A DNA stretch of 64,000 nucleotides from Streptomyces albipurpureus (GTDB taxonomy: Bacteria; Actinomycetota; Actinomycetes; Streptomycetales; Streptomycetaceae): the NCBI RefSeq assembly GCF_023701525.1, contig NZ_JAMQAW010000025.1:275735-339734 (forward strand), in the 5' to 3' direction. Below the pieces are notes generated by a model that saw only the letters and a program-made list of their open reading frames with translations, ran no database searches and was not told the DNA's origin. Each line of letters starts with the position of its first letter. Within the stretch, counting starts at the first letter, position 1. Both the position numbers and the translations under genes were made by a program. This document shows, piece by piece, positions 1 to 64,000 of the stretch.

Positions 1-182
1 AGTTGGCGGCGGAGGGCCGCGAGGACATCATGATCGTGGTGGGTGGGGTGATTCCGCCGCAGGATGTACCGACCCTGCACGAGGCGGGTGCGGCGGCGGT
101 GTTCCCGCCCGGCACGGTGATCCCGGACGCGGCCCACGATCTTCTGAAGACCCTGGCCGCCGCGCTCGGCCATGAGGTGTAG
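1..182 (+). CDS. Methylmalonyl-CoA mutase, C-terminal cobalamin-binding end (partial)
   Basis: Only the last 59 codons are in the window. The reading frame begins at base 3 and ends at the TAG at 180-182. The residues contain MIVVGGVIPPQDVPTL and AAVFPPGTVIPDAA, which are typical of the end of the B12-binding Rossmann domain in the large subunit of methylmalonyl-CoA mutase, the enzyme that interconverts methylmalonyl-CoA and succinyl-CoA in the cytoplasm. The meaB GTPase begins 3 bases after the stop, the usual actinobacterial arrangement, which supports the call. A related acyl-CoA mutase (ethylmalonyl or isobutyryl type) cannot be excluded from this short piece. Confidence 0.85.
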   Translation, partial: LAAEGREDIMIVVGGVIPPQDVPTLHEAGAAAVFPPGTVIPDAAHDLLKTLAAALGHEV

Positions 183-185
183 TCC

Positions 186-1184
186 GTGCCTTCGATGCCA
201 CCGACGATCGACATCGACACGTACGCGGACGGGGTGCGGAAGGGTTCCCGGGCGTTCATCGCCCGGGCGATCACCCTGGTCGAGTCCACCCGCCCCGACC
301 ACCGGGTGCTGGCCCAGCGGCTGTTGACCCGGCTGCTACCGGATGCGGGCGGGGCCCGACGGGTGGGGATCAGCGGAGTGCCGGGGGTGGGCAAGTCCAC
401 CTTCATCGATGCGCTGGGCACCATGCTCACCGGGCTCGGACATCGGGTCGCGGTCCTTGCCGTCGACCCCTCGTCCAGTCGTACCGGTGGTTCCATCTTG
501 GGCGACAAGACCCGGATGGAGCGGTTGGCGACGGACCCGGCGGCCTTTGTCCGGCCCTCCCCCACGGCGGGAACACTCGGCGGGGTGGCGAAAGCCACTC
601 GCGAGACCATCCTGGTCATGGAAGCGGCGGGGTACGACATCGTCCTGGTGGAGACGGTCGGGGTGGGACAGTCGGAGACCGCCGTGGCCAATATGGTGGA
701 CACGTTCCTCCTGCTCACCCTGGCCAGGACCGGTGACCAGTTGCAGGGCATCAAGAAGGGTGTGCTGGAGCTGGCCGATGTGATCGCCGTGAACAAGGCC
801 GATGGTCCCCATGAGCGGGACGCTCGGTCCGCGGCCCGGGAACTCGCCGGCGCGCTGCGGCTGATGCACCCCGTGGACGCGGCGTGGACTCCCCCGGTGC
901 TGTCGTGCAGCGCCCGTGAGTCCATGGGCCTTGACACCGTGTGGGAGCGGATCGACCAGCACCGTGCCCTGTTGGAATCGACCGGGCGGCTTGCCGTCAA
1001 GCGGAGGAATCAGCAGGTCGACTGGGCCTGGTCGATGGTGCACGATGAGTTGAAGGACCGGTTGCGCAGCCACCCCGAGGTGCGGACGCTCGCTCCGGAG
1101 CTCGAACAGCAGCTACGGGACGGGCGGTTGACGGCCACCGTCGCGGCGGAGCGTATCCTGGACGCCTTCCAGCTGCCCCGGTAG
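186..1184 (+). CDS. meaB: Methylmalonyl-CoA mutase-associated GTPase MeaB
   Basis: This is a 332-residue G3E-family P-loop GTPase. It has GISGVPGVGKST (Walker A, about residues 59-70), VDPSSSRTGGSILGDKTRM and ETVGVGQSE (switch and Walker B), and NKAD (base recognition, about 204-207). MeaB proteins chaperone cobalamin loading and protect the mutase from inactivation. The GTG start lies 3 bases after the upstream mutase stop, so the two are probably translationally coupled. Length and motif order fit the family fully. ArgK was an older name for the same proteins. A G-U tolerant hairpin 25 bases after the stop probably ends the transcript. Confidence 0.95.
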   Translation: MPSMPPTIDIDTYADGVRKGSRAFIARAITLVESTRPDHRVLAQRLLTRLLPDAGGARRVGISGVPGVGKSTFIDALGTMLTGLGHRVAVLAVDPSSSRTGGSILGDKTRMERLATDPAAFVRPSPTAGTLGGVAKATRETILVMEAAGYDIVLVETVGVGQSETAVANMVDTFLLLTLARTGDQLQGIKKGVLELADVIAVNKADGPHERDARSAARELAGALRLMHPVDAAWTPPVLSCSARESMGLDTVWERIDQHRALLESTGRLAVKRRNQQVDWAWSMVHDELKDRLRSHPEVRTLAPELEQQLRDGRLTATVAAERILDAFQLPR

Positions 1185-1208
1185 TGATCGGGGCGCTCTC
1201 TGGAGACG

Positions 1209-1240
1209 GGCAGGGGGTGGGGTGCGGCCCATCCCCTGCC
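1209..1240 (+). terminator. Terminator-like hairpin after meaB
   Basis: The arm at 1209-1221 (GGCAGGGGGTGGG) pairs with 1228-1240 (CCCATCCCCTGCC), with one G-U pair and a 6-base loop. It lies 25 bases after the meaB stop and before the convergent methyltransferase gene. There is no U tract, which is common in streptomycete terminators. The rest of 1185-1438 shows nothing else recognisable. Confidence 0.6.
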
Positions 1241-1438
1241 GTGCTCTCTCCCCCATGCCGGCTTGGCTCGGGGCGCCTGGGCTGGCGCGCGAGCACGACC
1301 GCGCTTCCCCTGGTCCCGCAGTCGTCCCGTAGCGCGGGCGTACCCCCACGCCGCGTTGCCGTTTCGCCCCCCTGCGGCCCGTGTGGGAATGCTCTTCCGC
1401 CGTGCGGTGCACCGCAGCTGGCACCGGGCCGATCCGCC

Positions 1439-2299
1439 TCAGAGCGCGGGCCAGCCCTTGGGGCCGAGCTGGTAGAGGTTGAAGCGGTATCCCTGGATCT
1501 GGCGGCGCATCACGGTGGCCATGGCACGCAGCATTCCGCGCTGCCGCTGGGGGATGCGGCGGCTGACGGCAGCGGGCAGCCGAGCGAAGGTGCACGTCCG
1601 GGTGAGGGCGATGTCCGGGTGCCAGCGCTCCGGCTCCGCCGGGTCGTCGCAGCGCCAGCGCATCCGCGCGGCGACCCTGCTGAGGACGTCATGACCGTCC
1701 TGGCCGTCCAGCATCGTGGCGGAGGCGGTCTCCAGGGCCAGTTGGGCTCCGGGCAGTTGCTGGGCGAGCATGCGGAACACCTGACGCGCCTCAGCCTCGT
1801 CGAGATGGATCGGTACGGCTTCGGCAACGAGGAAGTACGGCCCAGGGCTCTGGCGTACGGCCTCGATCCAGGAGGGGTCGGTCACGGAGGCGGCAAGGGT
1901 GCGTCTGCGGTGGGTGCCGTGGCGGAGGGCGTGCCGCAGTTCGCGTGCATCGGCCAGATCGAGGTCGAACCAGTGCACGGTCCCGTTGTCGAGTCGCTCG
2001 AAGCGGGAGTTGAGCCCGGTGCCGAGTTCGATGACGGTCCCGTGGGGGTGGTCGTTGAGGAAGTCCTGAACCCAGGTGTCGAAGAGGAGTGTGCGGATGC
2101 TGGCGCCGAGCAGGCCGCGCGCACCGTTGAACCGCGGGAAGTCGTCGTCCATGGAGTCGACCATCTCCACGGAACGCAGGTCTTGGAGCACGCCTCGGCG
2201 CTTCGCTGTGTCCATGGCTCTGGCGCCCAGCAAGAACAGCGGGGGTTGCTGGATCTCCTCCAGATCGGGCGCGTGTGTGGTCCGAGGCTCCATAGTCAT
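1439..2299 (-). CDS. Class I SAM-dependent O-methyltransferase, leucine carboxyl methyltransferase (PPM1/TcmP-like) family
   Basis: The protein has 286 residues. VIELGTGLNSRFERLD (about 90-105) is the SAM-binding glycine loop followed by the LCM-family arginine. WFDLDLAD supplies the acidic ribose-binding residues, and YFLVAEAVPIHLDEAEA is the motif IV region. Family members methylate carboxyl or hydroxyl groups of small molecules such as polyketides, and the substrate here is unknown. The gene stands alone and is convergent with meaB. Its start is 53 bases from an iron-box-like sequence (2352-2370), so iron-dependent repression is a reasonable guess. The family call is solid and the regulation is inferred. 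Confidence 0.85.
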   Translation of the reverse strand: MTMEPRTTHAPDLEEIQQPPLFLLGARAMDTAKRRGVLQDLRSVEMVDSMDDDFPRFNGARGLLGASIRTLLFDTWVQDFLNDHPHGTVIELGTGLNSRFERLDNGTVHWFDLDLADARELRHALRHGTHRRRTLAASVTDPSWIEAVRQSPGPYFLVAEAVPIHLDEAEARQVFRMLAQQLPGAQLALETASATMLDGQDGHDVLSRVAARMRWRCDDPAEPERWHPDIALTRTCTFARLPAAVSRRIPQRQRGMLRAMATVMRRQIQGYRFNLYQLGPKGWPAL

Positions 2300-2351
2300 C
2301 TCTCCTGGGTGGTGTCGGCGATGCGGTGCGACGACAGAAGCGCCATTCTAG

Positions 2352-2370
2352 TTAGGTAACCCTAACTTGC
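2352..2370. promoter_or_regulatory. Possible iron box (DmdR/IdeR-type operator)
   Basis: The 19 bases TTAGGTAACCCTAACTTGC match 13 of 19 positions of the actinobacterial iron box TTAGGTTAGGCTAACCTAA. The match includes TTAGGT at the left and CTAAC on the right. The sequence also has the dyad AGTTAGG-N4-CCTAACT at 2350-2367. It lies between the methyltransferase (minus, starts 2299) and the GH4 gene (plus, starts 2658), closer to the former. The rest of this 358-base gap shows nothing else clear. Confidence 0.4.
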
Positions 2371-2657
2371 ACCCGGGCGGGGGTGACTTCCCTGCCGACA
2401 GCGGCCGGCCGGTCCCACCAGCTGGTGAGGTCATAGGTTCTGAGCTGGGACGTCTTCGAACGGAGCAGTGGCTACGGTTGATCCTGCGCCGTACGTCACC
2501 CGCCGTCCGGGGTTGCCCGGGCGGCGGATTCCACCGCTGGTGTGCCCGGTGTCCGCGAGCGCCTCGCAACCGACGGGTAGCGTGCGGCCTGTATCGCGCG
2601 CACCCCTACGGACGGGCCGGGGGGCATAGGGGTAAGGGAAGCGAAGGTGGCTGAAGG

Positions 2658-3998
2658 ATGAGGCTCACGGTCCTGGGCGGTGGAGGCTTTCGGCTGCCGC
2701 TGGTGTACGGCGCGCTGCTGGGCGACCGCGCTGAGGGCAGGGTCACCGAGGTGGTTCTGCACGATGTGGACGCCGGCCGGCTGACCGCCATCGCCCGCGT
2801 CCTCGCGGACCAGGCCGAGGGGGTGTCGGACGCACCGGAGGTGAGCGTCACCACCGATCTGGATGAGGCCCTGCGCGGGGCGGACTTCGTCTTCTCGGCG
2901 ATTCGGGTGGGCGGTCTGGCCGGCCGGGCCGACGATGAGCGCATCGCCCTGGCGGAAGGGGTGCTCGGGCAGGAGACCGTCGGGGCGGGCGGGATCGCCT
3001 ACGGTCTGCGGACGGTTCCGGTGGCCAGGGAGATCGCGCGCCGGGTGGCACGGCTCGCGCCGGACGCCTGGGTCATCAACTTCACCAATCCGGCGGGGCT
3101 GGTCACCGAGGCGATGTCCCGCGAGTTGGGCGACCGGGTGATCGGGATCTGTGACTCCCCGGTCGGCCTCGGCCGCCGGGTGGCGCGGGCACTGGGCGTG
3201 GACCCGGAGCGGGCCTGGTTCGACTACGCGGGCCTCAACCACCTCGGCTGGTTGCGCGGGCTCGTTGTCGACGGCCGCGATGAACTCCCGGGGCTGCTGG
3301 CCGACCCGACCGCCCTGGGCTCCTTCGAGGAGGGACGGCTCTTCGGGCCCGAGTGGCTCCAGTCCCTGGGATCGATCCCCAACGAGTATCTGCACTACTA
3401 CTACTTCAACCGGGAGACGGTTCGCGCCTACCAGGAGGCCGAGCAGACCCGCGGGGCCTTCCTCAACCGGCAGCAGGCGCGCTTCTACGCGGAGTTGGAA
3501 CGGCCGGACGCGCCGGCGTGGGAGAGTTGGGACCGTACCCGGGCCGAGCGCGAGTCGACCTATATGGCGCACAACCGCGAGGCGGTGGACGCCGGCGAGC
3601 GTGATGCCACCGATCTGGAGTCCGGGGGCTATGAGCATGTCGCGTTGGCGCTGATGCGCGCGATCGCCCATCACCAGCGCACCACGTTGATCCTCAATGT
3701 CCGTAACCGAGGGGCGCTTGCGCCGCTGGACGAGCAAGCGGTGGTCGAGGTGCCGTGCTTCGTCGACGCCAACGGGGCGCACCCGGTCGCCGTATCGCCC
3801 CTGCCGGACCATGCCACGGGCCTGGTGTGCGCGGTGAAGGCGGTGGAGCGCGAGGTACTGGCGGCTACGGAGAGCGGTTCACGGGCGCGAGCGGTGAAGG
3901 CGTTCGCCCTGCATCCGCTCATTGACTCGGTGAGCGTCGCCCGACGGCTCCTCGATGGATACAGGGAGGTCCATCCGGGCCTGGCCTATCTCCGCTGA
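2658..3998 (+). CDS. Glycoside hydrolase family 4, 6-phospho-beta-glucosidase-like
   Basis: This 446-residue protein has the GH4 hallmarks. An N-terminal Rossmann NAD-binding start (VLGGGGFRLP, residues 5-14) is followed by NFTNPAGLVTEA (141-152), GICDSPVG (163-170, metal-binding Cys165) and AGLNHLGW (191-198, metal-binding His195). GH4 enzymes use NAD+ and a divalent metal for a redox-assisted hydrolysis, usually of phosphorylated disaccharides in the cytoplasm. No PTS or ABC sugar transporter is adjacent, so the natural substrate is open. The ATG start follows GAAGG. The 3' end is convergent with the GNAT gene. Confidence 0.9.
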   Translation: MRLTVLGGGGFRLPLVYGALLGDRAEGRVTEVVLHDVDAGRLTAIARVLADQAEGVSDAPEVSVTTDLDEALRGADFVFSAIRVGGLAGRADDERIALAEGVLGQETVGAGGIAYGLRTVPVAREIARRVARLAPDAWVINFTNPAGLVTEAMSRELGDRVIGICDSPVGLGRRVARALGVDPERAWFDYAGLNHLGWLRGLVVDGRDELPGLLADPTALGSFEEGRLFGPEWLQSLGSIPNEYLHYYYFNRETVRAYQEAEQTRGAFLNRQQARFYAELERPDAPAWESWDRTRAERESTYMAHNREAVDAGERDATDLESGGYEHVALALMRAIAHHQRTTLILNVRNRGALAPLDEQAVVEVPCFVDANGAHPVAVSPLPDHATGLVCAVKAVEREVLAATESGSRARAVKAFALHPLIDSVSVARRLLDGYREVHPGLAYLR

Positions 3999-4014
3999 GG
4001 ACACCTTCCGCGGC

Positions 4015-4037
4015 GCCCTGCACCGCCGGAGCAGGGC
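4015..4037. terminator. Hairpin between convergent genes
   Basis: GCCCTGC (4015-4021) pairs with GCAGGGC (4031-4037) over a 9-base loop. It lies 16 bases after the GH4 stop and 26 bases beyond the convergent GNAT stop, so it could serve both transcripts. Confidence 0.45.
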
Positions 4038-4063
4038 AGACAGGGCGTCAGCGGAGGCCAGTG

Positions 4064-4957
4064 CTAGCCGAGTTCCAGGGTGGTGACGCCGAAGACACGG
4101 TCGGCACGGATCTGAGGGGCGGGGCCGGTGTACATCCGTACGGTGGGGAACTGCGCGGTCAGCCCGCGGTCGGTGGCAAGGGCCGCGGCGGCCTCCTGGG
4201 TCTGGGGCATATCGACGGCGACCTCGTCGGTCGGGCCGAGATGTGCGGTGAGACCGTCGAGGACTGCCGCCGCGTCCGGTGCGGTGTCGGCGAACAGCGG
4301 ACCGATCCGGTGGCTGTCCCGACCGGGCCGGATGACGCCGTACCCGGTGACGCGTCCGTCCCGCCACCGGGCGTGGGCGATGTGCCCGGGTGCGGTCAGC
4401 CAGCGGGAGAGAAAGGCCCGCCGATCGGCGGGGAAGCAGTCACGGTCGTACTCGGCGATCGCCTCCAGGTCCTGCGCGGTGATGGGGGTGACACCCTCGT
4501 CCACGACGTCGACCCGCTGGGGAACCCCGCCGTAGCGAACCGTGCCGTAGGCGGGGCTGAAGCCGGAGCGCTGGTAGTTGTCCTGCTGGGCGGGCACGGC
4601 GTCGAGGCCGACCAGCCGGTTGCCGGCATGGGGAAAGGCGGCACGCCAGGTCGCGAGCCCCCACCCCTGCCCCCGCAGATCGGGACGGACCACGTAGTAG
4701 CCGAGGAAGGCGTACTCGTCCGAGTAGTTGACGACGGAGATCGAGGAGACGGGCTCCCCGTCGAGGCGGCCGATGAAGAACCCGGCGGGGTCGGTGGGGT
4801 GGAAGCACTCCGCATCACCGTCGCCGGGGTTCCACCCCTCGGCGGCGCACCATTCGGCGACGAGGCGCCATTCCTCCCGGGTGGCGCTGCTGACGCTGAA
4901 GCGGGCCGCTCCGGTGGTGTCGGACGTCTGGACCGTCTCGCCAAGTGGATTGGTCAT
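4064..4957 (-). CDS. Double-domain GNAT N-acetyltransferase
   Basis: A 297-residue protein with two GNAT folds. The N-terminal one has YYVVRPDLRGQGWGLATW (about residues 87-104), an acetyl-CoA pyrophosphate-binding Q/RxxGxG/A motif. The C-terminal one contains VTGYGVIRPGRDSHRIGPLFADT (about 200-222) but no intact RxxGxG motif, as is usual for the inactive half in this subfamily. The substrate is unknown; such proteins often modify small amines or antibiotics. A monocistronic arrangement is likely, because the next gene on this strand starts over 1.6 kb upstream. Family confidence is high and functional confidence low. Confidence 0.85.
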   Translation of the reverse strand: MTNPLGETVQTSDTTGAARFSVSSATREEWRLVAEWCAAEGWNPGDGDAECFHPTDPAGFFIGRLDGEPVSSISVVNYSDEYAFLGYYVVRPDLRGQGWGLATWRAAFPHAGNRLVGLDAVPAQQDNYQRSGFSPAYGTVRYGGVPQRVDVVDEGVTPITAQDLEAIAEYDRDCFPADRRAFLSRWLTAPGHIAHARWRDGRVTGYGVIRPGRDSHRIGPLFADTAPDAAAVLDGLTAHLGPTDEVAVDMPQTQEAAAALATDRGLTAQFPTVRMYTGPAPQIRADRVFGVTTLELG

Positions 4958-5078
4958 GAGCGGGTTTGTCCCTTCTCTCGCTGTCGGTTGACGGGGCTGT
5001 CGGGCTCTGGGCTACCGATGCTCTCGACCACCGGTACGGACCCGTGTGGGAACGCCGCCCCAGGGGGCTGGAGTTGGC

Positions 5079-6611
5079 CTAGATCAGGTCCATGGCCGCT
5101 ACTTCGTCGGGGCTGCCGTAACTCACGGGGCCCTGGAAACTCCTCCGGGCCCTGGCGAACCACCACGCGGCGGCGACAAGGAGGACCACCCCCAGGGCGA
5201 TCGGCGCGTAGTTGAAGGTCGTGTGGGTGATGGGCGAGGAGTGCGGCAGCATGAACAGCACACTGCTGAAGACGATCCAGGCCACCGCCGTACGTGCCAC
5301 GGGCCGGCCCCAGCGCCCGAGATGCCAGGGGCCGCGCTGGAACTCGTCGCCCAGGCGCAGCCGGAGATAGATGGGCACTCCATAGGCGAGATAGAGCCCC
5401 ACGACATTGACGCTGACGATCGCGGCGAACACGGTGTGCGACCACCAGGCCGGAGTGATCAGAACGAAGGAGCAACCAGCCGCCAACCAGACCGCTTTGA
5501 CGGGTGTACGGGTACGGGGGGACACCGAATGCCACCACCGGGATCCTGGCATGGCACCATCGCGCGCAAAGGCGAAGATCTGCCGGGTATTACTGGTCAT
5601 GTTGGCGAGCCCGCAGAAGAGCATCGCGCCGATGACGATGAGCAAGAGCAGTCGGGCGGTTCCGGCGCCAAGGGCATCAATGAGAATCCGCACGGGCGGC
5701 GCGGACGAACTCGCTGTAGTCGCGTAATCGCGGATCGCACACACCAGGGCGATCATGAGTATGAGGCCGGCGATCGCGGAGCAGGCGATGGACCACATGA
5801 TGCCCTTGGGAGTACTCACGGTCGCCTTCACCGTCTCCTCCGACATGTGGAAGCTTCCGTCGAATCCTGTGAAGGTCCAACTACTCACCAGGAGCCCGAG
5901 CATTGCGGCGTAAACAGCATTGGAGAAGCCGGTGTTGTTCACAAAATGCGTACTGAAGTCGACTGATTGATGGTCCGTTGGGATCAGCGCCAGGCTGAGC
6001 ACGATGATGGTCACACCGATGACCAACCACCACACGGAGATACGGTTCAGGGCCGCGACGAGTTGCACGGTGTAGGTGTTGGCGAGCGCCTGGAGCAGCA
6101 GAATCACGGTGGTGATGGCCACGGTTCGGTGCCCGGTCACCTGATAGCCGGGCCACTGCATGACGATGAAGGCCTGGATGAAGGTGGCGGCGGCATAACC
6201 GGTGGCAGCGGTGCCTCCGATCTGCCCGACGAAGTTCAGCCAGCCGGTGTACCAGGACCAGGCGCCACGATGCCGTTTGGCGAGTTTGCCGGCGGAGAAG
6301 TAGAGCGCGCCACTCGTGGGGTACGCGGAGGCGATCTCCCCCATGGCCGCCCCGACAAACAGCACCATGAGGGAAACGCCGATCCAACCGAACACAAGAA
6401 TCAAGGGGCCGCCGGCGCCCATGCCGTAACCAAAAGCGGAGAAGATTCCGGAGATGACATTGATGATCGTGAAGGAGATCGCAAAGTTGTCGAACGTTCG
6501 AAAGCGACGGGTGAGTTTTCGCGGGTATCCCATCGCATGGAGTGTCGCGTCATCATCGAGAACGACGGCGCGATCATCGTGATGACGTTTTCTCGGTCGG
6601 ATGGCAGTCAT
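5079..6611 (-). CDS. APC-family amino acid permease
   Basis: About 510 residues and about 12 hydrophobic segments. The entry to TM1, FAISFTIINVISGIFSAFGYG, carries the APC-family unwound glycine region. TSGALYFSAGKLAKRHRGAWSWYTGWLN and MSNTRQ-type motifs (MTSNTRQIFAFARDGAMPGS) place it in the amino-acid/choline branch, so it is likely a proton- or sodium-coupled uptake protein for amino acids, GABA or polyamines in the cytoplasmic membrane. The start is uncertain: ATG at 6611 or 6644, or GTG at 6623, all have weak ribosome sites. The gene upstream on the same strand ends at 6670, so the pair may be co-transcribed. Third-position GC is visibly lower than in the neighbours in parts. Confidence 0.88.
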   Translation of the reverse strand: MTAIRPRKRHHDDRAVVLDDDATLHAMGYPRKLTRRFRTFDNFAISFTIINVISGIFSAFGYGMGAGGPLILVFGWIGVSLMVLFVGAAMGEIASAYPTSGALYFSAGKLAKRHRGAWSWYTGWLNFVGQIGGTAATGYAAATFIQAFIVMQWPGYQVTGHRTVAITTVILLLQALANTYTVQLVAALNRISVWWLVIGVTIIVLSLALIPTDHQSVDFSTHFVNNTGFSNAVYAAMLGLLVSSWTFTGFDGSFHMSEETVKATVSTPKGIMWSIACSAIAGLILMIALVCAIRDYATTASSSAPPVRILIDALGAGTARLLLLIVIGAMLFCGLANMTSNTRQIFAFARDGAMPGSRWWHSVSPRTRTPVKAVWLAAGCSFVLITPAWWSHTVFAAIVSVNVVGLYLAYGVPIYLRLRLGDEFQRGPWHLGRWGRPVARTAVAWIVFSSVLFMLPHSSPITHTTFNYAPIALGVVLLVAAAWWFARARRSFQGPVSYGSPDEVAAMDLI

Positions 6612-6669
6612 TCGCTCGGACACAACCGCGTTATTTCCCTTCATCGCTGGGCAGACCGAAGGTTGAGAT

Positions 6670-7698
6670 TCAGCCGGAATTGGGTACTGGCAACCCACAG
6701 GCCCGTCTCGCTCTACTCAATTGAGCTGCCGGGGCACCGAAAACACTCCATGGCATACGCGCGGCATAAGGGCCCATGGCCGAAAGGACTTCGCGTGCCT
6801 CGAATTCACGGCGCCCCAGATAGAGCGCATGCGCCAGATAGGAGAGATCGAGAACAGGGGTGTAGCGATAGCGGGAGAGCTGGGGGAACCAGTGGGTGTA
6901 GCCCGCTGCCGCGGTGGCCACGCACTGGGGCTGTCGCCAGGCGTGGTGAGCGAGCAGCGAGTGAGGATCGTACTCCTCGGCGAGGGCGATCAGCGGCAGC
7001 AGGCGCAGCGGCGAAGAGATGGGCGCACGGTTGCTGAGGAAGGCGGCAACATCCCAGCGTGCGCTCGCCGTCCCACCGTACCGGGTGAAGAAGAAGGCGA
7101 GAAAACGGTGGTGCGCCTCGCGATTCCAGGGGTCAAGTCGGAGGATGCGGGCGAATAGTTGCCAAGGCCCGGGGGGAGCGGTCAACAACCCGAGGGGGGC
7201 ACGGTCGAGGGGTCGTCTGATCCGGGTGACGGCCAATTGAGCGACCCAGGGGGTGGGATCCTGGGGAAGCAGCCGGGCGGCGCGTTCTGCCGCGGCGTTG
7301 GCGATGTCCACCAGGGCCTCTGTGTGCGGCCCCTGCTCGTCCGCTGAGCGCAGTGCGCGAAGCATCGCGACACGGGCCCACAACAGCGCGGATTCGGGCC
7401 CCGGCTCCTCGTCCAGCCAGCGCTCGGCGAGATCCGAGTCGGCCGCTTCGGATGCGAGTACCAGGGAACGGTGGGCCCTGATCTCGAAATCCCCGCGTGC
7501 TTCCCGGAGTAGTTCCTGTGCGCTGAGGTAGCGACCCGCCCTTACGTCGATGCAGGCGCGGGCAAGCTGGTGGTCATCGGCTGCCGGATGCCAAACGTAC
7601 TGCCCATGGAACGGGCCAGCGGCCACGATCTGTTCCCCCTTCCCCCCGGACGGCACCGTCCGCCCGCATTCCGGCCACGCCGGACAATGCCGGATCAC
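6670..7698 (-). CDS. Conserved hypothetical protein with TPR-like helices
   Basis: A 342-residue soluble protein of unknown function. It is rich in paired amphipathic helices (SAQELLREARGDFEIRAHRSLVLASEA, ALLWARVAMLRALRSADEQG, AAERAARLLPQDPTPWVAQLAV, WNREAHHRFLAFFFTRYGG), a pattern of degenerate TPR-like repeats. There is no signal peptide and no catalytic motif. It sits directly upstream of the amino acid permease on the same strand, with about 25-60 bases between them depending on the permease start, which suggests co-expression. The exact start is uncertain because an in-frame GTG or ATG a few codons later would serve equally well. Confidence 0.65.
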   Translation of the reverse strand: MIRHCPAWPECGRTVPSGGKGEQIVAAGPFHGQYVWHPAADDHQLARACIDVRAGRYLSAQELLREARGDFEIRAHRSLVLASEAADSDLAERWLDEEPGPESALLWARVAMLRALRSADEQGPHTEALVDIANAAAERAARLLPQDPTPWVAQLAVTRIRRPLDRAPLGLLTAPPGPWQLFARILRLDPWNREAHHRFLAFFFTRYGGTASARWDVAAFLSNRAPISSPLRLLPLIALAEEYDPHSLLAHHAWRQPQCVATAAAGYTHWFPQLSRYRYTPVLDLSYLAHALYLGRREFEAREVLSAMGPYAARMPWSVFGAPAAQLSRARRACGLPVPNSG

Positions 7699-8017
7699 TG
7701 TGGATCACCGGCAGCGGGATCACACCCTACTCAGGACGGAGTGAGAGGGAAAACAGTCATCCAGGGAACGTTGGCCGGGTCTATTGCACATCACAGAGGG
7801 CACTGGCATATGCCGTCTCCTGCGCACCTGTGATTGCCGGACTCTTCTCGAACGTGTACGCCATAGCAGAGGTTCCTGGCCTGTTCGATGGCGAAAGAAT
7901 GACCACATCGGGCTCCTGATCACCGATCGTGAAGGTGACCGGACATCGAATTTGCGGGCGACTCACCCGTTCGCACGGACAGTCGACACCTCTTCGAAGG
8001 GTGCTCGTTGGGCGGGC
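7699..8017. other. Intergenic region between divergent genes
   Basis: This 319-base stretch of lower GC separates the TPR-like protein gene (minus) from the small secreted-protein gene (plus) and should hold both promoters. A 61-codon frame on the minus strand (7781-7966) is open, but it has weak third-position bias, no ribosome site and no recognisable family, so it is not called. No clear dyad operator was found. Confidence 0.4.
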
Positions 8018-8455
8018 ATGATCATCGCTCGGCGCTCAGCGCTCGTTTCCTCGGCATGCATCGCGGCGGCTCTCGTGACCGGCCCCCTATCGGTCAGTGC
8101 GGGTGCGCACTTCGCCTCGGACACCGTCACCATCGATCGCATCGGCCAGATCGCCGAAGACGGAGCGATCACCCTCACCGGAACCTACCGCTGTTCATCA
8201 CCTCGTCTGGGCCCGGTCCTCATCGGTTCCAAGGCGGTTCAGGGTGACGCCCGTGCGAGTCTCGACGGCATCGTCGCGAACTGCGACGGTCAGCAGCGGA
8301 CCTGGCGGGCCACCGGCCAGGCTTCCGGCACGTTCCGGCCGGGGGCCGCACGCGGGGAGGCGACCCTGATCCAACTGGACCTCTCGCACGGCCTGGTGCC
8401 GTTCCCGACGGTTCTGACCGCGGGCGACACGCAACTGACGCTTCAGCGAGGCTAG
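8018..8455 (+). CDS. Secreted protein, DUF6299-like
   Basis: A 145-residue protein. The N-terminus (MIIARRSALVSSACIAAALV then GPLSVSAGA) is a Sec signal peptide with likely cleavage after the SAGA region, near residue 28. The mature part is a small beta-rich domain (TVTIDRIGQIAEDGAITLTG; two cysteines at CSSPRLG and NCDG) that resembles the DUF6299 family of exported streptomycete proteins of unknown function. The start at 8018 was chosen over longer in-frame starts because it gives a proper signal peptide. Its TAG stop and the stop of the convergent SpoIIE phosphatase share the palindrome CTAG at 8452-8455. Confidence 0.75.
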   Translation: MIIARRSALVSSACIAAALVTGPLSVSAGAHFASDTVTIDRIGQIAEDGAITLTGTYRCSSPRLGPVLIGSKAVQGDARASLDGIVANCDGQQRTWRATGQASGTFRPGAARGEATLIQLDLSHGLVPFPTVLTAGDTQLTLQRG

Positions 8456-11016
8456 CGCCCCGGACCCCGGCGCCCTCCACCGTCGTCTTCACCCCAGCGC
8501 GAGGCGAGCAGCAGGGCGATGTCGTCCGGGCGGTCGGTCGCCGCGCCCGCCCCGCGGATCAACCGGTCGGCCGTCTCGGCCAGTGGTGCGGAGCCGCACT
8601 CGGCGAGTGCGCTCCGCAGTCGCTCCACACCGAGGTCGATGTCGATTCCGGGTCGTTCCACCAAGCCGTCGGTGTAGAGGGCGAGGACTGCCCCGGAGTC
8701 CAGTCGCCATTCGGTGACCGGGTAGGAAGCCGATGCGTCCACGCCGAGTACGACACCTCCGGCAAGGTCGAGAACCTCCGTCGGACCGTCCGGGTGTTGG
8801 AGCAGGGGCTGGGGATGGCCGGCCCGCACTGCCTGGGTGTGGCCGGTCCTGGGGTCGACGACGATGTAGCAGCAACTGGCGAACTGGCCTGGGTCGAGGT
8901 CGATGAGCAGCCGGTTGGTCCCGCTCATCACCTCCCGAGGATCGTGCCCGCTCAGCGCGAACGCCCGTACGGCGCTGCGCAGTTGCCCCATGGTGGCGGC
9001 CGCCGAGACACCGTGTCCCTGGACGTCTCCGATGACCAGCGCCAGCCGATCGCCGGTCTCGATCACGTCGTACCAGTCACCGCCCACGTCCATGCCCTGG
9101 GTGCCGGGGAGATAGCGGCCGATGGTGGCCACGTTGTCGAGTTCGGGCAACTGGTGCGGCAGAAGGGCGTCCTGGAGGCCGCGGGCCAGCGCGGCCTCCG
9201 TGTCGTAGCGCTGGGCGCGGGCGAGGGCCTGGGCGATCAGTCCCGCGAGCGCGGTGAGCACCGCGCGTTCCTCGGGGCCGAAATCCCGCGGCTGGTCGAA
9301 GCCCAGGATGCAGGAACCCACCGGACGCCCGGAGGCGATCAGCGGCAGAAAGGCCCGGGCGCCGACATGGGCGTCGAGGGGGATGCCGGGGTAGGAGTTC
9401 CCCAGCTTCTCCATCGACTCGAAGAAGAGGGGTCGGCCGGAGGTGAGGGTCTCCACCCCGGGTAGCCGGGCATCGAGCGCCACCCCGTCGAAGCGGTCCA
9501 GGAAGCCCTGGGGAAAGCCGGTCTCCCAGGCCAGGAACAGATGGCGCTCATGCAGGAGGTAGATCGCCAACTGCCGGCCGCCGAAGGCCGGAAGCAGTTC
9601 CTCGGTGACCACGGCCGAGACCTGACGGGCGGTCACCGCCTCCGTCAGGGCGATGGCGAGGGCGACCGGCCGGTACAGCGCCGAAGCCCGGTCGGCCGGT
9701 GAGCTGGGCCCGGGCACCATCGCCGTGCCGGGTGCGGCTTCGGGTTCGGGCCCCGGTGCATGACTGGGCTCATCGGCGGCGACGATGGTGACGGTGAGTC
9801 CGTCATGGCCGGAGTAGAGCGAGAACGCCAGCCACTCGTCCGGGGTGCGGCGGGCCACGAAGTGGACCGGGCTGTGGGACATCAGGGCGGCCCGGAAGTG
9901 GTCCTCATGGATGGTGTGGCCCAGCCAGGGCAGCACATCCCACAACACACGGCCCGTCAGCTCGGGTCCCGCTCGCCCGAGTAGGGCTTCGGCGCTGTTG
10001 TTGAGATAGGTGATGCGACCGAGCCGGTCGAGGGAGAACACCCCGCGCGGCAGCCGGTCGGTGGCCTCGAAGACGATCGGCGCGGAGCCGAGGTCGACGA
10101 GGCAGCCCGTGAGCGCAGCCGGCCGGTGGGTACCCGACGGCCCATCCCCCGCGGCGGAGATCTCGAAGAGATAGGGACGACCGTCCGGTCCCCGCACCCG
10201 GATTCTGCGACGGGTCCGCCGGCTGGCGGCGGCCGTCTGCCGGGCGAGCGCCCAGATCCCCAGGACGTCTGCCGGCATCAGCCGGTCGGTGAGCGCGTCC
10301 AGGGTTCCGCTGAAGCGCGCGGGGTCGAGGCCGAGGATCGCGCAGAGCTCGTCGTCGACCGTGAGGGCCCCGCTGTCCAGCTCCCAGGTGAAGTGGCCGA
10401 TCCGCACCAGGGGGGTGGTGACGGACGGGAGTTGGACGGGGTGGGGTTCGGCTTCCCACTCAAGGGAGACTCCCTGGTCGCTCAACTCGCCGAGCGAGGA
10501 GCCCAGTCGGCGGGCGACGTTGTGGATGCGATGACGATCGCTGTTCTCGACGGGATTCCCGGGGGTGGCTCGCCGTAGCACGGCCAGTACCCCGCGTTTC
10601 TCCTTGCCGCTGACGACCGGTACGTACAGCGAACTGAAGGGGAAGGGCAGCCCGGCCATCAGTTGGGGGAAGCGGCGCATGGATTCCTCGGCGTCGGCGA
10701 GGTGGATGGCGCGTCCCGAGCGGTAGGCCTCGGCAACCGGGAAGGGGCGGTTCACATGCATGCGCCACCACGGGTGGAAGAGCCTGGCCGGCAGCCCGGC
10801 GAGTACGGCCAGCCGGAGCATGCCCTCCGTACGCGAACGCAGGTAGACACCGCCGGCGTATCCACCGACCGCCTCGGCGGCGCTGACGGCGGCCTGGGCG
10901 AGCACCACCTCCAGCTCATCGGGTGCGCGGCTACCGCTCTGAGGTGCTCCGGGCGCCGCCGGGAAGGTCGCTGGCCGCTCCGGCGGGGTACGGCCGGTGG
11001 CGTCGTACCAGGTCAT
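8452..11016 (-). CDS. PP2C-type SpoIIE serine phosphatase with GAF and PAS sensor domains
   Basis: An 854-residue cytoplasmic multi-domain sensor phosphatase. In order: GAF (about 30-180), PAS (about 205-310, IGHFTWELDSGALTVDDE), second PAS (about 315-415, FSLDRLGRITYLNNSAEALLG), second GAF (about 450-600) and SpoIIE/PP2C phosphatase (about 625-845). The metal-binding aspartates are visible in GGDWYDV and VIGDVQGHG. Such proteins dephosphorylate anti-anti-sigma factors and so release sigma factors in response to a ligand or redox cue. No partner anti-sigma gene is adjacent; an RsbW-like ATPase lies 22 kb away. The gene is convergent and overlaps its neighbour by 4 bases. Confidence 0.92.
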   Translation of the reverse strand: MTWYDATGRTPPERPATFPAAPGAPQSGSRAPDELEVVLAQAAVSAAEAVGGYAGGVYLRSRTEGMLRLAVLAGLPARLFHPWWRMHVNRPFPVAEAYRSGRAIHLADAEESMRRFPQLMAGLPFPFSSLYVPVVSGKEKRGVLAVLRRATPGNPVENSDRHRIHNVARRLGSSLGELSDQGVSLEWEAEPHPVQLPSVTTPLVRIGHFTWELDSGALTVDDELCAILGLDPARFSGTLDALTDRLMPADVLGIWALARQTAAASRRTRRRIRVRGPDGRPYLFEISAAGDGPSGTHRPAALTGCLVDLGSAPIVFEATDRLPRGVFSLDRLGRITYLNNSAEALLGRAGPELTGRVLWDVLPWLGHTIHEDHFRAALMSHSPVHFVARRTPDEWLAFSLYSGHDGLTVTIVAADEPSHAPGPEPEAAPGTAMVPGPSSPADRASALYRPVALAIALTEAVTARQVSAVVTEELLPAFGGRQLAIYLLHERHLFLAWETGFPQGFLDRFDGVALDARLPGVETLTSGRPLFFESMEKLGNSYPGIPLDAHVGARAFLPLIASGRPVGSCILGFDQPRDFGPEERAVLTALAGLIAQALARAQRYDTEAALARGLQDALLPHQLPELDNVATIGRYLPGTQGMDVGGDWYDVIETGDRLALVIGDVQGHGVSAAATMGQLRSAVRAFALSGHDPREVMSGTNRLLIDLDPGQFASCCYIVVDPRTGHTQAVRAGHPQPLLQHPDGPTEVLDLAGGVVLGVDASASYPVTEWRLDSGAVLALYTDGLVERPGIDIDLGVERLRSALAECGSAPLAETADRLIRGAGAATDRPDDIALLLASRWGEDDGGGRRGPGR

Positions 11017-11278
11017 CAGGGTCTGTCCGTCGGACGCGGCAGGACCCTCCCGTCCCGCCCCCGACCCCCGCGCGCCGCCCCGCCTCCAGCCTTCGGCACG
11101 GCGGAGCCCCCCGTCCGCCGGACTCCCTGCTCCGCCTTGCGATGCACGTCAGCGACCCCGCTCTGTGATCCTGCCTGACCGAAAGACACGCCCAAGGCCA
11201 ATATGCTCCTGAGACGCGCCACCGCGCATCTCCGTGGAGGGGGAGCACCCCCGGAGGCCAGCAGCGGGGTTCGCACCG

Positions 11279-11305
11279 GGTGGACCTCTGCCGCAGAGGT
11301 CCACC
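11279..11305. promoter_or_regulatory. Perfect 27-bp palindrome upstream of the RpiR gene
   Basis: GGTGGACCTCTGC (11279-11291), one central base, and GCAGAGGTCCACC (11293-11305) form an uninterrupted dyad. It lies in the divergent gap between the SpoIIE phosphatase (start 11016) and the RpiR regulator (start 11464). A one-base centre is too tight for an efficient RNA hairpin, so a protein-binding operator is more likely than a terminator. The remainder of the 447-base gap (11017-11463) shows only a GC-rich GGGGGAGCACCCCC inverted repeat near 11239. Confidence 0.6.
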
Positions 11306-11463
11306 GCGACATCTGGTCCGGCTCGGCCACTTCCCCGTGGTCATGAGGTCCAGCAGCTGTCCGACATCTGAGACGACAGGTGCTACCCGAACGTACTTCC
11401 GCCGTACGACAGCGGCTCCTGGGCTATGTTGAGGCCGGATTGGGACGAGAAGGAGTGACACCG

Positions 11464-12387
11464 GTGCCATCAGATCAGCAGGCACGCGCACAGGCGTCTG
11501 CGATCACGCCGGGAAGACCGGCTCCGGAGACGGAGCTCGCCCCCACGGACAGGGTTCTGGCCCTCTTCGGCGGCCATCGGCTCTCCCCAGGTCAGCGACG
11601 TATCGCGCAGTACATCACCGAGCACCTCACCGAAGCCGCGTTCCTGTCGATCACCGACCTCGCGGAGCGGGTCGGCGTCAGTCAGCCCTCGGTGACGCGG
11701 TTCGCCGCCTCGGTGGGCTTCAGCGGATATCCCGCGCTGCGCGAGGCCCTCCAGCCGATCGCGCTGAGCGCGGTCGCCGCGTCGCCGGAGTCACGCGAGG
11801 AGAACCGGCGCAATGAGTTGCAGGCCGCCGTGGACGCCGAAATCGGCAATCTGGAGAGTCTGCGCAGGCTGGTCGCGGATACCCAGCAGGTCCTCGACCT
11901 CGGCCGTGAACTGGCGCAATCGATTCCGTTGACCGTTCTCGGGCTGCGCATCTCCGTCTCGCTCGCGGAGTACTTCGCCTATGCGGCCCGCCGCATCCAC
12001 CCCGATGTACGCACGGTGACCCGGGGGGGCAGTGTCGCCTATGACGCGCTTCTGCAGTCCCGGGAGGCGGGCGGAAGCTGGGTGCTGGCGTTCGCGATGC
12101 CACGGCACGCCAAGGAGACCCTGGCGGCCATGCGGGCCGCCCGTAGCACCGGATTGCGTATCGCCCTGATCACCGACGTGGCACTCGGGCCGCTGGTGGA
12201 CGAGGCGGATGTGACCTTTGCCGCCGCGACCGGCTCCCGGCTGGTCTTCGACTCCTACGCGGCGCCGGGGGTGCTGTCGGCCGCGCTGCTCCAGGCCATG
12301 GCGGACGCCGATCCGCAGCGCACACAGACCCGGTTGGAGGGCTACGAGCACGCCACCGAGCAGCACGACTTCTTCCTGGAGGACTGA
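11464..12387 (+). CDS. MurR/RpiR-family transcriptional regulator
   Basis: A 307-residue regulator with an N-terminal RpiR helix-turn-helix (FLSITDLAERVGVSQPSVTRFAASVGFSGYPALREAL, about residues 60-97) and a C-terminal SIS domain that normally senses sugar phosphates (VLGLRISVSLAEYFAYAARRIHPDVRTV, WVLAFAMPRHAKETLAAMRAARSTGLRIALITD). The GTG at 11464 is chosen because AAGGAG (11450-11455) sits 8 bases before it. The gene is isolated, with no murQ- or sugar-kinase-like neighbour, so the regulon is unknown. The 27-bp dyad upstream and an ATGAA-N4-TTCAT site just downstream are candidate binding sites. Confidence 0.9.
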   Translation: MPSDQQARAQASAITPGRPAPETELAPTDRVLALFGGHRLSPGQRRIAQYITEHLTEAAFLSITDLAERVGVSQPSVTRFAASVGFSGYPALREALQPIALSAVAASPESREENRRNELQAAVDAEIGNLESLRRLVADTQQVLDLGRELAQSIPLTVLGLRISVSLAEYFAYAARRIHPDVRTVTRGGSVAYDALLQSREAGGSWVLAFAMPRHAKETLAAMRAARSTGLRIALITDVALGPLVDEADVTFAAATGSRLVFDSYAAPGVLSAALLQAMADADPQRTQTRLEGYEHATEQHDFFLED

Positions 12388-12420
12388 CTCCTCACCGTCT
12401 GAGGGGGTAGTTGCCCGATG

Positions 12421-12490
12421 GGTGAATATGCATGAATTTTTTCATACCCTTGATTACTCAACGGTATATATATTTACTGTTCGAGTAGCT
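12421..12490. promoter_or_regulatory. AT-rich islet with a TGAA/TTCA dyad
   Basis: This segment, within the 423-base gap 12388-12810, is strikingly AT-rich for the genome (it includes GGTATATATATTTACTG). It contains the perfect dyad ATGAA-TTTT-TTCAT at 12432-12445. AT-rich TGAA..TTCA-type dyads are reported for some RpiR-family operators, but no gene starts on the plus strand before the Clp-N terminator. It may be a relic promoter or a non-coding RNA promoter. The rest of the gap contains only the terminator at 12759-12792 and a small hairpin GTCCG/CGGAC at 12734-12750. Confidence 0.3.
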
Positions 12491-12758
12491 GGAGATCCTC
12501 GGATCACCGGAAGGCCCACGCCATCGAGGATTCGGCAGCCCGCAACGATGCTCATCACCCCTCGCACCGCCTTAAGAGGTGCGCACCGCTTCCCGGAGTT
12601 GGGACCCGTCCCACCCGCGGGCGGCATCGGCGGAACCGAACACCCTTAGGCCCCTGCGGGCCTCCTAGAGCCGGACACCGAAGAAGAGACGCTTGTTCCT
12701 CCTCGCGTTGCTTCGTGGTGATCCGTGAGGGCAGTCCGTCCCCTGCGGACGCCCCTTC

Positions 12759-12792
12759 GGCGGCCTCGGTCTACCCCTGGACCGAGGCCGCC
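12759..12792 (-). terminator. Terminator of the Clp N-domain gene
   Basis: GGCGGCCTCGGTC (12759-12771) and GACCGAGGCCGCC (12780-12792) form a perfect 13-bp stem with an 8-base loop, 19 bases after the Clp-N protein stop. It is symmetric and could also end transcripts arriving from the RpiR side. Confidence 0.8.
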
Positions 12793-12810
12793 ATAATCCC
12801 CACGGTGGGA

Positions 12811-13533
12811 TCAGCCGTCCTGCTTGGCCGCCAGTGCGGCCGCCAGGCCATCCGCGATATGGGCCTCAGTGGCAGCCTTGTCCACACCGGCCGCGGCGAG
12901 GATCCCCCGGCCGTCCTCCTGCTCCAGCAGAGCGAGCAGGACGTGTTCGGTGCCGATGTAGTTGTGCCCGAGCCGCAACGCCTCGCGATAGGTCAACTCC
13001 AGCACCTTGCGGGCTCCGGCGTCATAGGGGACGAGGTCGGGCACCTGCTCCACCGCGGGCGGAAGCGCGTCGGTCGCGGCCTGGCGAACGGTGTCCAGCG
13101 CGACGCCCTGCGCCACGATCGCACGGCCGGCGAGTGACTCGCGCTCGGTCAGCAGCCCGAGAACCAGATGAACGGGGCCGATGTTCCCGTTGCGCGCCGC
13201 GTGCGCCTCGTTCTGCGCGCCCATGACCACGTTCTTGGCGCGGGCGGTGAACCGGCTGAACCCCTGACGGGGATCGAGATCCGATGATTCGCCACCCTCC
13301 TTGGACACGAATCGCTTCTGGGCGGCCTGTCGGGTGACCCCCATGCTCTTGCCGATATCCGTCCACGAAGCACCCGAGCGGCGCGCCTGGTCCACGAAGT
13401 GACCGATCAGATGGTCCGCCACATCGCCGAGGTGGTCAGCGGCGATGACCGCCCCCGAGAGCTGGTCCAGGGTGTCGGGGTGAGCCGTCTTGATGGCATC
13501 GATCAGATCGTCGAGACGGACCGGGTTGTTCAT
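12811..13533 (-). CDS. Clp N-terminal (ClpR) domain protein with helix-turn-helix
   Basis: About 240 residues. The C-terminal two thirds form a double Clp N-domain repeat (FTARAKNVVMGAQNEAHAARNG followed by IGPVHLVLGLLTERES; then VLELTYREALRLGHNYIGTEHVLLALLEQ), as at the start of ClpC, but no AAA module follows. In front lies a helix-turn-helix-like stretch, GASWTDIGKSMGVTRQAAQKRF, that could bind DNA. It may act as an adaptor or regulator in Clp proteolysis and might control its own promoter. ATG at 13533 is preferred because GGAGAAG precedes it by 9 bases; an ATG at 13551 is the alternative. Two GTCAAC palindromes lie just upstream. Confidence 0.8.
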   Translation of the reverse strand: MNNPVRLDDLIDAIKTAHPDTLDQLSGAVIAADHLGDVADHLIGHFVDQARRSGASWTDIGKSMGVTRQAAQKRFVSKEGGESSDLDPRQGFSRFTARAKNVVMGAQNEAHAARNGNIGPVHLVLGLLTERESLAGRAIVAQGVALDTVRQAATDALPPAVEQVPDLVPYDAGARKVLELTYREALRLGHNYIGTEHVLLALLEQEDGRGILAAAGVDKAATEAHIADGLAAALAAKQDG

Positions 13534-13553
13534 TTGAGTTGGCTTCTCCATGC

Positions 13554-13599
13554 GTCAACCATAGGTTGACAGGCCACTGACCGTCAACCCGAAGTTGAC
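13554..13599. promoter_or_regulatory. Two palindromic operators upstream of the Clp N-domain gene
   Basis: GTCAACCATAGGTTGAC (13554-13570) and GTCAACCCGAAGTTGAC (13583-13599) are 17-bp dyads with the same GTCAAC/GTTGAC arms, 29 bp centre to centre. On the minus strand each also supplies a TTGAC-like -35 element. They end 21 bases upstream of the preferred start, so they would cover the promoter or transcription start. The HTH in the encoded protein makes autoregulation an attractive inference. Confidence 0.7.
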
Positions 13600-13801
13600 A
13601 TTCAGCGGCTCGGCGCCTCCCCTGACGCGATCACGTGGGCACTACGACGTACGGCCCGGTGGCTCGCCCGCTTCGGGTGATCCGGTGGTGTTCTCCCGCC
13701 GTCGCCGAGCCCGGCACCGCCGGGCATCGGACAGCGGCGATGATTGAGTCCCCCATCGGCAGTACGCACCTCACAACGACCGCTCCCGGAGGGAACCACC
13801 G

Positions 13802-14200
13802 ATGACCGACGACACAGCGGAGATCACCGCCATCGTCAACCGCTGGGCCAGGGCAGTGCACGAAGGGGACCTCGACGGGGTGCTCGCCGACCACACCGAC
13901 GACATCGTGATGTTCGACGTACCCCCACCCGATCAAGGGGTCCGGGGGATCGACGCGTACGCACGGACCTGGCCGCCCTTCTTCACCTGGCAGCGGCAGG
14001 GGGCCTGTTTTGAGATCGACTCGATGGAGATCACCGCGGGGGACGAGGTCGCCTTCGCCCACGCGCTGCTGCGCTGCGCCACGGCGGAGTCACTGCGCAC
14101 CGAGCCGGCTCAACGGCTGCGGCTGACCTTGGGCCTGCGCAAGGAGAACGGTCGCTGGATGGTCGCACACGAACACCACTCGTTTCCCGACCGGAGCTGA
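13802..14200 (+). CDS. SnoaL-like / NTF2-fold polyketide cyclase-related protein
   Basis: A 132-residue cytoplasmic protein with the NTF2-like cone fold pattern: ITAIVNRWARAVHEGDLDGVLADHTDDIVMFDVPPPDQGVRGIDAY at the N-terminus, then GACFEIDSMEITAGDEVAFAHALLRC and RLRLTLGLRKENGRWMVAHEHHSFP. This SnoaL/DUF4440 subgroup is mostly of unknown function; members are ring cyclases, isomerases or stress proteins. GGAGGG precedes the ATG by 7 bases. It appears to be a single-gene unit. A second NTF2-type protein, of different sequence, occurs at 62740-63117. Confidence 0.85.
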   Translation: MTDDTAEITAIVNRWARAVHEGDLDGVLADHTDDIVMFDVPPPDQGVRGIDAYARTWPPFFTWQRQGACFEIDSMEITAGDEVAFAHALLRCATAESLRTEPAQRLRLTLGLRKENGRWMVAHEHHSFPDRS

Positions 14201-14228
14201 CAGCCGCGGCGATCCCCCTCGACCGTCC

Positions 14229-14273
14229 GCGACCCCGGTCGAACACCGGGCACGCAAACGGACTCGGGGTCGC
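14229..14273. terminator. Possible long-loop hairpin between convergent genes
   Basis: GCGACCCC (14229-14236) pairs with GGGGTCGC (14266-14273) across a 29-base loop, between the SnoaL-like and the convergent Nudix gene. The long loop makes terminator function uncertain. Confidence 0.3.
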
Positions 14274-14294
14274 TCCCCTCGCCCCACGGGTGGG

Positions 14295-14792
14295 CTAGTG
14301 GGCCGGGAGTGTCATCGCTCCCGGCGGCTGGAACCACAGGGGTCCACCGGCCATGGCGCGCTCGACCCGGAAGCGAGACCATTCATCCAGCTCCGGCAGC
14401 TCGTCCGCGGCGAACCAGCCCACCTCAAGCGACTCATCGTCGTTGACGCGCGCCACACCCCCGGTGGCACGGCAGCGGAAGGTGATGTCGAGATACTGGC
14501 AGCGGTCACCGTTGGGGTAGACGACCGGCTCGGCCGCCGCCTGGATCAGTACGACACTCTCCGGGACGCAATGCACCGCGGTCTCCTCGTACACCTCCCG
14601 CACGGCGGTGTCGGCCGGTTCCTCGCCGGGCTCGGGGATACCGGCGACGGTCGACCAGCGGCCGTTGTCAGCCCGCTTGCCCAGCAGCACTCTGCCCTTG
14701 TCGTCAAAGACGACTGCGGTCACTCCCGGCAGCAGAAGCAGCTGATTTCCCGCTGTGGCGCGGATGTCGAGAATGAAGTCAGGGGTACCCAT
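14295..14792 (-). CDS. Nudix hydrolase
   Basis: A 165-residue protein with a Nudix box at about residues 51-73 (GIPEPGEEPADTAVREVYEE followed by TAV). The catalytic REVYEE is intact, but the glycine that usually follows EE-x is replaced by Ala. It hydrolyses a nucleoside diphosphate linked to some other moiety; the actual substrate cannot be read. The N-terminus (LLLLPGVTAVVFDDKGRVLLGKRADNGRWSTVAG) is typical of NADH pyrophosphatase or ADP-ribose-like members. It begins 10 bases after the lnt stop on the same strand, so the two may be co-transcribed. Confidence 0.88.
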   Translation of the reverse strand: MGTPDFILDIRATAGNQLLLLPGVTAVVFDDKGRVLLGKRADNGRWSTVAGIPEPGEEPADTAVREVYEETAVHCVPESVVLIQAAAEPVVYPNGDRCQYLDITFRCRATGGVARVNDDESLEVGWFAADELPELDEWSRFRVERAMAGGPLWFQPPGAMTLPAH

Positions 14793-14802
14793 TGGGCCGA
14801 CC

Positions 14803-16434
14803 CTACTGGTCCGCCGCAGCTTCCCGACCGCCCGCGGTCGGCCCCGATGACTCCCTCCTGCGTCGTACGGCCCGCATGGTCACCCAGCCGATCCCCGTGC
14901 CGGCGAGCAGGAGCAGGATCGCCTCGGGCCAGGCTCCAAGCCGGGTGGCCAGGGTCAATGAGGAGCGCAGCGGTACTTCGGCCACCAGCGCGTCCGGTGT
15001 GAACATCTTGGTCTTCCGCACGACCTCCCCGTCCGGCATGATCACCGCGCTCACCCCGCTGGTGACGGGCACCACCACGGACCGACCGTGCTCGACCGCT
15101 CGCACCTGGGACATGGCCAGCTGCTGATAGGTCATCTCGCTCCGGCCGAAGGTGGCGTTGTTGCTCGGTACGGAGATGAGCTGCGCGCCACCGGTGACGG
15201 TGTCCCTGGCCATGTCGTCGAACGCGGCCTCGTAGCAGGTCACCAGGCCCACCTTGGTACCGGCGAGATCGAAGACCCCCACCTTGTCGCCGGGCCCGAA
15301 GTCCCGGCGTACCCGGTCCACGTCGGAGCTGAAGATCCGCACCACGGAACGCATCGGGATGTACTCACCGAAGGGCTGCACATGGCGCTTGTCATAGGTG
15401 TCGACGGGCCCGCGCTCGGGGTCCCACTTGATGAGGGTGTTGCGGAGCTTGCCGGTTTCGGGGGTGAGGACCGCACCGACCACCGTCGGCACCCCGATCG
15501 TGCGCACCGCGCGATCGATGACCTGGCGGGCGTCCGGATTGCGGTAGGGGTCCAGATCGGAGGAGTTCTCCGGCCAGAGCACGAAGTCGGGCTTCGCCAC
15601 CTTGCCGGCGCTCACCTCGGCGGCGAGTTCCTCGGTGCGGCGGACATGGTTGTCGAGGACCGCTCGGCGCTGGGCGTTGAAGTCCAGACCGAGGCGGGGC
15701 ACATTGCCCTGGATGGCCGCGACGGTCGCGGTGCCGTCCTCGGCCGAGGCGTCGACCAACGGCAGGGCCGCAAGGGCCAGGGTGACCGGGGCGAAGAGCG
15801 TGAGCAGCGCCGCCGCCAGGGGCCCGCGGGGAAGAGCACCGGTGCGTCGGTACGCCAGCCCGCGTCGCACGCACTCGTACAGTCCGAAACCGGTGAGCAG
15901 CACGGCGAAACCGAGCAGTGGTGTCCCACCGACCGCGGCGAGCGGCAGGAAGAGCCCGTCCGCCTGCCCGAAGGCGAGCTTGCCCCAGGGGAAACCACCG
16001 AAGGGCACCCGTGCCCGTGCCGCCTCGCCGAGGATCCAGATCGCCGCGGCCCACACCGGCCACACCGGCAGCCGGCTGACGGCGGCGATCCCGACCGCGG
16101 CGCCAGCGATGAAGAGCGCCTCCACCGCGGCCAGGGCGATCCAGGGCACCGGGCCGACCTCCTCCCCCGTCCAGATCAGGAGCGGGAGCAGAAAGCCCAG
16201 GCCGTTGAGGTAGCCGAGCCCGAAGGCGGTCCGTGCCCGGCGTCCGTACAGGCTCCAGCCGAGGAGCGCGATCGCCGGCACCGCCAGCCACCACAGGGGG
16301 CGGGGCGGAAAGCTCAGATAGAGGAGAACCCCGGAGAGCGCGGCGGCCCCCGGACGCAGCAGCCGACGGAGCAGGGGCCGCCGCCCGATGGGTTCGGGTC
16401 GCGGGGCGTCTACGGGGGTCATGGTGGCGCTCAC
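14803..16434 (-). CDS. lnt: Apolipoprotein N-acyltransferase
   Basis: A 543-residue membrane protein that N-acylates the N-terminal cysteine of lipoproteins at the outer face of the membrane. About six N-terminal transmembrane segments (residues 25-240; LSFPPRPLWWLAVPAIALLGW, GFLLPLLIWTGEEVG) precede a nitrilase-type domain. The catalytic triad is visible: Glu in LWPENSSDLDPY, Lys in YDKRHVQPFGEY and Cys in LVTCYEAAFDD. A final TM follows (AILLLLAGTGIGW). A lipoprotein gene lies immediately upstream on the same strand, a potential client. Streptomycetes often carry two Lnt paralogues; which one this is cannot be told. Confidence 0.93.
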   Translation of the reverse strand: MSATMTPVDAPRPEPIGRRPLLRRLLRPGAAALSGVLLYLSFPPRPLWWLAVPAIALLGWSLYGRRARTAFGLGYLNGLGFLLPLLIWTGEEVGPVPWIALAAVEALFIAGAAVGIAAVSRLPVWPVWAAAIWILGEAARARVPFGGFPWGKLAFGQADGLFLPLAAVGGTPLLGFAVLLTGFGLYECVRRGLAYRRTGALPRGPLAAALLTLFAPVTLALAALPLVDASAEDGTATVAAIQGNVPRLGLDFNAQRRAVLDNHVRRTEELAAEVSAGKVAKPDFVLWPENSSDLDPYRNPDARQVIDRAVRTIGVPTVVGAVLTPETGKLRNTLIKWDPERGPVDTYDKRHVQPFGEYIPMRSVVRIFSSDVDRVRRDFGPGDKVGVFDLAGTKVGLVTCYEAAFDDMARDTVTGGAQLISVPSNNATFGRSEMTYQQLAMSQVRAVEHGRSVVVPVTSGVSAVIMPDGEVVRKTKMFTPDALVAEVPLRSSLTLATRLGAWPEAILLLLAGTGIGWVTMRAVRRRRESSGPTAGGREAAADQ

Positions 16435-16564
16435 CTGCCGGAGTCTACGGCGAGGGGGCAGGTGCCCGGCAGTCCGGGCACCGCGCGGGGGTGCCCGATC
16501 CCCTTGCGGCCCGGGCCGCTGACCACCCGCCCGGCCCGGCCGTGCGGAGCGAGCCCATCGGTGT

Positions 16565-16590
16565 CGTACCGCCCGGCGGAGAGCGGTACG
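16565..16590 (-). terminator. Hairpin after the lipoprotein gene
   Basis: CGTACCGC (16565-16572) pairs with GCGGTACG (16583-16590) over a 10-base loop, 22 bases downstream of the lipoprotein stop and before lnt. Confidence 0.5.
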
Positions 16591-16611
16591 GCACCGGGGC
16601 CGGCCGAACGA

Positions 16612-17382
16612 TCAACCGAGCTTCTTCACCTGGGCGTCGATGACGGCCTTCGGCAGCTCGCTCTTCCCGGCGAGGCTCAGGGCGTAGAAGGTGGCGACGG
16701 TGCCGCCCTTGCGGACCGCCGTCAAGTAGGCGTTGCCCGGCTTGCCCTCCATGTCAACGGTCAGCGCGAAGTTCACCGCCTCGTCTCCGGCCGGGTAGGC
16801 GGCCGGCGCGACCTTGGTGAACTTCAGTTTGTCGGTACCGACCAGCATGGTGAAACCGCTACCGCAGTCCGTGCCGGCCTTCTTGATGGCCGCCAGGGTG
16901 TCAGCGGCGCCCTGGCCCTCGTACGAGGCCACGGTGTCGGCGGTGATGGTGCCGCTCAATGTCTCCATGGCCGCCGCCAGCTTCTCCTCTTCGGTGGCGT
17001 CCTTGCCGGGGTTCTCCGGGATGGCGATGACCTTGCGCACCGAGGAGGCGGCCGCGTCGCCGGTGCCTCGCAGGGCCATGCCGTCCACCAGCGGGGCACA
17101 CTCCTTCCTGTCGGCGCTGGCCGCCTTGGCGGCGGCGAAATCCGCCTTGGTGGCCGGGTTGATCTTGTGGCGCGGGAGGTCGCTCTGCGTCAGCATCAGC
17201 TTGTCCACCTCCGCCTGGGACAGTGCCTTGGCGGCAGGGGCGGCGGCGGGCGCGCTCTTCGACGCCTCGGCCTTCGGCTTGTCCTTCGCCGCGGGCTCAT
17301 CCGAACCGCATGCGGTCACCAACAGGGCCAGCGAGACGGCGGAAGCGGCAAGAACAGTACGGCGGACGGTCGTGCGGCGCAT
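16612..17382 (-). CDS. Putative secreted lipoprotein
   Basis: About 256 residues. The start MRRTTVRRTVLAASAVSLAL leads to a lipobox LVTAC (Cys near residue 25), so it is a signal peptidase II substrate anchored to the outer face of the membrane. An Ala/Pro/Lys-rich linker (about 30-50) is followed by an alpha/beta domain with a Cys pair (RKECAPLVDG; GTDCGSGFTMLVG) that could form a disulphide. The function is not recognisable. The ATG at 17382 is preceded by AAGGAAAG; longer in-frame extensions would bury the signal peptide. Confidence 0.8.
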   Translation of the reverse strand: MRRTTVRRTVLAASAVSLALLVTACGSDEPAAKDKPKAEASKSAPAAAPAAKALSQAEVDKLMLTQSDLPRHKINPATKADFAAAKAASADRKECAPLVDGMALRGTGDAAASSVRKVIAIPENPGKDATEEEKLAAAMETLSGTITADTVASYEGQGAADTLAAIKKAGTDCGSGFTMLVGTDKLKFTKVAPAAYPAGDEAVNFALTVDMEGKPGNAYLTAVRKGGTVATFYALSLAGKSELPKAVIDAQVKKLG

Positions 17383-17787
17383 GAGAGGGGCTTTCCTTCG
17401 AGTCGGTGAACGACGCTTCCCCGGCGCGGAGTTCATCTCGGCGCTACTCACTCGGAATCGTCGTGAGGCCCGAATGTATGCCGTGCGACGGTCAAATGAT
17501 CTACCTGGGGAGTGCCCGCGCCAATTGTGATCCCAGCGCAATCGCACCTCAGTCCAATCGAGACGCCTCCCTGCACAACCCTCAGACGATTGTCCGCATA
17601 TGAGGTGCAACAGCGCTTTTCCCGCCCCAACAGCATCATGGCTCATGTCCGCCAATCGGGTGTTCCCGTACCCCCCATCCACAAAGCCGTGTCTCTGCCG
17701 TTACCGTGTGCGCCAGCCCTGCCGTACGGCTTCACACCGAACGCAAGGGCGTACGGGGGTTCCGTCATAGGTCGGGGGGTCGGCGGA
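17383..17787. other. Divergent intergenic region
   Basis: This 405-base gap lies between the lipoprotein gene (minus) and the O-antigen-ligase-like gene (plus). It has locally reduced GC (for example around 17510-17640) as expected for promoters. No repeat, RNA structure or family-specific operator could be identified. Confidence 0.4.
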
Positions 17788-18864
17788 ATGGCTGGACCGG
17801 GCATGCGTGCCGGGGCGCGGGAGCATGGCCGCACGGCTGATGTCATCGGGGTTCTTGTGCTGGGCGGCTGCGCCGTGTGGTCGCTGATCAGCGCCGTGGG
17901 ACGGGACGCCAGACCTGAGGGCGTGCTCCTGGCCGTGTTCGCCGTGGCCGCGGGATACGCGGGCGGCAGGATCAGCGGCACCCTGCTACCGGTGGCGGCG
18001 GCCACCGCGATCTCCGTCGCGGCCCTCGGTCTTGCCATCGCATCGCCGGACGGGGTGCCGGGCGCGCATACGAGCGCCCCCATCCAGCCCGGCCATCTGG
18101 GGGCCTCCGCCGGTCTGCTGGTGCTCGCGGTCGGCGCCGCCTGCTGCGCGGCGGGGGCGGCCGGCTCGGGAACCGGCCGGGTCATCTCGCGGGTGCTGGC
18201 GATCGCGGCCGTCGGTACGGCGCTCGTGCTGGAGTCGATCACCGGGGCGGTGGCGGGTGCGGGCGTGCTGCTCTGCTCCCTGGCGACCTCACGCATGCGG
18301 CGCCGGACCGTGGCACTCGGCGCCCTCGCGCTGATCCCCGCTCTGGTGGCGGTGGTTTCGTGGGGGGTGGCCAAGGACGCGCTGCCGAACGGGTTGACCG
18401 ACTCCTTGAAGGGCGGGCTGACCCACCATCGAGCAGCCCTGTGGCAGGACGCGGTGTCACTGGCCGAGGCTGAACCGATACGGGGCGTGGGGCCGGGCCG
18501 CTTCGGGGAACGGAGCCTGACCGCCCAGCAGTCGGTGGGCTCGGACGGCAAACCCCATTCGGCACCGCTTCAGCAAGCGGCCGAGCAGGGGGTGGGGGGG
18601 GTGGTGCTGCTCGTAGGGGCATTCGGGTGGTTGCTCCTGGGGCTCTGGCGTTCACCGCGGCCCACCCCGACCGTGCTCAGCGCGGGTGCGGCACTCGCGG
18701 CGCTCGCGGTGGTGGCATCGGCGAGCAACGCGCTGAGCTTCGCACCGGTGACCGCGGGTGCGGGCCTGTTGGCGGGGGTGGCCACCGCACGGCTGGCAGG
18801 CGGTGACGCCCCGGAGCCGAGCGGCGGACTGACCCCGGCGACGGCAGGATTCCTGGCCGACTGA
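17788..18864 (+). CDS. Integral membrane protein, O-antigen ligase/polymerase (Wzy/WaaL)-like
   Basis: About 358 residues with about nine hydrophobic helices. The stretch LTHHRAALWQDAVSLAEAEPIRGVGPGRF (about residues 211-239) matches the conserved extracytoplasmic loop of the WaaL/Wzy superfamily, which joins lipid-linked glycans at the cell surface. Streptomycetes have no LPS, so a role in cell-wall glycan or glycopolymer assembly is inferred. ATG 17788 is chosen; the next ATG (17803) is possible. The closest enzyme of related theme is the family-2 glycosyltransferase at 20417, not in the same operon. Confidence 0.72.
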   Translation: MAGPGMRAGAREHGRTADVIGVLVLGGCAVWSLISAVGRDARPEGVLLAVFAVAAGYAGGRISGTLLPVAAATAISVAALGLAIASPDGVPGAHTSAPIQPGHLGASAGLLVLAVGAACCAAGAAGSGTGRVISRVLAIAAVGTALVLESITGAVAGAGVLLCSLATSRMRRRTVALGALALIPALVAVVSWGVAKDALPNGLTDSLKGGLTHHRAALWQDAVSLAEAEPIRGVGPGRFGERSLTAQQSVGSDGKPHSAPLQQAAEQGVGGVVLLVGAFGWLLLGLWRSPRPTPTVLSAGAALAALAVVASASNALSFAPVTAGAGLLAGVATARLAGGDAPEPSGGLTPATAGFLAD

Positions 18865-18905
18865 GTCCAGGAGGCTACGGGTTCGGGGGTGGGAGGGCCA
18901 CGGGT

Positions 18906-19481
18906 TCAGGCCTGTACGGGCGCTGCGGGCCCCGGGCCGGGGGTGAGTCGGTCGCGCACCGCGCGTACGGCGGCTTCGGCGTCGTCGACGGTCACGGTGA
19001 AGGTTCTGCCGTCACCCAGGGTGAAGACCACTGCTTCCCCTCGGCGGACGATGACCGCCGTGCCCATTTCCGGGCGCCAGCGGTAACCCCAGCCGCCCCA
19101 ATGACGTGGGGTGACCGTCGGTGCGAATTCCGCCCCCACCACGTGGGAGAGCGGGATCCTTCGGCGCGGTAGCCCCATATGGCCACAGCGGATCTCGATG
19201 AAGTCGCTGGTCACGGTGACCGCCACATGAACGAAGGCAAGGGTCCCGTAGAGGATCAGCAGGCCCGCGGCGACACAGCCGATGACCGACATCAGCAAGG
19301 GGGCGATCCCGGATGTCCAGGTGGAGACGATGGCGAGTTCTACGCCGAGTCCGATACAGGCGGCTCCCGCCACGGCGAGCAGCCACTGCATCCGATTGGT
19401 GGCACGGCCGGTCCACACCGCGGGCACGGTTTCGACGGAGTGCGCGGCGGGACGCGTCGAGTCATCGAAGTGGTCCCTCAT
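18906..19481 (-). CDS. Membrane protein with PH-like domain (hypothetical)
   Basis: A 191-residue protein. Two transmembrane helices (about residues 33-80: WLLAVAGAACIGLGVELAIVS and LLMSVIGCVAAGLLILYGTLAF) are followed by a cytoplasmic beta-rich domain resembling bacterial PH domains (VAVTVTSDFIEIRCG, RRRIPLSHVVGAEFAP, WGYRWRPEMGTAVIVRRGEAVVFTLGDGRTFTVTVDDAE). Similar streptomycete proteins have no assigned function. Convergent with the O-antigen-ligase-like gene; 41 bases separate the stops. Confidence 0.7.
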   Translation of the reverse strand: MRDHFDDSTRPAAHSVETVPAVWTGRATNRMQWLLAVAGAACIGLGVELAIVSTWTSGIAPLLMSVIGCVAAGLLILYGTLAFVHVAVTVTSDFIEIRCGHMGLPRRRIPLSHVVGAEFAPTVTPRHWGGWGYRWRPEMGTAVIVRRGEAVVFTLGDGRTFTVTVDDAEAAVRAVRDRLTPGPGPAAPVQA

Positions 19482-19575
19482 GCGAGCAGAGTACCCAGCT
19501 TCCGAAAGGTCGGCCCGATTCCATGACGAACATCACAGAGCAGTACGTAAGCCGACAAAACGGACCGAGCTGGGG

Positions 19576-20358
19576 TCAGCGCACCGGGGCCACCGTCTGT
19601 AGCAGCCGGCCCTCGGCATAGCTCAGGGCCTGTTCGGACAGGGCGGACTCCCGGCCGCTGAGCAGCACGGTGAGACGTCCCGGTCGGACCGCGCCGGGCT
19701 CCGCCGGGAACCTGTCAACTCCCAGTCGGCGCAAGGTCTGCGCGGCGACCGCCCGCGCCGACCCGTAGAGGACGACGGGTGCGCTGAGTGCGGCGCTGAT
19801 GCGGTCGGCGACGAGTTCGTAGTGGGTGCAGCCGAGCACGACGGACCGGACGTCACCGGGGGTGCGCGCTGCCGCGGCGGCGATGGCCCGGTCGATTCCG
19901 GCGTCGTCGGCGTGCTGGACGCCGTCCGCGAGCCCCGGACAGGGCACCTCGGTGACGTCGGCGCCGCCGGCGAAGTCCTGGATGAGCCGGCGCTGGTAGG
20001 AGCTGCCGGTGGTGGCGGGTGTCGCCCAGATGGCGACGGGTCCACCGGCCGCGGCTGCCGGCTTGATCGCGGGGACCGTGCCGATGATGGGCACGGTCGG
20101 TTCCAGCTCGGCGCGCAGCGTGGCCAGGGCGTGCACGGACGCGGTGTTGCAGGCGATGATCAGCGCATCGGGTTCATGGGCCACCGCCGCTCTGGCCACG
20201 GCGAGGGCGCGCTCGGTGACATCGTCCGGCGTACGCGGACCCCAGGGCATTCCGTCGGGATCCGAGGAGAGCACAAGATCCGCGTCCGGCCGGAGTCTGC
20301 GCACCGCAGCCGCCGCCGCGAGTAGGCCGATTCCGGAATCCATGAGCGCGATCTTCAC
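19576..20358 (-). CDS. Aspartate/glutamate racemase family protein (MurI-like)
   Basis: About 260 residues. Both catalytic cysteines of the cofactor-independent racemases are present: IIACNTAS and VVLGCTHYEL. The N-terminal motif reads MDSGIGLLA rather than the FDSGxGGL of canonical MurI, so this may be a paralogue with different specificity rather than the cell-wall enzyme. The GTG at 20358 (protein VKIALMDSG...) is preferred over an ATG at 20418, which would overlap the divergent glycosyltransferase start by 2 bases. Cytoplasmic and probably monocistronic. Confidence 0.78.
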   Translation of the reverse strand: MKIALMDSGIGLLAAAAAVRRLRPDADLVLSSDPDGMPWGPRTPDDVTERALAVARAAVAHEPDALIIACNTASVHALATLRAELEPTVPIIGTVPAIKPAAAAGGPVAIWATPATTGSSYQRRLIQDFAGGADVTEVPCPGLADGVQHADDAGIDRAIAAAAARTPGDVRSVVLGCTHYELVADRISAALSAPVVLYGSARAVAAQTLRRLGVDRFPAEPGAVRPGRLTVLLSGRESALSEQALSYAEGRLLQTVAPVR

Positions 20359-20416
20359 CCGGTCACCATAGTCGACACCCGCTGGTGCACCGGTCGGCTG
20401 GGGCAGACTGCGGCTC

Positions 20417-21592
20417 ATGACAGCGCTCGCTTGGACCGCCGCCGGATCACTGGGTGCCTGGGGCTGGCTGCTGCTTGGCCAGGGCTTCTTCTGGCGTACC
20501 GACCAGCGTCTGCCGCACCATGCGCCATGGGCGGGCCCCTGGCCGGATATCGCGGTCGTGGTCCCCGCACGGGACGAGGCGGAAGTGCTTCCGGCGAGCC
20601 TGCCGTCCCTGCTGGCACAGGACTATCCGGGGCGTGCCCGGGTGGTGCTGGTGGACGACGGGAGCACGGACGGTACGGGCGACACGGCCCGGGACTTGGC
20701 GGCGCGGTACCGAGGGCTGCCGCTGACGGTAGTCCATCCGGGTGAACCGGAGCCCGGCTGGACCGGGAAGCTGTGGGCGCTACGGCATGGAATCGAGGTG
20801 GCCCGCGCGGATGCCCCCGATTACCTGCTGCTGACGGACGCGGACATCGCCCATGCACCGGACAGTCTGCGTGTCCTGGTGGCGTCGGCCCGTGCGGGCG
20901 GTTTCGACCTGGTCTCCCAGATGGCGCGGTTGCGGACGGTGAGCCGCTGGGAACGGCTGGTGGTGCCCGCCTTCGTCTACTTCTTCGGTCAGCTCTATCC
21001 GTTCCGTTGGGTCAACCGGGCGGGGGCGCGGACGGCGGCGGCGGCCGGTGGCTGTGTGCTGCTGCGCACCGAGGCGGCCGAGCGGGCCGGTGTGCCGGAG
21101 GTGATCAGGCAGGCGGTGATTGACGATGTGTCGCTGGCGCGGGCCGTACAACGGTCCGGTGGGCGGATCTGGTTGGGGCTGGCCGATCGGGTGGACAGCG
21201 TCCGGCCCTATCCGGGTCTGGCGGATCTGTGGGGGATGGTGTCGCGCAGCGCCTACGCACAACTGCTGCACAACCCCTTCCTGCTCACGGCGACCGTCGC
21301 GGGGCTGGTCCTGGTCTATCTGGTACCGCCCATCGCCCTCGGCGCGGGCCTGCTCACCGGCGATACGGCCGCGGGGTGGGCCGGCGGGCTGGCCTGGGCG
21401 GTGATGGCGGGTACCTATCTGCCGGTGCTCCGCTACTACCGGCAGTCGCCGCTGCTGGCGCCACTGCTGCCGTTCACCGCGTTCCTGTACCTGTTGATGA
21501 CGGCGGACTCGGCGGTTCAGCACTATCGCGGCCGCGGCGCGGCCTGGAAGGGGCGTACCTACGCCCGTCCCCGGCCGGCACCGGAACGCTGA
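20417..21592 (+). CDS. Family 2 glycosyltransferase, HpnB-like
   Basis: A 391-residue membrane-associated GT-A enzyme. An N-terminal TM (LGAWGWLLLGQGFFW) is followed by IAVVVPARDEAEVLPASLPSLLAQDYPG, LVDDGSTDGT and LLLTDADIAHAPDSL (the DxD metal site), then VIDDVSLARAVQRSGGRIWLG and four C-terminal TMs. The architecture and WTGKLWALRHGIE motif match the hopanoid-associated HpnB group. No hopanoid genes are in the window, so the acceptor is uncertain. It is divergent from the racemase with only 58 bases between starts. Confidence 0.85.
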   Translation: MTALAWTAAGSLGAWGWLLLGQGFFWRTDQRLPHHAPWAGPWPDIAVVVPARDEAEVLPASLPSLLAQDYPGRARVVLVDDGSTDGTGDTARDLAARYRGLPLTVVHPGEPEPGWTGKLWALRHGIEVARADAPDYLLLTDADIAHAPDSLRVLVASARAGGFDLVSQMARLRTVSRWERLVVPAFVYFFGQLYPFRWVNRAGARTAAAAGGCVLLRTEAAERAGVPEVIRQAVIDDVSLARAVQRSGGRIWLGLADRVDSVRPYPGLADLWGMVSRSAYAQLLHNPFLLTATVAGLVLVYLVPPIALGAGLLTGDTAAGWAGGLAWAVMAGTYLPVLRYYRQSPLLAPLLPFTAFLYLLMTADSAVQHYRGRGAAWKGRTYARPRPAPER

Positions 21593-21610
21593 ACTAACGA
21601 GCTGACGGGG

Positions 21611-22912
21611 TCACTTGCGGCCCGGGGTCCAGTTCATACCCCACCCATAGGTCTTGTCCATGGTGCGCTGCGGGCTCACTCCGCGATCGGGGACCAGGAA
21701 GCGGGCCTCGCGCTGGACGACGAGGTCGGAACCCGTGTTGGTGATCAGCGCGAGGGAGCAGACCGTGGAGGGCACGGTGCATTCGCCGAGCGAGAACTCG
21801 ATGGCCGCGCCGTGCTGCGGCTGGAGAGTCACCGTCGCGTCCAGGTCCGCGAAGCTGCGCGCGCCCTCGTAGATGGTGACGAAGATGACGACCCGGCGGA
21901 GCTCGTCCTTGTGGTCGAGATTGATGGTGAGGTTCTCGCCGGAGGTGCCGCCGGTGCGATCGTCGCCGTCGAGATGGATGTACGGGGCCTGGTTCAGCGC
22001 TCCGAAGGCGTTGCCGAGGGCCTGGACGACTCCCTTGCGGCCGTCGGTCAGTTCGTAGAGGGCGCAGAGGTCGAGATCGAGGTCGCCGTGCATGGCCATG
22101 GCTCGACCGAGTTTCGCGCCCCAGCCCTGGAACTGCTTACGCACCTTCCAGCTCAGGTTGACGCGCATCGCGCCGGAGGTGCCGCCCTGCTTGGTGAGCG
22201 AGACGGACGGGGCCTCCTTGGTCAGGGTCACCTTCGACAGCCGCACCGGAGTGGGCGCGGGGGCCGCGGGGGCCGGGGGTGCGGTGGCCGGGGCCGGGGG
22301 TGTGACGGGCTCGGCGCGAAGATGCATGGTGGCGCCGGACGGGGTGGGCGGCGCCGGAGCAGCCGGGGCGGAGGCCTTCTGAGGCTCGTCGACCGTGATG
22401 CCGAAGTCGGTCGCCAGACCCTCCAGGCCGGTGCTGTACCCCTGGCCCACCGACCGGAACTTCCACGCTCCTTGACGTCGGTAGAGCTCACCGAGCACGA
22501 ACGCCGTCTCCACGGTGGCGTCCTGGCTGTCGTAGCGGGCGACCTCGGCGCCGGATGAGGCATCGCTCACCCGAATGTAGAGGCCGGGGACCTGACCGAA
22601 AGCGCCCCCGTCGGCCGAGGCCGCCAGAACGATCCGCTCGATCGAGGGTTCCACTGCCGCGAGGTCCACCCACAGCGTGTCGGTCACCCCGTCGGGGCCG
22701 GTCTGCTTCCCCTCATGGCGAACAGCACCAGAGGCATGGGTCGCCTGGTTGTAGAAGATGAAGTCCGCGTCGGAGCGGACCTTGCCCGAACTGGAGTCGA
22801 GCAGCAGCGCCGAAGCGTCCACATCAGGCGCGCGGTTACCCGAGCGCCATCCCAGTTCGACCCGGACCTGCGGCGCAGGCACCGGAGTATTGCCTCCCTT
22901 AGGCATGGACAT
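21611..22912 (-). CDS. TerD-family protein with two TerD domains
   Basis: About 433 residues. The first TerD domain covers about 20-180 ([39 protein letters not shown]). After a Pro/Ala-rich linker (about 185-225) comes a second TerD domain (about 230-430; [48 protein letters not shown]). TerD proteins are Ca2+-binding stress proteins linked to tellurite and phage resistance. The conserved Asp-rich metal loops (DLDLD, DGDDRTG) are seen in the second domain; in the first they are partly replaced, so it may not bind calcium. The start among ATGs at 22924, 22912 and 22906 is uncertain; GGGGGC precedes 22912. Confidence 0.9.
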
Positions 22913-23165
22913 GCTTGCCCCCATCACGAGTTCGGCATCCGAATTGGTTCACCGATGGCCAAACCTAACCTTGAGGGGCCCTCGGGCGCCCCCGCCGACC
23001 CACGGGTAACCCACTTCCAGCTCGCCCTTTACACGATTCTTGCGCCGCTGCGCGACCGATTTTCCCGGGTTCGGTCACATTGGGGCTCAGCGGCCGGTCA
23101 TATCTCCGGAAACAACCCTCTTATCGGGCTCCCCAAAGACACATCGTGCGCTTAACTTATGTGCC

Positions 23166-23621
23166 ATGACCTCCCCCCGCTCCATTTACGGCGGCGGCTA
23201 CTACTCCGCTCCCTCGTTCGCTGACACCCCGATCTACGACTCGCTGGTCGCAGAGCGGGGCACGCCTCAGATCGCTCCGATCCGAGTGCCTGCCGCCTAT
23301 GACACCGGCAGCAACTACCTGCCGGCGCTCCCCGCGGCTCTGCCCGCCCTCCCTGCCGGCCCTTCGGCACCGCAGCCCGCGTACGGCTATGGGCAGCAGA
23401 CTCCCCAGCCCATGTCGCTTCAGCAGGCTCCGGCCCCGTACATCCCGCAGCAACAGCCGGTCGCCCCGCGTGGCTACCCCGGCCAACAGGGCTACCCGCA
23501 GCAGCGCCCGCCGGCCACCGGCTACGAGGCGATGCGTCCGGCCGCTCCCAGGCCCGCACCCGCACCGGGGCCCGGCTACACCGACCCCTACAACCGCCCG
23601 TATCCGGGGCAGGGTTACTAG
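23166..23621 (+). CDS. Proline/glutamine/tyrosine-rich small protein conserved in streptomycetes
   Basis: A 151-residue protein with a conserved-looking N-terminus (MTSPRSIYGGGYYSAPSFAD, then TPIYDSLVAERGTPQIAPIRVP) and a low-complexity tail of P, Q, G and Y (GYPGQQGYPQQRPP, PYNRPYPGQGY). No signal peptide or TM is present. The tail is the kind found in proteins that make weak multivalent contacts. I recognise it only as a streptomycete family without known function. It is divergent from the TerD gene across a 253-base gap that ends in a stretch of lower GC before the start. A hairpin follows at 23623. Confidence 0.75.
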   Translation: MTSPRSIYGGGYYSAPSFADTPIYDSLVAERGTPQIAPIRVPAAYDTGSNYLPALPAALPALPAGPSAPQPAYGYGQQTPQPMSLQQAPAPYIPQQQPVAPRGYPGQQGYPQQRPPATGYEAMRPAAPRPAPAPGPGYTDPYNRPYPGQGY

Positions 23622-23622
23622 C

Positions 23623-23650
23623 CCCGCGCGGAAGGGCGTTCGCGCGCGGG
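23623..23650 (+). terminator. Hairpin after the proline-rich protein gene
   Basis: CCCGCGCG (23623-23630) pairs with CGCGCGGG (23643-23650) around a 12-base loop, 2 bases after the stop. The remainder of the 310-base gap to 23931 is otherwise featureless. Confidence 0.5.
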
Positions 23651-23931
23651 CGGGCATTCGTCGGCCCGTCCCCCTTCCCCCGCTTCCCATCTCCCGCGTA
23701 GCCGGGCGCCCTTGGCTGCCTTGGGCCTACGGCCCCTTGGTGCGAGATGTTCCCTTCCGGTGAGGTCTGTGGGAACACGGCACCCCGCCGCGCACGTTGG
23801 GAGAGGAGGAGCGGGACAACGCAGAGTCGCCGTACGACAGCAGCACGCACCGATGCTCAGCCAGGGCTCGTAAGATGCGTGCTGATGTTGTGCGGCACTG
23901 CGCTGTCCAGGACGGCGAAGGGGGTGCGGAC

Positions 23932-24540
23932 ATGGGGGCGGTACGAGGAGTCTGGCGTTGGCGCGGCAATCCCCTGCGCCGGGCCACCGATCTGATCGAG
24001 GCATGGGTGGCGTTGATCGCCGCGCTGCTTCTGGTCACCCTGAGTCCGGCGATCGGCTGGCTGGTCGGCTCGGCCACCGAGGACTCGCTGCGCCAGTCCA
24101 TGCGCCTCCAGCGTCAGCAGCGCCACCCGACGACCGCGACGGTGCTCAGCCCCGCACCGCCGGCGAAGCCCCCCTCGTACGACCCCGACGCCACCGCGTC
24201 CCATCGCCAGCGAGGTGCGGTGCGGGCTCAATGGCGGGCGGTGGACGGCCAGCGGCGCACCGGGACCGTCTCAACCGTCTTGGCGAAACCTCGGGCGGGC
24301 GACCGGATCACCATCTGGACCGATGCTCAGGGCCATGCGGTCGGCCGTCCGCTGAACGGCACGACCGTGCGGACGCATGCGGCCCTCACCGGCGTGGGTG
24401 GCGCGCTGACCGCCGCGGGAACGCTCGAATGCGCCAGACGCCTGGTGCTGTGGCGACTGGTACGACGCAGATATGAGCGGCTGGACCGGGCCTGGGCCGC
24501 TGTTGGGCCGGACTGGGGCCGCACCGGTACGGGCAGCTGA
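23932..24540 (+). CDS. Rv1733c-like membrane protein
   Basis: About 202 residues. The layout is that of the actinobacterial Rv1733c family: a short cytoplasmic start (GVWRWRGNPLRRATDLIEAW), a TM helix (VALIAALLLVTLSPAIGWLVG), an extracytoplasmic region (QWRAVDGQRRTGTVSTVLAKPRAGDRITIWTDAQGHAVGRP), a second TM (HAALTGVGGALTAAGTLECA) and a basic tail. Function unknown; the mycobacterial member is a dormancy-associated antigen. ATG 23932 is preferred because AAGGGGG lies 8 bases upstream; an earlier in-frame ATG would give a longer protein with a non-homologous extension. Confidence 0.8.
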   Translation: MGAVRGVWRWRGNPLRRATDLIEAWVALIAALLLVTLSPAIGWLVGSATEDSLRQSMRLQRQQRHPTTATVLSPAPPAKPPSYDPDATASHRQRGAVRAQWRAVDGQRRTGTVSTVLAKPRAGDRITIWTDAQGHAVGRPLNGTTVRTHAALTGVGGALTAAGTLECARRLVLWRLVRRRYERLDRAWAAVGPDWGRTGTGS

Positions 24541-24762
24541 CCTCCCGATTCGTCAACTCCCGACCGATGCGCGCGCTACGGTGGGGCGACCCCATCGCGG
24601 GGTCGGGACCTGTCGCCCGATCAGGGCGCAGTCAGGACAGAGTTTCGGGCGGGCGCGGTAGCCGTCGACGAGTCAGTCACGATGGTGACAGGTCTGCAGG
24701 GGGCGTTCCCCTCCCCGAGGCGCGCCGAAACCGATTACACGAGGTGGGGGCAGAGCAACACG

Positions 24763-27183
24763 ATGGCACAGGGCACGGTCCAGGTGACCCACACGGGCAC
24801 ATCCCGGTGGCGGCGCCGCACGGGCGAGTACGCCTCTTTGGCAGCAGCCCTGGAGGCAGCCGGGGACGGCGATATCCTCACCGTCGCCCCGGGGACGTAC
24901 CGCGAGAACCTCGTGGTCCAGCGAGCCGTCACACTGCGCGGCCCCGAAGGCTCCGTGGGCTCGGTGCGCATCGCGCCCGCCGACGGCGTGGCCCTGACCG
25001 TGCGGGCTTCCGCCACCGTGCAGGACCTCCATGTGGAGGGCCAGGACACGACCGTGCCGGCGCTGTTGGTCGAGGACGGCACCCCCGAGCTGATCGACAT
25101 ACGCATCTCCACCCGCTCGGCCGCCGGGCTCGAAGTGCGCGGCGCGGCCCGCCCCACGGTCCGCCGCTGCACGATCGACAACCCCGCCGGGGTAGGCATC
25201 GCCGTACTGGACGGCGCGGGCGGGGTGTTCGAGGAGTGCGAGGTGGTCTCGGCCGGCCAGTCGGGCGTCTCGGTCCGCGGCGGTGGCCATCCGCGGCTGG
25301 AGCGCTGCCGGGTGCATCACACCTCGGGTGCCGGGCTGACCATCACCGGCGAGGGCAGTGGTCTGGAGGCCGTCGGCTGCGAGGTGTACGAGATCAAGGG
25401 CGCGGGGTTGCAGATCGCCTCCCGGGCCACGGCGCATCTGACCGACTCCAGTGTGCACCGCACTTCCGCCGATGGGGTGACCCTGGACACGGACGCGGTC
25501 CTGACCCTTTCGGACTGCGACATCCATGACATTCCGGAGAACGCGATCGATCTGCGCTCGCGTTCCGTGCTGACCCTCACCCGGTCCACGGTCCGGCGGT
25601 TCGGCCGCAACGGCCTTTCGGTGTGGGACCCGGGCACCCGGGTGGATGCGAACCAGTGCGAGATACATGACAGTACGGGCGACTATCCGGCCGTCTGGGT
25701 CAGCGACGGGGCGACGGCGGTACTGGACTCCTGCCGGGTGCACGATGTCCCCGACGCCCTCTTCGTGCTTGATCGGGGCTCCCGGGTCGACGTGGTCGAC
25801 AGCGATCTCTCCCAGATCCGCAACACGGCGGTGTCCGTGAGCGACGGGGCAAGCGCACAGCTCGATGACTGCCGGATCAGGGAGGCCTCCACGGGTGCCT
25901 GGTTCCGCGACCACGGCAGCGGCGGCACCTTGAACTCCTGCACCATCGACGCGGCGCAGACGGGTGTCATCGTCACCAAGGGCGCTGACCCGGTGATAGA
26001 GCGCTGTACGGTCACCTCGCCGGCGGAGGCGGGGTTCTATGTGTCGGCGGAGGGCCGCGGCACCTTCCGCGGCTGCCGGGTGACCGGGAGCGGCGGCTAC
26101 GGCTTCCATGTCATGGACGGTTGCCGTACGACGCTCAGCAAGTGCCGCACCGAGCGCTGTACGCGCGGCGGATACGAACTCGTCGATCCCTCGCTCCCGG
26201 TCATCGAGGATTGCACCAGCGATGAGTCGGCGGTGCTGGGGGCGCATGGACGGGCGGTACCGGAGCCCTCTGCCAACCGTCTGCCGTCCCCTCAACCCGC
26301 CGGGCCGTTGGCGTCGTCGCCCACCCCACCCGTGACACCGACGACACCCGAGCCGCAGGAGACCGCCCTGGCCCGGAGCTCGGACGCGGTCCTCGGCGAT
26401 CTGGACGCGCTGGTCGGTCTGGACAGCGTGAAACGTGAGGTCCGGTCACTGACGAACATGATCGAAGTCGGCCGGCGCCGCCAGGAGGCGGGCTTGAAGG
26501 CCGCGTCGGTACGCCGGCATCTGGTCTTCACCGGCTCCCCCGGCACCGGCAAGACGACGGTGGCACGTCTGTACGGCGAGATCCTCGCCGCGCTCGGCGT
26601 GCTCAAGCGCGGTCATCTCGTGGAGGTGTCGCGGGTGGATCTGGTGGGTGAGCACATCGGTTCCACCGCGATCCGTACCCAGGAGGCGTTCGACCGGGCC
26701 CGCGGCGGAGTGCTCTTCATCGACGAGGCCTATGCGCTCTCCCCCGAGGACTCCGGCCGGGATTTCGGCAAGGAGGCCATCGACACGCTGGTGAAGTTGA
26801 TGGAGGACCATCGGGAAGCGGTGGTGGTCATCGTCGCCGGCTACACGGCGGAGATGGAGCGCTTCCTCTCGGTCAACCCCGGAGTGGCATCGCGATTCTC
26901 CCGAACCATCACCTTCCAGGACTACGAGGCCGATGAGCTGCTGAACATCGTCCAGCGGCAGGCCGACGAGCATGAGTACCGGCTCGCGGACGGTACGGGT
27001 GAGGCGCTGTTGAAGTACTTCGCCGTGCTGCCCAAGGGCCCGGCGTTCGGTAACGGCCGTACCGCACGCCAGACCTTTGAGTCGATGGTGGAGCGGCACG
27101 CCAGCCGGGTAGCCGATCTGGCCGAGGTCAGTACCGACGATCTGACCTTGCTCTACCCCGAGGATCTGCCCGAGCTGCCCTGA
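24763..27183 (+). CDS. Right-handed beta-helix repeat protein fused to a CbbX/SpoVK-type AAA ATPase
   Basis: About 806 residues. Residues about 20-500 are a pectate-lyase-like parallel beta-helix: repeated 22-24 residue coils such as VRRCTIDNPAGVGIAVLDGA and LERCRVHHTSGAGLTITGEG. A Pro/Ser/Thr-rich linker (about 505-545) leads to a CbxX/CfqX AAA domain: GLDSVKREV, Walker A GSPGTGKTT (about 591-599), Walker B GGVLFIDEAYAL (about 646-657), ASRFSRTI (arginine finger region) and NGRTARQTFE. There is no signal peptide, so it is a cytoplasmic remodelling ATPase with a long recognition arm. The ATG at 24763 is preferred to 24682. The 3' end overlaps the convergent membrane gene by 31 bases. Confidence 0.88.
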   Translation: MAQGTVQVTHTGTSRWRRRTGEYASLAAALEAAGDGDILTVAPGTYRENLVVQRAVTLRGPEGSVGSVRIAPADGVALTVRASATVQDLHVEGQDTTVPALLVEDGTPELIDIRISTRSAAGLEVRGAARPTVRRCTIDNPAGVGIAVLDGAGGVFEECEVVSAGQSGVSVRGGGHPRLERCRVHHTSGAGLTITGEGSGLEAVGCEVYEIKGAGLQIASRATAHLTDSSVHRTSADGVTLDTDAVLTLSDCDIHDIPENAIDLRSRSVLTLTRSTVRRFGRNGLSVWDPGTRVDANQCEIHDSTGDYPAVWVSDGATAVLDSCRVHDVPDALFVLDRGSRVDVVDSDLSQIRNTAVSVSDGASAQLDDCRIREASTGAWFRDHGSGGTLNSCTIDAAQTGVIVTKGADPVIERCTVTSPAEAGFYVSAEGRGTFRGCRVTGSGGYGFHVMDGCRTTLSKCRTERCTRGGYELVDPSLPVIEDCTSDESAVLGAHGRAVPEPSANRLPSPQPAGPLASSPTPPVTPTTPEPQETALARSSDAVLGDLDALVGLDSVKREVRSLTNMIEVGRRRQEAGLKAASVRRHLVFTGSPGTGKTTVARLYGEILAALGVLKRGHLVEVSRVDLVGEHIGSTAIRTQEAFDRARGGVLFIDEAYALSPEDSGRDFGKEAIDTLVKLMEDHREAVVVIVAGYTAEMERFLSVNPGVASRFSRTITFQDYEADELLNIVQRQADEHEYRLADGTGEALLKYFAVLPKGPAFGNGRTARQTFESMVERHASRVADLAEVSTDDLTLLYPEDLPELP

Positions 27184-29708
27184 ACCGGGGCCTCGTTGGA
27201 CCGCTGCTGGGTGGGGATGGCCGGTGGCAGCCGTTCCAGCAGTCCCTGGCGTTCGAGGGCGAAGCGCGGGTCGGCCTGATAGTCGGAGTGGCCTCGGATC
27301 GGCTCGGGCAGGGGATGGCTTCGGGAGCGTCCGTAGACCACCGGGTCATGGAGCGGGGCGCCGTCGACCGGGCGGTGTCCGGCCTCCGCCGGCACCAGCA
27401 CCGGACCTCCTATGGGATCGGTGGGCCGCCAGAGATTGCGCCAGCTGTCCACCTCGTCGCTCAGTGACGTGAGGGCGCCGGGGCCGAAGTAGGCCGGGAA
27501 CCAGCGTCCGTAGAGCCGCTCCAGCGGTGAACCGTAGGTGAGCAGCGCGACTTGGCCACGTGTCTTGGCGGGGAGCTGCCAGACGGCGGCAGCGGCCAGC
27601 ACACTGCCCTGGGAGTGCCCGGAGATCACCAGCCGGCCGCCCGTCCGTTCGGTCCAGGTGCACATGCGCCAGGTGAGGTCCGGAACCGCCCTTTCCGCGT
27701 AGCAGGGCGGGGCGAAGGGGTGGGCGGCGCGGGGCCAGAAGGTGCCGACGTCCCACAGGGTTCCGATGGTCCGCCGGGCGGCGGCATCGCGGTAGGCGCG
27801 TCGGCCCCAGGTCACCAGCAGTATGAAACCGACGCCGACCAGCCAGGAGCCCAGTGCCTGCGCGGTGGTGGCCATGGTGTCGGCCAGTCCGTCGTTCGCG
27901 AAGACCTGCCCGGGTACCTCCCCGGTCGCCCAGGCCCCCATGACCGCCCCCGCCCCGAGGAGGAGCGTGGCACCGGCGACGATCCCCACCGTCCAGGGTG
28001 CCGCGTCGGTGACGGCGGCGCGGGCCCGGGCGCTCGCGATCCGCCGGGTGCGGACCTGATCTGGCCGCCACACCCCGTCCGGCCGCGTTCGTTCCCTCGC
28101 CGCGTACTCCGCTTCGATCGGGTCGGCGAGGCGGCGGGCCGTCAGCCAGGTGCGTACGGCGAGGACCACCGCGGGGCCGATCAGCAGGAGCAGCAGCACC
28201 GGGATGACGGAGGCCTGCCAACTGAGCAGTACGGGAGGGCCGGGGATGTGCCCGTCGCCATCCATGCCGGGGGTCCCCGGTCCATCGAGCCAGTCGGCGA
28301 CCCGCTGGGCGATGCCTCCGGTCATCACTCCACCGAGGCCGCAGCCGAGCATCGCGACGGCGGGTCCGGCAAGGCCCCGCAACGCGGCCCGGGGCTGGCG
28401 GGCCCGTCGTTGCAACGCCAGGGCGACCACGCCCAGGGAGACGATCAGCACCCCCTGGGCAAGGGCGATGACTCGGAAGGTGACATCGCCGGGGAGGGTG
28501 CCATGGGAAACCCAGCCAGGCCGGGACCAGCAGGCGTAGAGCAGGGAGAGCGCCAGAACGCCGAGGGCGGCGCCGGGCAGTTGACGGACGGCGGCACGGT
28601 CGAACCTCGCGTCGAATCGACGTTCACTGCGGCCCCGGCGGAAGACGACGGCGAGGACGATCAGCAGTCCGAGGACGAGCAGGATCTCCAGCGCCCAACC
28701 CCAGATCTGCAGAAGGACGCTGTCTGCGGCCCGATCCCGGCGGGCAGCGGCCCCGGCGACGGCGGCGGCGACGGTGAGGAATCCGGCAGCGGTGTGGGCG
28801 GCGCGCAGCCGGGCGACCAGCCTGCGGCCGTACCAGAACCCGGGGCGCCCCAGCGCGGGCCGTACGGGGAGGCGGCCTCCGAACTCCTGCGCGCACTCCG
28901 CCTCCTCGGCGCCCTCCGCGCCGTCGGCTGCGTCAGTGTCGTCGGCACCTTCGGCCGCTACGACCGCTGCGGGGGTGGCGGGGATATCGCTTGTGTTCGC
29001 CGAGCCACCGATGGTCCGGGGAGTGCCATCGGGTGCCGGGCACCGGGGGCCCGCCTCGCCTTCCGCCACTTCGGCGCCCGTCGGGGGCCGCTGGGACTCA
29101 TACGCGCTCCAGGTCCGGTTGGAGAGGTACCAGAGCAGCCCCACCAGGGCGGCGGGAACCAGGGAGGCGAGTGCCAACCGGCGGCCTGGCTGGGACCACC
29201 AGCCACCTTGCTCAACCGAGAGGAACCCGAGCCAGGAACGGTCGTTCGAGCAGTAGGCGACGCCGGCGCACTGCCAGGCGACCAGATCGAGCGCCACCTC
29301 GCACGCGGCGGCCGTCAACAGAACGGTGAGACTGAGCGCGACCAGTCGTACCAACACTCCATAGGCCCTGGTGGTCTTGGCGCTGCCGCTGACGCGCGGA
29401 CGCATCCAGTGCGCCAGGTTGACGACCATAAAGGGGAGCAACAGCAGCCAGAGCGCCCGGGCGCTGTTGCCCGAGGTGAGGTTGGACCAGCAGTAAGCCT
29501 CCGGAATCGGCTGATCGGTGTCGCGCTGACGATCTGTTTCGGCCTTCTCATCGTCACGGCGCCGAAAGACGGCCGCCTTCTCGTCTCCGGAGATCCGGAC
29601 CGTACGGGGATCGCAGAGCATCTCCTCCGGGGTGGCCCCACCAACTCCGTGGACCAGCAGTTCCAGCGCGGGGCCCTCGTTTCTCGGGGCCGGGGTTGCA
29701 GATGGCAC
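27153..29708 (-). CDS. Large integral membrane protein with split alpha/beta-hydrolase motifs
   Basis: An 851-residue protein. The N-terminus has LELLVHGVGGATPEEML (16-31), like the oxyanion strand of lipases. From about residue 80 to 640 there are about ten hydrophobic helices with acidic or arginine-rich loops. The C-terminus carries a nucleophile elbow VISGHSQGSVLA (Ser near 699), then WRPTDPIGG (Asp near 764) and IRGHSDY (His near 807), a complete possible Ser-Asp-His triad. A membrane-embedded serine hydrolase or lipase is inferred; the substrate is unknown. GTG start. Overlaps the convergent AAA gene by 31 bases. A short DE/A-rich stretch near residue 240-270 is low-complexity. Confidence 0.75.
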   Translation of the reverse strand: MPSATPAPRNEGPALELLVHGVGGATPEEMLCDPRTVRISGDEKAAVFRRRDDEKAETDRQRDTDQPIPEAYCWSNLTSGNSARALWLLLLPFMVVNLAHWMRPRVSGSAKTTRAYGVLVRLVALSLTVLLTAAACEVALDLVAWQCAGVAYCSNDRSWLGFLSVEQGGWWSQPGRRLALASLVPAALVGLLWYLSNRTWSAYESQRPPTGAEVAEGEAGPRCPAPDGTPRTIGGSANTSDIPATPAAVVAAEGADDTDAADGAEGAEEAECAQEFGGRLPVRPALGRPGFWYGRRLVARLRAAHTAAGFLTVAAAVAGAAARRDRAADSVLLQIWGWALEILLVLGLLIVLAVVFRRGRSERRFDARFDRAAVRQLPGAALGVLALSLLYACWSRPGWVSHGTLPGDVTFRVIALAQGVLIVSLGVVALALQRRARQPRAALRGLAGPAVAMLGCGLGGVMTGGIAQRVADWLDGPGTPGMDGDGHIPGPPVLLSWQASVIPVLLLLLIGPAVVLAVRTWLTARRLADPIEAEYAARERTRPDGVWRPDQVRTRRIASARARAAVTDAAPWTVGIVAGATLLLGAGAVMGAWATGEVPGQVFANDGLADTMATTAQALGSWLVGVGFILLVTWGRRAYRDAAARRTIGTLWDVGTFWPRAAHPFAPPCYAERAVPDLTWRMCTWTERTGGRLVISGHSQGSVLAAAAVWQLPAKTRGQVALLTYGSPLERLYGRWFPAYFGPGALTSLSDEVDSWRNLWRPTDPIGGPVLVPAEAGHRPVDGAPLHDPVVYGRSRSHPLPEPIRGHSDYQADPRFALERQGLLERLPPAIPTQQRSNEAPVQGSSGRSSG

Positions 29709-29884
29709 CGGTTTGACTCGCTCTCTCGACGGGGACGGCTACCGCGCTACGGCGCGCGTCATTCCTCCCAAGAATCCCGGATACCGGTGGCTTGTCGCAC
29801 CGCCCTCACCGAATCTCCGCGACACCGCGCCCAACCCGCCGTGGGAGTATTGGGCCGCCTTGACATCAGGCGGCGCAGGACGAC

Positions 29885-30751
29885 ATGGAAGGACCGGCCA
29901 CGGCAGTGACCGACAATCAGAACCTGCTCGCGGAGCAGCGGCGTGCTCTCATTCTCGACGAGGTGCGCAGGCGCGGTGGGGTGCGGGTGAACGAGCTCAC
30001 CCGCAAGCTCAGCGTCTCCGATATGACGGTACGTCGTGATCTGGACGCGCTCGCGCGCCAGGGCGTCATCGAGAAGGTGCACGGCGGAGCGGTGCCGGTC
30101 GTCGAGGCCAGTACCCACGAGCCGGGGTTCGAGGCCAAGTCCGCGCTTGAGTTGAGCGCGAAGGAGGACATCGCCCGGTTCGCAGCGCCGCTGGCGGTGC
30201 CCGGTACGGCGATCGCCCTATCGGGTGGAACCACGACCTTCGCGCTGGCCCACCACCTCCTCGATGTGCCGGATCTGACGGTGGTCACCAATTCGGTTCG
30301 GGTCGCTGACGTCTTCCACACGGCCCAGCGGGCTGGAGCGAACGGAGCGGCCCGGCCGGGCGCCGCGACCGTCGTCCTCACGGGAGGGGTGCGGACCCCC
30401 TCGGACTCGCTGGTGGGTCCGGTGGCCGACCAGGCGATCCGCTCGCTCCACTTCGATGTGCTCTTCCTGGGGGTGCACGGGATCTCGGTGGAGGCTGGAC
30501 TGTCGACGCCCAACCTCGCGGAGGCGGAGACCAACCGGCGTTTCGTACGGGCCGCGCGCAGAGTGGTGGTGGTCGCCGACCACACCAAGTGGGGCACTGT
30601 GGGCCTGAGTTCGTTCGCACGGCTCGCCGAAGTGGACACTCTGGTGACCGATGCGGGGCTGTCCAAACAAGCCCAGGAGCAGATCTCGGAGCATCTGCCG
30701 GGACTGGTGGTCGCGGGCGGCCCAGGTAGCGCGGACGCGCAGGGCGGCTGA
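29885..30751 (+). CDS. DeoR/GlpR-family transcriptional regulator
   Basis: A 288-residue repressor-type protein. The N-terminal winged HTH (RRALILDEVRRRGGVRVNEL, then TRKLSVSDMTVRRDLDALARQGVIEKVHGGAV, about residues 19-70) is classic DeoR. The C-terminal DeoRC sensor domain follows (IALSGGTTTFALAHHL, TNSVRVADV, LTGGVRTPSDSLVGP, LFLGVHGISVEAGLSTPNLAEAETNR, VVVADHTKWG) and binds phosphorylated sugars. The ATG at 29885 is used; a GTG at 29906 with GGAAGGA upstream is an alternative. It is followed after 7 bases by an SRPBCC gene; no sugar-metabolism genes are adjacent, so its target is not evident. Confidence 0.9.
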   Translation: MEGPATAVTDNQNLLAEQRRALILDEVRRRGGVRVNELTRKLSVSDMTVRRDLDALARQGVIEKVHGGAVPVVEASTHEPGFEAKSALELSAKEDIARFAAPLAVPGTAIALSGGTTTFALAHHLLDVPDLTVVTNSVRVADVFHTAQRAGANGAARPGAATVVLTGGVRTPSDSLVGPVADQAIRSLHFDVLFLGVHGISVEAGLSTPNLAEAETNRRFVRAARRVVVVADHTKWGTVGLSSFARLAEVDTLVTDAGLSKQAQEQISEHLPGLVVAGGPGSADAQGG

Positions 30752-30758
30752 GGTCACC

Positions 30759-31202
30759 GTGTCCGTGTTCCGACTGACACGAGCAGTCACCCTCCCCGTC
30801 GACGAGGTGTGGCAACGGGTGACCGATTGGCGATCCCACGCGGCGCAAGTGCCGCTGACACGGCTCTCCTCGGTGACGGACGGGCCAACCGGCGTGGGGA
30901 CGGTCTTCACCGTGCGGTCAGCGTGGGGACCCATCGGGTTCGACGATCCGATGGAGGTCGTCCGCTGGGAGCCTCCGGGAGAGGGGCCGACGGGCGGCTA
31001 CCGGCTGGAGAAGCGGGGCCGGATCGTCGGCGGTTGGGCGGAGGTCGAGGTACTTCGGCAGGGCTCGGGGTCGATCGTGGTGTGGACCGAGCAGTTGGAC
31101 ATTCGCCCCCTACCGGGGCTGTTCGACCGGCTGGTGGCGCGGGTGGGACGGGCGGTGTTCGGTCGCGCGCTCAACGGGTTGCTGGAACAGCCGTATGACT
31201 GA
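30759..31202 (+). CDS. SRPBCC-family (START/polyketide cyclase-like) protein
   Basis: A 147-residue protein: VSVFRLTRAVTLPVDEVWQR followed by VTDWRSHAAQVPLTR, then GVGTVFTVRSAWGPIGFDDPMEVVRWEPP and GSIVVWTEQLDIRPLPGLFDRLVARVGRAVFGRAL. This is the helix-grip order of the SRPBCC superfamily, which binds hydrophobic ligands. The GTG start lies 7 bases after the DeoR stop, so the two form an operon. Ligand and role unknown. Confidence 0.82.
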   Translation: MSVFRLTRAVTLPVDEVWQRVTDWRSHAAQVPLTRLSSVTDGPTGVGTVFTVRSAWGPIGFDDPMEVVRWEPPGEGPTGGYRLEKRGRIVGGWAEVEVLRQGSGSIVVWTEQLDIRPLPGLFDRLVARVGRAVFGRALNGLLEQPYD

Positions 31203-31304
31203 AGGCGCCGTGCAACCCCGGGCGCGGGGCGGAGCAGCAAGCTCCGGCTCGGGGCCCACTTCACCGGGACGATCCCTGCTCGCCCCACGCGTAGGCGCTG
31301 GGCG

Positions 31305-31379
31305 TACCGCGTCGATGCCAACCGTGCAGCGGGCCTGACCGCCCGCACCGAGGAGTGGCCGTACTCCTCGGTGGAGTCA
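31305..31379 (+). pseudogene. Remnant of a REP-associated/IS200-type tyrosine transposase C-terminus
   Basis: In one plus-strand frame this short segment encodes YRVDANRAAGLTARTEEW followed by PYSSVE, close to the family pattern of a few residues, NPxRAGLVxRAExWPWSS, found near the end of Y1 (HUH) transposases of the RayT type. There is no start, no HUH motif and no full-length frame around it, so it is at most a fragment. Nothing else was recognised in the 342-base gap 31203-31544. Confidence 0.35.
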
Positions 31380-31544
31380 GGCGGTCTGTCGACGATCACA
31401 CCGGAGGACTCCGCCTCGGTACGGGCCCGGCCCCGGGCGGTCGCCCGGCGCCGCGGAAGCTCGACCCATCGGACACAGCGACCGGGCCACGGGTCCAACC
31501 GGGCGGTGAGGCACGGCTGGACGGCCACTCGGCGCCCTCCCCTG

Positions 31545-32678
31545 TCAGTGCGGCCAGCTGCCGGTCGTCAGAAACACCTCGATCTCCCGCGCATAGGGCG
31601 TGATGTCCAGCCCCTGGTCCCGCAGCCAGTCATCCGAGTAGTACTTGTCGAGGTACCGGTCACCGGGGTCGCAGAGCAGGGTCACCACACTTCCCCGCTG
31701 TCCGGTGGCCACCATCTCCGAAACGATCTTCCAAGCGCTCCAGAGCCCGGTCCCGGTGGAACCACCGGCCTTGCGCCCGATGGCCGCGTCCAGTGCGCGT
31801 ACGGCCGCGACGCTGGCCGCATCGGGGACCTTCATCATCCGGTCGATGGCACCGGGGACAAAGCTCGGCTCCATCCGGGGCCGGCCGATGCCCTCGATCC
31901 GAGAACTGGACGCACTGGTGGCTCGCGGGTCACCCAGCGTCCAGCCCTCGTAGAAGCATGAGTTCTCCGGGTCCGGCACGCAGACCCGGGTGTCGTACTG
32001 CATGTAGTGCACATACCGGGCGATGGTCGCCGACGTACCACCGGTGCCGGCGGTAGCGACGATCCATGCGGGTTCTGGGTAGCGCTCCAGTTCCAGCTGT
32101 TGGTAAATCGATTCAGCAATGTTGTTGTTACCGCGCCAGTCGGTGGCTCGTTCCGCATAGGTGAACTGGTCCATGTAGTGGCCGCCGGTCCGCTCAGCGA
32201 GCGCTGCGGACTCTTCGTACATCTTCCGGGAGTCATCGACGAAGTGGCACTGTCCGCCGTGGAATTCGATCAGCCGGATCTTCTCCGGGCTGGTCGTACG
32301 GGGCATCACGGCGACGAAGGGAACGCCGACCAGCTTGGCGAAGTACGCCTCCGAGACGGCCGTGGAACCGCTGCTCGCCTCGATGACGGGCTTTCCGGGC
32401 CTGATCCAGCCGTTGCAGAGACCGTAGAGAAAGAGCGAACGCGCCAGTCGGTGCTTGAGGCTGCCGGTCGGATGGGTGGATTCATCCTTGAGGTAGAGGT
32501 CGATACCCCACTCCTCGGGCAGGGGGAACTTCAGCAGATGGGTATCGGCGGAGCGGTTGGAGTCAGCCTGGACCTTTCGAACGGCCTCTTTGAGCCAGGC
32601 TCGGTAATCGGGATCGCTACGGTCCGTATCACCCGTCGCCATCGCCCCGCCCGTCACGCGCTTGTCATTGATGCTCAT
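31545..32678 (-). CDS. cds1: PLP-dependent cysteine synthase-like enzyme, Cds1 (cysteine desulfhydrase) type
   Basis: About 377 residues of fold-type II PLP enzyme. [21 protein letters not shown] contains the PLP lysine (about residue 67). Family signatures follow: [72 protein letters not shown] and [14 protein letters not shown]. The mycobacterial homologue of this group, Cds1, releases H2S from cysteine. A role in cysteine breakdown is therefore likely, though cysteine synthase activity cannot be excluded. ATG 32678 is preferred because AGGG lies 9 bases before it; ATG at 32687 or 32642 is possible. Confidence 0.85.
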
Positions 32679-32869
32679 ATGCGCCATCCCTAGCCATACC
32701 TGGATCGCTTGCCCCTCCCTGCCACAGTAAGCCCCCCACCTGCACAAACGTTTGCTTTGGGCAGCCATAGGAGACTCTTGTGGGTGGGCTGGCCCTTCAT
32801 GTACTGGTGTGAGCGGCCGGAGTTGGGCAGACTGCCAGCAGATAGTGCGACGAAGGGGGCTGAGGGCCG

Positions 32870-33196
32870 ATGGGGATGACTGAGCTCGAATTTCGGGCCA
32901 CGGGCGTACGGATCGAGCGTTGGCCACGCTCGCTCACCAAGGCCGGGCAGGTGCTGATCAGGAATGGCCGTTTGGAGCTGCTGACCAGCTACGGCCGGGT
33001 GATCGACAGTGCCCCCGTACGGGCGGTCAGGGCGGGGAAGGCCTGGTTCACCGACGAGGCGAGCACCGCGCTGACGGTCAACGGCAAGCGCTATCGGCTG
33101 ACCATGGGCCAGCGTGGCCACCATCAGTCGGAGGCCGAGGCGCTGAACGGGCAGTTCCTGAAGGCGGTACACGGGGCAGGCATCGCCGACGACTGA
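32870..33196 (+). CDS. Small hypothetical protein
   Basis: A 108-residue soluble protein ([60 protein letters not shown]). It is beta-rich with no TM or motif I can assign; the steady third-position GC and the GAAGGGGG upstream support it as a real gene. Either ATG (32870 or 32876) may be the start. It is divergent from the cds1-like gene across 191 bases and precedes an RsbW-like gene by 262 bases. Confidence 0.65.
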
Positions 33197-33458
33197 CCTG
33201 GCTCAGGTTTCCCTTGTCCCACGGCGAGGGCGGGAGAGGTCGAGACCTGGATTTCGGCTGCTCCGAGCATGGCTCAGAGCGTTCCGGACGTACCTCTGAG
33301 TTGCGGGACGGCCAGGGCTGGTTAACGCTGGTCACACATAACTCAGGGTGCATCGGCGATGACGCTGAGATGAGGTCGCCGCCGACCAAGGATCAGCAGG
33401 CATCAACTGCTGGATCGGACTTTCGTCTTCTTCCGACTCATTTCGGGGAGTCGCAGCC

Positions 33459-33980
33459 GTGATCAGCGAGCCAAGCAGGCACTGCACGGTGGAGCTCCAA
33501 GCCCTACCGTCGCGGATAGGCCAGGTCCGCAGAATCGTTTCGGCGCAGTTGCGCTACTGGCATCTCGATCCACTGGTCGACGAGGCGGCGCTCGGCGTCA
33601 CGGAACTGTTGGCCAACGTCCATCAGCATGCGGAACCGGACAAGACGTGTGTGGTCGATATCGAGTGGCTACTCGACCGGCTGACCGTCTCGGTCCATGA
33701 CCGTGATCCACGTCTTCCGCTCCTACGAAAAGTCCAGGACCCCGATCCTTTCGCCACTTCGGGGCGGGGCCTTGAACTGATCGCGGCGGTGAGTGAGGAG
33801 TGGGGCATCCTCCCCCGGGGCGACCTGGGCAAGAGTGTGTGGTTCACGCTCGCCCTGCCATCAGTGACCGCTCCGGCGGTGGAGTTCTCCGCGTATCCCC
33901 AGGCGCACCAGGGCGAGTTGGCCGAATCACCTGAGCGGACGCACCAACACTCCGAGGCCCGATCCGCGCTCGCCAGTTGA
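33459..33980 (+). CDS. RsbW-like anti-sigma-factor/regulatory ATPase (HATPase_c)
   Basis: A 173-residue protein with a GHKL ATPase domain: N-box ALGVTELLANVHQHAEP, G1-type VHDRDPRLP and G2-like ATSGRGLELIAAVSEEWG. Streptomycetes contain many such single-domain kinases, which act as anti-sigma factors or partner with SpoIIE phosphatases. The GTG at 33459 follows GGGGAG by 8 bases. The C-terminal 35 residues are a low-complexity tail. No anti-sigma antagonist is adjacent. Cytoplasmic. Confidence 0.85.
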   Translation: MISEPSRHCTVELQALPSRIGQVRRIVSAQLRYWHLDPLVDEAALGVTELLANVHQHAEPDKTCVVDIEWLLDRLTVSVHDRDPRLPLLRKVQDPDPFATSGRGLELIAAVSEEWGILPRGDLGKSVWFTLALPSVTAPAVEFSAYPQAHQGELAESPERTHQHSEARSALAS

Positions 33981-34303
33981 TCGAGCGACATCGGGCGGTG
34001 CGCGACCCGCCTCACCCCTGGGGCGCAAGCCCCAACGGGTCGCGATGCGACCGCCCCGCGCGTCAACACACTCGAACCGCGGGGGCCCCAGCCGCGGTCG
34101 CGACGGCCATGACCCTCAGTACCGACGCCGCCCCGCCTGACTCCGAGGTCACGGGGCTTTGTGCCACTGAAGGGCCACCCGGCCACCGTCGGTCTTCCGC
34201 CGGAGCGACCGGGCGGGGCGGTGCACGGCCTTGCGGCGCAGGGCCCTGTGCGACGGCGATCGGCCCGGCTGGGGCGGTGCGCCTCCCTGCGGTACGCCGA
34301 TCG
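33981..34303. other. Featureless intergenic region
   Basis: About 320 bases between the RsbW-like gene (plus) and the SHOCT protein gene (minus, convergent). Several frames are open by composition only. No terminator with a convincing stem and no repeat was found. Confidence 0.4.
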
Positions 34304-34630
34304 TCAGGCGTCGCCGTCCCGGATGGGTCGGCCGAACTGCTCGTCGAGAACGGACAGGCGACGCCAGTACTCATCCTCATCGATCTCACCCCTGGCGAAC
34401 CGGTGGCCGAGGACGGCGATCGGCGAGTTCTCACCCCGCGCCTCCCGTCTCGGCTGGCCACCGCGGCTCTGCCAGGGCCCCCGCCCGCCGACACCGGGAT
34501 GGCGACCTGCCGTGCGCCAGACTCCCGTGCGCCGCAGGACGGTGAGGAGACCGATGATGACGGCCGCCCATATCAGTGGCATCAGCAGGATCCAGGGCCC
34601 GGGGCCCGGTCCGTAGGCCAGCGTGTTCAT
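34304..34630 (-). CDS. SHOCT-domain membrane protein
   Basis: A 108-residue protein with one TM near the N-terminus (WILLMPLIWAAVIIGLLTVL, about residues 13-32), a basic linker and a C-terminal SHOCT motif (AVLGHRFARGEIDEDEYWRRLSVLDEQ, about 72-98). SHOCT is a short oligomerisation domain common in Gram-positive membrane proteins of unknown function. Small and monocistronic; convergent with the RsbW-like gene. Confidence 0.82.
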   Translation of the reverse strand: MNTLAYGPGPGPWILLMPLIWAAVIIGLLTVLRRTGVWRTAGRHPGVGGRGPWQSRGGQPRREARGENSPIAVLGHRFARGEIDEDEYWRRLSVLDEQFGRPIRDGDA

Positions 34631-34832
34631 CGTGGTTCAACTCCTCGGTGGTGTTCTCTCTCCATCACCTTCGAGGTTGCCGCCAGCCACGGCCGAAGTC
34701 GTCATACGGCTAGCGGCAGTGGGCATACCCCCCAGGGAGTACGGGGGCGCTATGGCCCTCGGTACCCCTGCGACAGGCACTGTTGGTGATCGCGTGTCAT
34801 CTACGGCGGCGGTATCGGCCTGACTGATTCCC

Positions 34833-37178
34833 CTACCGTTGCTGCAACCAGGCCCAGTTGCGCTGGGAGGCCACCGTGTCGGGGTGGTCCGTTCCCAGCA
34901 CCCTTGCCATGTCGGGCAACAGTTGTTCGAAACCGTTCACGGCTCCGTCGATGTCTCCCGCTACCCCTTGCATGAAGTGAAGGTTGTTTCGGGTGCGCAG
35001 GGTGTCGGGGTGATCGGGTCCCAACACTCTGATCATGTCCTGCAGCAACGCGGCACTGGCCTCCGCGGAACCTGCTGGGTCTGCTGCCCGGCCCTGCCAC
35101 CAAGCCAGGTAACTGCGGGTACGTAGGGTGTCGGGGTGGTCCGCTCCCACCATCCGCAGTCGGCCGGCGAGTACCTCCGCGTAGGTGGCTGCCGCGCCGG
35201 CCGGATCTCCCGTCTGGCCCCGCCACCACGCCAGAGTGGCACGGGTCCGCAAGGTGTCCGGATGGTCCGGACCCAGCACCGCGATCATGTCCTGCAGCAG
35301 GGCGGCACTGGCCTCGGCCGCGCCTCTGTGGTCCCCGGCCCAACCCTGCCACCAGACGAGGGCCCCACAGGTGCGCAGGGTGTCCGGGTGGGTGGCTCCC
35401 AGCACCCTGGTCATGTCCTGCAGCAGGGCCGCGTAGGCGGTAGCGGCTCCCGCTCTGTCCCCTGCCGCCGCCTGCCAGCGCAGAAGGCGTCCCCGAGCGC
35501 GCAGAGTCCCGGGGTGGTCAGGTCCCCAGGCGCTGTCGGCGGTACCGAGCAGTCGGCGCCAGTAGACGATCGCATCGGCGACCTGGCCTGCTTCGCCAAG
35601 GCTCGTGCCGGTACGGAACAACACCTCATGCGCGTCGGGCCGGTAGAGGGCGTCCTCGGAGTGGCTGGTGAGCGCGTTGGTGTTGGCGCGCAAAGCTTGG
35701 GCGAGTGCGGTGTCGCGTTCGATATCGGGCCAGGCGCCCAGAATGGCGTCGGCGGCGGTGCGGGCGAGTTGGTGGTGCTGGGCGGAGCTGAGGGTGTCGA
35801 GGGTGGCGCGCTGGATGAGTTGGTGGACTCGTACGGTCTGGTGGGCGACGTCGGGGGCGTGGTCGATGAGGCTGAGCCGGTAGAGGGCCCGCAGGGCGCG
35901 CACGGCGTCCCGGGCGGAGACCGGGGCCGGCGCACCGGTGGAGCCCCGGCCGGTTCGGGTGCGGTGCTGGGCGAGGTGGGTCAGAACGGGTTCGCTGGTC
36001 AGAACGGCTTCCGGGATGCCATGGGGGTCCAGCAGAGCCACTAAATGGAGCATGGGGCGCGCCAGGCCGGGGGGACGGAGTCGGTCGGCTCGCTCAAGGG
36101 ACAGGGACCAGGCCACGGCGAGGGGTATGACCTGCTCGTCGGGCAGGACATCGGGGGCGGTGTCGGCGAGGCCGGTGGCACGGTCGGCCAGCAGCGCCCG
36201 GTAGGTCGGGATGTCGTCACCGGAGTCGATGAGGTAGGCGGCGGCCTGAGCGAGGGCCAGCGGAAGGTAGCCGAGATCCGCCGCCAGGGCGGCGAGTTGG
36301 CCGACGGAAGCGTGTCTTCCGTGGGCCGCCAGGGATGCCGTGAGGTAGGCGAGGGCTTCGGGCTCGGTGAAGAGGCCGACCTCGATCAGACGGCGACCAT
36401 CACCGGTCAGGGCGGCGTCGCGACGGCGGGTGGTGATCAGAATCCGGCCGTGTCCGCTGGCAGGCGGCCACAGACCGCGCAGGTCGTCGGGGTCGGCCAC
36501 ATCATCCAGGACGATCAGCCACCGGCAGGGCGTCGCCCCGGCCTTCGGGGTCAGCCAGGCCAGGAACGTTCGCGCGGCCCGTTCGGGATCCTCCGGGCTG
36601 ACCTGGCACAGTTCGACGGCAGCCTGCGCATATCCGCTGATCACAGAGGAGCGAGCACTCGCGGTGACCCAGACCAGGACATCCAGGCTGCCGTCGTCCC
36701 AGGCGGTACGGGCATAGTCGGCGGCGAGCTGGGTCTTGCCCACCCCGCCCGTCCCGGTCAGGACCTGGTGCGGCACGCCCAAGCCAACCGGGACCTGGCG
36801 CAGCACCACCGTGCCTCCGCCGTCCACCGCCGCCCGCAGATTCTCCGCCTCGGCGCGGTGCTGGAAGGACTGCGCGCGGGACGGAATCACGCCGACCTGG
36901 TGCGGCCAGGGGGCTGACTCGCGGAGCGCGCGCTGCACCACGGTCAACTGGTGGATATAGCCGGCGTTGGCCAGCCCACCATCAGAGGCCCTCGCCTGTC
37001 CGGTCCTGGATACCCGTACCGGGGCAGCGGGGACACCGTCGATACCTGGTGCCGGGCCGTGGTAGCCGGTCACCGCCGTGGCCTCGGATGCGGCCGTGGC
37101 GCGCCCGGTGCCGGTAACGGCCACCTCTGCGCCAGCGGCGTCCTTGGGGCTCTCTGGGTACTCTTCTGCCCTGGCCAT
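34833..37178 (-). CDS. STAND-type NTPase (NB-ARC) with kinesin-light-chain-like TPR repeats
   Basis: A 781-residue signalling NTPase. After a low-complexity start (1-70) come a short helical segment (SQGYIHQL-like NAGYIHQLTVVQRALRESAP) and the NB-ARC core: Walker A GTGGVGKT (142-149), Walker B LIVLDD (221-226), sensor GRILITTRR (244-252) and GLPL-like GYLPLALAQAAAYLI. A winged-helix region (about 390-480) precedes five 42-residue TPR repeats plus a half repeat. Such STAND proteins are switch-like sensors in antibiotic regulation or antiphage defence; no effector domain is visible at either end. AGGGGGAA lies 7 bases before the ATG. Confidence 0.88.
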   Translation of the reverse strand: MARAEEYPESPKDAAGAEVAVTGTGRATAASEATAVTGYHGPAPGIDGVPAAPVRVSRTGQARASDGGLANAGYIHQLTVVQRALRESAPWPHQVGVIPSRAQSFQHRAEAENLRAAVDGGGTVVLRQVPVGLGVPHQVLTGTGGVGKTQLAADYARTAWDDGSLDVLVWVTASARSSVISGYAQAAVELCQVSPEDPERAARTFLAWLTPKAGATPCRWLIVLDDVADPDDLRGLWPPASGHGRILITTRRRDAALTGDGRRLIEVGLFTEPEALAYLTASLAAHGRHASVGQLAALAADLGYLPLALAQAAAYLIDSGDDIPTYRALLADRATGLADTAPDVLPDEQVIPLAVAWSLSLERADRLRPPGLARPMLHLVALLDPHGIPEAVLTSEPVLTHLAQHRTRTGRGSTGAPAPVSARDAVRALRALYRLSLIDHAPDVAHQTVRVHQLIQRATLDTLSSAQHHQLARTAADAILGAWPDIERDTALAQALRANTNALTSHSEDALYRPDAHEVLFRTGTSLGEAGQVADAIVYWRRLLGTADSAWGPDHPGTLRARGRLLRWQAAAGDRAGAATAYAALLQDMTRVLGATHPDTLRTCGALVWWQGWAGDHRGAAEASAALLQDMIAVLGPDHPDTLRTRATLAWWRGQTGDPAGAAATYAEVLAGRLRMVGADHPDTLRTRSYLAWWQGRAADPAGSAEASAALLQDMIRVLGPDHPDTLRTRNNLHFMQGVAGDIDGAVNGFEQLLPDMARVLGTDHPDTVASQRNWAWLQQR
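34836..35525 (-). repeat. Five and a half tandem 42-codon TPR repeats inside the STAND gene
   Basis: Residues 552-781 are five consecutive 42-residue units, each starting with a version of GPDHPDTLRTR and ending ALLQDMIRVL, then a 20-residue half unit (GTDHPDTVASQ...). The even spacing and high DNA similarity (126-bp units) suggest recent duplication and a site where unit number could change by recombination. Confidence 0.8.
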
Positions 37179-37190
37179 GACCGTTCCCCC

Positions 37191-37541
37191 TCATCTCCCC
37201 CCTCGACCCGTCAGGCGCTCGACGCCTGCAACGGCCGATCCGCCCCGGCTCGCTCGCGCCTGCCCAGTGTGGACGGCGACGCCGCCCGTGTGGTTTCCCG
37301 ATTGCTGAAGGAGTGCCCAGACCAGGGCTGCGATATCGACGGCGGCTTGAACTGGTGCACCGGTCAGCCTGCGGTGTCCCTCGTGGGGAAGGAACCGGTA
37401 CCGCGGTTTCGTCAGGGGACCACCGGCGTGATCAGGCAGGTAGAGCCCGTTGAGCAGGCAGAAGAGGGACACCGCCGAACCGGAATCAGGATCGTGCCGC
37501 TGTCGCGCGCCTCCGTTCCCCTGCTCCCCGAGGGCCGCCAT
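37191..37541 (-). CDS. Candidate small ORF directly upstream of the STAND NTPase
   Basis: A 116-codon frame with high third-position GC. The middle reads like folded protein (SAVSLFCLLNGLYLPDHAGG, PVQAAVDIAALVWALLQQSG). It starts 10 bases after the YihY stop and ends 12 bases before the STAND start, its TGA lying just upstream of the STAND ribosome site. There is no clear ribosome site of its own. I do not recognise the family. It may be a coupled partner of the NTPase or simply an open frame in its leader. Confidence 0.4.
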   Translation of the reverse strand: MAALGEQGNGGARQRHDPDSGSAVSLFCLLNGLYLPDHAGGPLTKPRYRFLPHEGHRRLTGAPVQAAVDIAALVWALLQQSGNHTGGVAVHTGQARASRGGSAVAGVERLTGRGGR

Positions 37542-37551
37542 ACGGCTGCGC

Positions 37552-38433
37552 CTAGCGGTTTTCGTTCGGTGCCGCTGGGTCTGAGGTCAGGATTTCTCGC
37601 TCTAGCCGTCGGCGTAGGCGCTCTTCGTGGAAGAGCCGTCCGACGAGGGCACTGCCATAGACCACCACCCCGACGCCCACGAGCCAGGACTGAAGGACGA
37701 GGACGGTGCCGAAGGGTCCGTAGGTCACCGCGTTCGACGCGATCAGGGGCGAGAAGACCAGTTGGGAGAAGATCCGGAGCCCCAGCATGGCCAGCGCGGT
37801 GGCGATGGCACCGGGCAACAGGGCACGCCAGCGGACCCGTCCCCCGAGCAGTAGCCGTTGGGCGAGCCAGAAGAAGAGAAAGGTGCCCACGAGGTCGGCG
37901 AGCGCACCGCCGATCGTGCCGATGGCCGATCGAGAGGGCGCGGGGGTGGGGGTGTTGACGGAGAGCAGGAGGAAGAACACCAGCAGGGCGAGGAAGACGA
38001 TATGGCGCCACATCGTGTGCCAGCGCGCCGTGGGGAGGTCCCAGACCTTTTCGTAGCCGGTCTGGACGGCCGACCCGAAGGTCAGCCCGAAGACGGCGAG
38101 CGCGGCAAGTCCGAAGGCCGTCGTGCGTTGCAGGGCGGTCCCAGGTACACCGAAGAGCCGTTCGACCTCTTCCTGGGAGGATTCGGAGACACCGAGCGCC
38201 TGCCCGAGCCAGCGGGCGAATCCCTGGCTGCTGGCGGGGTCCGCCGCGGCGACGAGGACCAGTAGGGGGACAAGGGTGAGAAAACCCAGTGCGGCAAAGC
38301 CCATGGCGCGGTGCAGCAGTTCCATCTCCCGACCGCGGTTCCAGGCGAGGCTCAACTGCGAGGCCAGGAATCTTCGGTACAGGCGCTGGAACCGGTGCGG
38401 ATGAACGTCCGCGCTGATGGGCTCATGGGTCAT
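37552..38433 (-). CDS. YihY/virulence factor BrkB-family membrane protein
   Basis: A 293-residue protein with about six TM helices: AMGFAALGFLTLVPLLVLVAA, TAFGLAALAVFGLTFGSAVQTG, HIVFLALLVFFLLLSVNTP, ADLVGTFLFFWLAQRLLLG, PGAIATALAMLGLRIFSQLV and VLVLQSWLVGVGVVVYGSALVG. The YEKVWDL motif after TM2 is typical of the family, once thought to be RNase BN and now of uncertain function. The ATG lies at 38433. The small ORF and the STAND gene follow on the same strand. Confidence 0.9.
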   Translation of the reverse strand: MTHEPISADVHPHRFQRLYRRFLASQLSLAWNRGREMELLHRAMGFAALGFLTLVPLLVLVAAADPASSQGFARWLGQALGVSESSQEEVERLFGVPGTALQRTTAFGLAALAVFGLTFGSAVQTGYEKVWDLPTARWHTMWRHIVFLALLVFFLLLSVNTPTPAPSRSAIGTIGGALADLVGTFLFFWLAQRLLLGGRVRWRALLPGAIATALAMLGLRIFSQLVFSPLIASNAVTYGPFGTVLVLQSWLVGVGVVVYGSALVGRLFHEERLRRRLEREILTSDPAAPNENR

Positions 38434-38624
38434 GGGTCGTGGACTACCCGCTCATGGTGGGCGAAGCGCCCCCGATGCCCCCGGATGGGTGGCCTGGTCC
38501 CCGCACTGTCCAGCCGGGGACGCTTCCGGCGCGGTACGGCCGCCCCGGCGAAAAGCGGTCGGGAACAAGGCGAGGGAGCTACCCCGTCCGCGGCCCGTCG
38601 CCCGACCGCACTACACTTCCGGCT

Positions 38625-38700
38625 GGACCGTGACTGGCGCTGAGGTGGAGCACCACCGGGGAGCGGTCCCGACACTCGCGTCGATGCCGTGCGCCTGGGC
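38625..38700 (+). promoter_or_regulatory. ZTP (pfl) riboswitch upstream of folD
   Basis: The conserved pfl core is present: GTGACTGGCGC, AGGTGG, CCACCGGGGAGC and GCGCCTGGGC. Helix P1 is GGACCG (38625-38630) with CGGTCC (38664-38669), P2 is GGTGG (38644-38648) with CCACC (38653-38657), and a pseudoknot joins GGCGC (38636-38640) to GCGCC (38691-38695). ZTP/AICAR riboswitches sense 10-formyl-tetrahydrofolate shortage and often control folD. A hairpin CGCC-TGGA-GGCG (38714-38725) covers the folD Shine-Dalgarno, so translational control is likely. The rest of the 295-base gap 38434-38728 shows nothing else. Confidence 0.9.
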
Positions 38701-38728
38701 GATTGGTCGATGACGCCTGGAGGCGACC

Positions 38729-39592
38729 ATGTCCCCCACCACAACGGCCCGACTCATGGACGGCACCGGCCTCGCCCGGCGCATAGTGGAAGACGCCGCG
38801 ACACGGGCGGCGGAGATCTCCACCCGGACGGGTGCCACACCCTGCCTGGCCACCGTACTGGTCGGTGACGATCCCGCCTCGGTCACCTATGTCCGCATGA
38901 AGCGGTCCCGCAGCGCCAAGGCCGGGATCACCTCACGCCATATCGCGCTGCCGGCCACCACGAGCACCGCCGAGTTGGTGGACACACTGGGCGCGCTCTC
39001 CGATGACCCCGGAGTGCATGGCATCCTGCTCCAGCACCCCGTCGGGCCCCATATCGATGAGCGCGCTGCGTTTGAGGCCATCGCACCGCAGAAGGACGTC
39101 GACGGCGTCACCTTGAGTTCCTTCGCGGCGATGAGTTTCTCGTTGCCCGGGTTCGTGTCCTGCACACCGGGCGGCATCATGCGGCTGCTGGCCGAGTACC
39201 GGGTTGATCTCGCCGGGAAGCATGCCGTGGTGGTGGGCCGTAGCGCGATTCTCGGCAAGCCGGTGGGAATGCTGCTGCTCGCCCAGGACGCCACGGTGAC
39301 GTACTGCCACTCCCGTACGCGGAACCTTTCGGCACTCGTCCGGGAGGCGGATGTGGTGGTGGCGGCCGTGGGAAGGCCTCGGCTGGTACGGGGTGAGGAC
39401 ATCAAGCCGGGCGCGGTGGTGCTCGACGCCGGATACAACGCGGGCAATGTGGGCGATGTGGACTTCGACGCGGCCCGCACCCGTGCCGAACTGATCACTC
39501 CGGTGCCGGGTGGGGTGGGTCCGATGACCATCGCGGTGCTGCTGGCGCAGACGGTCGACGCCGCGGCTCAGCAGCTCGATTCGGGAAGTTGA
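38729..39592 (+). CDS. folD: Bifunctional methylenetetrahydrofolate dehydrogenase/methenyltetrahydrofolate cyclohydrolase
   Basis: A 287-residue FolD that oxidises 5,10-methylene-THF with NADP+ and hydrolyses 5,10-methenyl-THF to 10-formyl-THF. The family pattern ASVTYVRMKRSRSAKAGI includes the catalytic Lys; ILLQHPVG and APQKDVDGVT carry the folate-binding Gln and Asp; VVVGRSAILGKPVGMLLL is the Rossmann nucleotide site; and ITPVPGGVGPMTIAVLL ends it. Compared with usual FolD, the KxxA segment is unusually Ser-rich. GGAGG precedes the ATG. Expression is probably controlled by the ZTP riboswitch just upstream. Streptomycetes often have two FolD genes; this may be either. Confidence 0.93.
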   Translation: MSPTTTARLMDGTGLARRIVEDAATRAAEISTRTGATPCLATVLVGDDPASVTYVRMKRSRSAKAGITSRHIALPATTSTAELVDTLGALSDDPGVHGILLQHPVGPHIDERAAFEAIAPQKDVDGVTLSSFAAMSFSLPGFVSCTPGGIMRLLAEYRVDLAGKHAVVVGRSAILGKPVGMLLLAQDATVTYCHSRTRNLSALVREADVVVAAVGRPRLVRGEDIKPGAVVLDAGYNAGNVGDVDFDAARTRAELITPVPGGVGPMTIAVLLAQTVDAAAQQLDSGS

Positions 39593-39677
39593 GGCAGCGC
39601 GCCCTGCCGCGCGAGCGGGGAGGAGTCTGCCCGGGCAGCTGACCGCTGTCCCGGGCCGAGTACGCCACGAAGCCAGA

Positions 39678-40916
39678 TCAGGAGCGGCTGTGTCGGGCGC
39701 GCAGGGCGGTGAACGGTCCGCCTGCGCCAAAGGCCAGAGCCGCGAAGCGTTCCCCGATGCGGCGGTGGGTGGCGGCGTCCGGGTGGAGCTGGTCGGGCAG
39801 GGGCAGCTCAGCGAAGTCCGCCTCGCCGTAGAGGTCCCGGCCGTCGAGGTAGTACAGGTGGGGGTCGTCGGCTGCCCGCTGTTTCACAACGCGGACCAGT
39901 TCGTCTCTGATGACATTGAGCGACAACTTCCCACTGGCCAGTTCGCCGGGGTCACCCGCGGCCCGGAACTGGAGCCGTCCCGCCGCGAGCTCGCTGAAGT
40001 CCGGGACGCTGGGACCCGGGTCGTCCTCATGGATGGGGCAGAAGATGGGTGAGAGGACCAGCAACGGCGTGGTGGGGTGGCCCTCGCGCACGGTGTCGAG
40101 AAAACCGTGCACCGCTGGGGTGAAGGCGCGCAGGCGCATCAGGTCGGTGTTGACCAGGTTGATGCCGATCTTCACACTGATCGCGTCCGCGGGGGTGTCC
40201 CGCAGCGCGCGGGCGGTGAACGGATCGAGCAGGGCGCTGCCACCGAGGCCGAGGTTGATCAGCTCCATATCGCCGAGGGACGCGGCCAACGCGGGCCAGG
40301 TCGTACTGGGGCTAGCCGCGTTGGAGCCCTGGCTGATGGAACTGCCGTGGTGCAGCCACACCTTGCGGTCCCCGGTCGATACGGGCTCGATGGCGGCGTT
40401 GGTACGCAGGGCCACCAGCTGAGTGATCTCGTTGTGCGGCAGCCAGATCTCCAGTTGCTTGGCGCCGCCGGGAAGGCCGGGGAATCGGGCGGTGCCGACC
40501 GCGCCCGGCCGGGTCTCGGCGGAGCCCGTAGCCATGTCCACGGCGAGGACATTGCCGCCGGTCACACTGGTCTGCCCGAACAGGCGGCCGTCGACGAGGA
40601 GGTCGTACACACCGTCAGGACGCGGTGGGGCGCCCTGGTAGACCATTTTGGTGGGGAGCGTATCCAGTTCGACGGCGGTGGCCCGGGTGCGGAACACCAG
40701 TCGGACGCCCGACGGCTGGGCCTCCGCCATCGCCAGCTGCCCGTCGGCGCACTGTGCGCGGGCCCGGGCGGGCAGCCGGTGCGGTAGTACCCCGTGCTCG
40801 GTGCGCTCCACATCGAGCGCGCCGCGCAACAGGTCGCTGGTGATGGGGGTGGTGATCCAGTCGGTCACCCGGGCCGCCGTGGGGGCGCCGGTGGCCTCGT
40901 CTTCCTCGTCGTTCAT
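39678..40916 (-). CDS. SGNH/GDSL-type hydrolase
   Basis: About 412 residues. An N-terminal beta-rich domain (about 1-170, VRLVFRTRATAVELDTLPTK, LPHNEITQLVAL) precedes an SGNH domain: nucleophile motif WLHHGSSISQGSN (Ser), NLGLGGSALLDPFTARAL (Gly block), VKIGINLVN (Asn block) and the terminal DQLHPDAATHRRIGERF (Asp/His). Probably an esterase or acylhydrolase with an unknown sugar ester or lipid substrate. No signal peptide is visible. ATG 40916 is preferred. It is convergent with folD. Confidence 0.85.
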   Translation of the reverse strand: MNDEEDEATGAPTAARVTDWITTPITSDLLRGALDVERTEHGVLPHRLPARARAQCADGQLAMAEAQPSGVRLVFRTRATAVELDTLPTKMVYQGAPPRPDGVYDLLVDGRLFGQTSVTGGNVLAVDMATGSAETRPGAVGTARFPGLPGGAKQLEIWLPHNEITQLVALRTNAAIEPVSTGDRKVWLHHGSSISQGSNAASPSTTWPALAASLGDMELINLGLGGSALLDPFTARALRDTPADAISVKIGINLVNTDLMRLRAFTPAVHGFLDTVREGHPTTPLLVLSPIFCPIHEDDPGPSVPDFSELAAGRLQFRAAGDPGELASGKLSLNVIRDELVRVVKQRAADDPHLYYLDGRDLYGEADFAELPLPDQLHPDAATHRRIGERFAALAFGAGGPFTALRARHSRS

Positions 40917-41208
40917 GGTGACATCCTGCCGCCGGCGGTGTGATCCGCCCAATCGGTCCTCCCTGCCTACCTGGTCGTCGGCGGCGAGAACGCCAGGTGT
41001 CCAACGGGATCAGCCACTGGCTCGGCGCTGGCGCGGGGCGATCTGGAGCGGCTGCGCCGGGCCCTGGGCACCGAACCGGATATCGGCCCGATCGGGCCTG
41101 CCGTTCCTGCCCCATCACCGGGGAGGCGGGGCCAGCGCCTGGGCCCCCCGCGGACCGAGGAGGTACGCATCGCCGTAGACCAGGATGCTCCCCGGGGCAA
41201 TGGTGGCT

Positions 41209-41283
41209 CAGTCCGATCCGGGTACGGCGCGGAACCGGTCCAGGGACGGCGCAGTCCGATCCGGATACGGCGCGGAACCGGTC
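41209..41283. repeat. Two 32-bp direct repeats upstream of the SGNH gene
   Basis: CAGTCCGATCCGGGTACGGC and its remaining 12 bases (41209-41240) recur at 41252-41283 with a single G/A difference, 43 bp apart. They lie between the ROK stop (41326) and the SGNH start, in a 409-base gap (40917-41325). A third fragment TCCGGATAC follows. Nothing else clear is present there. They may be operators or a small duplication. Confidence 0.7.
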
Positions 41284-41325
41284 CGGATACACAGGAGCCG
41301 GAAGGACGTCGGACCAACGACGTCG

Positions 41326-42540
41326 TCAGGCCAGGGCGCCGAGCGGGTCGTCCAGTACCGGCTGCCAGGCGAGCTCCGCCGCGCCCACCAGGGTGTTGTG
41401 CTCCAGCGTGCAGGCGAGAATCGGTACGCCACCGCTGCGCCCCCAGAGACTGCGGTCGGCGACCACGGCACGCAGCCGATCCGGGTCGGCGGCGAGCAGT
41501 TCGCGATGCAGACCGCCCAGAATGATGCGGTCGGGGTTGAGGATGTTGACCAGGCTGGCGAGGCCGAGGCCGAGCCGGTCGATAAGAGCCTCGGCAGCGG
41601 CTCTGACCGCGGGGTCGTCGTACTCGTACCGCAGCATTTCCGCGGTCTGATGGAGCAGCCCGACTTCCGGCCCCGGGGCGCGGCCCGCCGCGCTGAGAAA
41701 GGCCATCGGGTCGGTTTCGACGTCCAGGCAACCGCGGCTGCCGCAGTGGCAGGGGCGGCCCTCGAAGTTGACGGGAAGGTGGCCCACTTCCAGGGCAAGA
41801 CCCGAACTACCCGTATGGAGTCGGCCTTCGAGGACGAGCGCCCCACCGGCACCGCGGTGTCCCGTGGCGACACAGAGCAAATGTTGGGCTCCACGGCCCG
41901 CGCCGTGCCGATGCTCGGCCAGAGCGGTGAGATTGATGTCGTTGGCGGTGAAGGCAGGGCCGGTGATGCCGGCGGCACGCACCTGCTCGGCGAAGATATC
42001 GCGCACGGGCGCTCCCGCGGGCCAAGCGATGTGCAAGGGGTTGAGGGCGGTGCCTTCGGGCTCCGCGACGGCGGACGGCACCGCGAGGCCGGCGCCGACA
42101 CACCGTCTGCCACTCTCGCGCCGTAGGGCTTCGCCCGCTTCGACCACCGCACCGAGGACGTGCGCGGGATCGGAGGAGACGGTGAGACAACCAGGTGCGG
42201 TGGCAACGATACGGCCGCCGAGTCCCACCAGAGCGGCCCGGAAGCCATCGGCGTGCACCTGAGCGGCGAGAACGACCGGCCCTGAGTCATCGACTGAGAG
42301 CCGATGGGACGGCCTGCCCTGCGAGCCGGCTGCCGCGGCCGGCCTGGAGTCGACACGGATCAGTCCCAAGGCTTCCAACTCGGCGGCTACGGCGCCCGCC
42401 GTGGCGCGGGTGACACCGAGTTCGGCGGTGAGGACGGACCGGGTGGGCGCACGGCCCGTATGAACCAATTCCAGGGCGGGGCCGAGCGCGCTGCGGCCCC
42501 GTTCAAGCTTTGTCCTGGCGCTCGTCACCTTGCCGTTCAT
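41326..42540 (-). CDS. ROK-family transcriptional regulator
   Basis: A 404-residue repressor-type protein. A MarR-like winged HTH at residues 20-65 (HTGRAPTRSVLTAELGVT) is followed by a sugar-kinase-like ROK domain: DDSGPVVLAAQVHADGFRAAL, ALEVGHLPVNFEGRPCHCGSRGCLD (the ROK zinc-binding CxCGxxGC), and LGLASLVNILNPDRIILGG. It probably senses a sugar. Its divergent neighbour is a decayed MFS transporter, a frequent ROK target, so its original regulon may have been lost. The ATG lies at 42540. Confidence 0.9.
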   Translation of the reverse strand: MNGKVTSARTKLERGRSALGPALELVHTGRAPTRSVLTAELGVTRATAGAVAAELEALGLIRVDSRPAAAAGSQGRPSHRLSVDDSGPVVLAAQVHADGFRAALVGLGGRIVATAPGCLTVSSDPAHVLGAVVEAGEALRRESGRRCVGAGLAVPSAVAEPEGTALNPLHIAWPAGAPVRDIFAEQVRAAGITGPAFTANDINLTALAEHRHGAGRGAQHLLCVATGHRGAGGALVLEGRLHTGSSGLALEVGHLPVNFEGRPCHCGSRGCLDVETDPMAFLSAAGRAPGPEVGLLHQTAEMLRYEYDDPAVRAAAEALIDRLGLGLASLVNILNPDRIILGGLHRELLAADPDRLRAVVADRSLWGRSGGVPILACTLEHNTLVGAAELAWQPVLDDPLGALA

Positions 42541-43267
42541 GGGGGCGAGTCTCCCATGGTCCGGAGGTTGTGCAGCCGTCTTGTCCGGATCGCGCCCCTA
42601 CCCCTGCACACGCTTTATGCAGCAATGAAACAAACTAGGGTCGGCCGTCCCGGGGGAATCCCACGGACGCGCCGCGACTTCGTATCCGGCCCGCCTGCGC
42701 ACGGCTCTGACCGTGTTCTTCGGCCTGGATGGCTGTCTCTTCGCCGACTGGGTCGTTCGCATCCCGGCGGTCAAGGAGCAGACCGGGGCATCGGCAAGCG
42801 CCTTGGGGCTCGCCCTCCCGGGGGTGTCCATCGGCGGAATCGTGGCGATGACACTCACCGGACGGCTCCTGCGCCGCTTTGGCAATGCTCCCGTGGTCGT
42901 GACCGGCTCCGCACTGCCCTCCTTGAGCATCGCCCTCCCTCCGTTGACTCATTCAGCGCTCCCCTTGGGCCTCGTCCTGGTGCTGTTCGGTGCTCCCCAC
43001 GGATGGCCCCCCAGGGCGCGCTCCTCTGCCTGTGGAGCATGGCCGACTACAGGCCAGGCGCCGCGCCCTCCGGCGGCTCCGACCGGCACCCGTTCGGCGG
43101 GCTGACCGATGCGGCACACCTGCTCGACCCCGGCACATCCCCTGATCCCGGGTCTGGCCGGCATGCCTCACAGGCCACCGCCCTTGGTGAGAAGCTGCCG
43201 CGCTTCCGCGTGATCGCCCGGGTCCGCCGCGCCGAGAGCTTGACGAAGCAATCCGGCCGATGGATCT

Positions 43268-43462
43268 TCACTGGCTGCGGGCCTTCAGCGGGGTGTACGC
43301 GATCCGCTCCCGCACGGGCGGGGCCGGGACAGGGGGTGGTGCGGCACCCTGTTCGCGGGCGCGTTGTTCCTGGGTGGCGATCCAGTGGCGGGTCTGCTCC
43401 AGCAGTTGGAGCTGGACGCGCCACCGAGACGGGTCAAGGGTCGCGCTCCCCAGAACGCCCAC
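43268..43462 (-). CDS. Candidate small protein within the islet
   Basis: A 64-codon frame on the minus strand reads TLDPSRWRVQLQLLEQTRHW, IATQEQRAREQGAAPPPVPAPP. The helical start followed by a Pro-rich stretch resembles the N-terminus of the DUF6233-like pseudogene near 63.5 kb. It may be a broken gene, or a short real one. No ribosome site is visible. Confidence 0.35.
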   Translation of the reverse strand: MGVLGSATLDPSRWRVQLQLLEQTRHWIATQEQRAREQGAAPPPVPAPPVRERIAYTPLKARSQ

Positions 43463-43503
43463 CCCCGCTGGAGGGCCGGAATCCCCTGGCTGGGTAGGGC
43501 AAG

Positions 43504-43543
43504 GCCCCGCCGTTCGAGGACCGGAATCTTCCTGCGGCGGGGC
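43504..43543. terminator. Hairpin in the MFS islet
   Basis: GCCCCGCCG (43504-43512) pairs with CGGCGGGGC (43535-43543) around a 22-base loop, followed by TTCTTCG. It may be the terminator of an older gene within the islet. Confidence 0.4.
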
Positions 43544-43590
43544 TTCTTCGTGTCACCTAAGACCTGTTGGTGGCCTCGTGCGTTGAGCGC

Positions 43591-43647
43591 GATGAACGTA
43601 GGGAAACCTCATATAGGCCTTCTGCTAGTGGTTTCCCTACGTTCATC
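43591..43647. repeat. Perfect 18-bp inverted repeat with 21-base loop
   Basis: GATGAACGTAGGGAAACC (43591-43608) and GGTTTCCCTACGTTCATC (43630-43647) are exact reverse complements. The loop TCATATAGGCCTTCTGCTAGT is locally AT-rich, unlike the surroundings. It ends about 20 bases before the surviving C-terminal MFS block, at the boundary of the interrupting islet. Possible remnant of a mobile element end. Confidence 0.85.
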
Positions 43648-44357
43648 ACACTCTGCACGGCCTGCGGCGAAGGGGCGATGGCGGACTGGGTCGCACTCCA
43701 CCTGGAGCGGTAACTCGACGCGGAACCGGGCGTCGCCGCGCTCGGATACTCCCTGTTCGCCCTCACCATGACCGCGGGCAGACTGTCCGGAACCCTCCTC
43801 CCGGAACGGCTCGGGCAGACGCGTACCCTCGTTCTCAGCGGTGCCACAGCCGCGACCGGGATGCTGCTGGGTGCGCCGGCGCCAGCCGTGTGGTGGGCAC
43901 TGGTCGGTTTTCGGGTGGCGGGGCTCGGCCTGGCGACTATGGTCCCGGTCGCCGCCGTCGCCAGAGCGGGCGCGCTGGCCGGGTCGGCGGGGGTGGCGGC
44001 CACCTCAACCCCTCGGTTACAGCGGAATGCTGCTGGGGCCGCCGGTGATCGGTTTTCTCGCCGACTGGTTCTCCCCGCCGATGGCGCTGACCACGGTTGC
44101 GGCACTCTCCGCAGCTGCCGCAATCCTCGGCTATGCGGCACGCGACAACCCTCCACCAGCGCATCAGGCCGGCTGGATGGCCGCCCGGGTCGGTACCGGG
44201 GGCTGGGGGCCGCCCGTACGAGGGCACGCGCGGATGCGTGCCGGGGCTTGGGGGTGCCGTACGGGAGCGTGCGCTGGGTTCACCGCCGACTACTGAGCCG
44301 AGAGGCTTGGGTACGTCGAGCGGTACCGGGCGCCCGCCGCAATGGCAAGATCGCGAC

Positions 44358-45092
44358 ATGGAAACCGCCGAACTGATCACATCACTCGTCGAGGACGGCC
44401 GGTCCTTGGCCACCGCGGCCAGCACGGCAGGCCTAGAGGCCGCGGTGCCGACCTGCCCCGGCTGGCAGGTGCGGGACGTTCTGCGCCACACCGGTGAGGT
44501 GCACCGTTGGGCCACTGCCTTTCTCGTCGAGAAGCACACCGAGTACCACCCTGCCGTCAGTGAAACGGCCCTGGATGGTGCCGAGCTGGTCGCCTGGTTC
44601 AGAGAAGGCCATGAGGCACTGGTCGATGCGCTGGTCAGGGCCCCCGATGAGTTGCGGTGTTGGACCTTTCTGCCCGCCCCGTCCCCGCTCTCCTTCTGGG
44701 CCCGCAGACAGGCGCATGAGACGGCGATCCACCGGGTCGACGCGGAGTCCGCGTTGGGCGGTGCGCCGAGCCCGTTGCCTCCGGTGTTCGCAGCGGACGG
44801 CATCGATGAACTGTTGACCGGCTTTCACGCACGTCCCAAGAGCAGGGTGCGCTCCGAAGTACCACTCACACTTCGGGTGCGAACCACCGACACCGAAGAC
44901 GTCTGGACGGTCCACATCACGACGGATACTCCCCATACGGTGAGGGATGGGGACGGGCCTGTCGACTGTGAGTTGATCGGCACGGCCCAGCAGCTCTACC
45001 TCACACTGTGGAACCGACTGCCGCTGAGCACGGTGACGATCGACGGAGACCAGGGGCCGGCACTGCTGTGGCAGGAGAGGTCGGCTGTCTGA
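44358..45092 (+). CDS. Maleylpyruvate isomerase-like (TIGR03083/DinB-superfamily) mycothiol-dependent protein
   Basis: A 244-residue protein with the DinB_2/MDMPI layout: PTCPGWQVRDVLRHTGEVHRWAT (metal-binding His), WFREGHEALVDAL, FWARRQAHETAIHRVDAESALG (second His pair), and the C-terminal extra domain (LTLRVRTTDTEDVWTVHITTD). These enzymes use Zn and mycothiol for isomerisation or thiol transfer. The real substrate is unknown. ATG 44358 is chosen. It stands alone. A 434-base gap follows. Confidence 0.85.
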   Translation: METAELITSLVEDGRSLATAASTAGLEAAVPTCPGWQVRDVLRHTGEVHRWATAFLVEKHTEYHPAVSETALDGAELVAWFREGHEALVDALVRAPDELRCWTFLPAPSPLSFWARRQAHETAIHRVDAESALGGAPSPLPPVFAADGIDELLTGFHARPKSRVRSEVPLTLRVRTTDTEDVWTVHITTDTPHTVRDGDGPVDCELIGTAQQLYLTLWNRLPLSTVTIDGDQGPALLWQERSAV

Positions 45093-45526
45093 CACCAGCC
45101 GCGCAGCTGTCTACGACTTTGATCACGCACTTCACCGATCGCGCACTCCACCGGCCGGACGATCCGAACACGTTTGACCCGTACCGCACCGACCGGCGGT
45201 GCATGAGGCGCCCGCAGGCCCTGGACCGACACCCGCATCTCACCAGGAGGCTCACCAGGCAGGCAGCTGGCCCAGGGAAAGGCGCCCGCAGGCCGAGGGC
45301 GATGAGGCCGTTGGGCCGACGAGCATCCGGGCGAGCACTGCGCATGGGAGCGGCTTCGCTTCGGTGTGGAGTGCCCGGCCGGTCACGGACGCACTCGGCC
45401 TCCCGTCCGGGACTGTTCTGCACTCCCCCACCCCCACCCACGGGTTTCGGGCAGGCGTTCGACGGGAATCCTTGCCCGCTGGCCTTCGCCCCTGTGACAC
45501 TTGCCCCATGGGGGGAAGAGACGAGG
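45093..45526. other. Intergenic region with no recognised feature
   Basis: About 430 bases between the maleylpyruvate-isomerase-like gene and a small membrane protein gene. Open frames here have no ribosome site or plausible protein composition. A C-rich run lies at 45424-45441. I see no gene or operator. Confidence 0.4.
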
Positions 45527-45829
45527 ATGGAAATGGCCGGACGACGCACCCAGGCACACCGGGACGCAATTACCGTCGAGATCGGATACGCCCTGCTGAG
45601 CGGGGTTTTCGCCGCGGCCGTGGTGTTCTGCGCGATCGCCGGAATCAAGTTGCTGTTCCTCGCACCGTACGTCGTCGAGCGCGGACTGTTCCTCGCGGCC
45701 TGGGCAGCGGCGGTCCTGGTCTTCGTGGTACGAGTGGTGTCCGTTCTCTGGCGGTTCACCGCCGCATCCGGCGAAGCCGATCGAGTCCGTCAGCCCAACC
45801 AGCCCGGCCTCACCAATCCCGACTCATAG
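45527..45829 (+). CDS. Small two-helix membrane protein
   Basis: A 100-residue protein: MEMAGRRTQAHRDAITVEIG is followed by TM1 (YALLSGVFAAAVVFCAIAGI) and TM2 (LFLAAWAAAVLVFVVRVVSV), with a short basic, polar tail (DRVRQPNQPGLTNPDS). Unknown family. GGGGAAG precedes the ATG. The 3' end overlaps the convergent response regulator by 40 bases. Confidence 0.65.
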   Translation: MEMAGRRTQAHRDAITVEIGYALLSGVFAAAVVFCAIAGIKLLFLAPYVVERGLFLAAWAAAVLVFVVRVVSVLWRFTAASGEADRVRQPNQPGLTNPDS

Positions 45830-46455
45830 GCCAGCACCACCAACTGGGCGCGATCTCGTGCGCCCAGTTTCACCATTGTCCGGCTGACATGGGTCTTCGC
45901 CGTCAACGGAGAAACCACCAGCCGGCGCGCGATCTCCTCGTTCGACAGACCGATGCCGACCAAGGCCATCACCTCACGCTCACGTTCGGTGAGATCGGCC
46001 AGGCCTTCCGCAGGTGTCGGGGCCTTGGAGCGGGCCGCGAACTCAGCGATCAACCTGCGAGTCACCCCCGGCGAGAGCAAGGCGTTCCCGGCCACCACCG
46101 CCCTTACCGCGCGTAGCAGTTCAGCCGGTTCGGTGTCCTTCACCAGAAAGCCCGACGCCCCGGAGCGGATCGCTTCGAAGACGTACTCATCGAGTTCGAA
46201 GGTCGTCAACATGACGACCTTCACCTCGCTGAGCCGCTGGTCTTCCGTGATCCGGCGGGTGGCCGCGAGCCCATCGAGCACCGGCATCCGAATGTCCATC
46301 AGCACCACGTCCGGGCGGAGTTCGCCCACCAAGCGCACCGCCTGGTCCCCGTCAGCGGCCTCCCCCTCGACGACAATGTCGGACTGGGCATCCAACAGGG
46401 CCCGAAACCCCGCGCGCACCAGTAGTTGGTCATCGGCGAGCAGTACGCGGATCAC
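45790..46455 (-). CDS. NarL/LuxR-type response regulator
   Basis: A 221-residue two-component response regulator. The receiver domain covers 1-120 (IRVLLADDQLLVRAGFRALL, phosphoacceptor Asp in VVLMDIRMPVLDG, Thr in VVMLTTFELDEYVF, Lys in GFLVKDTEPAEL). The LuxR-type HTH lies at about 150-210 (LTEREREVMALVGIGLSNEEIARRLVVSPLTAKTHVSRTMVKLGARDRAQLV). Its ATG overlaps the kinase stop (ATGA), so they are one operon. The target is unknown; these regulators are frequently antibiotic- or envelope-stress related. Confidence 0.95.
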   Translation of the reverse strand: MIRVLLADDQLLVRAGFRALLDAQSDIVVEGEAADGDQAVRLVGELRPDVVLMDIRMPVLDGLAATRRITEDQRLSEVKVVMLTTFELDEYVFEAIRSGASGFLVKDTEPAELLRAVRAVVAGNALLSPGVTRRLIAEFAARSKAPTPAEGLADLTEREREVMALVGIGLSNEEIARRLVVSPLTAKTHVSRTMVKLGARDRAQLVVLAYESGLVRPGWLG

Positions 46456-47741
46456 CGTGCCTCCCTCTCGATCGCATCGTCCCCCGGGGATCGCACCGGT
46501 AGATCGGCCACCACCCGGAACCCGCCGTCGGACCGTTCGCAGGCGTCGATCGTGCCACCGAGCGCGGCGGCACGCTCCCGCATCCCGGCGAGGCCATTGC
46601 CGCTGCCGCCCGCGTCGGAACCGGTGGCCGGACCGTCATCGTCGATCCTCAGGACGAGTCGCCCCCGGATACGGACGATCCCGACCCGGGCCGCCCGCGA
46701 ACCCGAATGCCGAACGACATTGGTGAGCGCCTCCTGAACGATGCGAAAAGCCGCGAGGTCGGTTCCGGGCGGCAGCGGTTCGGCCTTGCCCTCCCGGGTG
46801 ACCGTGACCTTGAGGCCTGCGCTCGCGGCCTGTTCGGCGAGTTCCGGCAGCCGATCCAAACCGGGAACGGGCGCCCGGGGCGCGGCTCCAGGGGTACGGA
46901 GCCGATCGAGCACCTGGCGTACCTCGCCAAGCGCCTCCTTGCTCGCGGCCTTGATGGTCGTGAGGGCGGTGCGAGCCTGCTCAGGGTCGCTGTCCAACAG
47001 GGCGAGGCCGACCCCGGCCTGAACATTGATGACGGAGATCGAGTGGGCGAGCACATCGTGCAGTTCCCTGGCGATCCGCAGCCGCTCCTCGTCGGCGCGA
47101 CGGTTTTCCGCTCTCGCTCGCTCCACCCTGGCCCTTGCCAGTGCTTCACCTCGTAGACGTACCAACTCCGCAGCCGCCAGCACCGCCGCGATCCACGCGG
47201 CGAACGCGACTTCCTGGCCCCAGGGCGCGCCCTGGTCACCGCTGGGTGGGAGATAGCGGTAGAGCCAGTGCGCCAGGAGGAGACTGCCCGTCCAGAAACC
47301 TCCGAGTGCCCACCAGGCTGCGTGCCGATGTCCGGAGACGACGGCGGCGAAGACCGCAACGGCAAGAGGGACGAACGCGGGTCCGTAGGGATAGCCGGCG
47401 CCGAGGTAGAGCAGTGTCGTTGCCGCGGTGCCGAAGACGGAGACGACGGGCCAGCGGTTGCGCAGCAGGAGCAACGCCGGGCCCAGGAGCAGTAGCACCC
47501 GGCCGATCGCATCGAGCTGTTCTCGGTCCTGGCCCTTGGCTGCGAACCCGGTGCCCACCAGCACCAGCACCGCGACGAGGAGGGTCGAGGGCCAGGGGAC
47601 TGCGCCGGAGCCACGGCGGGCCTCGCAAATGCGCAGCACAGGCGAGGCGCCTCTTCCGGCCCCCTCAGCCCCTTCGACCCGGGGTGGGCCGCCCAGCGCC
47701 CAAAGAGGGCCTCCTCGGTGACGGGCGCGGTGGTCTTCCAT
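46452..47741 (-). CDS. Sensor histidine kinase (HisKA_3, NarX/DesK type)
   Basis: About 429 residues. Five or six TM helices near residues 55-200 (PSTLLVAVLVLVGTGFAAKG, GRVLLLLGPALLLLRNRWPVV, FVPLAVAVFAAVVSGHRHAAWW) precede the dimerisation domain with the phosphoacceptor His (LRIARELHDVLAHSISVINVQAGV) and a C-terminal HATPase (N-box EALTNVVRHSG, GLAGMRERAAALGGTI). A 4-base overlap couples it to the response regulator. ATG 47741 has no strong ribosome site; a GTG at 47750 is an alternative. A long extension to 47885 is unlikely. Confidence 0.93.
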   Translation of the reverse strand: MEDHRARHRGGPLWALGGPPRVEGAEGAGRGASPVLRICEARRGSGAVPWPSTLLVAVLVLVGTGFAAKGQDREQLDAIGRVLLLLGPALLLLRNRWPVVSVFGTAATTLLYLGAGYPYGPAFVPLAVAVFAAVVSGHRHAAWWALGGFWTGSLLLAHWLYRYLPPSGDQGAPWGQEVAFAAWIAAVLAAAELVRLRGEALARARVERARAENRRADEERLRIARELHDVLAHSISVINVQAGVGLALLDSDPEQARTALTTIKAASKEALGEVRQVLDRLRTPGAAPRAPVPGLDRLPELAEQAASAGLKVTVTREGKAEPLPPGTDLAAFRIVQEALTNVVRHSGSRAARVGIVRIRGRLVLRIDDDGPATGSDAGGSGNGLAGMRERAAALGGTIDACERSDGGFRVVADLPVRSPGDDAIEREAR

Positions 47742-47932
47742 GGCGACCACGCTAGACCGACGGCGGCGCCGAGGCGTCCGCTGAACGTGGTGCCCGGTCC
47801 TACTCCCAGCGGAGTACGGACAGAAGAGGCGGGGGCACGGCCGCGGGGTGAGCTGTGGTGATGGCCAGGACGGCACCCGGCACACACCGGGTGATGATGT
47901 TCGGCGAGAGCGGCGGACGCGTCGGCACAGGA

Positions 47933-48814
47933 TCAGCGTGGTGGTGCGCTGCCGGAGAGCGGGCCCAGGAGCCCGACCTCGTAAGCAAGTCGACCGACGG
48001 CTTGGGTGAAGAACATGTCCCGTTCCGCCACTACCCGGTTGAACTGACCGAACAGCTCAAATGAGATCAGCCCGAACAACTGCGACCAGGCGGCCACCAG
48101 GGCCACCACGACAGATGGGGGGAGATCAGGGGCCAGTTGGGCGGTGAGTCGCTCCGCCTCGGGGCGCAACTCTTGATCAAGGGGCGGCAGGGCCAGGCCA
48201 CGGGTGCGATGGGCATCGCGGACGATGGCGATCATGGCCATGCCCACTCTGGCTGCGGGGCCGACGGTATCCATCGGGGCGGTGTAGCCGGGCACCGGGG
48301 AACCGTAGATCAGTGCGTACTCATGGGGGTGGGCCAAGGCCCAGGCACGGATGGCCGAGCAGAGCGCGGTCCAGCGGGCGCGTTGGTCCGTGAGGGGGCG
48401 GGAGGAGGAATCGGAAGAGCCAACAGGGGATGCGGGCGCCCCGGAGGTACGAGTGGCAGCCGCGGGGGCGGGGGCGGGGGCCGAGGCATCCGGGGCCACG
48501 GATGTACGGGGGGCGCCAGGGGCGCTAGGGGTGGCGCCAGGGATGGGGGCGGCGCCAGGGATGGGGGCGGCGAGCGCGGACTCGGCGGCTTGGCCGACGG
48601 CGTCATAGGCGTCCATGATCAAAGCAGTGAGGAGATCATCGCGGCTGGGAAAGTAGCGGTAGAGCGCCGAGGACACCATGCCCAGCTCACGGGCCACGGC
48701 GCGCAGCGAGAGCTTCGCCGCCCCCTCCGCGGCGAGTTGCCTCCTGGCCTCGTCCTTGATGGCGGCGGTGACTTCGACTCGGGCTCGTTCCCTGGCCCCA
48801 CGGATCTTGGTCAT
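47933..48814 (-). CDS. TetR-family transcriptional regulator
   Basis: About 293 residues. The N-terminal TetR HTH spans about 14-60 (IKDEARRQLAAEGAAKLSLRAVARELGMVSSALYRYFPSRDDLL). A 60-residue Pro/Ala linker (PIPGAAPIPGAT...) interrupts the start of the ligand-binding domain, which resumes with RWTALCSAIRAWALAHPHEYALIYGSPVPGY (the WHG-type). The linker is unusual in length and is coded by short DNA repeats. ATG 48814. The gene faces a deazaflavin-dependent nitroreductase gene across a 618-base region with operator-like sites and a heptamer array. Confidence 0.88.
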   Translation of the reverse strand: MTKIRGARERARVEVTAAIKDEARRQLAAEGAAKLSLRAVARELGMVSSALYRYFPSRDDLLTALIMDAYDAVGQAAESALAAPIPGAAPIPGATPSAPGAPRTSVAPDASAPAPAPAAATRTSGAPASPVGSSDSSSRPLTDQRARWTALCSAIRAWALAHPHEYALIYGSPVPGYTAPMDTVGPAARVGMAMIAIVRDAHRTRGLALPPLDQELRPEAERLTAQLAPDLPPSVVVALVAAWSQLFGLISFELFGQFNRVVAERDMFFTQAVGRLAYEVGLLGPLSGSAPPR

Positions 48815-48907
48815 GGAAACAGAGTGTGCCACGTTCCAGAGCAGTGACCAATAACGAGACTGTCGTACCGAAACACGAGCGGCGCACTCAAAGAAGAGCG
48901 ATGAGTT

Positions 48908-48947
48908 GAAGCAAGATCGATGCACTGAAGCAAGAGCAGTGCACTGA
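48908..48947. promoter_or_regulatory. Operator-like direct repeats upstream of the TetR gene
   Basis: GAAGCAAGATCGATGCACTGA (48908-48928) recurs with 3 changes as the sequence at 48927-48947 (period 19). The second contains GAGCAGTGC (48934-48942); its reverse complement GCACTGCTC occurs twice near 49250-49312. About 95 bases upstream of the TetR start, so autoregulation is inferred. Confidence 0.6.
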
Positions 48948-49001
48948 GTGACTCCGCCGATTCAGTTCCGTTCGCCGGGCAGTCCCCGACGCTGAGCCGG
49001 C

Positions 49002-49127
49002 GCTCCGGGCTCCGGGCTCCGGGCTCCGGGCTCCGGGCTCCGGGCTCCGGGCTCCGGGCTCCGGGCTCCGGGCTCCGGGCTCCGGGCTCCGGGCTCCGGG
49101 CTCCGGGCTCCGGGCTCCGGGCTCCGG
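49002..49127. repeat. Eighteen perfect copies of the heptamer GCTCCGG (VNTR)
   Basis: The stretch 49002-49127 is exactly 126 bases, 18 uninterrupted copies of a 7-base unit. It lies in the TetR/nitroreductase intergenic region between operator-like sites. Copy number is expected to change by slippage, changing the distance between the sites by 7 bp steps. The unit also produces an open frame coding for a repeated 7-residue peptide by chance; no gene is called. Confidence 0.95.
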
Positions 49128-49248
49128 GAAGGCGTAGCACGCCCACAATCATTGACCGCATGCGCAAGGTCGCGAAGGGCCCGAGCGCCGAGCTCCCAGA
49201 GTTCGGATCGGCTCAGCCGATCACCAGCCAGAGCATCATTCACTTTAT

Positions 49249-49315
49249 AGAGCACTGCTCTTGATTTAGAGCGTCGATCCGGTCACACTGATCTCAAGCG
49301 AGAGCACTGCTCACG
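49249..49315. promoter_or_regulatory. Two GAGCACTGCTC operator-like palindromes
   Basis: GAGCACTGCTC occurs at 49250-49260 and 49302-49312. The first continues into TTGA so that GCACTGCTCTTG is identical to the reverse complement of part of the TetR-proximal repeat. They lie 121-183 bases upstream of the nitroreductase-like start and on the other side of the heptamer array. Probably TetR operators. Confidence 0.65.
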
Positions 49316-49432
49316 AAGTCCCGACCCGCTGTCCATGCGAACGCATTGGCCTCATCGTTGAACTCGTACTTCATGGGCGAGCCGCGTACCGGACCTTTGC
49401 GAAACCTGGCCTTTGATCCCTGGAGCCCCGCC

Positions 49433-49882
49433 ATGACACAGACGCACTACATCAAGCCCAACCGCATCGACACCATCATCAACAAGGCGATTGGTTGGCT
49501 CGCCCGGCATGGCGTGAGCCTGATGGGCACCGCCGAGCTTTCCGTGCGCGGTCGCACCAGTGGCGAGTGGCGGAGCATCCCCGTCAACCCGCTCCCCTAC
49601 GAGGGCGGCCCTTATCTGATCTCCGCCCGTGGCGAGTCCCAGTGGGTGCGCAATATGCGGGCAGCGGGCGGCGGGCAGCTCAAAGTGGGACGGAAGGTGC
49701 AACAGTTCACCGTCGTGGAACTGGCAGACAACGAGAAGCCGGCGCTCCTGCGCACCTATCTGGAGCGCTGGGGCTGGGAGGTGGGCCGCTTCTTCGGCGA
49801 TATCAACGCCAAGTCGTCGGATGAGGAACTACTGGCCGCTGCCCATCGGCACCCGGCCTTCCGGATGACGATCACCCATTGA
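49433..49882 (+). CDS. Deazaflavin (F420)-dependent nitroreductase/quinone reductase family protein
   Basis: A 149-residue Ddn-type split beta-barrel protein: KPNRIDTIINKAIGWLARHG, ELSVRGRTSGEWRSIPVNPL, GGPYLISARGESQWVRNMRAAGG and HPAFRMTI at the end. Mycobacterial homologues reduce quinones or nitro compounds with F420H2. A stress or detoxification role under the divergent TetR repressor is inferred. ATG 49433 with TGGAG 7 bases before it is preferred over the upstream in-frame start. Confidence 0.88.
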   Translation: MTQTHYIKPNRIDTIINKAIGWLARHGVSLMGTAELSVRGRTSGEWRSIPVNPLPYEGGPYLISARGESQWVRNMRAAGGGQLKVGRKVQQFTVVELADNEKPALLRTYLERWGWEVGRFFGDINAKSSDEELLAAAHRHPAFRMTITH

Positions 49883-50458
49883 GCGGCACCCGAGCGAGCG
49901 ATGGCCCGCCATCGACCAGCCCCATGGGCGATGAGTGACGAGTGATCGAGGAGCGACGGACCGAACCGCGAGGAAGCAGAGGAAGCAGAGGAAACAAACG
50001 GCACTCCCGCAGAGTCACCCAGCGGCCGGAACCATCGCAGAGTCACCACAGCAGGACCACCGGCACAGAACCGCCAGTCCAGAACCACCGGCACAGAACC
50101 ACCAACGCAGAACAGCTGTCACAGAACCGCCGTCATGACCACTGCCGCGGCCCTTGCCACCCGAAGGCCACCGCAGAGACCACCGCAGAGACCACTGCGT
50201 ACAGCACCGTTTAGGCGCGTACAGCCACCGCAGGTCCCACCCGCATCGCAACAACCACCACAGAAGCAGCGCCAGAGTGGATCAGGGAACCGCCGAACCC
50301 ATCTCGTCGAAGTTCCGGTACCCCACGGTCACGGCGGTGCCGTGGCCTCCATCGGTGGGCGAATCGACGTCAGGGAGCCGAGCCAAGCACGGCCCTCATC
50401 GCCCCGTCGGCCCCCATGTGGGTGCTTCGGCTCGGCCATCGGGGCCATCGGCGAGTGG
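49883..50458. repeat. Low-complexity, repeat-rich gene-free region
   Basis: This 576-base gap has GAGGAAGCA-type direct repeats (about 49971-49998) and an array of loosely spaced CAGAACCACCG/CAGAGACCACCG units (about 50040-50200), clearly lower in GC and A-rich. Frames here read as low-complexity (repeated TT, RH, HRT) and lack ribosome sites, so no protein is called. The spacing is irregular, which excludes a CRISPR array. Confidence 0.7.
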
Positions 50459-51733
50459 TCACCCCTGGCTGCGGCGGTCCAAGGTCTCCAGGGCCCGACG
50501 GGCAACCCCACTGGTGCGGACCAGGCCCGCCAGCGTCGTCGAACCCCGTGTGATGTCAGCGAAGACGCGCCACGCAGGCCGTAGCCCGGTGATCGTCGCA
50601 TGGACGAATCCCGGGCGGCGCTCGAATACACCGAGCAGTCGGCGCCCGACCCCCATCTCAACGCCCAACCCGGCCTTGATGGCGAACGCGTAGTTCAACG
50701 CCTGACGGCGCGCGTCCACAGCATCGTGCGCCTCGGCGATCCGCACTGCCCACTCCCCCGCGAGCCGGCCCGAACGCAGTGCGAAGGAGATCCCCTCCCG
50801 AGTCCACGGCTCCAGCAGCCCGGCCGCGTCCCCACACACCAGGACCCGACCGCGCGACAGCGGTGAGTCATCGCTGCGACAGCGGGTCAGATGGCCGGAG
50901 GAGATCGCGGGTTCGAAGCCGGCAAGCCCCAGCCGGGCGATGAAGTCCTCCAGGTAGCGCTTGGTGGCCGCGCCCTCCCCCCTGGCCGAGATCACCCCGA
51001 CCGTCAGGGTCTCGCCCTTGGGGAACACCCAGCCGTAACTGCCCGGCATCGGACCCCAGTCGATGAGCACTCGGCCCGCCCAGTCCTCGGCCACCGAGTC
51101 AGGGACCGGGATTTCCGCCTCCAGGCCCAGGTCGACCTGGTCGAGCTTGACCCCGACATGGGCTCCTATCCGACTGGCGCTGCCATCGGCGCCCACCACG
51201 GCCCGCGCGAGGATCGTCTCACCGTCCGAGGTCACCACGGCCACCGTGCGACGGTCGGGTACCGCAGGTCCGTGCTGTTCAACCCGGGAGACCGTGACGC
51301 CGGTTCGCAGTTCGGCGCCCGCCTTCTGCGCATGCTCGACCAGCTGCGCGTCGAACTCCGGGCGGTTGATCAACCCGAAGAGCATCTTCTTGGAGCGGCG
51401 GGTACGAATGAGTCGGCCGTTCAACGAAAAGGTGACGGCATGCACACGGTCACGGAACGGTAGTTCGAATCCAGGTGGCAGGCTGTCCCTGGACGGACCG
51501 ATGATCCCGCCCCCACAGGTCTTGTAGCGCGGCAGTTCGGCCTTCTCCACCAGAAGCACCTGACGGCCCGCCACGGCCGCCGCGTACGCCGCTGATGCCC
51601 CCGCAGGCCCGGCGCCGATGACCACCACGTCCCATACCGGGCCGCCGTGCCCCTGCGCTTCTGCCTCTGCCCCGGTGCCGCCGTTCTCGCTGCTCACGAT
51701 GTGCTTCTGCTCCCGATCCGACGCGTGCCCCAT
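50459..51733 (-). CDS. FAD-dependent oxidoreductase, geranylgeranyl reductase family
   Basis: A 424-residue flavoprotein. VWDVVVIGAGPAGASAAYAA (about 33-52) is the FAD GxGxxG; YKTCGGGIIGPSR is the family motif that follows; then LINRPEFDAQLVEHAQKAGAEL and VGADGSASRIGAHVG, GYGWVFPKGETLTVG, and CGDAAGLLEPWTREGISFALRSGRLA (the GD motif). It probably saturates prenyl or other isoprenoid chains, such as menaquinone side chains. Start alternatives are ATG 51733 and GTG 51697, the latter with GGGAG upstream. Divergent from the M20 peptidase, 108 bases apart. Confidence 0.88.
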   Translation of the reverse strand: MGHASDREQKHIVSSENGGTGAEAEAQGHGGPVWDVVVIGAGPAGASAAYAAAVAGRQVLLVEKAELPRYKTCGGGIIGPSRDSLPPGFELPFRDRVHAVTFSLNGRLIRTRRSKKMLFGLINRPEFDAQLVEHAQKAGAELRTGVTVSRVEQHGPAVPDRRTVAVVTSDGETILARAVVGADGSASRIGAHVGVKLDQVDLGLEAEIPVPDSVAEDWAGRVLIDWGPMPGSYGWVFPKGETLTVGVISARGEGAATKRYLEDFIARLGLAGFEPAISSGHLTRCRSDDSPLSRGRVLVCGDAAGLLEPWTREGISFALRSGRLAGEWAVRIAEAHDAVDARRQALNYAFAIKAGLGVEMGVGRRLLGVFERRPGFVHATITGLRPAWRVFADITRGSTTLAGLVRTSGVARRALETLDRRSQG

Positions 51734-51841
51734 GCTCTCGACGGCATCCTACGGCGCGTTCGTCCCGTACCGCTGTGGGAGGATCGAGCGCACATTCGCC
51801 GTACACACACCCATAACGTCGCACCCACGAGGAGCGTGCCC

Positions 51842-53197
51842 ATGACCGTCGATCCGATCGCCGAGACCATCTCCGCCCTACTGCCCCGGGCCAGGGCGGA
51901 GCTGGCGGAGTTGGTGGCCTTCCGGTCGGTCGCGGATACGGCGCAGTTCCCGAAGAGCGAGTGCGAGGCAGCGGCTTCCTGGTGTGCGGACGCGTTGCGG
52001 GCCGAGGGGTTCCAGGATGTCGCACTCCTCGACACCCCGGATGGCACCCAGTCGGTGTACGGCTGTCTGCCCGGGCCCGAGGGCGCACCGACGGTGTTGT
52101 TGTACGCCCACTACGACGTCCAGCCTCCGCTGGATCTGGAGTCCTGGATCAGTCCGCCCTTTGAGCTGACCGAGCGTGACGGCCGCTGGTACGGCCGGGG
52201 GGCCGCCGACTGCAAGGGCGGGTTCATCATGCATCTGCTGGCCTTGCGGGCCCTCAAGGCACATGGCGGAGTACCCGTCGGTGTCAAGGTGATCGTCGAG
52301 GGTTCGGAGGAGCAGGGCACCGGTGGCCTGGAGCGGTACGCCGAGGCACACCCCGATCTGTTGCGCTCGGATGCCATTGTCATCGGGGACTCCGGGAACT
52401 TCCGGGCCGGCGTGCCGACGGTCACCGCGACCCTGCGCGGGATGACTCTGGTCCGCATTCAGGTGAACACGCTCGAAGGCAATCTCCACTCAGGACAGTT
52501 CGGCGGTGCGGCACCCGACGCGCTGGCCGCGCTCATCCGAGTACTCGACTCGCTGCGTACCGAGGACGGTTCGACGGTGGTGGACGGGCTGGACGACGGC
52601 GAGCCGTGGGAGGGCCTGGAGTATCCGGAGGAAGACTTCCGCAAGGATGCCAAGGTGCTCGACGGCGTGGAGCTGATCGGTTCGGGCTCGGTCGCGGACC
52701 GCATCTGGGCGCGACCCGCCATCACCGTACTGGGCATCGACTGCCCTCCGGTGGTGGGAGCGACACCGTCGGTTCAGGCCGGCGCGCGGGCGTTGGTCAG
52801 TCTGCGAGTGCCGCCGGGCCAGCGTTCGGGTGAAGTGACGAAGCTACTGCTGACGCATCTGGAGGCACACACTCCGTGGGGCGCTCGGGTGACCCTGGAG
52901 CAGGTCGGACAGGGCGAACCGTTCCAGGCCGATACGACGAGCCCCGCGTACACGGCGATGGCCGATGCCATGCGGGTCGCCTATCCGGGCGAGGAGATGC
53001 AGTCCTCAGGAATGGGCGGCTCGATCCCGCTCTGCAACACCCTCGCCGAGCTCTATCCGCAGGCGGAGATGTTGTTGATCGGCCTGAGCGAGCCCGAGGC
53101 ACAGATCCATGCGGTGAATGAGTCGGTCTGCCCGAGGGAGTTGGAACGGCTCTCCGTCACGGAAGCGTTGTTCCTGCGCAATTACGCGGCTGGCTAG
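51842..53197 (+). CDS. M20-family dipeptidase / metallohydrolase
   Basis: A 451-residue cytoplasmic di-zinc peptidase. Metal ligands are in VLLYAHYDVQPP (His), RGAADCKGGF (Asp), EGSEEQGTGG (catalytic Glu and ligand Glu), VIGDSGNF (Asp) and AQIHAVNES (His). The lid or dimerisation domain spans about 190-320. Acts on short peptides; substrate specificity is not predicted. GAGGAG precedes the ATG at 51842. Single gene. Confidence 0.92.
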   Translation: MTVDPIAETISALLPRARAELAELVAFRSVADTAQFPKSECEAAASWCADALRAEGFQDVALLDTPDGTQSVYGCLPGPEGAPTVLLYAHYDVQPPLDLESWISPPFELTERDGRWYGRGAADCKGGFIMHLLALRALKAHGGVPVGVKVIVEGSEEQGTGGLERYAEAHPDLLRSDAIVIGDSGNFRAGVPTVTATLRGMTLVRIQVNTLEGNLHSGQFGGAAPDALAALIRVLDSLRTEDGSTVVDGLDDGEPWEGLEYPEEDFRKDAKVLDGVELIGSGSVADRIWARPAITVLGIDCPPVVGATPSVQAGARALVSLRVPPGQRSGEVTKLLLTHLEAHTPWGARVTLEQVGQGEPFQADTTSPAYTAMADAMRVAYPGEEMQSSGMGGSIPLCNTLAELYPQAEMLLIGLSEPEAQIHAVNESVCPRELERLSVTEALFLRNYAAG

Positions 53198-53372
53198 GGC
53201 GCTTCGAACGGCAGGACCACTGCCGGTCGCGGACGCCGGGCCACCGGCGTATGTCCGTTGTCCCGGGCGTGGGGCTCGCGGCCCCCGCCCTGGGCCCGGC
53301 ACTCCAGTTCTGACTCCGACTCCGATACATTCTGGTTCTAGCTCCGGCACCGGCTCTGGGACTGGTACTCCG

Positions 53373-54422
53373 CTAGAGCGGGACTCCCACCTCCATATAG
53401 ATCGGTGTGCCCCGCTCACGCGCCCGCAGAGCCCAGCGCAGTCGCTCATACCGCTGAGGCGGCAGCAGCCGCTGAGCCTCCTGCTCCCCCACGAAGCGCC
53501 AACCGCGCAACTCCGCCTCGGGCAGCACGATGTGCTCGGCGTCATCGCTGCTGAGCCGTCCACCGTCGAAGAGCAACCGCATCCCACCGAAGCGAGGCGG
53601 CCTGGGCGGCTCCCAGTCGACGACGAGCAGCCGAGGAAGTCGATCCAGTTCGATCCCCACTTCCTCGGCCACCTCGCGCACTCCGGCATCGGCAGGTGCC
53701 TCACCGCGTTCCACGATCCCGCCGGGAAACTCCCAGCCGGGTTTGTAGGTGGGGTCCACGAGGAGCACTCTGTCGTGTTCGTCGAAGAGCAGCACCCCGG
53801 CGGCAAGCGTTTCAGCGGTCGGCGCCGGGCTCTGCACGATCTCGCAGGAGGTTGCTTCTCCGGTGCGCACGGCTTCGGCGATCCGGTCAGCCACCTGGCG
53901 TGGGGTGAGGTCGCTGGAGTCGATGACGAATGCGTCTTCGGTGATCCAGGTCAGTGCTTCGTTGTAGGGCTCTATGTGGTCGTGCGCCCACTGCCTACTG
54001 CTGATTCCTTCGTCGCTCCCGGTGTCGTGCGGTGAGGCATCCGGCTCGGAGCTTTCCGCTATACGACTGAGCAGGATCGTTTCATCCGGCCTCAGCAGCA
54101 CATGCCGAACGGGGATTCCGCGCGCGGCGAGGGCGCCGAAGATCTCATCCCGGTACTCCTGACGCAGCAGGGTCATCGGCACCACGAGTACGCCGCCCAG
54201 CTCCGCCAGCAAAGCCGCCGCGGTGTCCACCACGAGCCTGCGCCAGATCGGTAGTTCCCGGTGGTCACTCACCTCCGCGAGCCGCTTGGGCGGCAGTAGA
54301 AGGCGCAGTTGGGCGCCGACGAGCTCAGGATCGTACAGCGTGCTGTTCGGGATCAGATCGATCAGTTCGCGTGCGGCGGTGGTCTTGCCCGCTCCGAACG
54401 CACCGTTGATCCAGACGATCAT
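53373..54422 (-). CDS. P-loop kinase/ATPase fused to a Nudix hydrolase
   Basis: A 349-residue two-domain protein. The N-terminal part is a P-loop domain: VWINGAFGAGKTTAARELID (Walker A, residues 3-22), with GVLVVPMTLLRQEY and IPVRHVLLRPDE, similar to AAA kinases acting on small molecules. The C-terminal part is a Nudix domain, box GGIVERGEAPADAGVREVAEE followed by VGI. It could couple nucleotide phosphorylation with hydrolysis, or regulate by ADP-ribose-type substrates. The ATG overlaps the TGA of the ORF just upstream (ATGA). The C-terminal third of the window upstream contains an integrase relic. Confidence 0.88.
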   Translation of the reverse strand: MIVWINGAFGAGKTTAARELIDLIPNSTLYDPELVGAQLRLLLPPKRLAEVSDHRELPIWRRLVVDTAAALLAELGGVLVVPMTLLRQEYRDEIFGALAARGIPVRHVLLRPDETILLSRIAESSEPDASPHDTGSDEGISSRQWAHDHIEPYNEALTWITEDAFVIDSSDLTPRQVADRIAEAVRTGEATSCEIVQSPAPTAETLAAGVLLFDEHDRVLLVDPTYKPGWEFPGGIVERGEAPADAGVREVAEEVGIELDRLPRLLVVDWEPPRPPRFGGMRLLFDGGRLSSDDAEHIVLPEAELRGWRFVGEQEAQRLLPPQRYERLRWALRARERGTPIYMEVGVPL

Positions 54423-54793
54423 TCGTACTCCAAGACAGGAAGGCCGCTGAACAGGGACAGAGCAGCATTGCGCAGGTCATCTGGGAGCGGCATGGGAAAA
54501 GGAGGCGTCCACAACCCCGCACCCACTACTTCTTTCTCCCGTACGCGCTGAAGGTACTCCCCGATTCTCTCCTCCATCGCAACCGTCACCTCGCTGTACA
54601 CACCCTCCACCCCCGGAAGCTCATGCCCCATTCGGGCCTCCACCGCCACTCGCGGAATGTCACCCGGCTCATCCAGCTTCGCTTTGTGCCAGTGCCGCAA
54701 CCGAAGGACGGCTCCGCAGCGGGGACAGGGGCGGGCCCGCTGCTCGTCTTCGTCCCGGTCGTTCCGCTGTCCTGCTGGTCGCCTCTGCGGCAC
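54419..54793 (-). pseudogene. Tyrosine recombinase (integrase) C-terminal relic
   Basis: A 124-codon frame. From about residue 30 it matches the end of phage-type integrases: RLRHWHKAKLDEPGDIPRVA, VEARMGHELPGVEGVYSEVT followed by AMEERIGEYLQ. These carry the LRH(x)HK box, R-x-GH and the catalytic Tyr of family members. The N-terminal half is absent; the first 30 codons (RPCPRCG) are unrelated. Its stop overlaps the following gene's ATG by 4 bases, so the fragment may still be translated. Probably the trace of an integrated element. Confidence 0.7.
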
Positions 54794-54898
54794 TGAACAA
54801 GCGGGGTGACGCTCGGACCGGCTGAGGCCCCGAGAGGATCTTGGACGCGCTCTCGTGGGGCTCCCAGTGCACTGGACACCTATGGCTCCGCGGGTTCC

Positions 54899-55789
54899 TC
54901 AGCCCAGGAAGTCGGCGACCGCAGCCATGTACGCCTCGCGTTCCTCGATGTGCGGCATATGGCTGGACGCGCCGAAGCGGATCCATCGGGCGTCCGCGAT
55001 GCGTTCAGCGAAGGGGCGCACGGTGTCGTCGCCCGCCTCGTCGAACGCGCCGTTGATCACCAGTGTGGGGACGGCGACGGCGGGCAGCCGGTCGACGATC
55101 GACCAGCCGCGTAGGGTGCCGACCACATGGAACTCCGTCGGGCCGTTCATGGTGTGGTAAACGGTCGGGTCGGCGTCGATCCACTCGAAGGTGCGGGCGA
55201 CCTCGGGAGGTGCCGGGTCGAGGCGACAGACATGGCGGCGGTAGTACTCCGCGGACGCCTCCCTGTACGCCGGCGAGTGAGTCGTCCCCGCTTCCTCGTG
55301 CGAGGCCAGGGTGTTCCGCACCTCCCGTGGCAGCGCCCCCCGCAGTCGGGCCGCCTCGGCGCTCCACAGGTCCATCGACGCAGGTGAGTTGGCGATCACC
55401 AGTCGGCGCAGTCCGGCGGGCCGCCGTACCGCGTGCTCGGCCGCCAGCATGCCGCCCCAGGACTGGCCCAGCAGGTCGTAGTCGGTGACGCCGAGCGTGT
55501 CCAGCAGCCGGTCGAGTTCTCGGAGGAACAACTCCACGGTCCAGAACTCGCCCGGCTGGTCGGGCAGATGGGTCGACCGCCCGTTCCCGAGCTGGTCGTA
55601 GTGGATGACCGACCGCTCGGGCGACACCAGATCGGTGAGGCTCAGCAGGTAGTCATGGGTACAGCCCGGCCCGCCGTGGACGACCACCAGGGGCCGTTCC
55701 AAACGCCCTCCGGACCGGGCGTCGGTGGTGACACGGTAGTAGGTGCGGTGGCCGTCGAATTCGACGGACCCTTGCTGAACGTGGTGCAC
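54899..55789 (-). CDS. Alpha/beta hydrolase, proline iminopeptidase (S33)-like
   Basis: About 296 residues. HGGPGCTHDYLLSL (oxyanion hole), YDQLGNGRST, LLGQSWGGMLAAEHA (nucleophile Ser in GQSWGG), and INGAFDEAGDDTV (Asp) with ASSHMPHIEE (His) complete a triad. S33 members release N-terminal residues or hydrolyse amino-acid amides. GTG at 55789 is chosen because AAGGGA lies 6 bases before it; an ATG at 55861 would add an unlikely extension. It is divergent from the RraA/amidase/ABC operon with shared regulatory sequence, so it is likely part of the same system. Confidence 0.88.
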   Translation of the reverse strand: MHHVQQGSVEFDGHRTYYRVTTDARSGGRLERPLVVVHGGPGCTHDYLLSLTDLVSPERSVIHYDQLGNGRSTHLPDQPGEFWTVELFLRELDRLLDTLGVTDYDLLGQSWGGMLAAEHAVRRPAGLRRLVIANSPASMDLWSAEAARLRGALPREVRNTLASHEEAGTTHSPAYREASAEYYRRHVCRLDPAPPEVARTFEWIDADPTVYHTMNGPTEFHVVGTLRGWSIVDRLPAVAVPTLVINGAFDEAGDDTVRPFAERIADARWIRFGASSHMPHIEEREAYMAAVADFLG

Positions 55790-55996
55790 ACCAATTCCCT
55801 TGCGGTTGGAATTCTCAGCGGCCGGGATCTGATTCTCCCGATGCCCGGACCCGGAATCCATGGCCTGGTGTTCCTGAACAAAAACAACCTCGAACGGCTG
55901 CCCCGACCAGTCCTGCTCACGTTTAACCCGCTCCTGTGACCAGCTGTTCTCTGCCTCCTTGGGCTACCGGTCCCTCGCGCCGCGGCCTTCATGGTT

Positions 55997-56032
55997 TTCG
56001 TTCAGTAACAGAACTCATTGCACCTGAACGAA
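55997..56032. promoter_or_regulatory. Inverted repeat in the divergent promoter of the S33/RraA operon
   Basis: TTCGTTCAG (55997-56005) and CTGAACGAA (56024-56032) are exact inverted copies, 18 bases apart, 58 bases upstream of the RraA start. The divergent hydrolase and the MocR gene at the operon end make a MocR operator a good inference. The rest of the 300-base gap 55790-56089 shows nothing else clear. Confidence 0.6.
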
Positions 56033-56089
56033 CGCCTGCCCATACTCCTTCTCATCCCACCCCGAGTAGAGCGGCGGCGAGAACGCACC

Positions 56090-56749
56090 ATGTCATTCCT
56101 GATCGGTTCTGATTTCAAGCGACCGGATTCCGAGGTCGTCGAGGCTTTCACCCGCGTCAGCACCGCGGCCCTGGGGCACCTCACGGACTTCGGATTCCCG
56201 CGGGGGCTGCGCCCGGTGGCGAAGTGCGGGCCGTTCGCCGGACCGGCGCTCACCATCAAGATCCCCCATGTCGACTCCACGGCGGTGCACCGGGCGATGA
56301 GCTTGGTTCGGCCCGGCGATGTGGTGGTCATCGACCAGTCTGGCGACGACCGCCGCTCCAGCTTCGGCGGGACCCTCGCCGCTATCGCGGCGGACCTGGG
56401 CGCGGTGGCCGCCGTGTGCGACGGCTCGACCAACGACGTGGAGGAGATACGGGACCTGGGTTTCCCGGTCTACTCCCGCGGGGTCACCTCGCTCACCACC
56501 CGGGTGCTGTCGTTGGAGGGCCGGATCAATGTGCCGGTGAGTGTCGGGGGTGTGGTCGTCATGCCGGGCGATGTCGTCTTCGGCGACGGGGACGGCATCG
56601 CGGTCGTCCCGGCCGACGAGGCGGCGGAGATCGCCGGCCGGCTGCTGCGGTTCGAGGACGAGACCGCGCGGCTGGATCTGCGCGGCGGCGTCCGAGCCGG
56701 CACCGCCCTGGCCACCCTGACCGGCGCCGACCGCGGGGGCCTGGGATGA
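56090..56749 (+). CDS. RraA-family protein (4-hydroxy-4-methyl-2-oxoglutarate aldolase-like)
   Basis: A 219-residue protein with the RraA/dimethylmenaquinone-methyltransferase-like fold: STAALGHLTDFGF, CGPFAGPALTIKI, AMSLVRPGDVVVIDQSGDDRRSSFGGTLAAIAADLGAVAAVCDGSTNDVEEI (phosphate/acid-binding GG and the R-D pair), and SVGGVVVMPGDVVFGDGDGIAVVP. Members are Mg2+-dependent class II aldolases or decarboxylases of 4-carboxy-4-hydroxy-2-oxo acids, or modulators of RNase E. In this operon an aldolase role is more likely. It overlaps the amidase start by 4 bases (ATGA). Confidence 0.85.
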   Translation: MSFLIGSDFKRPDSEVVEAFTRVSTAALGHLTDFGFPRGLRPVAKCGPFAGPALTIKIPHVDSTAVHRAMSLVRPGDVVVIDQSGDDRRSSFGGTLAAIAADLGAVAAVCDGSTNDVEEIRDLGFPVYSRGVTSLTTRVLSLEGRINVPVSVGGVVVMPGDVVFGDGDGIAVVPADEAAEIAGRLLRFEDETARLDLRGGVRAGTALATLTGADRGGLG

Positions 56750-57729
56750 GCGCGGAGGAAGGGATGCTCGTCCGCTGTGTCCAGCTCCACTCGGGCCTCG
56801 ATCCCGCCGGCAATCTGGAATCGGTCCTGACGGGGATCGCCGGGGCCCGTGCCGACGGGGTGGACCTGCTGGTCTTCCCGGAGACAACCGCTAGCCGCTC
56901 CGACGAGCCGGGCGCCCGACTCGTCGCGGAACCGCTGGACGAGGGGTTCGTGGCGGCGGTCGTCGCGGCGACGGCAACCGGTCGGCCGGACGGTCCAGGC
57001 GGAGCCACCGACCACGCCGGGGCCGACCGTGGCGGCCCGGTGGCCGGGCCAACCGTGGTCGTCGGGACTGTCGAAAGCAATCCGGACGGTCCTCCGTTCA
57101 ACACACTCGTCGCCGCCCGGGACGGCCAGGTGGTGGCGGTCTACCGGAAGGTCCATCTCTATGACGCCTTCTCGTTCGTTGAGTCGGCGACCATCTCGCC
57201 CGGTGACGGAGTCCTGGAGACGTTCCAGGTGAAAGGTTTCTGCATCGGGATGGTGAACTGCTACGACCTCCGCTTCCCGGAGATCTCGCGGCTGCTCGCC
57301 GACCGGGGCGCCGATGTGCTGCTGGCCCCCGCGTCCTGGGTCGCAGGCCCGCTCAAGGAAGAGCACTGGACGACCCTGTGCCGGGCCAGGGCGCTGGAGA
57401 ACACCTGCTATCTCGCGGCGGCGGGGCAGGCCGGCGGCAATCGCATCGGCCGCAGTCTCGTCGTCGCCCCGGACGGTGCCGTCCGGGCGATGGCGGGCCC
57501 CGAGGTCACCGCACTGACGCACCGGGTCTCCCGCGCGGCCCTGGACCGGGCCCGCCGCGAGATGCCGGTCCTGGCCCAGCGCCGGTTCCGCGTCGACCCG
57601 GAGCTGATCGCACGGACCGCCCACGCCCAGGGCGTCCCGGGCCACGCCCCCCTTCCCTGTACCGCCCACACCCCGGACCCCGTGACCCGCCCTGCCAAAG
57701 CGACGGACCACATGAGCAGAAGAGGTTGA
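56746..57729 (+). CDS. Carbon-nitrogen hydrolase (nitrilase superfamily amidase)
   Basis: About 327 residues. The catalytic Glu (LLVFPETTA), Lys (VYRKVHLYDAF) and Cys (GMVNCYDLRFPE) of the nitrilase superfamily are all present, with the second Glu-type motif KEEHWTTLCRARALENTCYLAAAGQ. It hydrolyses amides or carbamoyl compounds to acid and ammonia. The start may be ATG 56746, overlapping the RraA stop, or ATG 56764, preceded by GGAGG. The C-terminal 55 residues are a Pro-rich tail. The substrate is presumably brought in by the downstream ABC transporter. Confidence 0.9.
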   Translation: MSAEEGMLVRCVQLHSGLDPAGNLESVLTGIAGARADGVDLLVFPETTASRSDEPGARLVAEPLDEGFVAAVVAATATGRPDGPGGATDHAGADRGGPVAGPTVVVGTVESNPDGPPFNTLVAARDGQVVAVYRKVHLYDAFSFVESATISPGDGVLETFQVKGFCIGMVNCYDLRFPEISRLLADRGADVLLAPASWVAGPLKEEHWTTLCRARALENTCYLAAAGQAGGNRIGRSLVVAPDGAVRAMAGPEVTALTHRVSRAALDRARREMPVLAQRRFRVDPELIARTAHAQGVPGHAPLPCTAHTPDPVTRPAKATDHMSRRG

Positions 57730-57734
57730 GGAGC

Positions 57735-58664
57735 ATGCGCACACCACGCCGGAGAACCATCACTGCGGCCGTTCTGAGCCTGACCGTGGCCGCGGGCCTC
57801 GCGGCCTGCACGAACGAGTCCAAAGTGGCCGCGGTCGACCGCACCCCCGAGAAGGCGGCCGCGGTCGACCAGGCCCTGCACGACGCCCTGCCGCAGAAGA
57901 TCAAGGACTCGAAGAAGCTCGTCGTCGTCATGCCCGGGGTCAACCCGCCCTGGTGGAAGAAGAGCGGCGCCGACTACACGGGCGCGGCGGCCGAGCTGAC
58001 CGGCAGGCTCGGCGAGGTCCTGGGCGTCGGGCTCGAATACGTCCCGGTGAACGACCTCGCGGGCGCGTTCGCCGCGGTGGCTTCGGGCCGGTACGACGCC
58101 GGGTTCAATCCCTACGGCGACACCGGCAAGGCGACCAATGTCGAACTCGTCGACGTGGTCCGCGAGATCGTCCCCTTCCTCGTCCCCAAGGGAAACCCGA
58201 AGAAGATCAACACCCTGAGCGAGATGTGCGGCCGTTCCGTCGCGGCGCTCGGCCCCGCTGGGATGGGCTCGGCGTACGCGGTCCTGACCGATCAGTCGAA
58301 GAAGTGCGAGAGCGCCGGAAAGCCGACGGTGAACATCGTCGCCCTGAAGTCGGTCCCCGAGGGCGTGCTCGCGGTCAAGTCCCGGCGAGCGGACGCCTTC
58401 TTCGCCTCCGGCGCCCCCCTGTCGTTCTACGCGTCCACTTCGGACGGAGCGCTGGAGCTGGCCGGGAAGGAGACCGCGAACGGCTTCGACAACCTCTTCC
58501 AGGGAATGATCCTCCCGGTGAAGTCGCCGCTGACGCCCACCGTCCTGGGCGCGTTCCAGAAGCTCTTCGACAACGGCGACTACGACCGGATCATGAAGAA
58601 GCACGGGCTGACCGAGCAGATGATCGACGCCCCGGGCGTCAACCTCGCGAAGACCGGGAGCTGA
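57735..58664 (+). CDS. ABC transporter substrate-binding lipoprotein (family 3)
   Basis: A 309-residue lipoprotein: signal MRTPRRRTITAAVLSLTVAA with lipobox LAAC at about residue 25. The SBP_bac_3 fold follows (KKLVVVMPGVNPPWWKKSGA, ADYTGAAAELTGRLGEVLGVGLEYVPVN, RYDAGFNPYGDTGKATNVELVD, LSEMCGRSVAALGPAGMGS, VKSRRADAFFASGAPLSF). It is an amino-acid-type binding protein; the aromatic WW near the ligand site may indicate an unusual ligand. TTGAGGAG precedes the ATG. Same operon as the amidase (5 bases between). Confidence 0.92.
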   Translation: MRTPRRRTITAAVLSLTVAAGLAACTNESKVAAVDRTPEKAAAVDQALHDALPQKIKDSKKLVVVMPGVNPPWWKKSGADYTGAAAELTGRLGEVLGVGLEYVPVNDLAGAFAAVASGRYDAGFNPYGDTGKATNVELVDVVREIVPFLVPKGNPKKINTLSEMCGRSVAALGPAGMGSAYAVLTDQSKKCESAGKPTVNIVALKSVPEGVLAVKSRRADAFFASGAPLSFYASTSDGALELAGKETANGFDNLFQGMILPVKSPLTPTVLGAFQKLFDNGDYDRIMKKHGLTEQMIDAPGVNLAKTGS

Positions 58665-58667
58665 CCG

Positions 58668-59645
58668 GTGAAGACCGCTGACGCGGACGCCGCGCCCACC
58701 ACCGACCAGAGCAAACCCGCCTCCCGAACCGACATCGCCGACGCCCGCCGGGCGCCCCAGCCCTGGACCTGGGTCACCGCGCTGCTGGCAGGGGTCCTGC
58801 TCGCCCAACTCGGCACCATGATGGTGCGCAACCCGAACTTCGAGTGGGACGTCGTCGCACGCCACCTCTTCGACACCCGGATTCTGCACGGCCTGCTCGT
58901 CACCTGCTATCTGACGGTGCTGGCGATGGCCATCGGCGTGATCTTCGGCGGCGTACTCGCCGCCTTCCGCATCACCGCCAACCCGGTACTGCGGGCGTTC
59001 GCGGCCGGCTACATCTGGGTCTTCCGGGGCACACCCCAGCTCGTCCAGCTGATCTTCTGGTTCAACATCGCGCTACTCATGCCGAAGATCGGCATCGGGA
59101 TACCGTTCGGGCCCGTCTTCTGGGAGGCGGACGCCAACGCGGTGATCACCCCCTTCTTCGCAGCCGTCGTCGGACTGGGGCTGCACGAGGCGGCGTACCA
59201 GGCCGAGATCTACCGGGCGGGGCTCCTCGCCGTCGACGAGGGCCAGACGGACGCGGCGCGCTCGATCGGTATGAAGCCGATGACGATATTCGTGAAAATC
59301 AGGCTGCCGCAAGCGATGCGGTTCATCGTGCCACCAACGTTCAGCCAGATCATCGGGATGACCAAAGCGACCTCCCTGGTCAGTGTGATCGGCGGCGCCG
59401 AGCTGCTTTTCTCGGCACAGGAGATCTTCAGCGACACCTTCCAAACGATCCCGCTGCTGATCGTCGCCTGTATCTGGTACCTGGTGCTGACCACGGTTCT
59501 GAACTTCTTCCAGTACTTCATCGAGGCGTACTACGCGAAGGGCGCCACCCGCGCCGTGCCGACGAACGCCGGGACCTGGATCGCCCGGCGGGTCTCACGA
59601 CTGCGCTCTCGCGGCCCGGAACGAACGGAGGCGAACCCCCAGTGA
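58668..59645 (+). CDS. ABC transporter permease (amino-acid type, HisM/GlnP-like)
   Basis: A 325-residue membrane protein with a cytoplasmic N-terminus and five or six TMs (WVTALLAGVLLAQLGTMMV, LVTCYLTVLAMAIGVIFGGVL, FWFNIALLMPKIGIGIPFGP, GLGLHEAAYQAEIYRAGL, then LIVACIWYLVLTTVLNFFQYF). The EAA loop motif is EIYRAGLLAVDEGQTDAARSIGM. GTG start 3 bases after the binding protein stop. The ATPase GTG overlaps its TGA. Confidence 0.92.
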   Translation: MKTADADAAPTTDQSKPASRTDIADARRAPQPWTWVTALLAGVLLAQLGTMMVRNPNFEWDVVARHLFDTRILHGLLVTCYLTVLAMAIGVIFGGVLAAFRITANPVLRAFAAGYIWVFRGTPQLVQLIFWFNIALLMPKIGIGIPFGPVFWEADANAVITPFFAAVVGLGLHEAAYQAEIYRAGLLAVDEGQTDAARSIGMKPMTIFVKIRLPQAMRFIVPPTFSQIIGMTKATSLVSVIGGAELLFSAQEIFSDTFQTIPLLIVACIWYLVLTTVLNFFQYFIEAYYAKGATRAVPTNAGTWIARRVSRLRSRGPERTEANPQ

Positions 59646-60442
59646 GCGATCTTCCCCTGCTGTCGATCCGCGATCTACACAAGCGCTACGGCACGACCGA
59701 GGTGCTCCGCGGTATCAGCCTCGATGTGGCCCGCGGCGAGACCGTCGCCGTCCTCGGCGCCTCGGGGTCCGGCAAGTCCACCATGCTCCGGTGCGTCAAC
59801 CACCTGGAGCGGCCCGACAGCGGATCGATCTCGCTCGGCGGGGAACTGGTCGGGTTCACCACCACCCGCCGCGGACCGCGCATGCTCACCGAGACCGAAA
59901 TCGCCCGCCAACGCAGCCGTACCGGCATGGTGTTCCAGAACTTCAACCTCTTCCCGCACTGGACCGTGCTGCGCAACGTGACCGAAGGTCCGGTCCGCGT
60001 CCGCGGCCTGGACCGCAGCGAGGCACGGGAACTGGGCCTGCGGCTGCTGGCGACGGTCGGGCTCGAAGAACGGGCGTCGTCGTATCCGAAGCATCTGTCG
60101 GGCGGGCAGCAACAGCGGGTCTCCATCGCACGGGCGCTGGCGATGGACCCCGAACTGCTGCTGTTCGACGAGCCGACATCCGCCCTCGACCCCGCCAATG
60201 TCGGCGAGGTGACCTCGGTGATGAAACGGCTCGCCGACGGCGGCTCGACCATGATCGTGGTCACGCACGAGATCGGCTTCGCACGGGCCGCTGCCACCCG
60301 GGTCGTCGTCATCGCGGACGGACTGGTCGTGGAGGACGGCCCCACCCAACAGGTGCTCGACGCGCCGCGCAGCCCGGTGACCCAGACGTTCCTGGAGAAC
60401 ACGCTGTACGGGGCGCGGACCACCGGCGCGAACGAACGGTGA
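59642..60442 (+). CDS. ABC transporter ATP-binding protein (amino-acid type, GlnQ/HisP-like)
   Basis: A 266-residue ATPase: Walker A GASGSGKST, Q-loop MVFQNFNLFPHWTV, signature LSGGQQQRV, Walker B LLLFDEPTSALDP and H-loop VTHEIGF. The GlnQ type imports polar amino acids. GTG at 59642 overlaps the permease stop (GTGA). Completes a binding protein, permease, ATPase set. Confidence 0.94.
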   Translation: MSDLPLLSIRDLHKRYGTTEVLRGISLDVARGETVAVLGASGSGKSTMLRCVNHLERPDSGSISLGGELVGFTTTRRGPRMLTETEIARQRSRTGMVFQNFNLFPHWTVLRNVTEGPVRVRGLDRSEARELGLRLLATVGLEERASSYPKHLSGGQQQRVSIARALAMDPELLLFDEPTSALDPANVGEVTSVMKRLADGGSTMIVVTHEIGFARAAATRVVVIADGLVVEDGPTQQVLDAPRSPVTQTFLENTLYGARTTGANER

Positions 60443-60502
60443 GCCAGAGGTGAGGGCACACGACGGCGGCCACGGGCACGAACGGCGAGCGAGCGGGCGA
60501 CA

Positions 60503-61894
60503 ATGACGGCGACAGCGCACGGCACGGACGACGGGACACCGGACCGGGACGGCCGGCCCAGGCCCGGGAAACCACCCGGACTGACCCGGCTGACCACGGG
60601 CATCCACGACCCCTCCGCCCGAGGCATCGCCTCGCACGTCGCGGAGCTGATCCGCTCCGGCGAACTGACGCCGGGCGACCGGCTCCCGCAAGTACGGGCG
60701 CTCGCCGGGGTGCTACGGGTGAGCCCCGCGACGGTGTCGTCGGCATGGGCGCTCCTGAAGAAGCGGGGGCTCATCGTGGGCACCGGCAAGTCCGGCACCC
60801 GGGTGACCGGCCCCGCCGGTCTGGTCACCCACATCGAACCCGCGTCGATCGTCCCCGCCCGCTCCGACCTGCGGCTGCTCTACCCTGATCTCGGGCTGCT
60901 CCCGCTCCTGGCGCCCGCCCTGGCGAGCGCCGCAGACCTGCCCGGCCTGGACGAGTACTACGACTCGCCGATCCTGCCCGCGCTGCGCGCGGTGGTCGAG
61001 CCGGGCTGGCCGTACCGGGCGCAGGCGTACGCGGTCGCCAACGGCGCTTCGGACGCGGTCTGGACGGTGCTCCAGTCGCTGTCCGTCCCCGGCGATCGCA
61101 TCGTCGTGGAGAGCCCGAGCCAGCCCCAGATGCTGCACCTGATGAACGATCTGGGACTGACCGTCATCGAGGTGCCCTATCTCGACGACGGTCTGTCGAC
61201 GGCGCGGCTAGCGGACGCGCTCAAGACCCGTCCGGTGGCGGTGTTCTTCCAGCCGCGGGCGCAGATCCCGACGGGATTCGCCACCGTCGAACGCCGGGCC
61301 CGGCGGATCGCCGCCCTCGTCGGAAGGCTGCCCTCGACGGTGGTGGTCGAGTACGACGATCTCAACTCACTGTCCTCGAAGGAGCTGTACAGCGTCGGGC
61401 AGCATCTGCCGGAGCAGACCATCCACATCAAGTCCTACGAGAAGTCCTACGGCCCCGACCTGCGGCTGGCAGTCGTCGGCGCTCCCGCCACGCGGATGAG
61501 CCTGATCCACGCGCAAATCCGGCTGACCCGGCAGTGGACCTCCCGCATTCTCCAGAACGCGCTGGCCTGGCTGCTGGAGGACGAACGGACCAGCGACGGC
61601 ATCGCCCGCGCCCGGGACGTGTACGCCGAGCGGCTGTCGGTGCTGACAGGGCTGTTGCGGGACCGCGGTGTGGAAGCCACCGGCTCGGACGGATTCTGCG
61701 CCTGGATACCGGTGCGCAGTGAGGCACGCACGGTGGACTATCTGGTTTCCCACGGTGTGCTGGTGCTGGCCGGGGCCACTTCCTACCCCTCGCGCGGCCC
61801 CGCCCACATTCGGGTGGCGACCTCACGCATGGAGCCGGCGATGAGCCACCGGCTCGCCGATCTCCTGGCGGAGTCGACCACGATCCCAGACTGA
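60503..61894 (+). CDS. MocR-family regulator (GntR HTH plus aminotransferase-like domain)
   Basis: A 463-residue protein. The GntR-type winged HTH covers about 35-105 (DPSARGIASHVAELIRSGELTPGDRLPQVRALAGVLRVSPATVSSAWALLKKRGLIVGTGKSGTRVTG). The fold-type I PLP domain follows (PDLGLLPLLAPALASAADLPG, DLNSLSS, and HIKSYEKSYGPDLRLAVVGAP containing the PLP lysine). MocR regulators respond to PLP-ligand adducts, usually amines or amino acids. Being the last gene of the operon, it probably controls the S33/RraA/amidase/ABC set. Unlike canonical GabR, the substrate-binding loop is short. Confidence 0.92.
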   Translation: MTATAHGTDDGTPDRDGRPRPGKPPGLTRLTTGIHDPSARGIASHVAELIRSGELTPGDRLPQVRALAGVLRVSPATVSSAWALLKKRGLIVGTGKSGTRVTGPAGLVTHIEPASIVPARSDLRLLYPDLGLLPLLAPALASAADLPGLDEYYDSPILPALRAVVEPGWPYRAQAYAVANGASDAVWTVLQSLSVPGDRIVVESPSQPQMLHLMNDLGLTVIEVPYLDDGLSTARLADALKTRPVAVFFQPRAQIPTGFATVERRARRIAALVGRLPSTVVVEYDDLNSLSSKELYSVGQHLPEQTIHIKSYEKSYGPDLRLAVVGAPATRMSLIHAQIRLTRQWTSRILQNALAWLLEDERTSDGIARARDVYAERLSVLTGLLRDRGVEATGSDGFCAWIPVRSEARTVDYLVSHGVLVLAGATSYPSRGPAHIRVATSRMEPAMSHRLADLLAESTTIPD

Positions 61895-61924
61895 TGGCAC
61901 AGCGCGGCGGGCAGGGTCTGGTGG

Positions 61925-61959
61925 GGGCCGCCGCCCCTCAGGGACACAGGGGGCGGCCC
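61925..61959 (+). terminator. Terminator of the amidase/ABC/MocR operon
   Basis: GGGCCGCC (61925-61932) with a one-base bulge and CCCC pairs with GGGGGCGGCCC (ending 61959), 31 bases downstream of the MocR stop. Confidence 0.6.
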
Positions 61960-62021
61960 GGCTACCGGCAGCGTCCGAACCAACCGCGGTCCTTCCCAGC
62001 CTCCTCCACCGGGAGGCGACC

Positions 62022-62108
62022 ATGGTGGGCGTCGACGCGATCGTCGTCTCCTACGTCAGCACCCCCGCCGTTCGCACCATTGCCGCCGTCAGACTCATCA
62101 CCGCCTAG
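62022..62108 (+). CDS. Candidate 28-codon small ORF
   Basis: MVGVDAIVVSYVSTPAVRTI and eight more residues, preceded by a good ribosome site GGGAGG five bases from the ATG. It ends 14 bases before the transglutaminase relic. It may be a real micropeptide, a leader or the start of a broken gene. No homology is recognisable. Confidence 0.3.
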   Translation: MVGVDAIVVSYVSTPAVRTIAAVRLITA

Positions 62109-62122
62109 CACCGGTACCGCAG

Positions 62123-62651
62123 GTGACGACGGACCGGCGGGCCCGGGTGCGGCTGTTTGAGCGGGTGCGGGCGGTCCCGTACGCGACGGACGGCGCGCAC
62201 GCCGCCGCCGAGCTGGTCACGGTGGGCCGGGGTGACTGCCTGGCGAAGTCCGCGTACCTGGTCGACGGATTCCGGGCACCGGGCTGTCCGGCGCGGCGGG
62301 TGCGGTGGCTCTACCACCTGCCCGACCAGCCGCGGAGGTCCGGCTTCTCCGGTCCCGCGAGGACGTCCAGTCCGCGGCCGAGGTCCTGATCGACGGACGC
62401 TGGACCCTCGTGGACGCCACACACGATCCGGCGCTCGCTGCGGCCGGGTTCACGGTCGCGGAGTGGGACCGGCACGGCGGCGTACACCGTCCTGGCCTAC
62501 CCGCCGGCCGGGCCGCAGCGGCGCCCCGGGGATGGGCCGGAGCCCTCGCCGAACGGCGGCGTGCCCGGCCCGGGATCCGGCCGGACCGGTCTACCGGCAG
62601 GCGTTCAACGCATGGCTGTCGGTCCGCTCGTGGCCAAGCGCGGATGACTGA
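62123..62651 (+). pseudogene. Transglutaminase-like domain protein, frameshifted
   Basis: One frame reads RVRLFERVRAVPYATDGAHA, LVTVGRGDCLAKSAYLVDGF, RAPGCPARRVRWLYHLPDQP. Around 62330 the homology continues in another frame: AEVRLLRSREDVQSAAEVLI, DGRWTLVDATHDPALAAAGF, TVAEWDRH. A further change of frame near 62480 leads to AYPPAGPQ and a tail ending RQAFNAWLSVRSWPSADD. The GDCLAK (catalytic Cys) and DATHDP (His/Asp) motifs remain, so the parent protein was likely an active transglutaminase-like cysteine peptidase. Two frameshifts make it non-functional unless sequencing errors are involved. Confidence 0.8.
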
Positions 62652-62739
62652 AGCGCTGTGAAGATGATCTTGAATGGGGCAGATCCGGAGCCCCGAACGG
62701 GACCGGTTCAGGAGAAGGACGGCGCCCGAGGAGAATGAC

Positions 62740-63117
62740 TCAGGAGGCGGACGGCTCGATCTCCCCCGCGAAGACGATGACCTGGTCGATGAGGCTCCGC
62801 CGCAGATGGACGACGTCCGTTCCCGCCAGGCGGGGGCCTCCATCCGGCGTCGTGAAGACCCACTGGTACCGGGCCCACTCGCCCGGCATGTCCACCGCCG
62901 AACAGCGCACCATCGTGCCGGTCCCCGCGGGGTGGCGCCGGAGGTCCAGCACGAACCGCTCGACCGCCTCGATCCCCTCGCTGCGGCCCAACGGCCCCCA
63001 GAAGACCACGTCCGAGGTCAGGGCCTGGGAGAGCAGCGCAGTCACATAGCTGTCGTCCGAGGCGTTGAACGCGGAGATGAACGTGTCGATCGCGGACCGC
63101 GCGGTCTCTTCCTGCAT
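62740..63117 (-). CDS. SnoaL-like (NTF2-fold) protein
   Basis: About 125 residues: MQEETARSAIDTFISAFNAS, LTSDVVFWGPLGRSEGIEAV, then PGEWARYQWVFTTPDG and DVVHLRRSLIDQVIVFAGEI. An NTF2-like cone fold. Function unknown. The only intact gene in a decayed segment. The start at 63117 lacks a good ribosome site; upstream sequence in the same frame belongs to a DUF6233-like pseudogene. Confidence 0.7.
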   Translation of the reverse strand: MQEETARSAIDTFISAFNASDDSYVTALLSQALTSDVVFWGPLGRSEGIEAVERFVLDLRRHPAGTGTMVRCSAVDMPGEWARYQWVFTTPDGGPRLAGTDVVHLRRSLIDQVIVFAGEIEPSAS

Positions 63118-63178
63118 GCACCAGTAATACCAGTCGCCTCGCGGACCGCGCTCGTCCAGTGAGGCCCCGGCCACAGCA

Positions 63179-63609
63179 CTAGTTGCCCTTCTCTGGGGCG
63201 CCGAGGGTTGTGTGGGCGTGGCAGGCGGGGCATTCTCGCGCCCTGAGCAACGGCTTGTCGAGCTTGGTCGCGGGTGAGGGAACGGCTGTTGTCGGCGGGG
63301 TACCCAGCAGTCGCCGATGTGGACGCCGATGGGTCCGGTGATGTTCTTCTCCAGCACCCGGTCCGGCGGGGGAGGTACCGGGCGTGGAGGTCCGGCCGGG
63401 GCCGGATGGGTCGCCGGCCGACCACGGCCGGGCTGACTATTGCGGGCTGCGCGTTGTTCGGCTTCCCGTATCCAGCGTTCAGTCCGTGCGAGTTCCTGGG
63501 CCCGGACCCGGCGCAGGAAGCGCAGCGCCTCCAACCGCTGCTCGGTATCAGAAGCCGTCCCGCATCTACGGTGCGTGACGAGAGTTGAGGTGTGCTCCGT
63601 TTCGGTCAC
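63179..63609 (-). pseudogene. DUF6233-like protein, broken by two frameshifts
   Basis: DUF6233 proteins end with a helical region, GDC(W), then ...SRPVSREQALRALAEGVRACPxCRPDTELG. Here the N-terminal part (LEALRFLRRVRAQELARTER, VLEKNITGPIGVHIGDCWV) lies in one frame, NSRSLTRDQARQAVAQGAR in a second and ECPACHAHTTLGAPEKGN with a stop at 63179-63181 in a third. Both shifts have the same sign. Intact proteins of this type are small and of unknown function, common in streptomycetes. Confidence 0.8.
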
Positions 63610-63637
63610 CAGGTGGTCGAAGGCGGGCCTGACTCGC

Positions 63638-63739
63638 CCTCAAGTACGCGGTGACCAGCAGTGCGAAGGCTTCCTGGGTGTCGCCAACGGGGGTTTGGGC
63701 GCGAAGGACCCGGCCGCCCAGATGGGTGGAGTTGGTTTC
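63638..63739 (-). pseudogene. IS4-type transposase C-terminal fragment
   Basis: On the minus strand one frame encodes ETNSTHLGGRVLRAQTPVGD followed by TQEAFALLVTAYLRASQ, resembling the conserved ExxxxxLKxxxRGxxxVLRSxxPxxVxQExWxLLxxYxxxR of IS4/DDE transposases near the C-terminus. The rest of the element is not recognisable, so it is a relic. Confidence 0.55.
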
Positions 63740-63831
63740 CAGGGAGGAGGGGGCTGGCAGGGGCCGAGAACCCGGCGATGAGCAACACCGGTCTCCACGC
63801 GGCGAGTGGGGACGGCACGCGTGACCCCTCT

Positions 63832-63872
63832 GCCCCAGGCCCCAGTCCCCACCCAAGAGTGGGGCCTGGGGC
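63832..63872 (-). terminator. Terminator downstream of the partial anchor protein gene
   Basis: GCCCCAGGCCCCA (63832-63844) and TGGGGCCTGGGGC (63860-63872) form a perfect 13-bp stem with a 15-base loop, 59 bases after the stop at 63931. Confidence 0.75.
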
Positions 63873-63930
63873 CGCATGTCAGAACAGGTCGTCGATGGTG
63901 ACGATCTCCTGACTGGCCACCGTCACCGGG

Positions 63931-64000
63931 TTAGCGGCGTCGGCTGCGCACGACCATCCAACTGCCGAGCCCGAGCAGCAGGGCTGCGGCCAGTACGGTG
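63931..64000 (-). CDS. C-terminal membrane anchor of a surface protein (partial)
   Basis: The minus strand encodes TVLAAALLLGLGSWMVVRSR and two Arg before TAA (63931-63933). A hydrophobic stretch ending in a basic tail is the end of an LPXTG-type cell wall anchored protein or of a single-pass membrane protein; the LPXTG motif itself would lie beyond the window edge. Confidence 0.6.
   Translation of the reverse strand, partial: TVLAAALLLGLGSWMVVRSRRR

Follow-up and report, generated by a model that had tools for sequence, protein, structure and literature searches.

Divergent TetR regulators of Streptomyces were tested by Ahn et al. 2012 (PMC3511530). All five of the tested regulators with intergenic gaps of less than 200 bp repressed the neighbouring gene; among four regulators with gaps of more than 200 bp, three showed no regulation of the neighbour and one activated it. 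A gap of less than 200 bp is a predictor, and not a definition, of divergent repression (PMC3511530). Repeats in promoter regions form a second body of related work. Heptamers that form G-quadruplexes are known in Xanthomonas and Nostoc (PMC4692102), and heptameric direct repeats are bound by SARP-type regulators in Streptomyces (PMC5930380).

Here we analyse a 64-kb stretch of DNA (64,000 nucleotides, hereafter the window) in which a TetR-family regulator gene (tetR) and a divergent F420H2-dependent quinone reductase-like gene are separated by a gap that contains a heptamer array. A sequence-only reading had proposed that the array lies between operator-like sites and could act as a built-in tunable spacer of the divergent promoter.

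The heptamer array and its neighbouring genes

The heptamer GCTCCGG is present as 18 exact units at positions 49002-49127, confirming the number of copies that had been claimed, and the perfect period-7 run extends for one further base to 127 bp (Table 1). As the next longest perfect period-7 run in the window is only 16 bp long, the array is not a product of chance. It is located, as had been described, inside the intergenic region of the divergent tetR and reductase-like genes. Its units follow one another without spacers, and it lies about 120 bp upstream of the likely -35 element of the reductase promoter. The span of 48908-49315 that had been singled out takes in operators as well as the array; it did not mention the tetR-side sites at 48838 and 48876, the weaker one at 48914 or the further array that the genome carries at another locus. 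Minus-strand open reading frames across the array read as GARSPEP repeats because three units of seven bases keep the frame; this coding reading was rejected.

The TetR protein contains both the DNA-binding domain (PF00440, 45 bits) and the C-terminal domain (PF13305, 88 bits), and its best sequence matches among solved structures are Rv1816 (5d1r) and SCO4313 (2oi8). The reductase-like open reading frame scored 42.7 bits against TIGR00026 (NCBIfam, deazaflavin-dependent reductase-like), which is below the cut-off of 46.35. At 618 bp, the gap between the two genes is the longest among the 106 gaps compared and is not one of the short gaps (less than 200 bp) that make up 83 of 102 distinct gaps.

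Other repeats were observed in the window. An Ala/Pro-rich, repeat-encoded linker (48400-48600) lies between the DNA-binding and C-terminal parts of the TetR protein, with 18-bp repeats at 48528-48572, and in many relatives the best match spans only the part before or the part after this linker. Imperfect 14/28/42-bp repeats are located at 50044-50135, in the space separating the reductase gene from a convergent geranylgeranyl reductase-like gene, and an imperfect 22-bp tandem repeat (3.6 copies) is located at 41213-41290.

Table 1. Positions of genes, candidate regulatory sites and the heptamer array in the window.
Feature	Position	Strand	Support
TetR-family regulator gene, 293 aa, ATG at 48814	47933..48814	-	TetR_N and TetR_C_33
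Operator-like site A beside tetR, first 19-bp lattice unit, AGAGCAGTGACCAATAACG	48838..48856	+	matrix score 25.7
Degenerate unit of the 19-bp lattice, two steps (2 x 19 bp) from site A	48876..48894	+	score 10.1, just above background (9.0)
Weak unit of the 19-bp lattice, four steps (4 x 19 bp) from site A	48914..48932	+	score 6.6, below best background
Operator-like site named in the sequence-only reading, AGAGCAGTGCAC..., 5 x 19 bp from site A	48933..48951	+	score 11.0, slightly above background
Array of 18 GCTCCGG heptamers and one extra base, containing 18 GGG tracts	49002..49128	+	tandem-repeat and period-7 analysis
Operator B (candidate), palindrome AGAGCACTGCTC, abuts likely -35	49249..49260	+	B-C pair conserved in 97/106 gaps
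Likely -35, TTGATT	49261..49266	+	TTG(A/C/G)(C/T)T here in 77/97 aligned cores
Likely -10, CACACT, 17 bp after -35	49284..49289	+	CACACT in 81/97, NANACT in 93/97 aligned cores
Operator C (candidate), AGAGCACTGCTC, just downstream of inferred transcription start	49301..49312	+	52 bp from B
F420H2-dependent quinone reductase-like gene, ATG at 49433	49433..49882	+	PF04075, 26.1 bits (cut-off 22)

Conserved candidate operators and promoter-like core

Relatives of the reductase were compared at 110 loci, comprising 30 from genomes of the genus (including that of the window) and 80 from other genome contigs (79 of which are Streptomyces). A divergent TetR N-terminus was found at 106 of these loci, and the other four (L021, L026, L044 and L106) were dropped. 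The 106 gaps include 102 distinct ones, the four duplicates being removed only for counts of distinct gaps. Two GAGCASTGCTC-like palindromes 52-54 bp apart (three or fewer mismatches in 22 positions), corresponding to operators B and C in the window, are present in 97 of the 106 divergent gaps; the nine gaps that lack such a pair at this threshold were left out of the core counts. At L015, the first full palindrome lies 306 bases from tetR, and this locus is not among the longest tetR-to-B distances in the B-C listing. A DNA search against 100 relatives matched the B-C stretch (about positions 435-503 of the gap query) in many genomes of the genus, and it was also matched in five genomes from the same order outside the genus (G394, G396, G397, G404 and G405). 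An alignment of the gaps without the array placed large gaps arbitrarily, and no boundaries were drawn from it. The genome collections contain one genome per species, and the closest orthologue seen is 84% identical.

The operator-like sites named in the sequence-only reading were located at 48934 (GAGCAGTGC) and at both 49250 and 49302 (GAGCACTGCTC). Scores for the tetR-side sites (Table 1) come from a matrix built without the window, for which the best plus-strand background score is 9.0 (window positions 1-47000). Counterparts of site A exist at relative loci L012 and L043. A generic sigma-70 scan returned no promoter at the likely -35 and -10 elements, and generic promoter and terminator scans of the region were empty. 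The motif AGAGCANTGCTCT (two or fewer mismatches) has four matches in the window compared to 1.48 expected, and six of 100 shuffles reach four. As the motif count alone is unremarkable against window shuffles, the support for the operators is their conservation. Judged on this basis, the candidate operators look real and conserved, and the description of a divergent TetR promoter with operator-like sites on both sides of the array is supported by the B-C pair and by its matches outside the genus.

In the source genome, an exact copy of GAGCASTGCTCTTG is found only at operator B. There are five places with one mismatch, two of which are at the locus itself. The remaining three are single sites (on contigs C2, C24 and C117) compared with two for a reversed control, so this genome shows no evidence of additional target promoters above the chance level.

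A 19-bp lattice of operator-like sites

We identified 314 sites in the 106 gaps that match GAGCASTGC with at most one mismatch. The distances between pairs of these sites peak at 53 bp (77 pairs), 19 bp (51), 38 bp (35), 72 bp (25) and 91 bp (24), and in 200 mononucleotide shuffles there was never more than one pair at any distance. When the window and duplicates are removed, 75, 48, 35, 25 and 24 of 330 pairs are found at 53, 19, 38, 72 and 91 bp, respectively.

Of 96 other gaps, 55 place operator B 41-43 bp from the tetR start, and additional distances fall at 60-62, 79, 100, 119 and 138 bp. Altogether, 78 of 93 distinct gaps have a tetR-to-B distance on 42+19n (±1), as do 26 of the 41 that do not belong to the n=0 class (binomial p of about 8e-12, uncorrected for relatedness among the gaps). 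A period scan of the 22 unique tetR-to-B distances gave no special place to 19, for which R is 0.36 compared with 0.39 for 15. When all distances are scanned, 19 is the highest of periods 7-30 (0.79), although 18 is near (0.77) and the first class dominates. The gaps of L036 and L117 contain perfect 19-bp tandem units (3.6 and 2.9 copies, respectively). This spacing suggests that TetR dimers may be tiled along the lattice, and the GAGCA(C/G)TGC motif, taken with the 19-bp spacing, gives a testable model of how a TetR_C_33 regulator of an F420-linked enzyme may bind DNA. The lattice may be a more interesting result than the array.

On the tetR side of the array in the window, Tandem Repeats Finder (TRF) reported a 19-bp period at 48894-48947; the lattice positions 48857 and 48895 have matrix scores under the listing threshold of 4. 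The tetR-to-B distance in the window is 435 bp (residue 17), which is off the 19-bp register. Subtracting the 126-bp array leaves 309 bp, with a residue of 5 as for 43 bp, which is back on the register. The chance of such a return is roughly 1 in 6 to 1 in 19; we regard it as a coincidence worth noting, and phase across the array could matter.

Distribution of the array among relatives

A tandem scan detected no period-7 array in the other 105 tetR-reductase gaps (101 distinct), and as few as ten bases of GCTCCGG repeat could not be found in any of them. The longest tetR-to-B distance elsewhere (among the 97 gaps with a B-C pair) is 316 bp, versus 435 bp in the window. Where a tetR-side site was found upstream of the first full palindrome, it most commonly lies 19 bp (23 cases) or 38 bp (18 cases) away, so a long loop would be atypical. 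Gaps of some other species contain different simple repeats, which suggests that simple repeats arise independently at this position. A 9-bp repeat (CCTCATGCA, 5.8 copies) was observed in the L087 gap and 6-bp repeats were observed at L015 and L045. Another heptamer array (GCCGGGT, 5.9 copies) was observed at L034, outside the divergent gap, where it adjoins the reductase gene on its tetR-distal side.

Four or more exact units of GCTCCGG are present in 39 of 392 genomes of the genus (including the source genome), while a reversed-pattern control was positive in eight. We examined the context of 22 arrays of 35-145 bp (the two arrays of the source genome and 20 hand-picked from 17 genomes, and not a random sample) using a rough gene finder, which placed eight in tandem gaps, seven in convergent gaps and five in divergent gaps, with two unassigned. 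These classes are approximate, as the gene finder missed tetR in the window (taking the next gene on the same strand as the left neighbour) and three arrays (L124, L126 and L133) switched class between two runs.

The source genome (9.37 Mb, 138 contigs) has perfect GCTCCGG arrays of three or more units in only two places according to an exact search, each with 18 units. The second array, on contig C2, is 130 bp long with the same heptamer in the same orientation, and sits between convergent SDR and 2'-5' RNA ligase genes. Matches to the ligase were found in 61 of 61 genomes, and 30 of these loci were examined. The SDR gene is within the fetched stretch at 28 of the 30 loci (27 of 29 when the source genome is excluded), and none of the other 29 loci has a heptamer array. 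When the whole gap was used as a DNA query against the source genome, with 5 of the 41 first-look candidates scored, the hits apart from the gap were the C2 array and a 77% match in C95. A shared mobile origin of the two arrays was considered and rejected, as the similarity in this search is confined to the array part. Both arrays look like lineage-specific expansions at gene pairs that are otherwise conserved.

The original proposal thus survives in part. Operators do appear to flank the array in a divergent TetR promoter, but the view of the array as a built-in tunable spacer is not supported: it is absent from the other 105 gaps, in which spacings of 19 and 38 bp are the commonest, and the heptamer is present in unrelated places that include convergent gaps.

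A model for the locus and alternative explanations

We consider it probable that the locus encodes an autoregulated TetR repressor that also controls the reductase, and that the heptamer array is a lineage-specific repeat, probably neutral or mildly modulating, in a lengthened spacer. A TetR_C_33-type repressor would control its own gene and the divergent reductase-like gene via GAGCA(C/G)TGC(TC) operators. The positions of the sites suggest that binding by TetR at A, B and C would block polymerase locally, with B at the likely -35 element and C just past the inferred start of the reductase promoter, and with A and the lattice copies on the tetR side. The spacer between the two clusters is about 400 bp in the source lineage, where 19-38 bp is the norm elsewhere, and a heptamer microsatellite rich in GC would have expanded within it, presumably by slippage. 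As the array is upstream of the inferred reductase promoter and probably also of the tetR promoter, it is probably neutral or only mildly modulating. An effect of the array mediated by a transcript is unlikely if the tetR promoter is on the tetR side of the array. The 618-bp gap, the unremarkable motif count, the three single one-mismatch sites elsewhere in the source genome (about as many as for the reversed control) and the failure of the period scan to favour 19 count against the repressor reading. The gap exceeds 200 bp, yet the B-C promoter core is intact. Read in this way, the regulatory arrangement is conserved, and the eye-catching repeat resembles a later arrival.

It is possible, if on balance unlikely, that the count of 18 units is partly a product of assembly and that the true array is longer. 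The source genome is a 138-contig draft whose two unrelated arrays are almost the same length (127 and 130 bp). Contig C3 (L125) of another genome of the genus, G156, ends 134 bp inside a GGGCTCC array. A check of 24 ends of 16 readable contigs revealed that two pairs of contig ends in the source genome (G000) share exactly 65 bp, an overlap shorter than the array. Against this, reads roughly 150 bases long could reach across the array. The lengths of 127 and 130 bp had suggested a collapse at a 127-base word, which we rejected as the shared contig ends are 65 bp. As the array is longer than the 65-bp overlap, it was probably closed by other means, and the number of 18 units is provisional.

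We give little weight to the idea that the array acts through a structure of its own, either a G-quadruplex or a hairpin, that might for instance insulate the divergent promoters from each other topologically. The plus strand has 18 GGG tracts separated by CTCC loops, more tracts than in any other G4-type motif of the window, and both strands are predicted to fold better than 200 of 200 shuffles (z-scores of -4.5 and -7.3); the heptamers of Xanthomonas and Nostoc provide a precedent (PMC4692102). However, a GC-rich repeat of such a unit folds anyway, allowing for quadruplexes left the predicted hairpin fold unchanged (under RNA parameters) and the arrays are not limited to divergent gaps.

We also think it very improbable that the array is a slippage-prone spacer across which a TetR loop bridges the tetR-side and reductase-side clusters, with the number of heptamers setting helical phase and therefore expression. 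As three units of 7 bp span 21 bp, or about two helical turns, this loop model predicts an output with a period of three units. It would be consistent with the operator-like sites that flank the array, with the perfect units expected of recent slippage and with a precedent in Neisseria meningitidis, whose nadA promoter carries a repeat tract between NadR operators (PMC2791445). However, the other 105 gaps manage without an array, site A and operator B elsewhere most often lie 19 or 38 bp apart, each side of the array keeps operator-like sites of its own and the heptamer is found in convergent gaps too. If the heptamer did tune expression, it would represent a repeat-based dial outside host-adapted pathogens. 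A scheme in which binding is cooperative along a 19-bp lattice that expands and contracts across the genus by unit duplication, and in which heptamer slippage shifts the phase of two lattice blocks so that the promoter of a soil actinomycete steps in the manner of nadA with three-unit periodicity, seems just as improbable.

Comparison with known systems

Among the papers matched by exact-text literature searches with the palindrome, none concerns Streptomyces or TetR by its title. Searches on Streptomyces repeats and phase variation, heptanucleotides and quadruplexes, and on divergent or tandem TetR operators, yielded no described equivalent in the titles and abstract beginnings among the matches listed, and the same was true of the titles and abstract beginnings for TetR with 19-bp or direct repeats; all of these searches covered part of the literature.

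The heptamers bound by SARP-type regulators are few in number, lie a few bases apart and are next to the -35 element. The window instead has 18 contiguous units, about 120 bp upstream of the likely -35 element. The likeness to the SARP system is the presence of heptamers in a Streptomyces promoter region (PMC5930380).

The array resembles the GGGNATC-type repeats of Xanthomonas and Nostoc in being an intergenic G3N4 heptamer with a variable number of units (PMC4692102). Those repeats are found at numerous loci in each genome and favour four units, whereas the source genome has two perfect 18-unit arrays. The feature of at least four consecutive G-tracts is shared (18 GGG tracts in the array), and wide genomic dispersal is not.

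The locus resembles the nadA and NadR system in that a simple repeat tract is bracketed by repressor operators (PMC2791445), which in the window are candidates recognised by motif and conservation. The effect of repeat number was studied in that system, whereas the tract in the window is known from its sequence and is absent from 105 other gaps.

The divergent TetR regulators of Streptomyces share with the locus a divergent layout, several palindromic operators and local repression as the default model (PMC3511530). The candidate operator sequence of the window is absent from the table passage of that study, and the window differs from those regulators in its 19-bp lattice and 618-bp gap.
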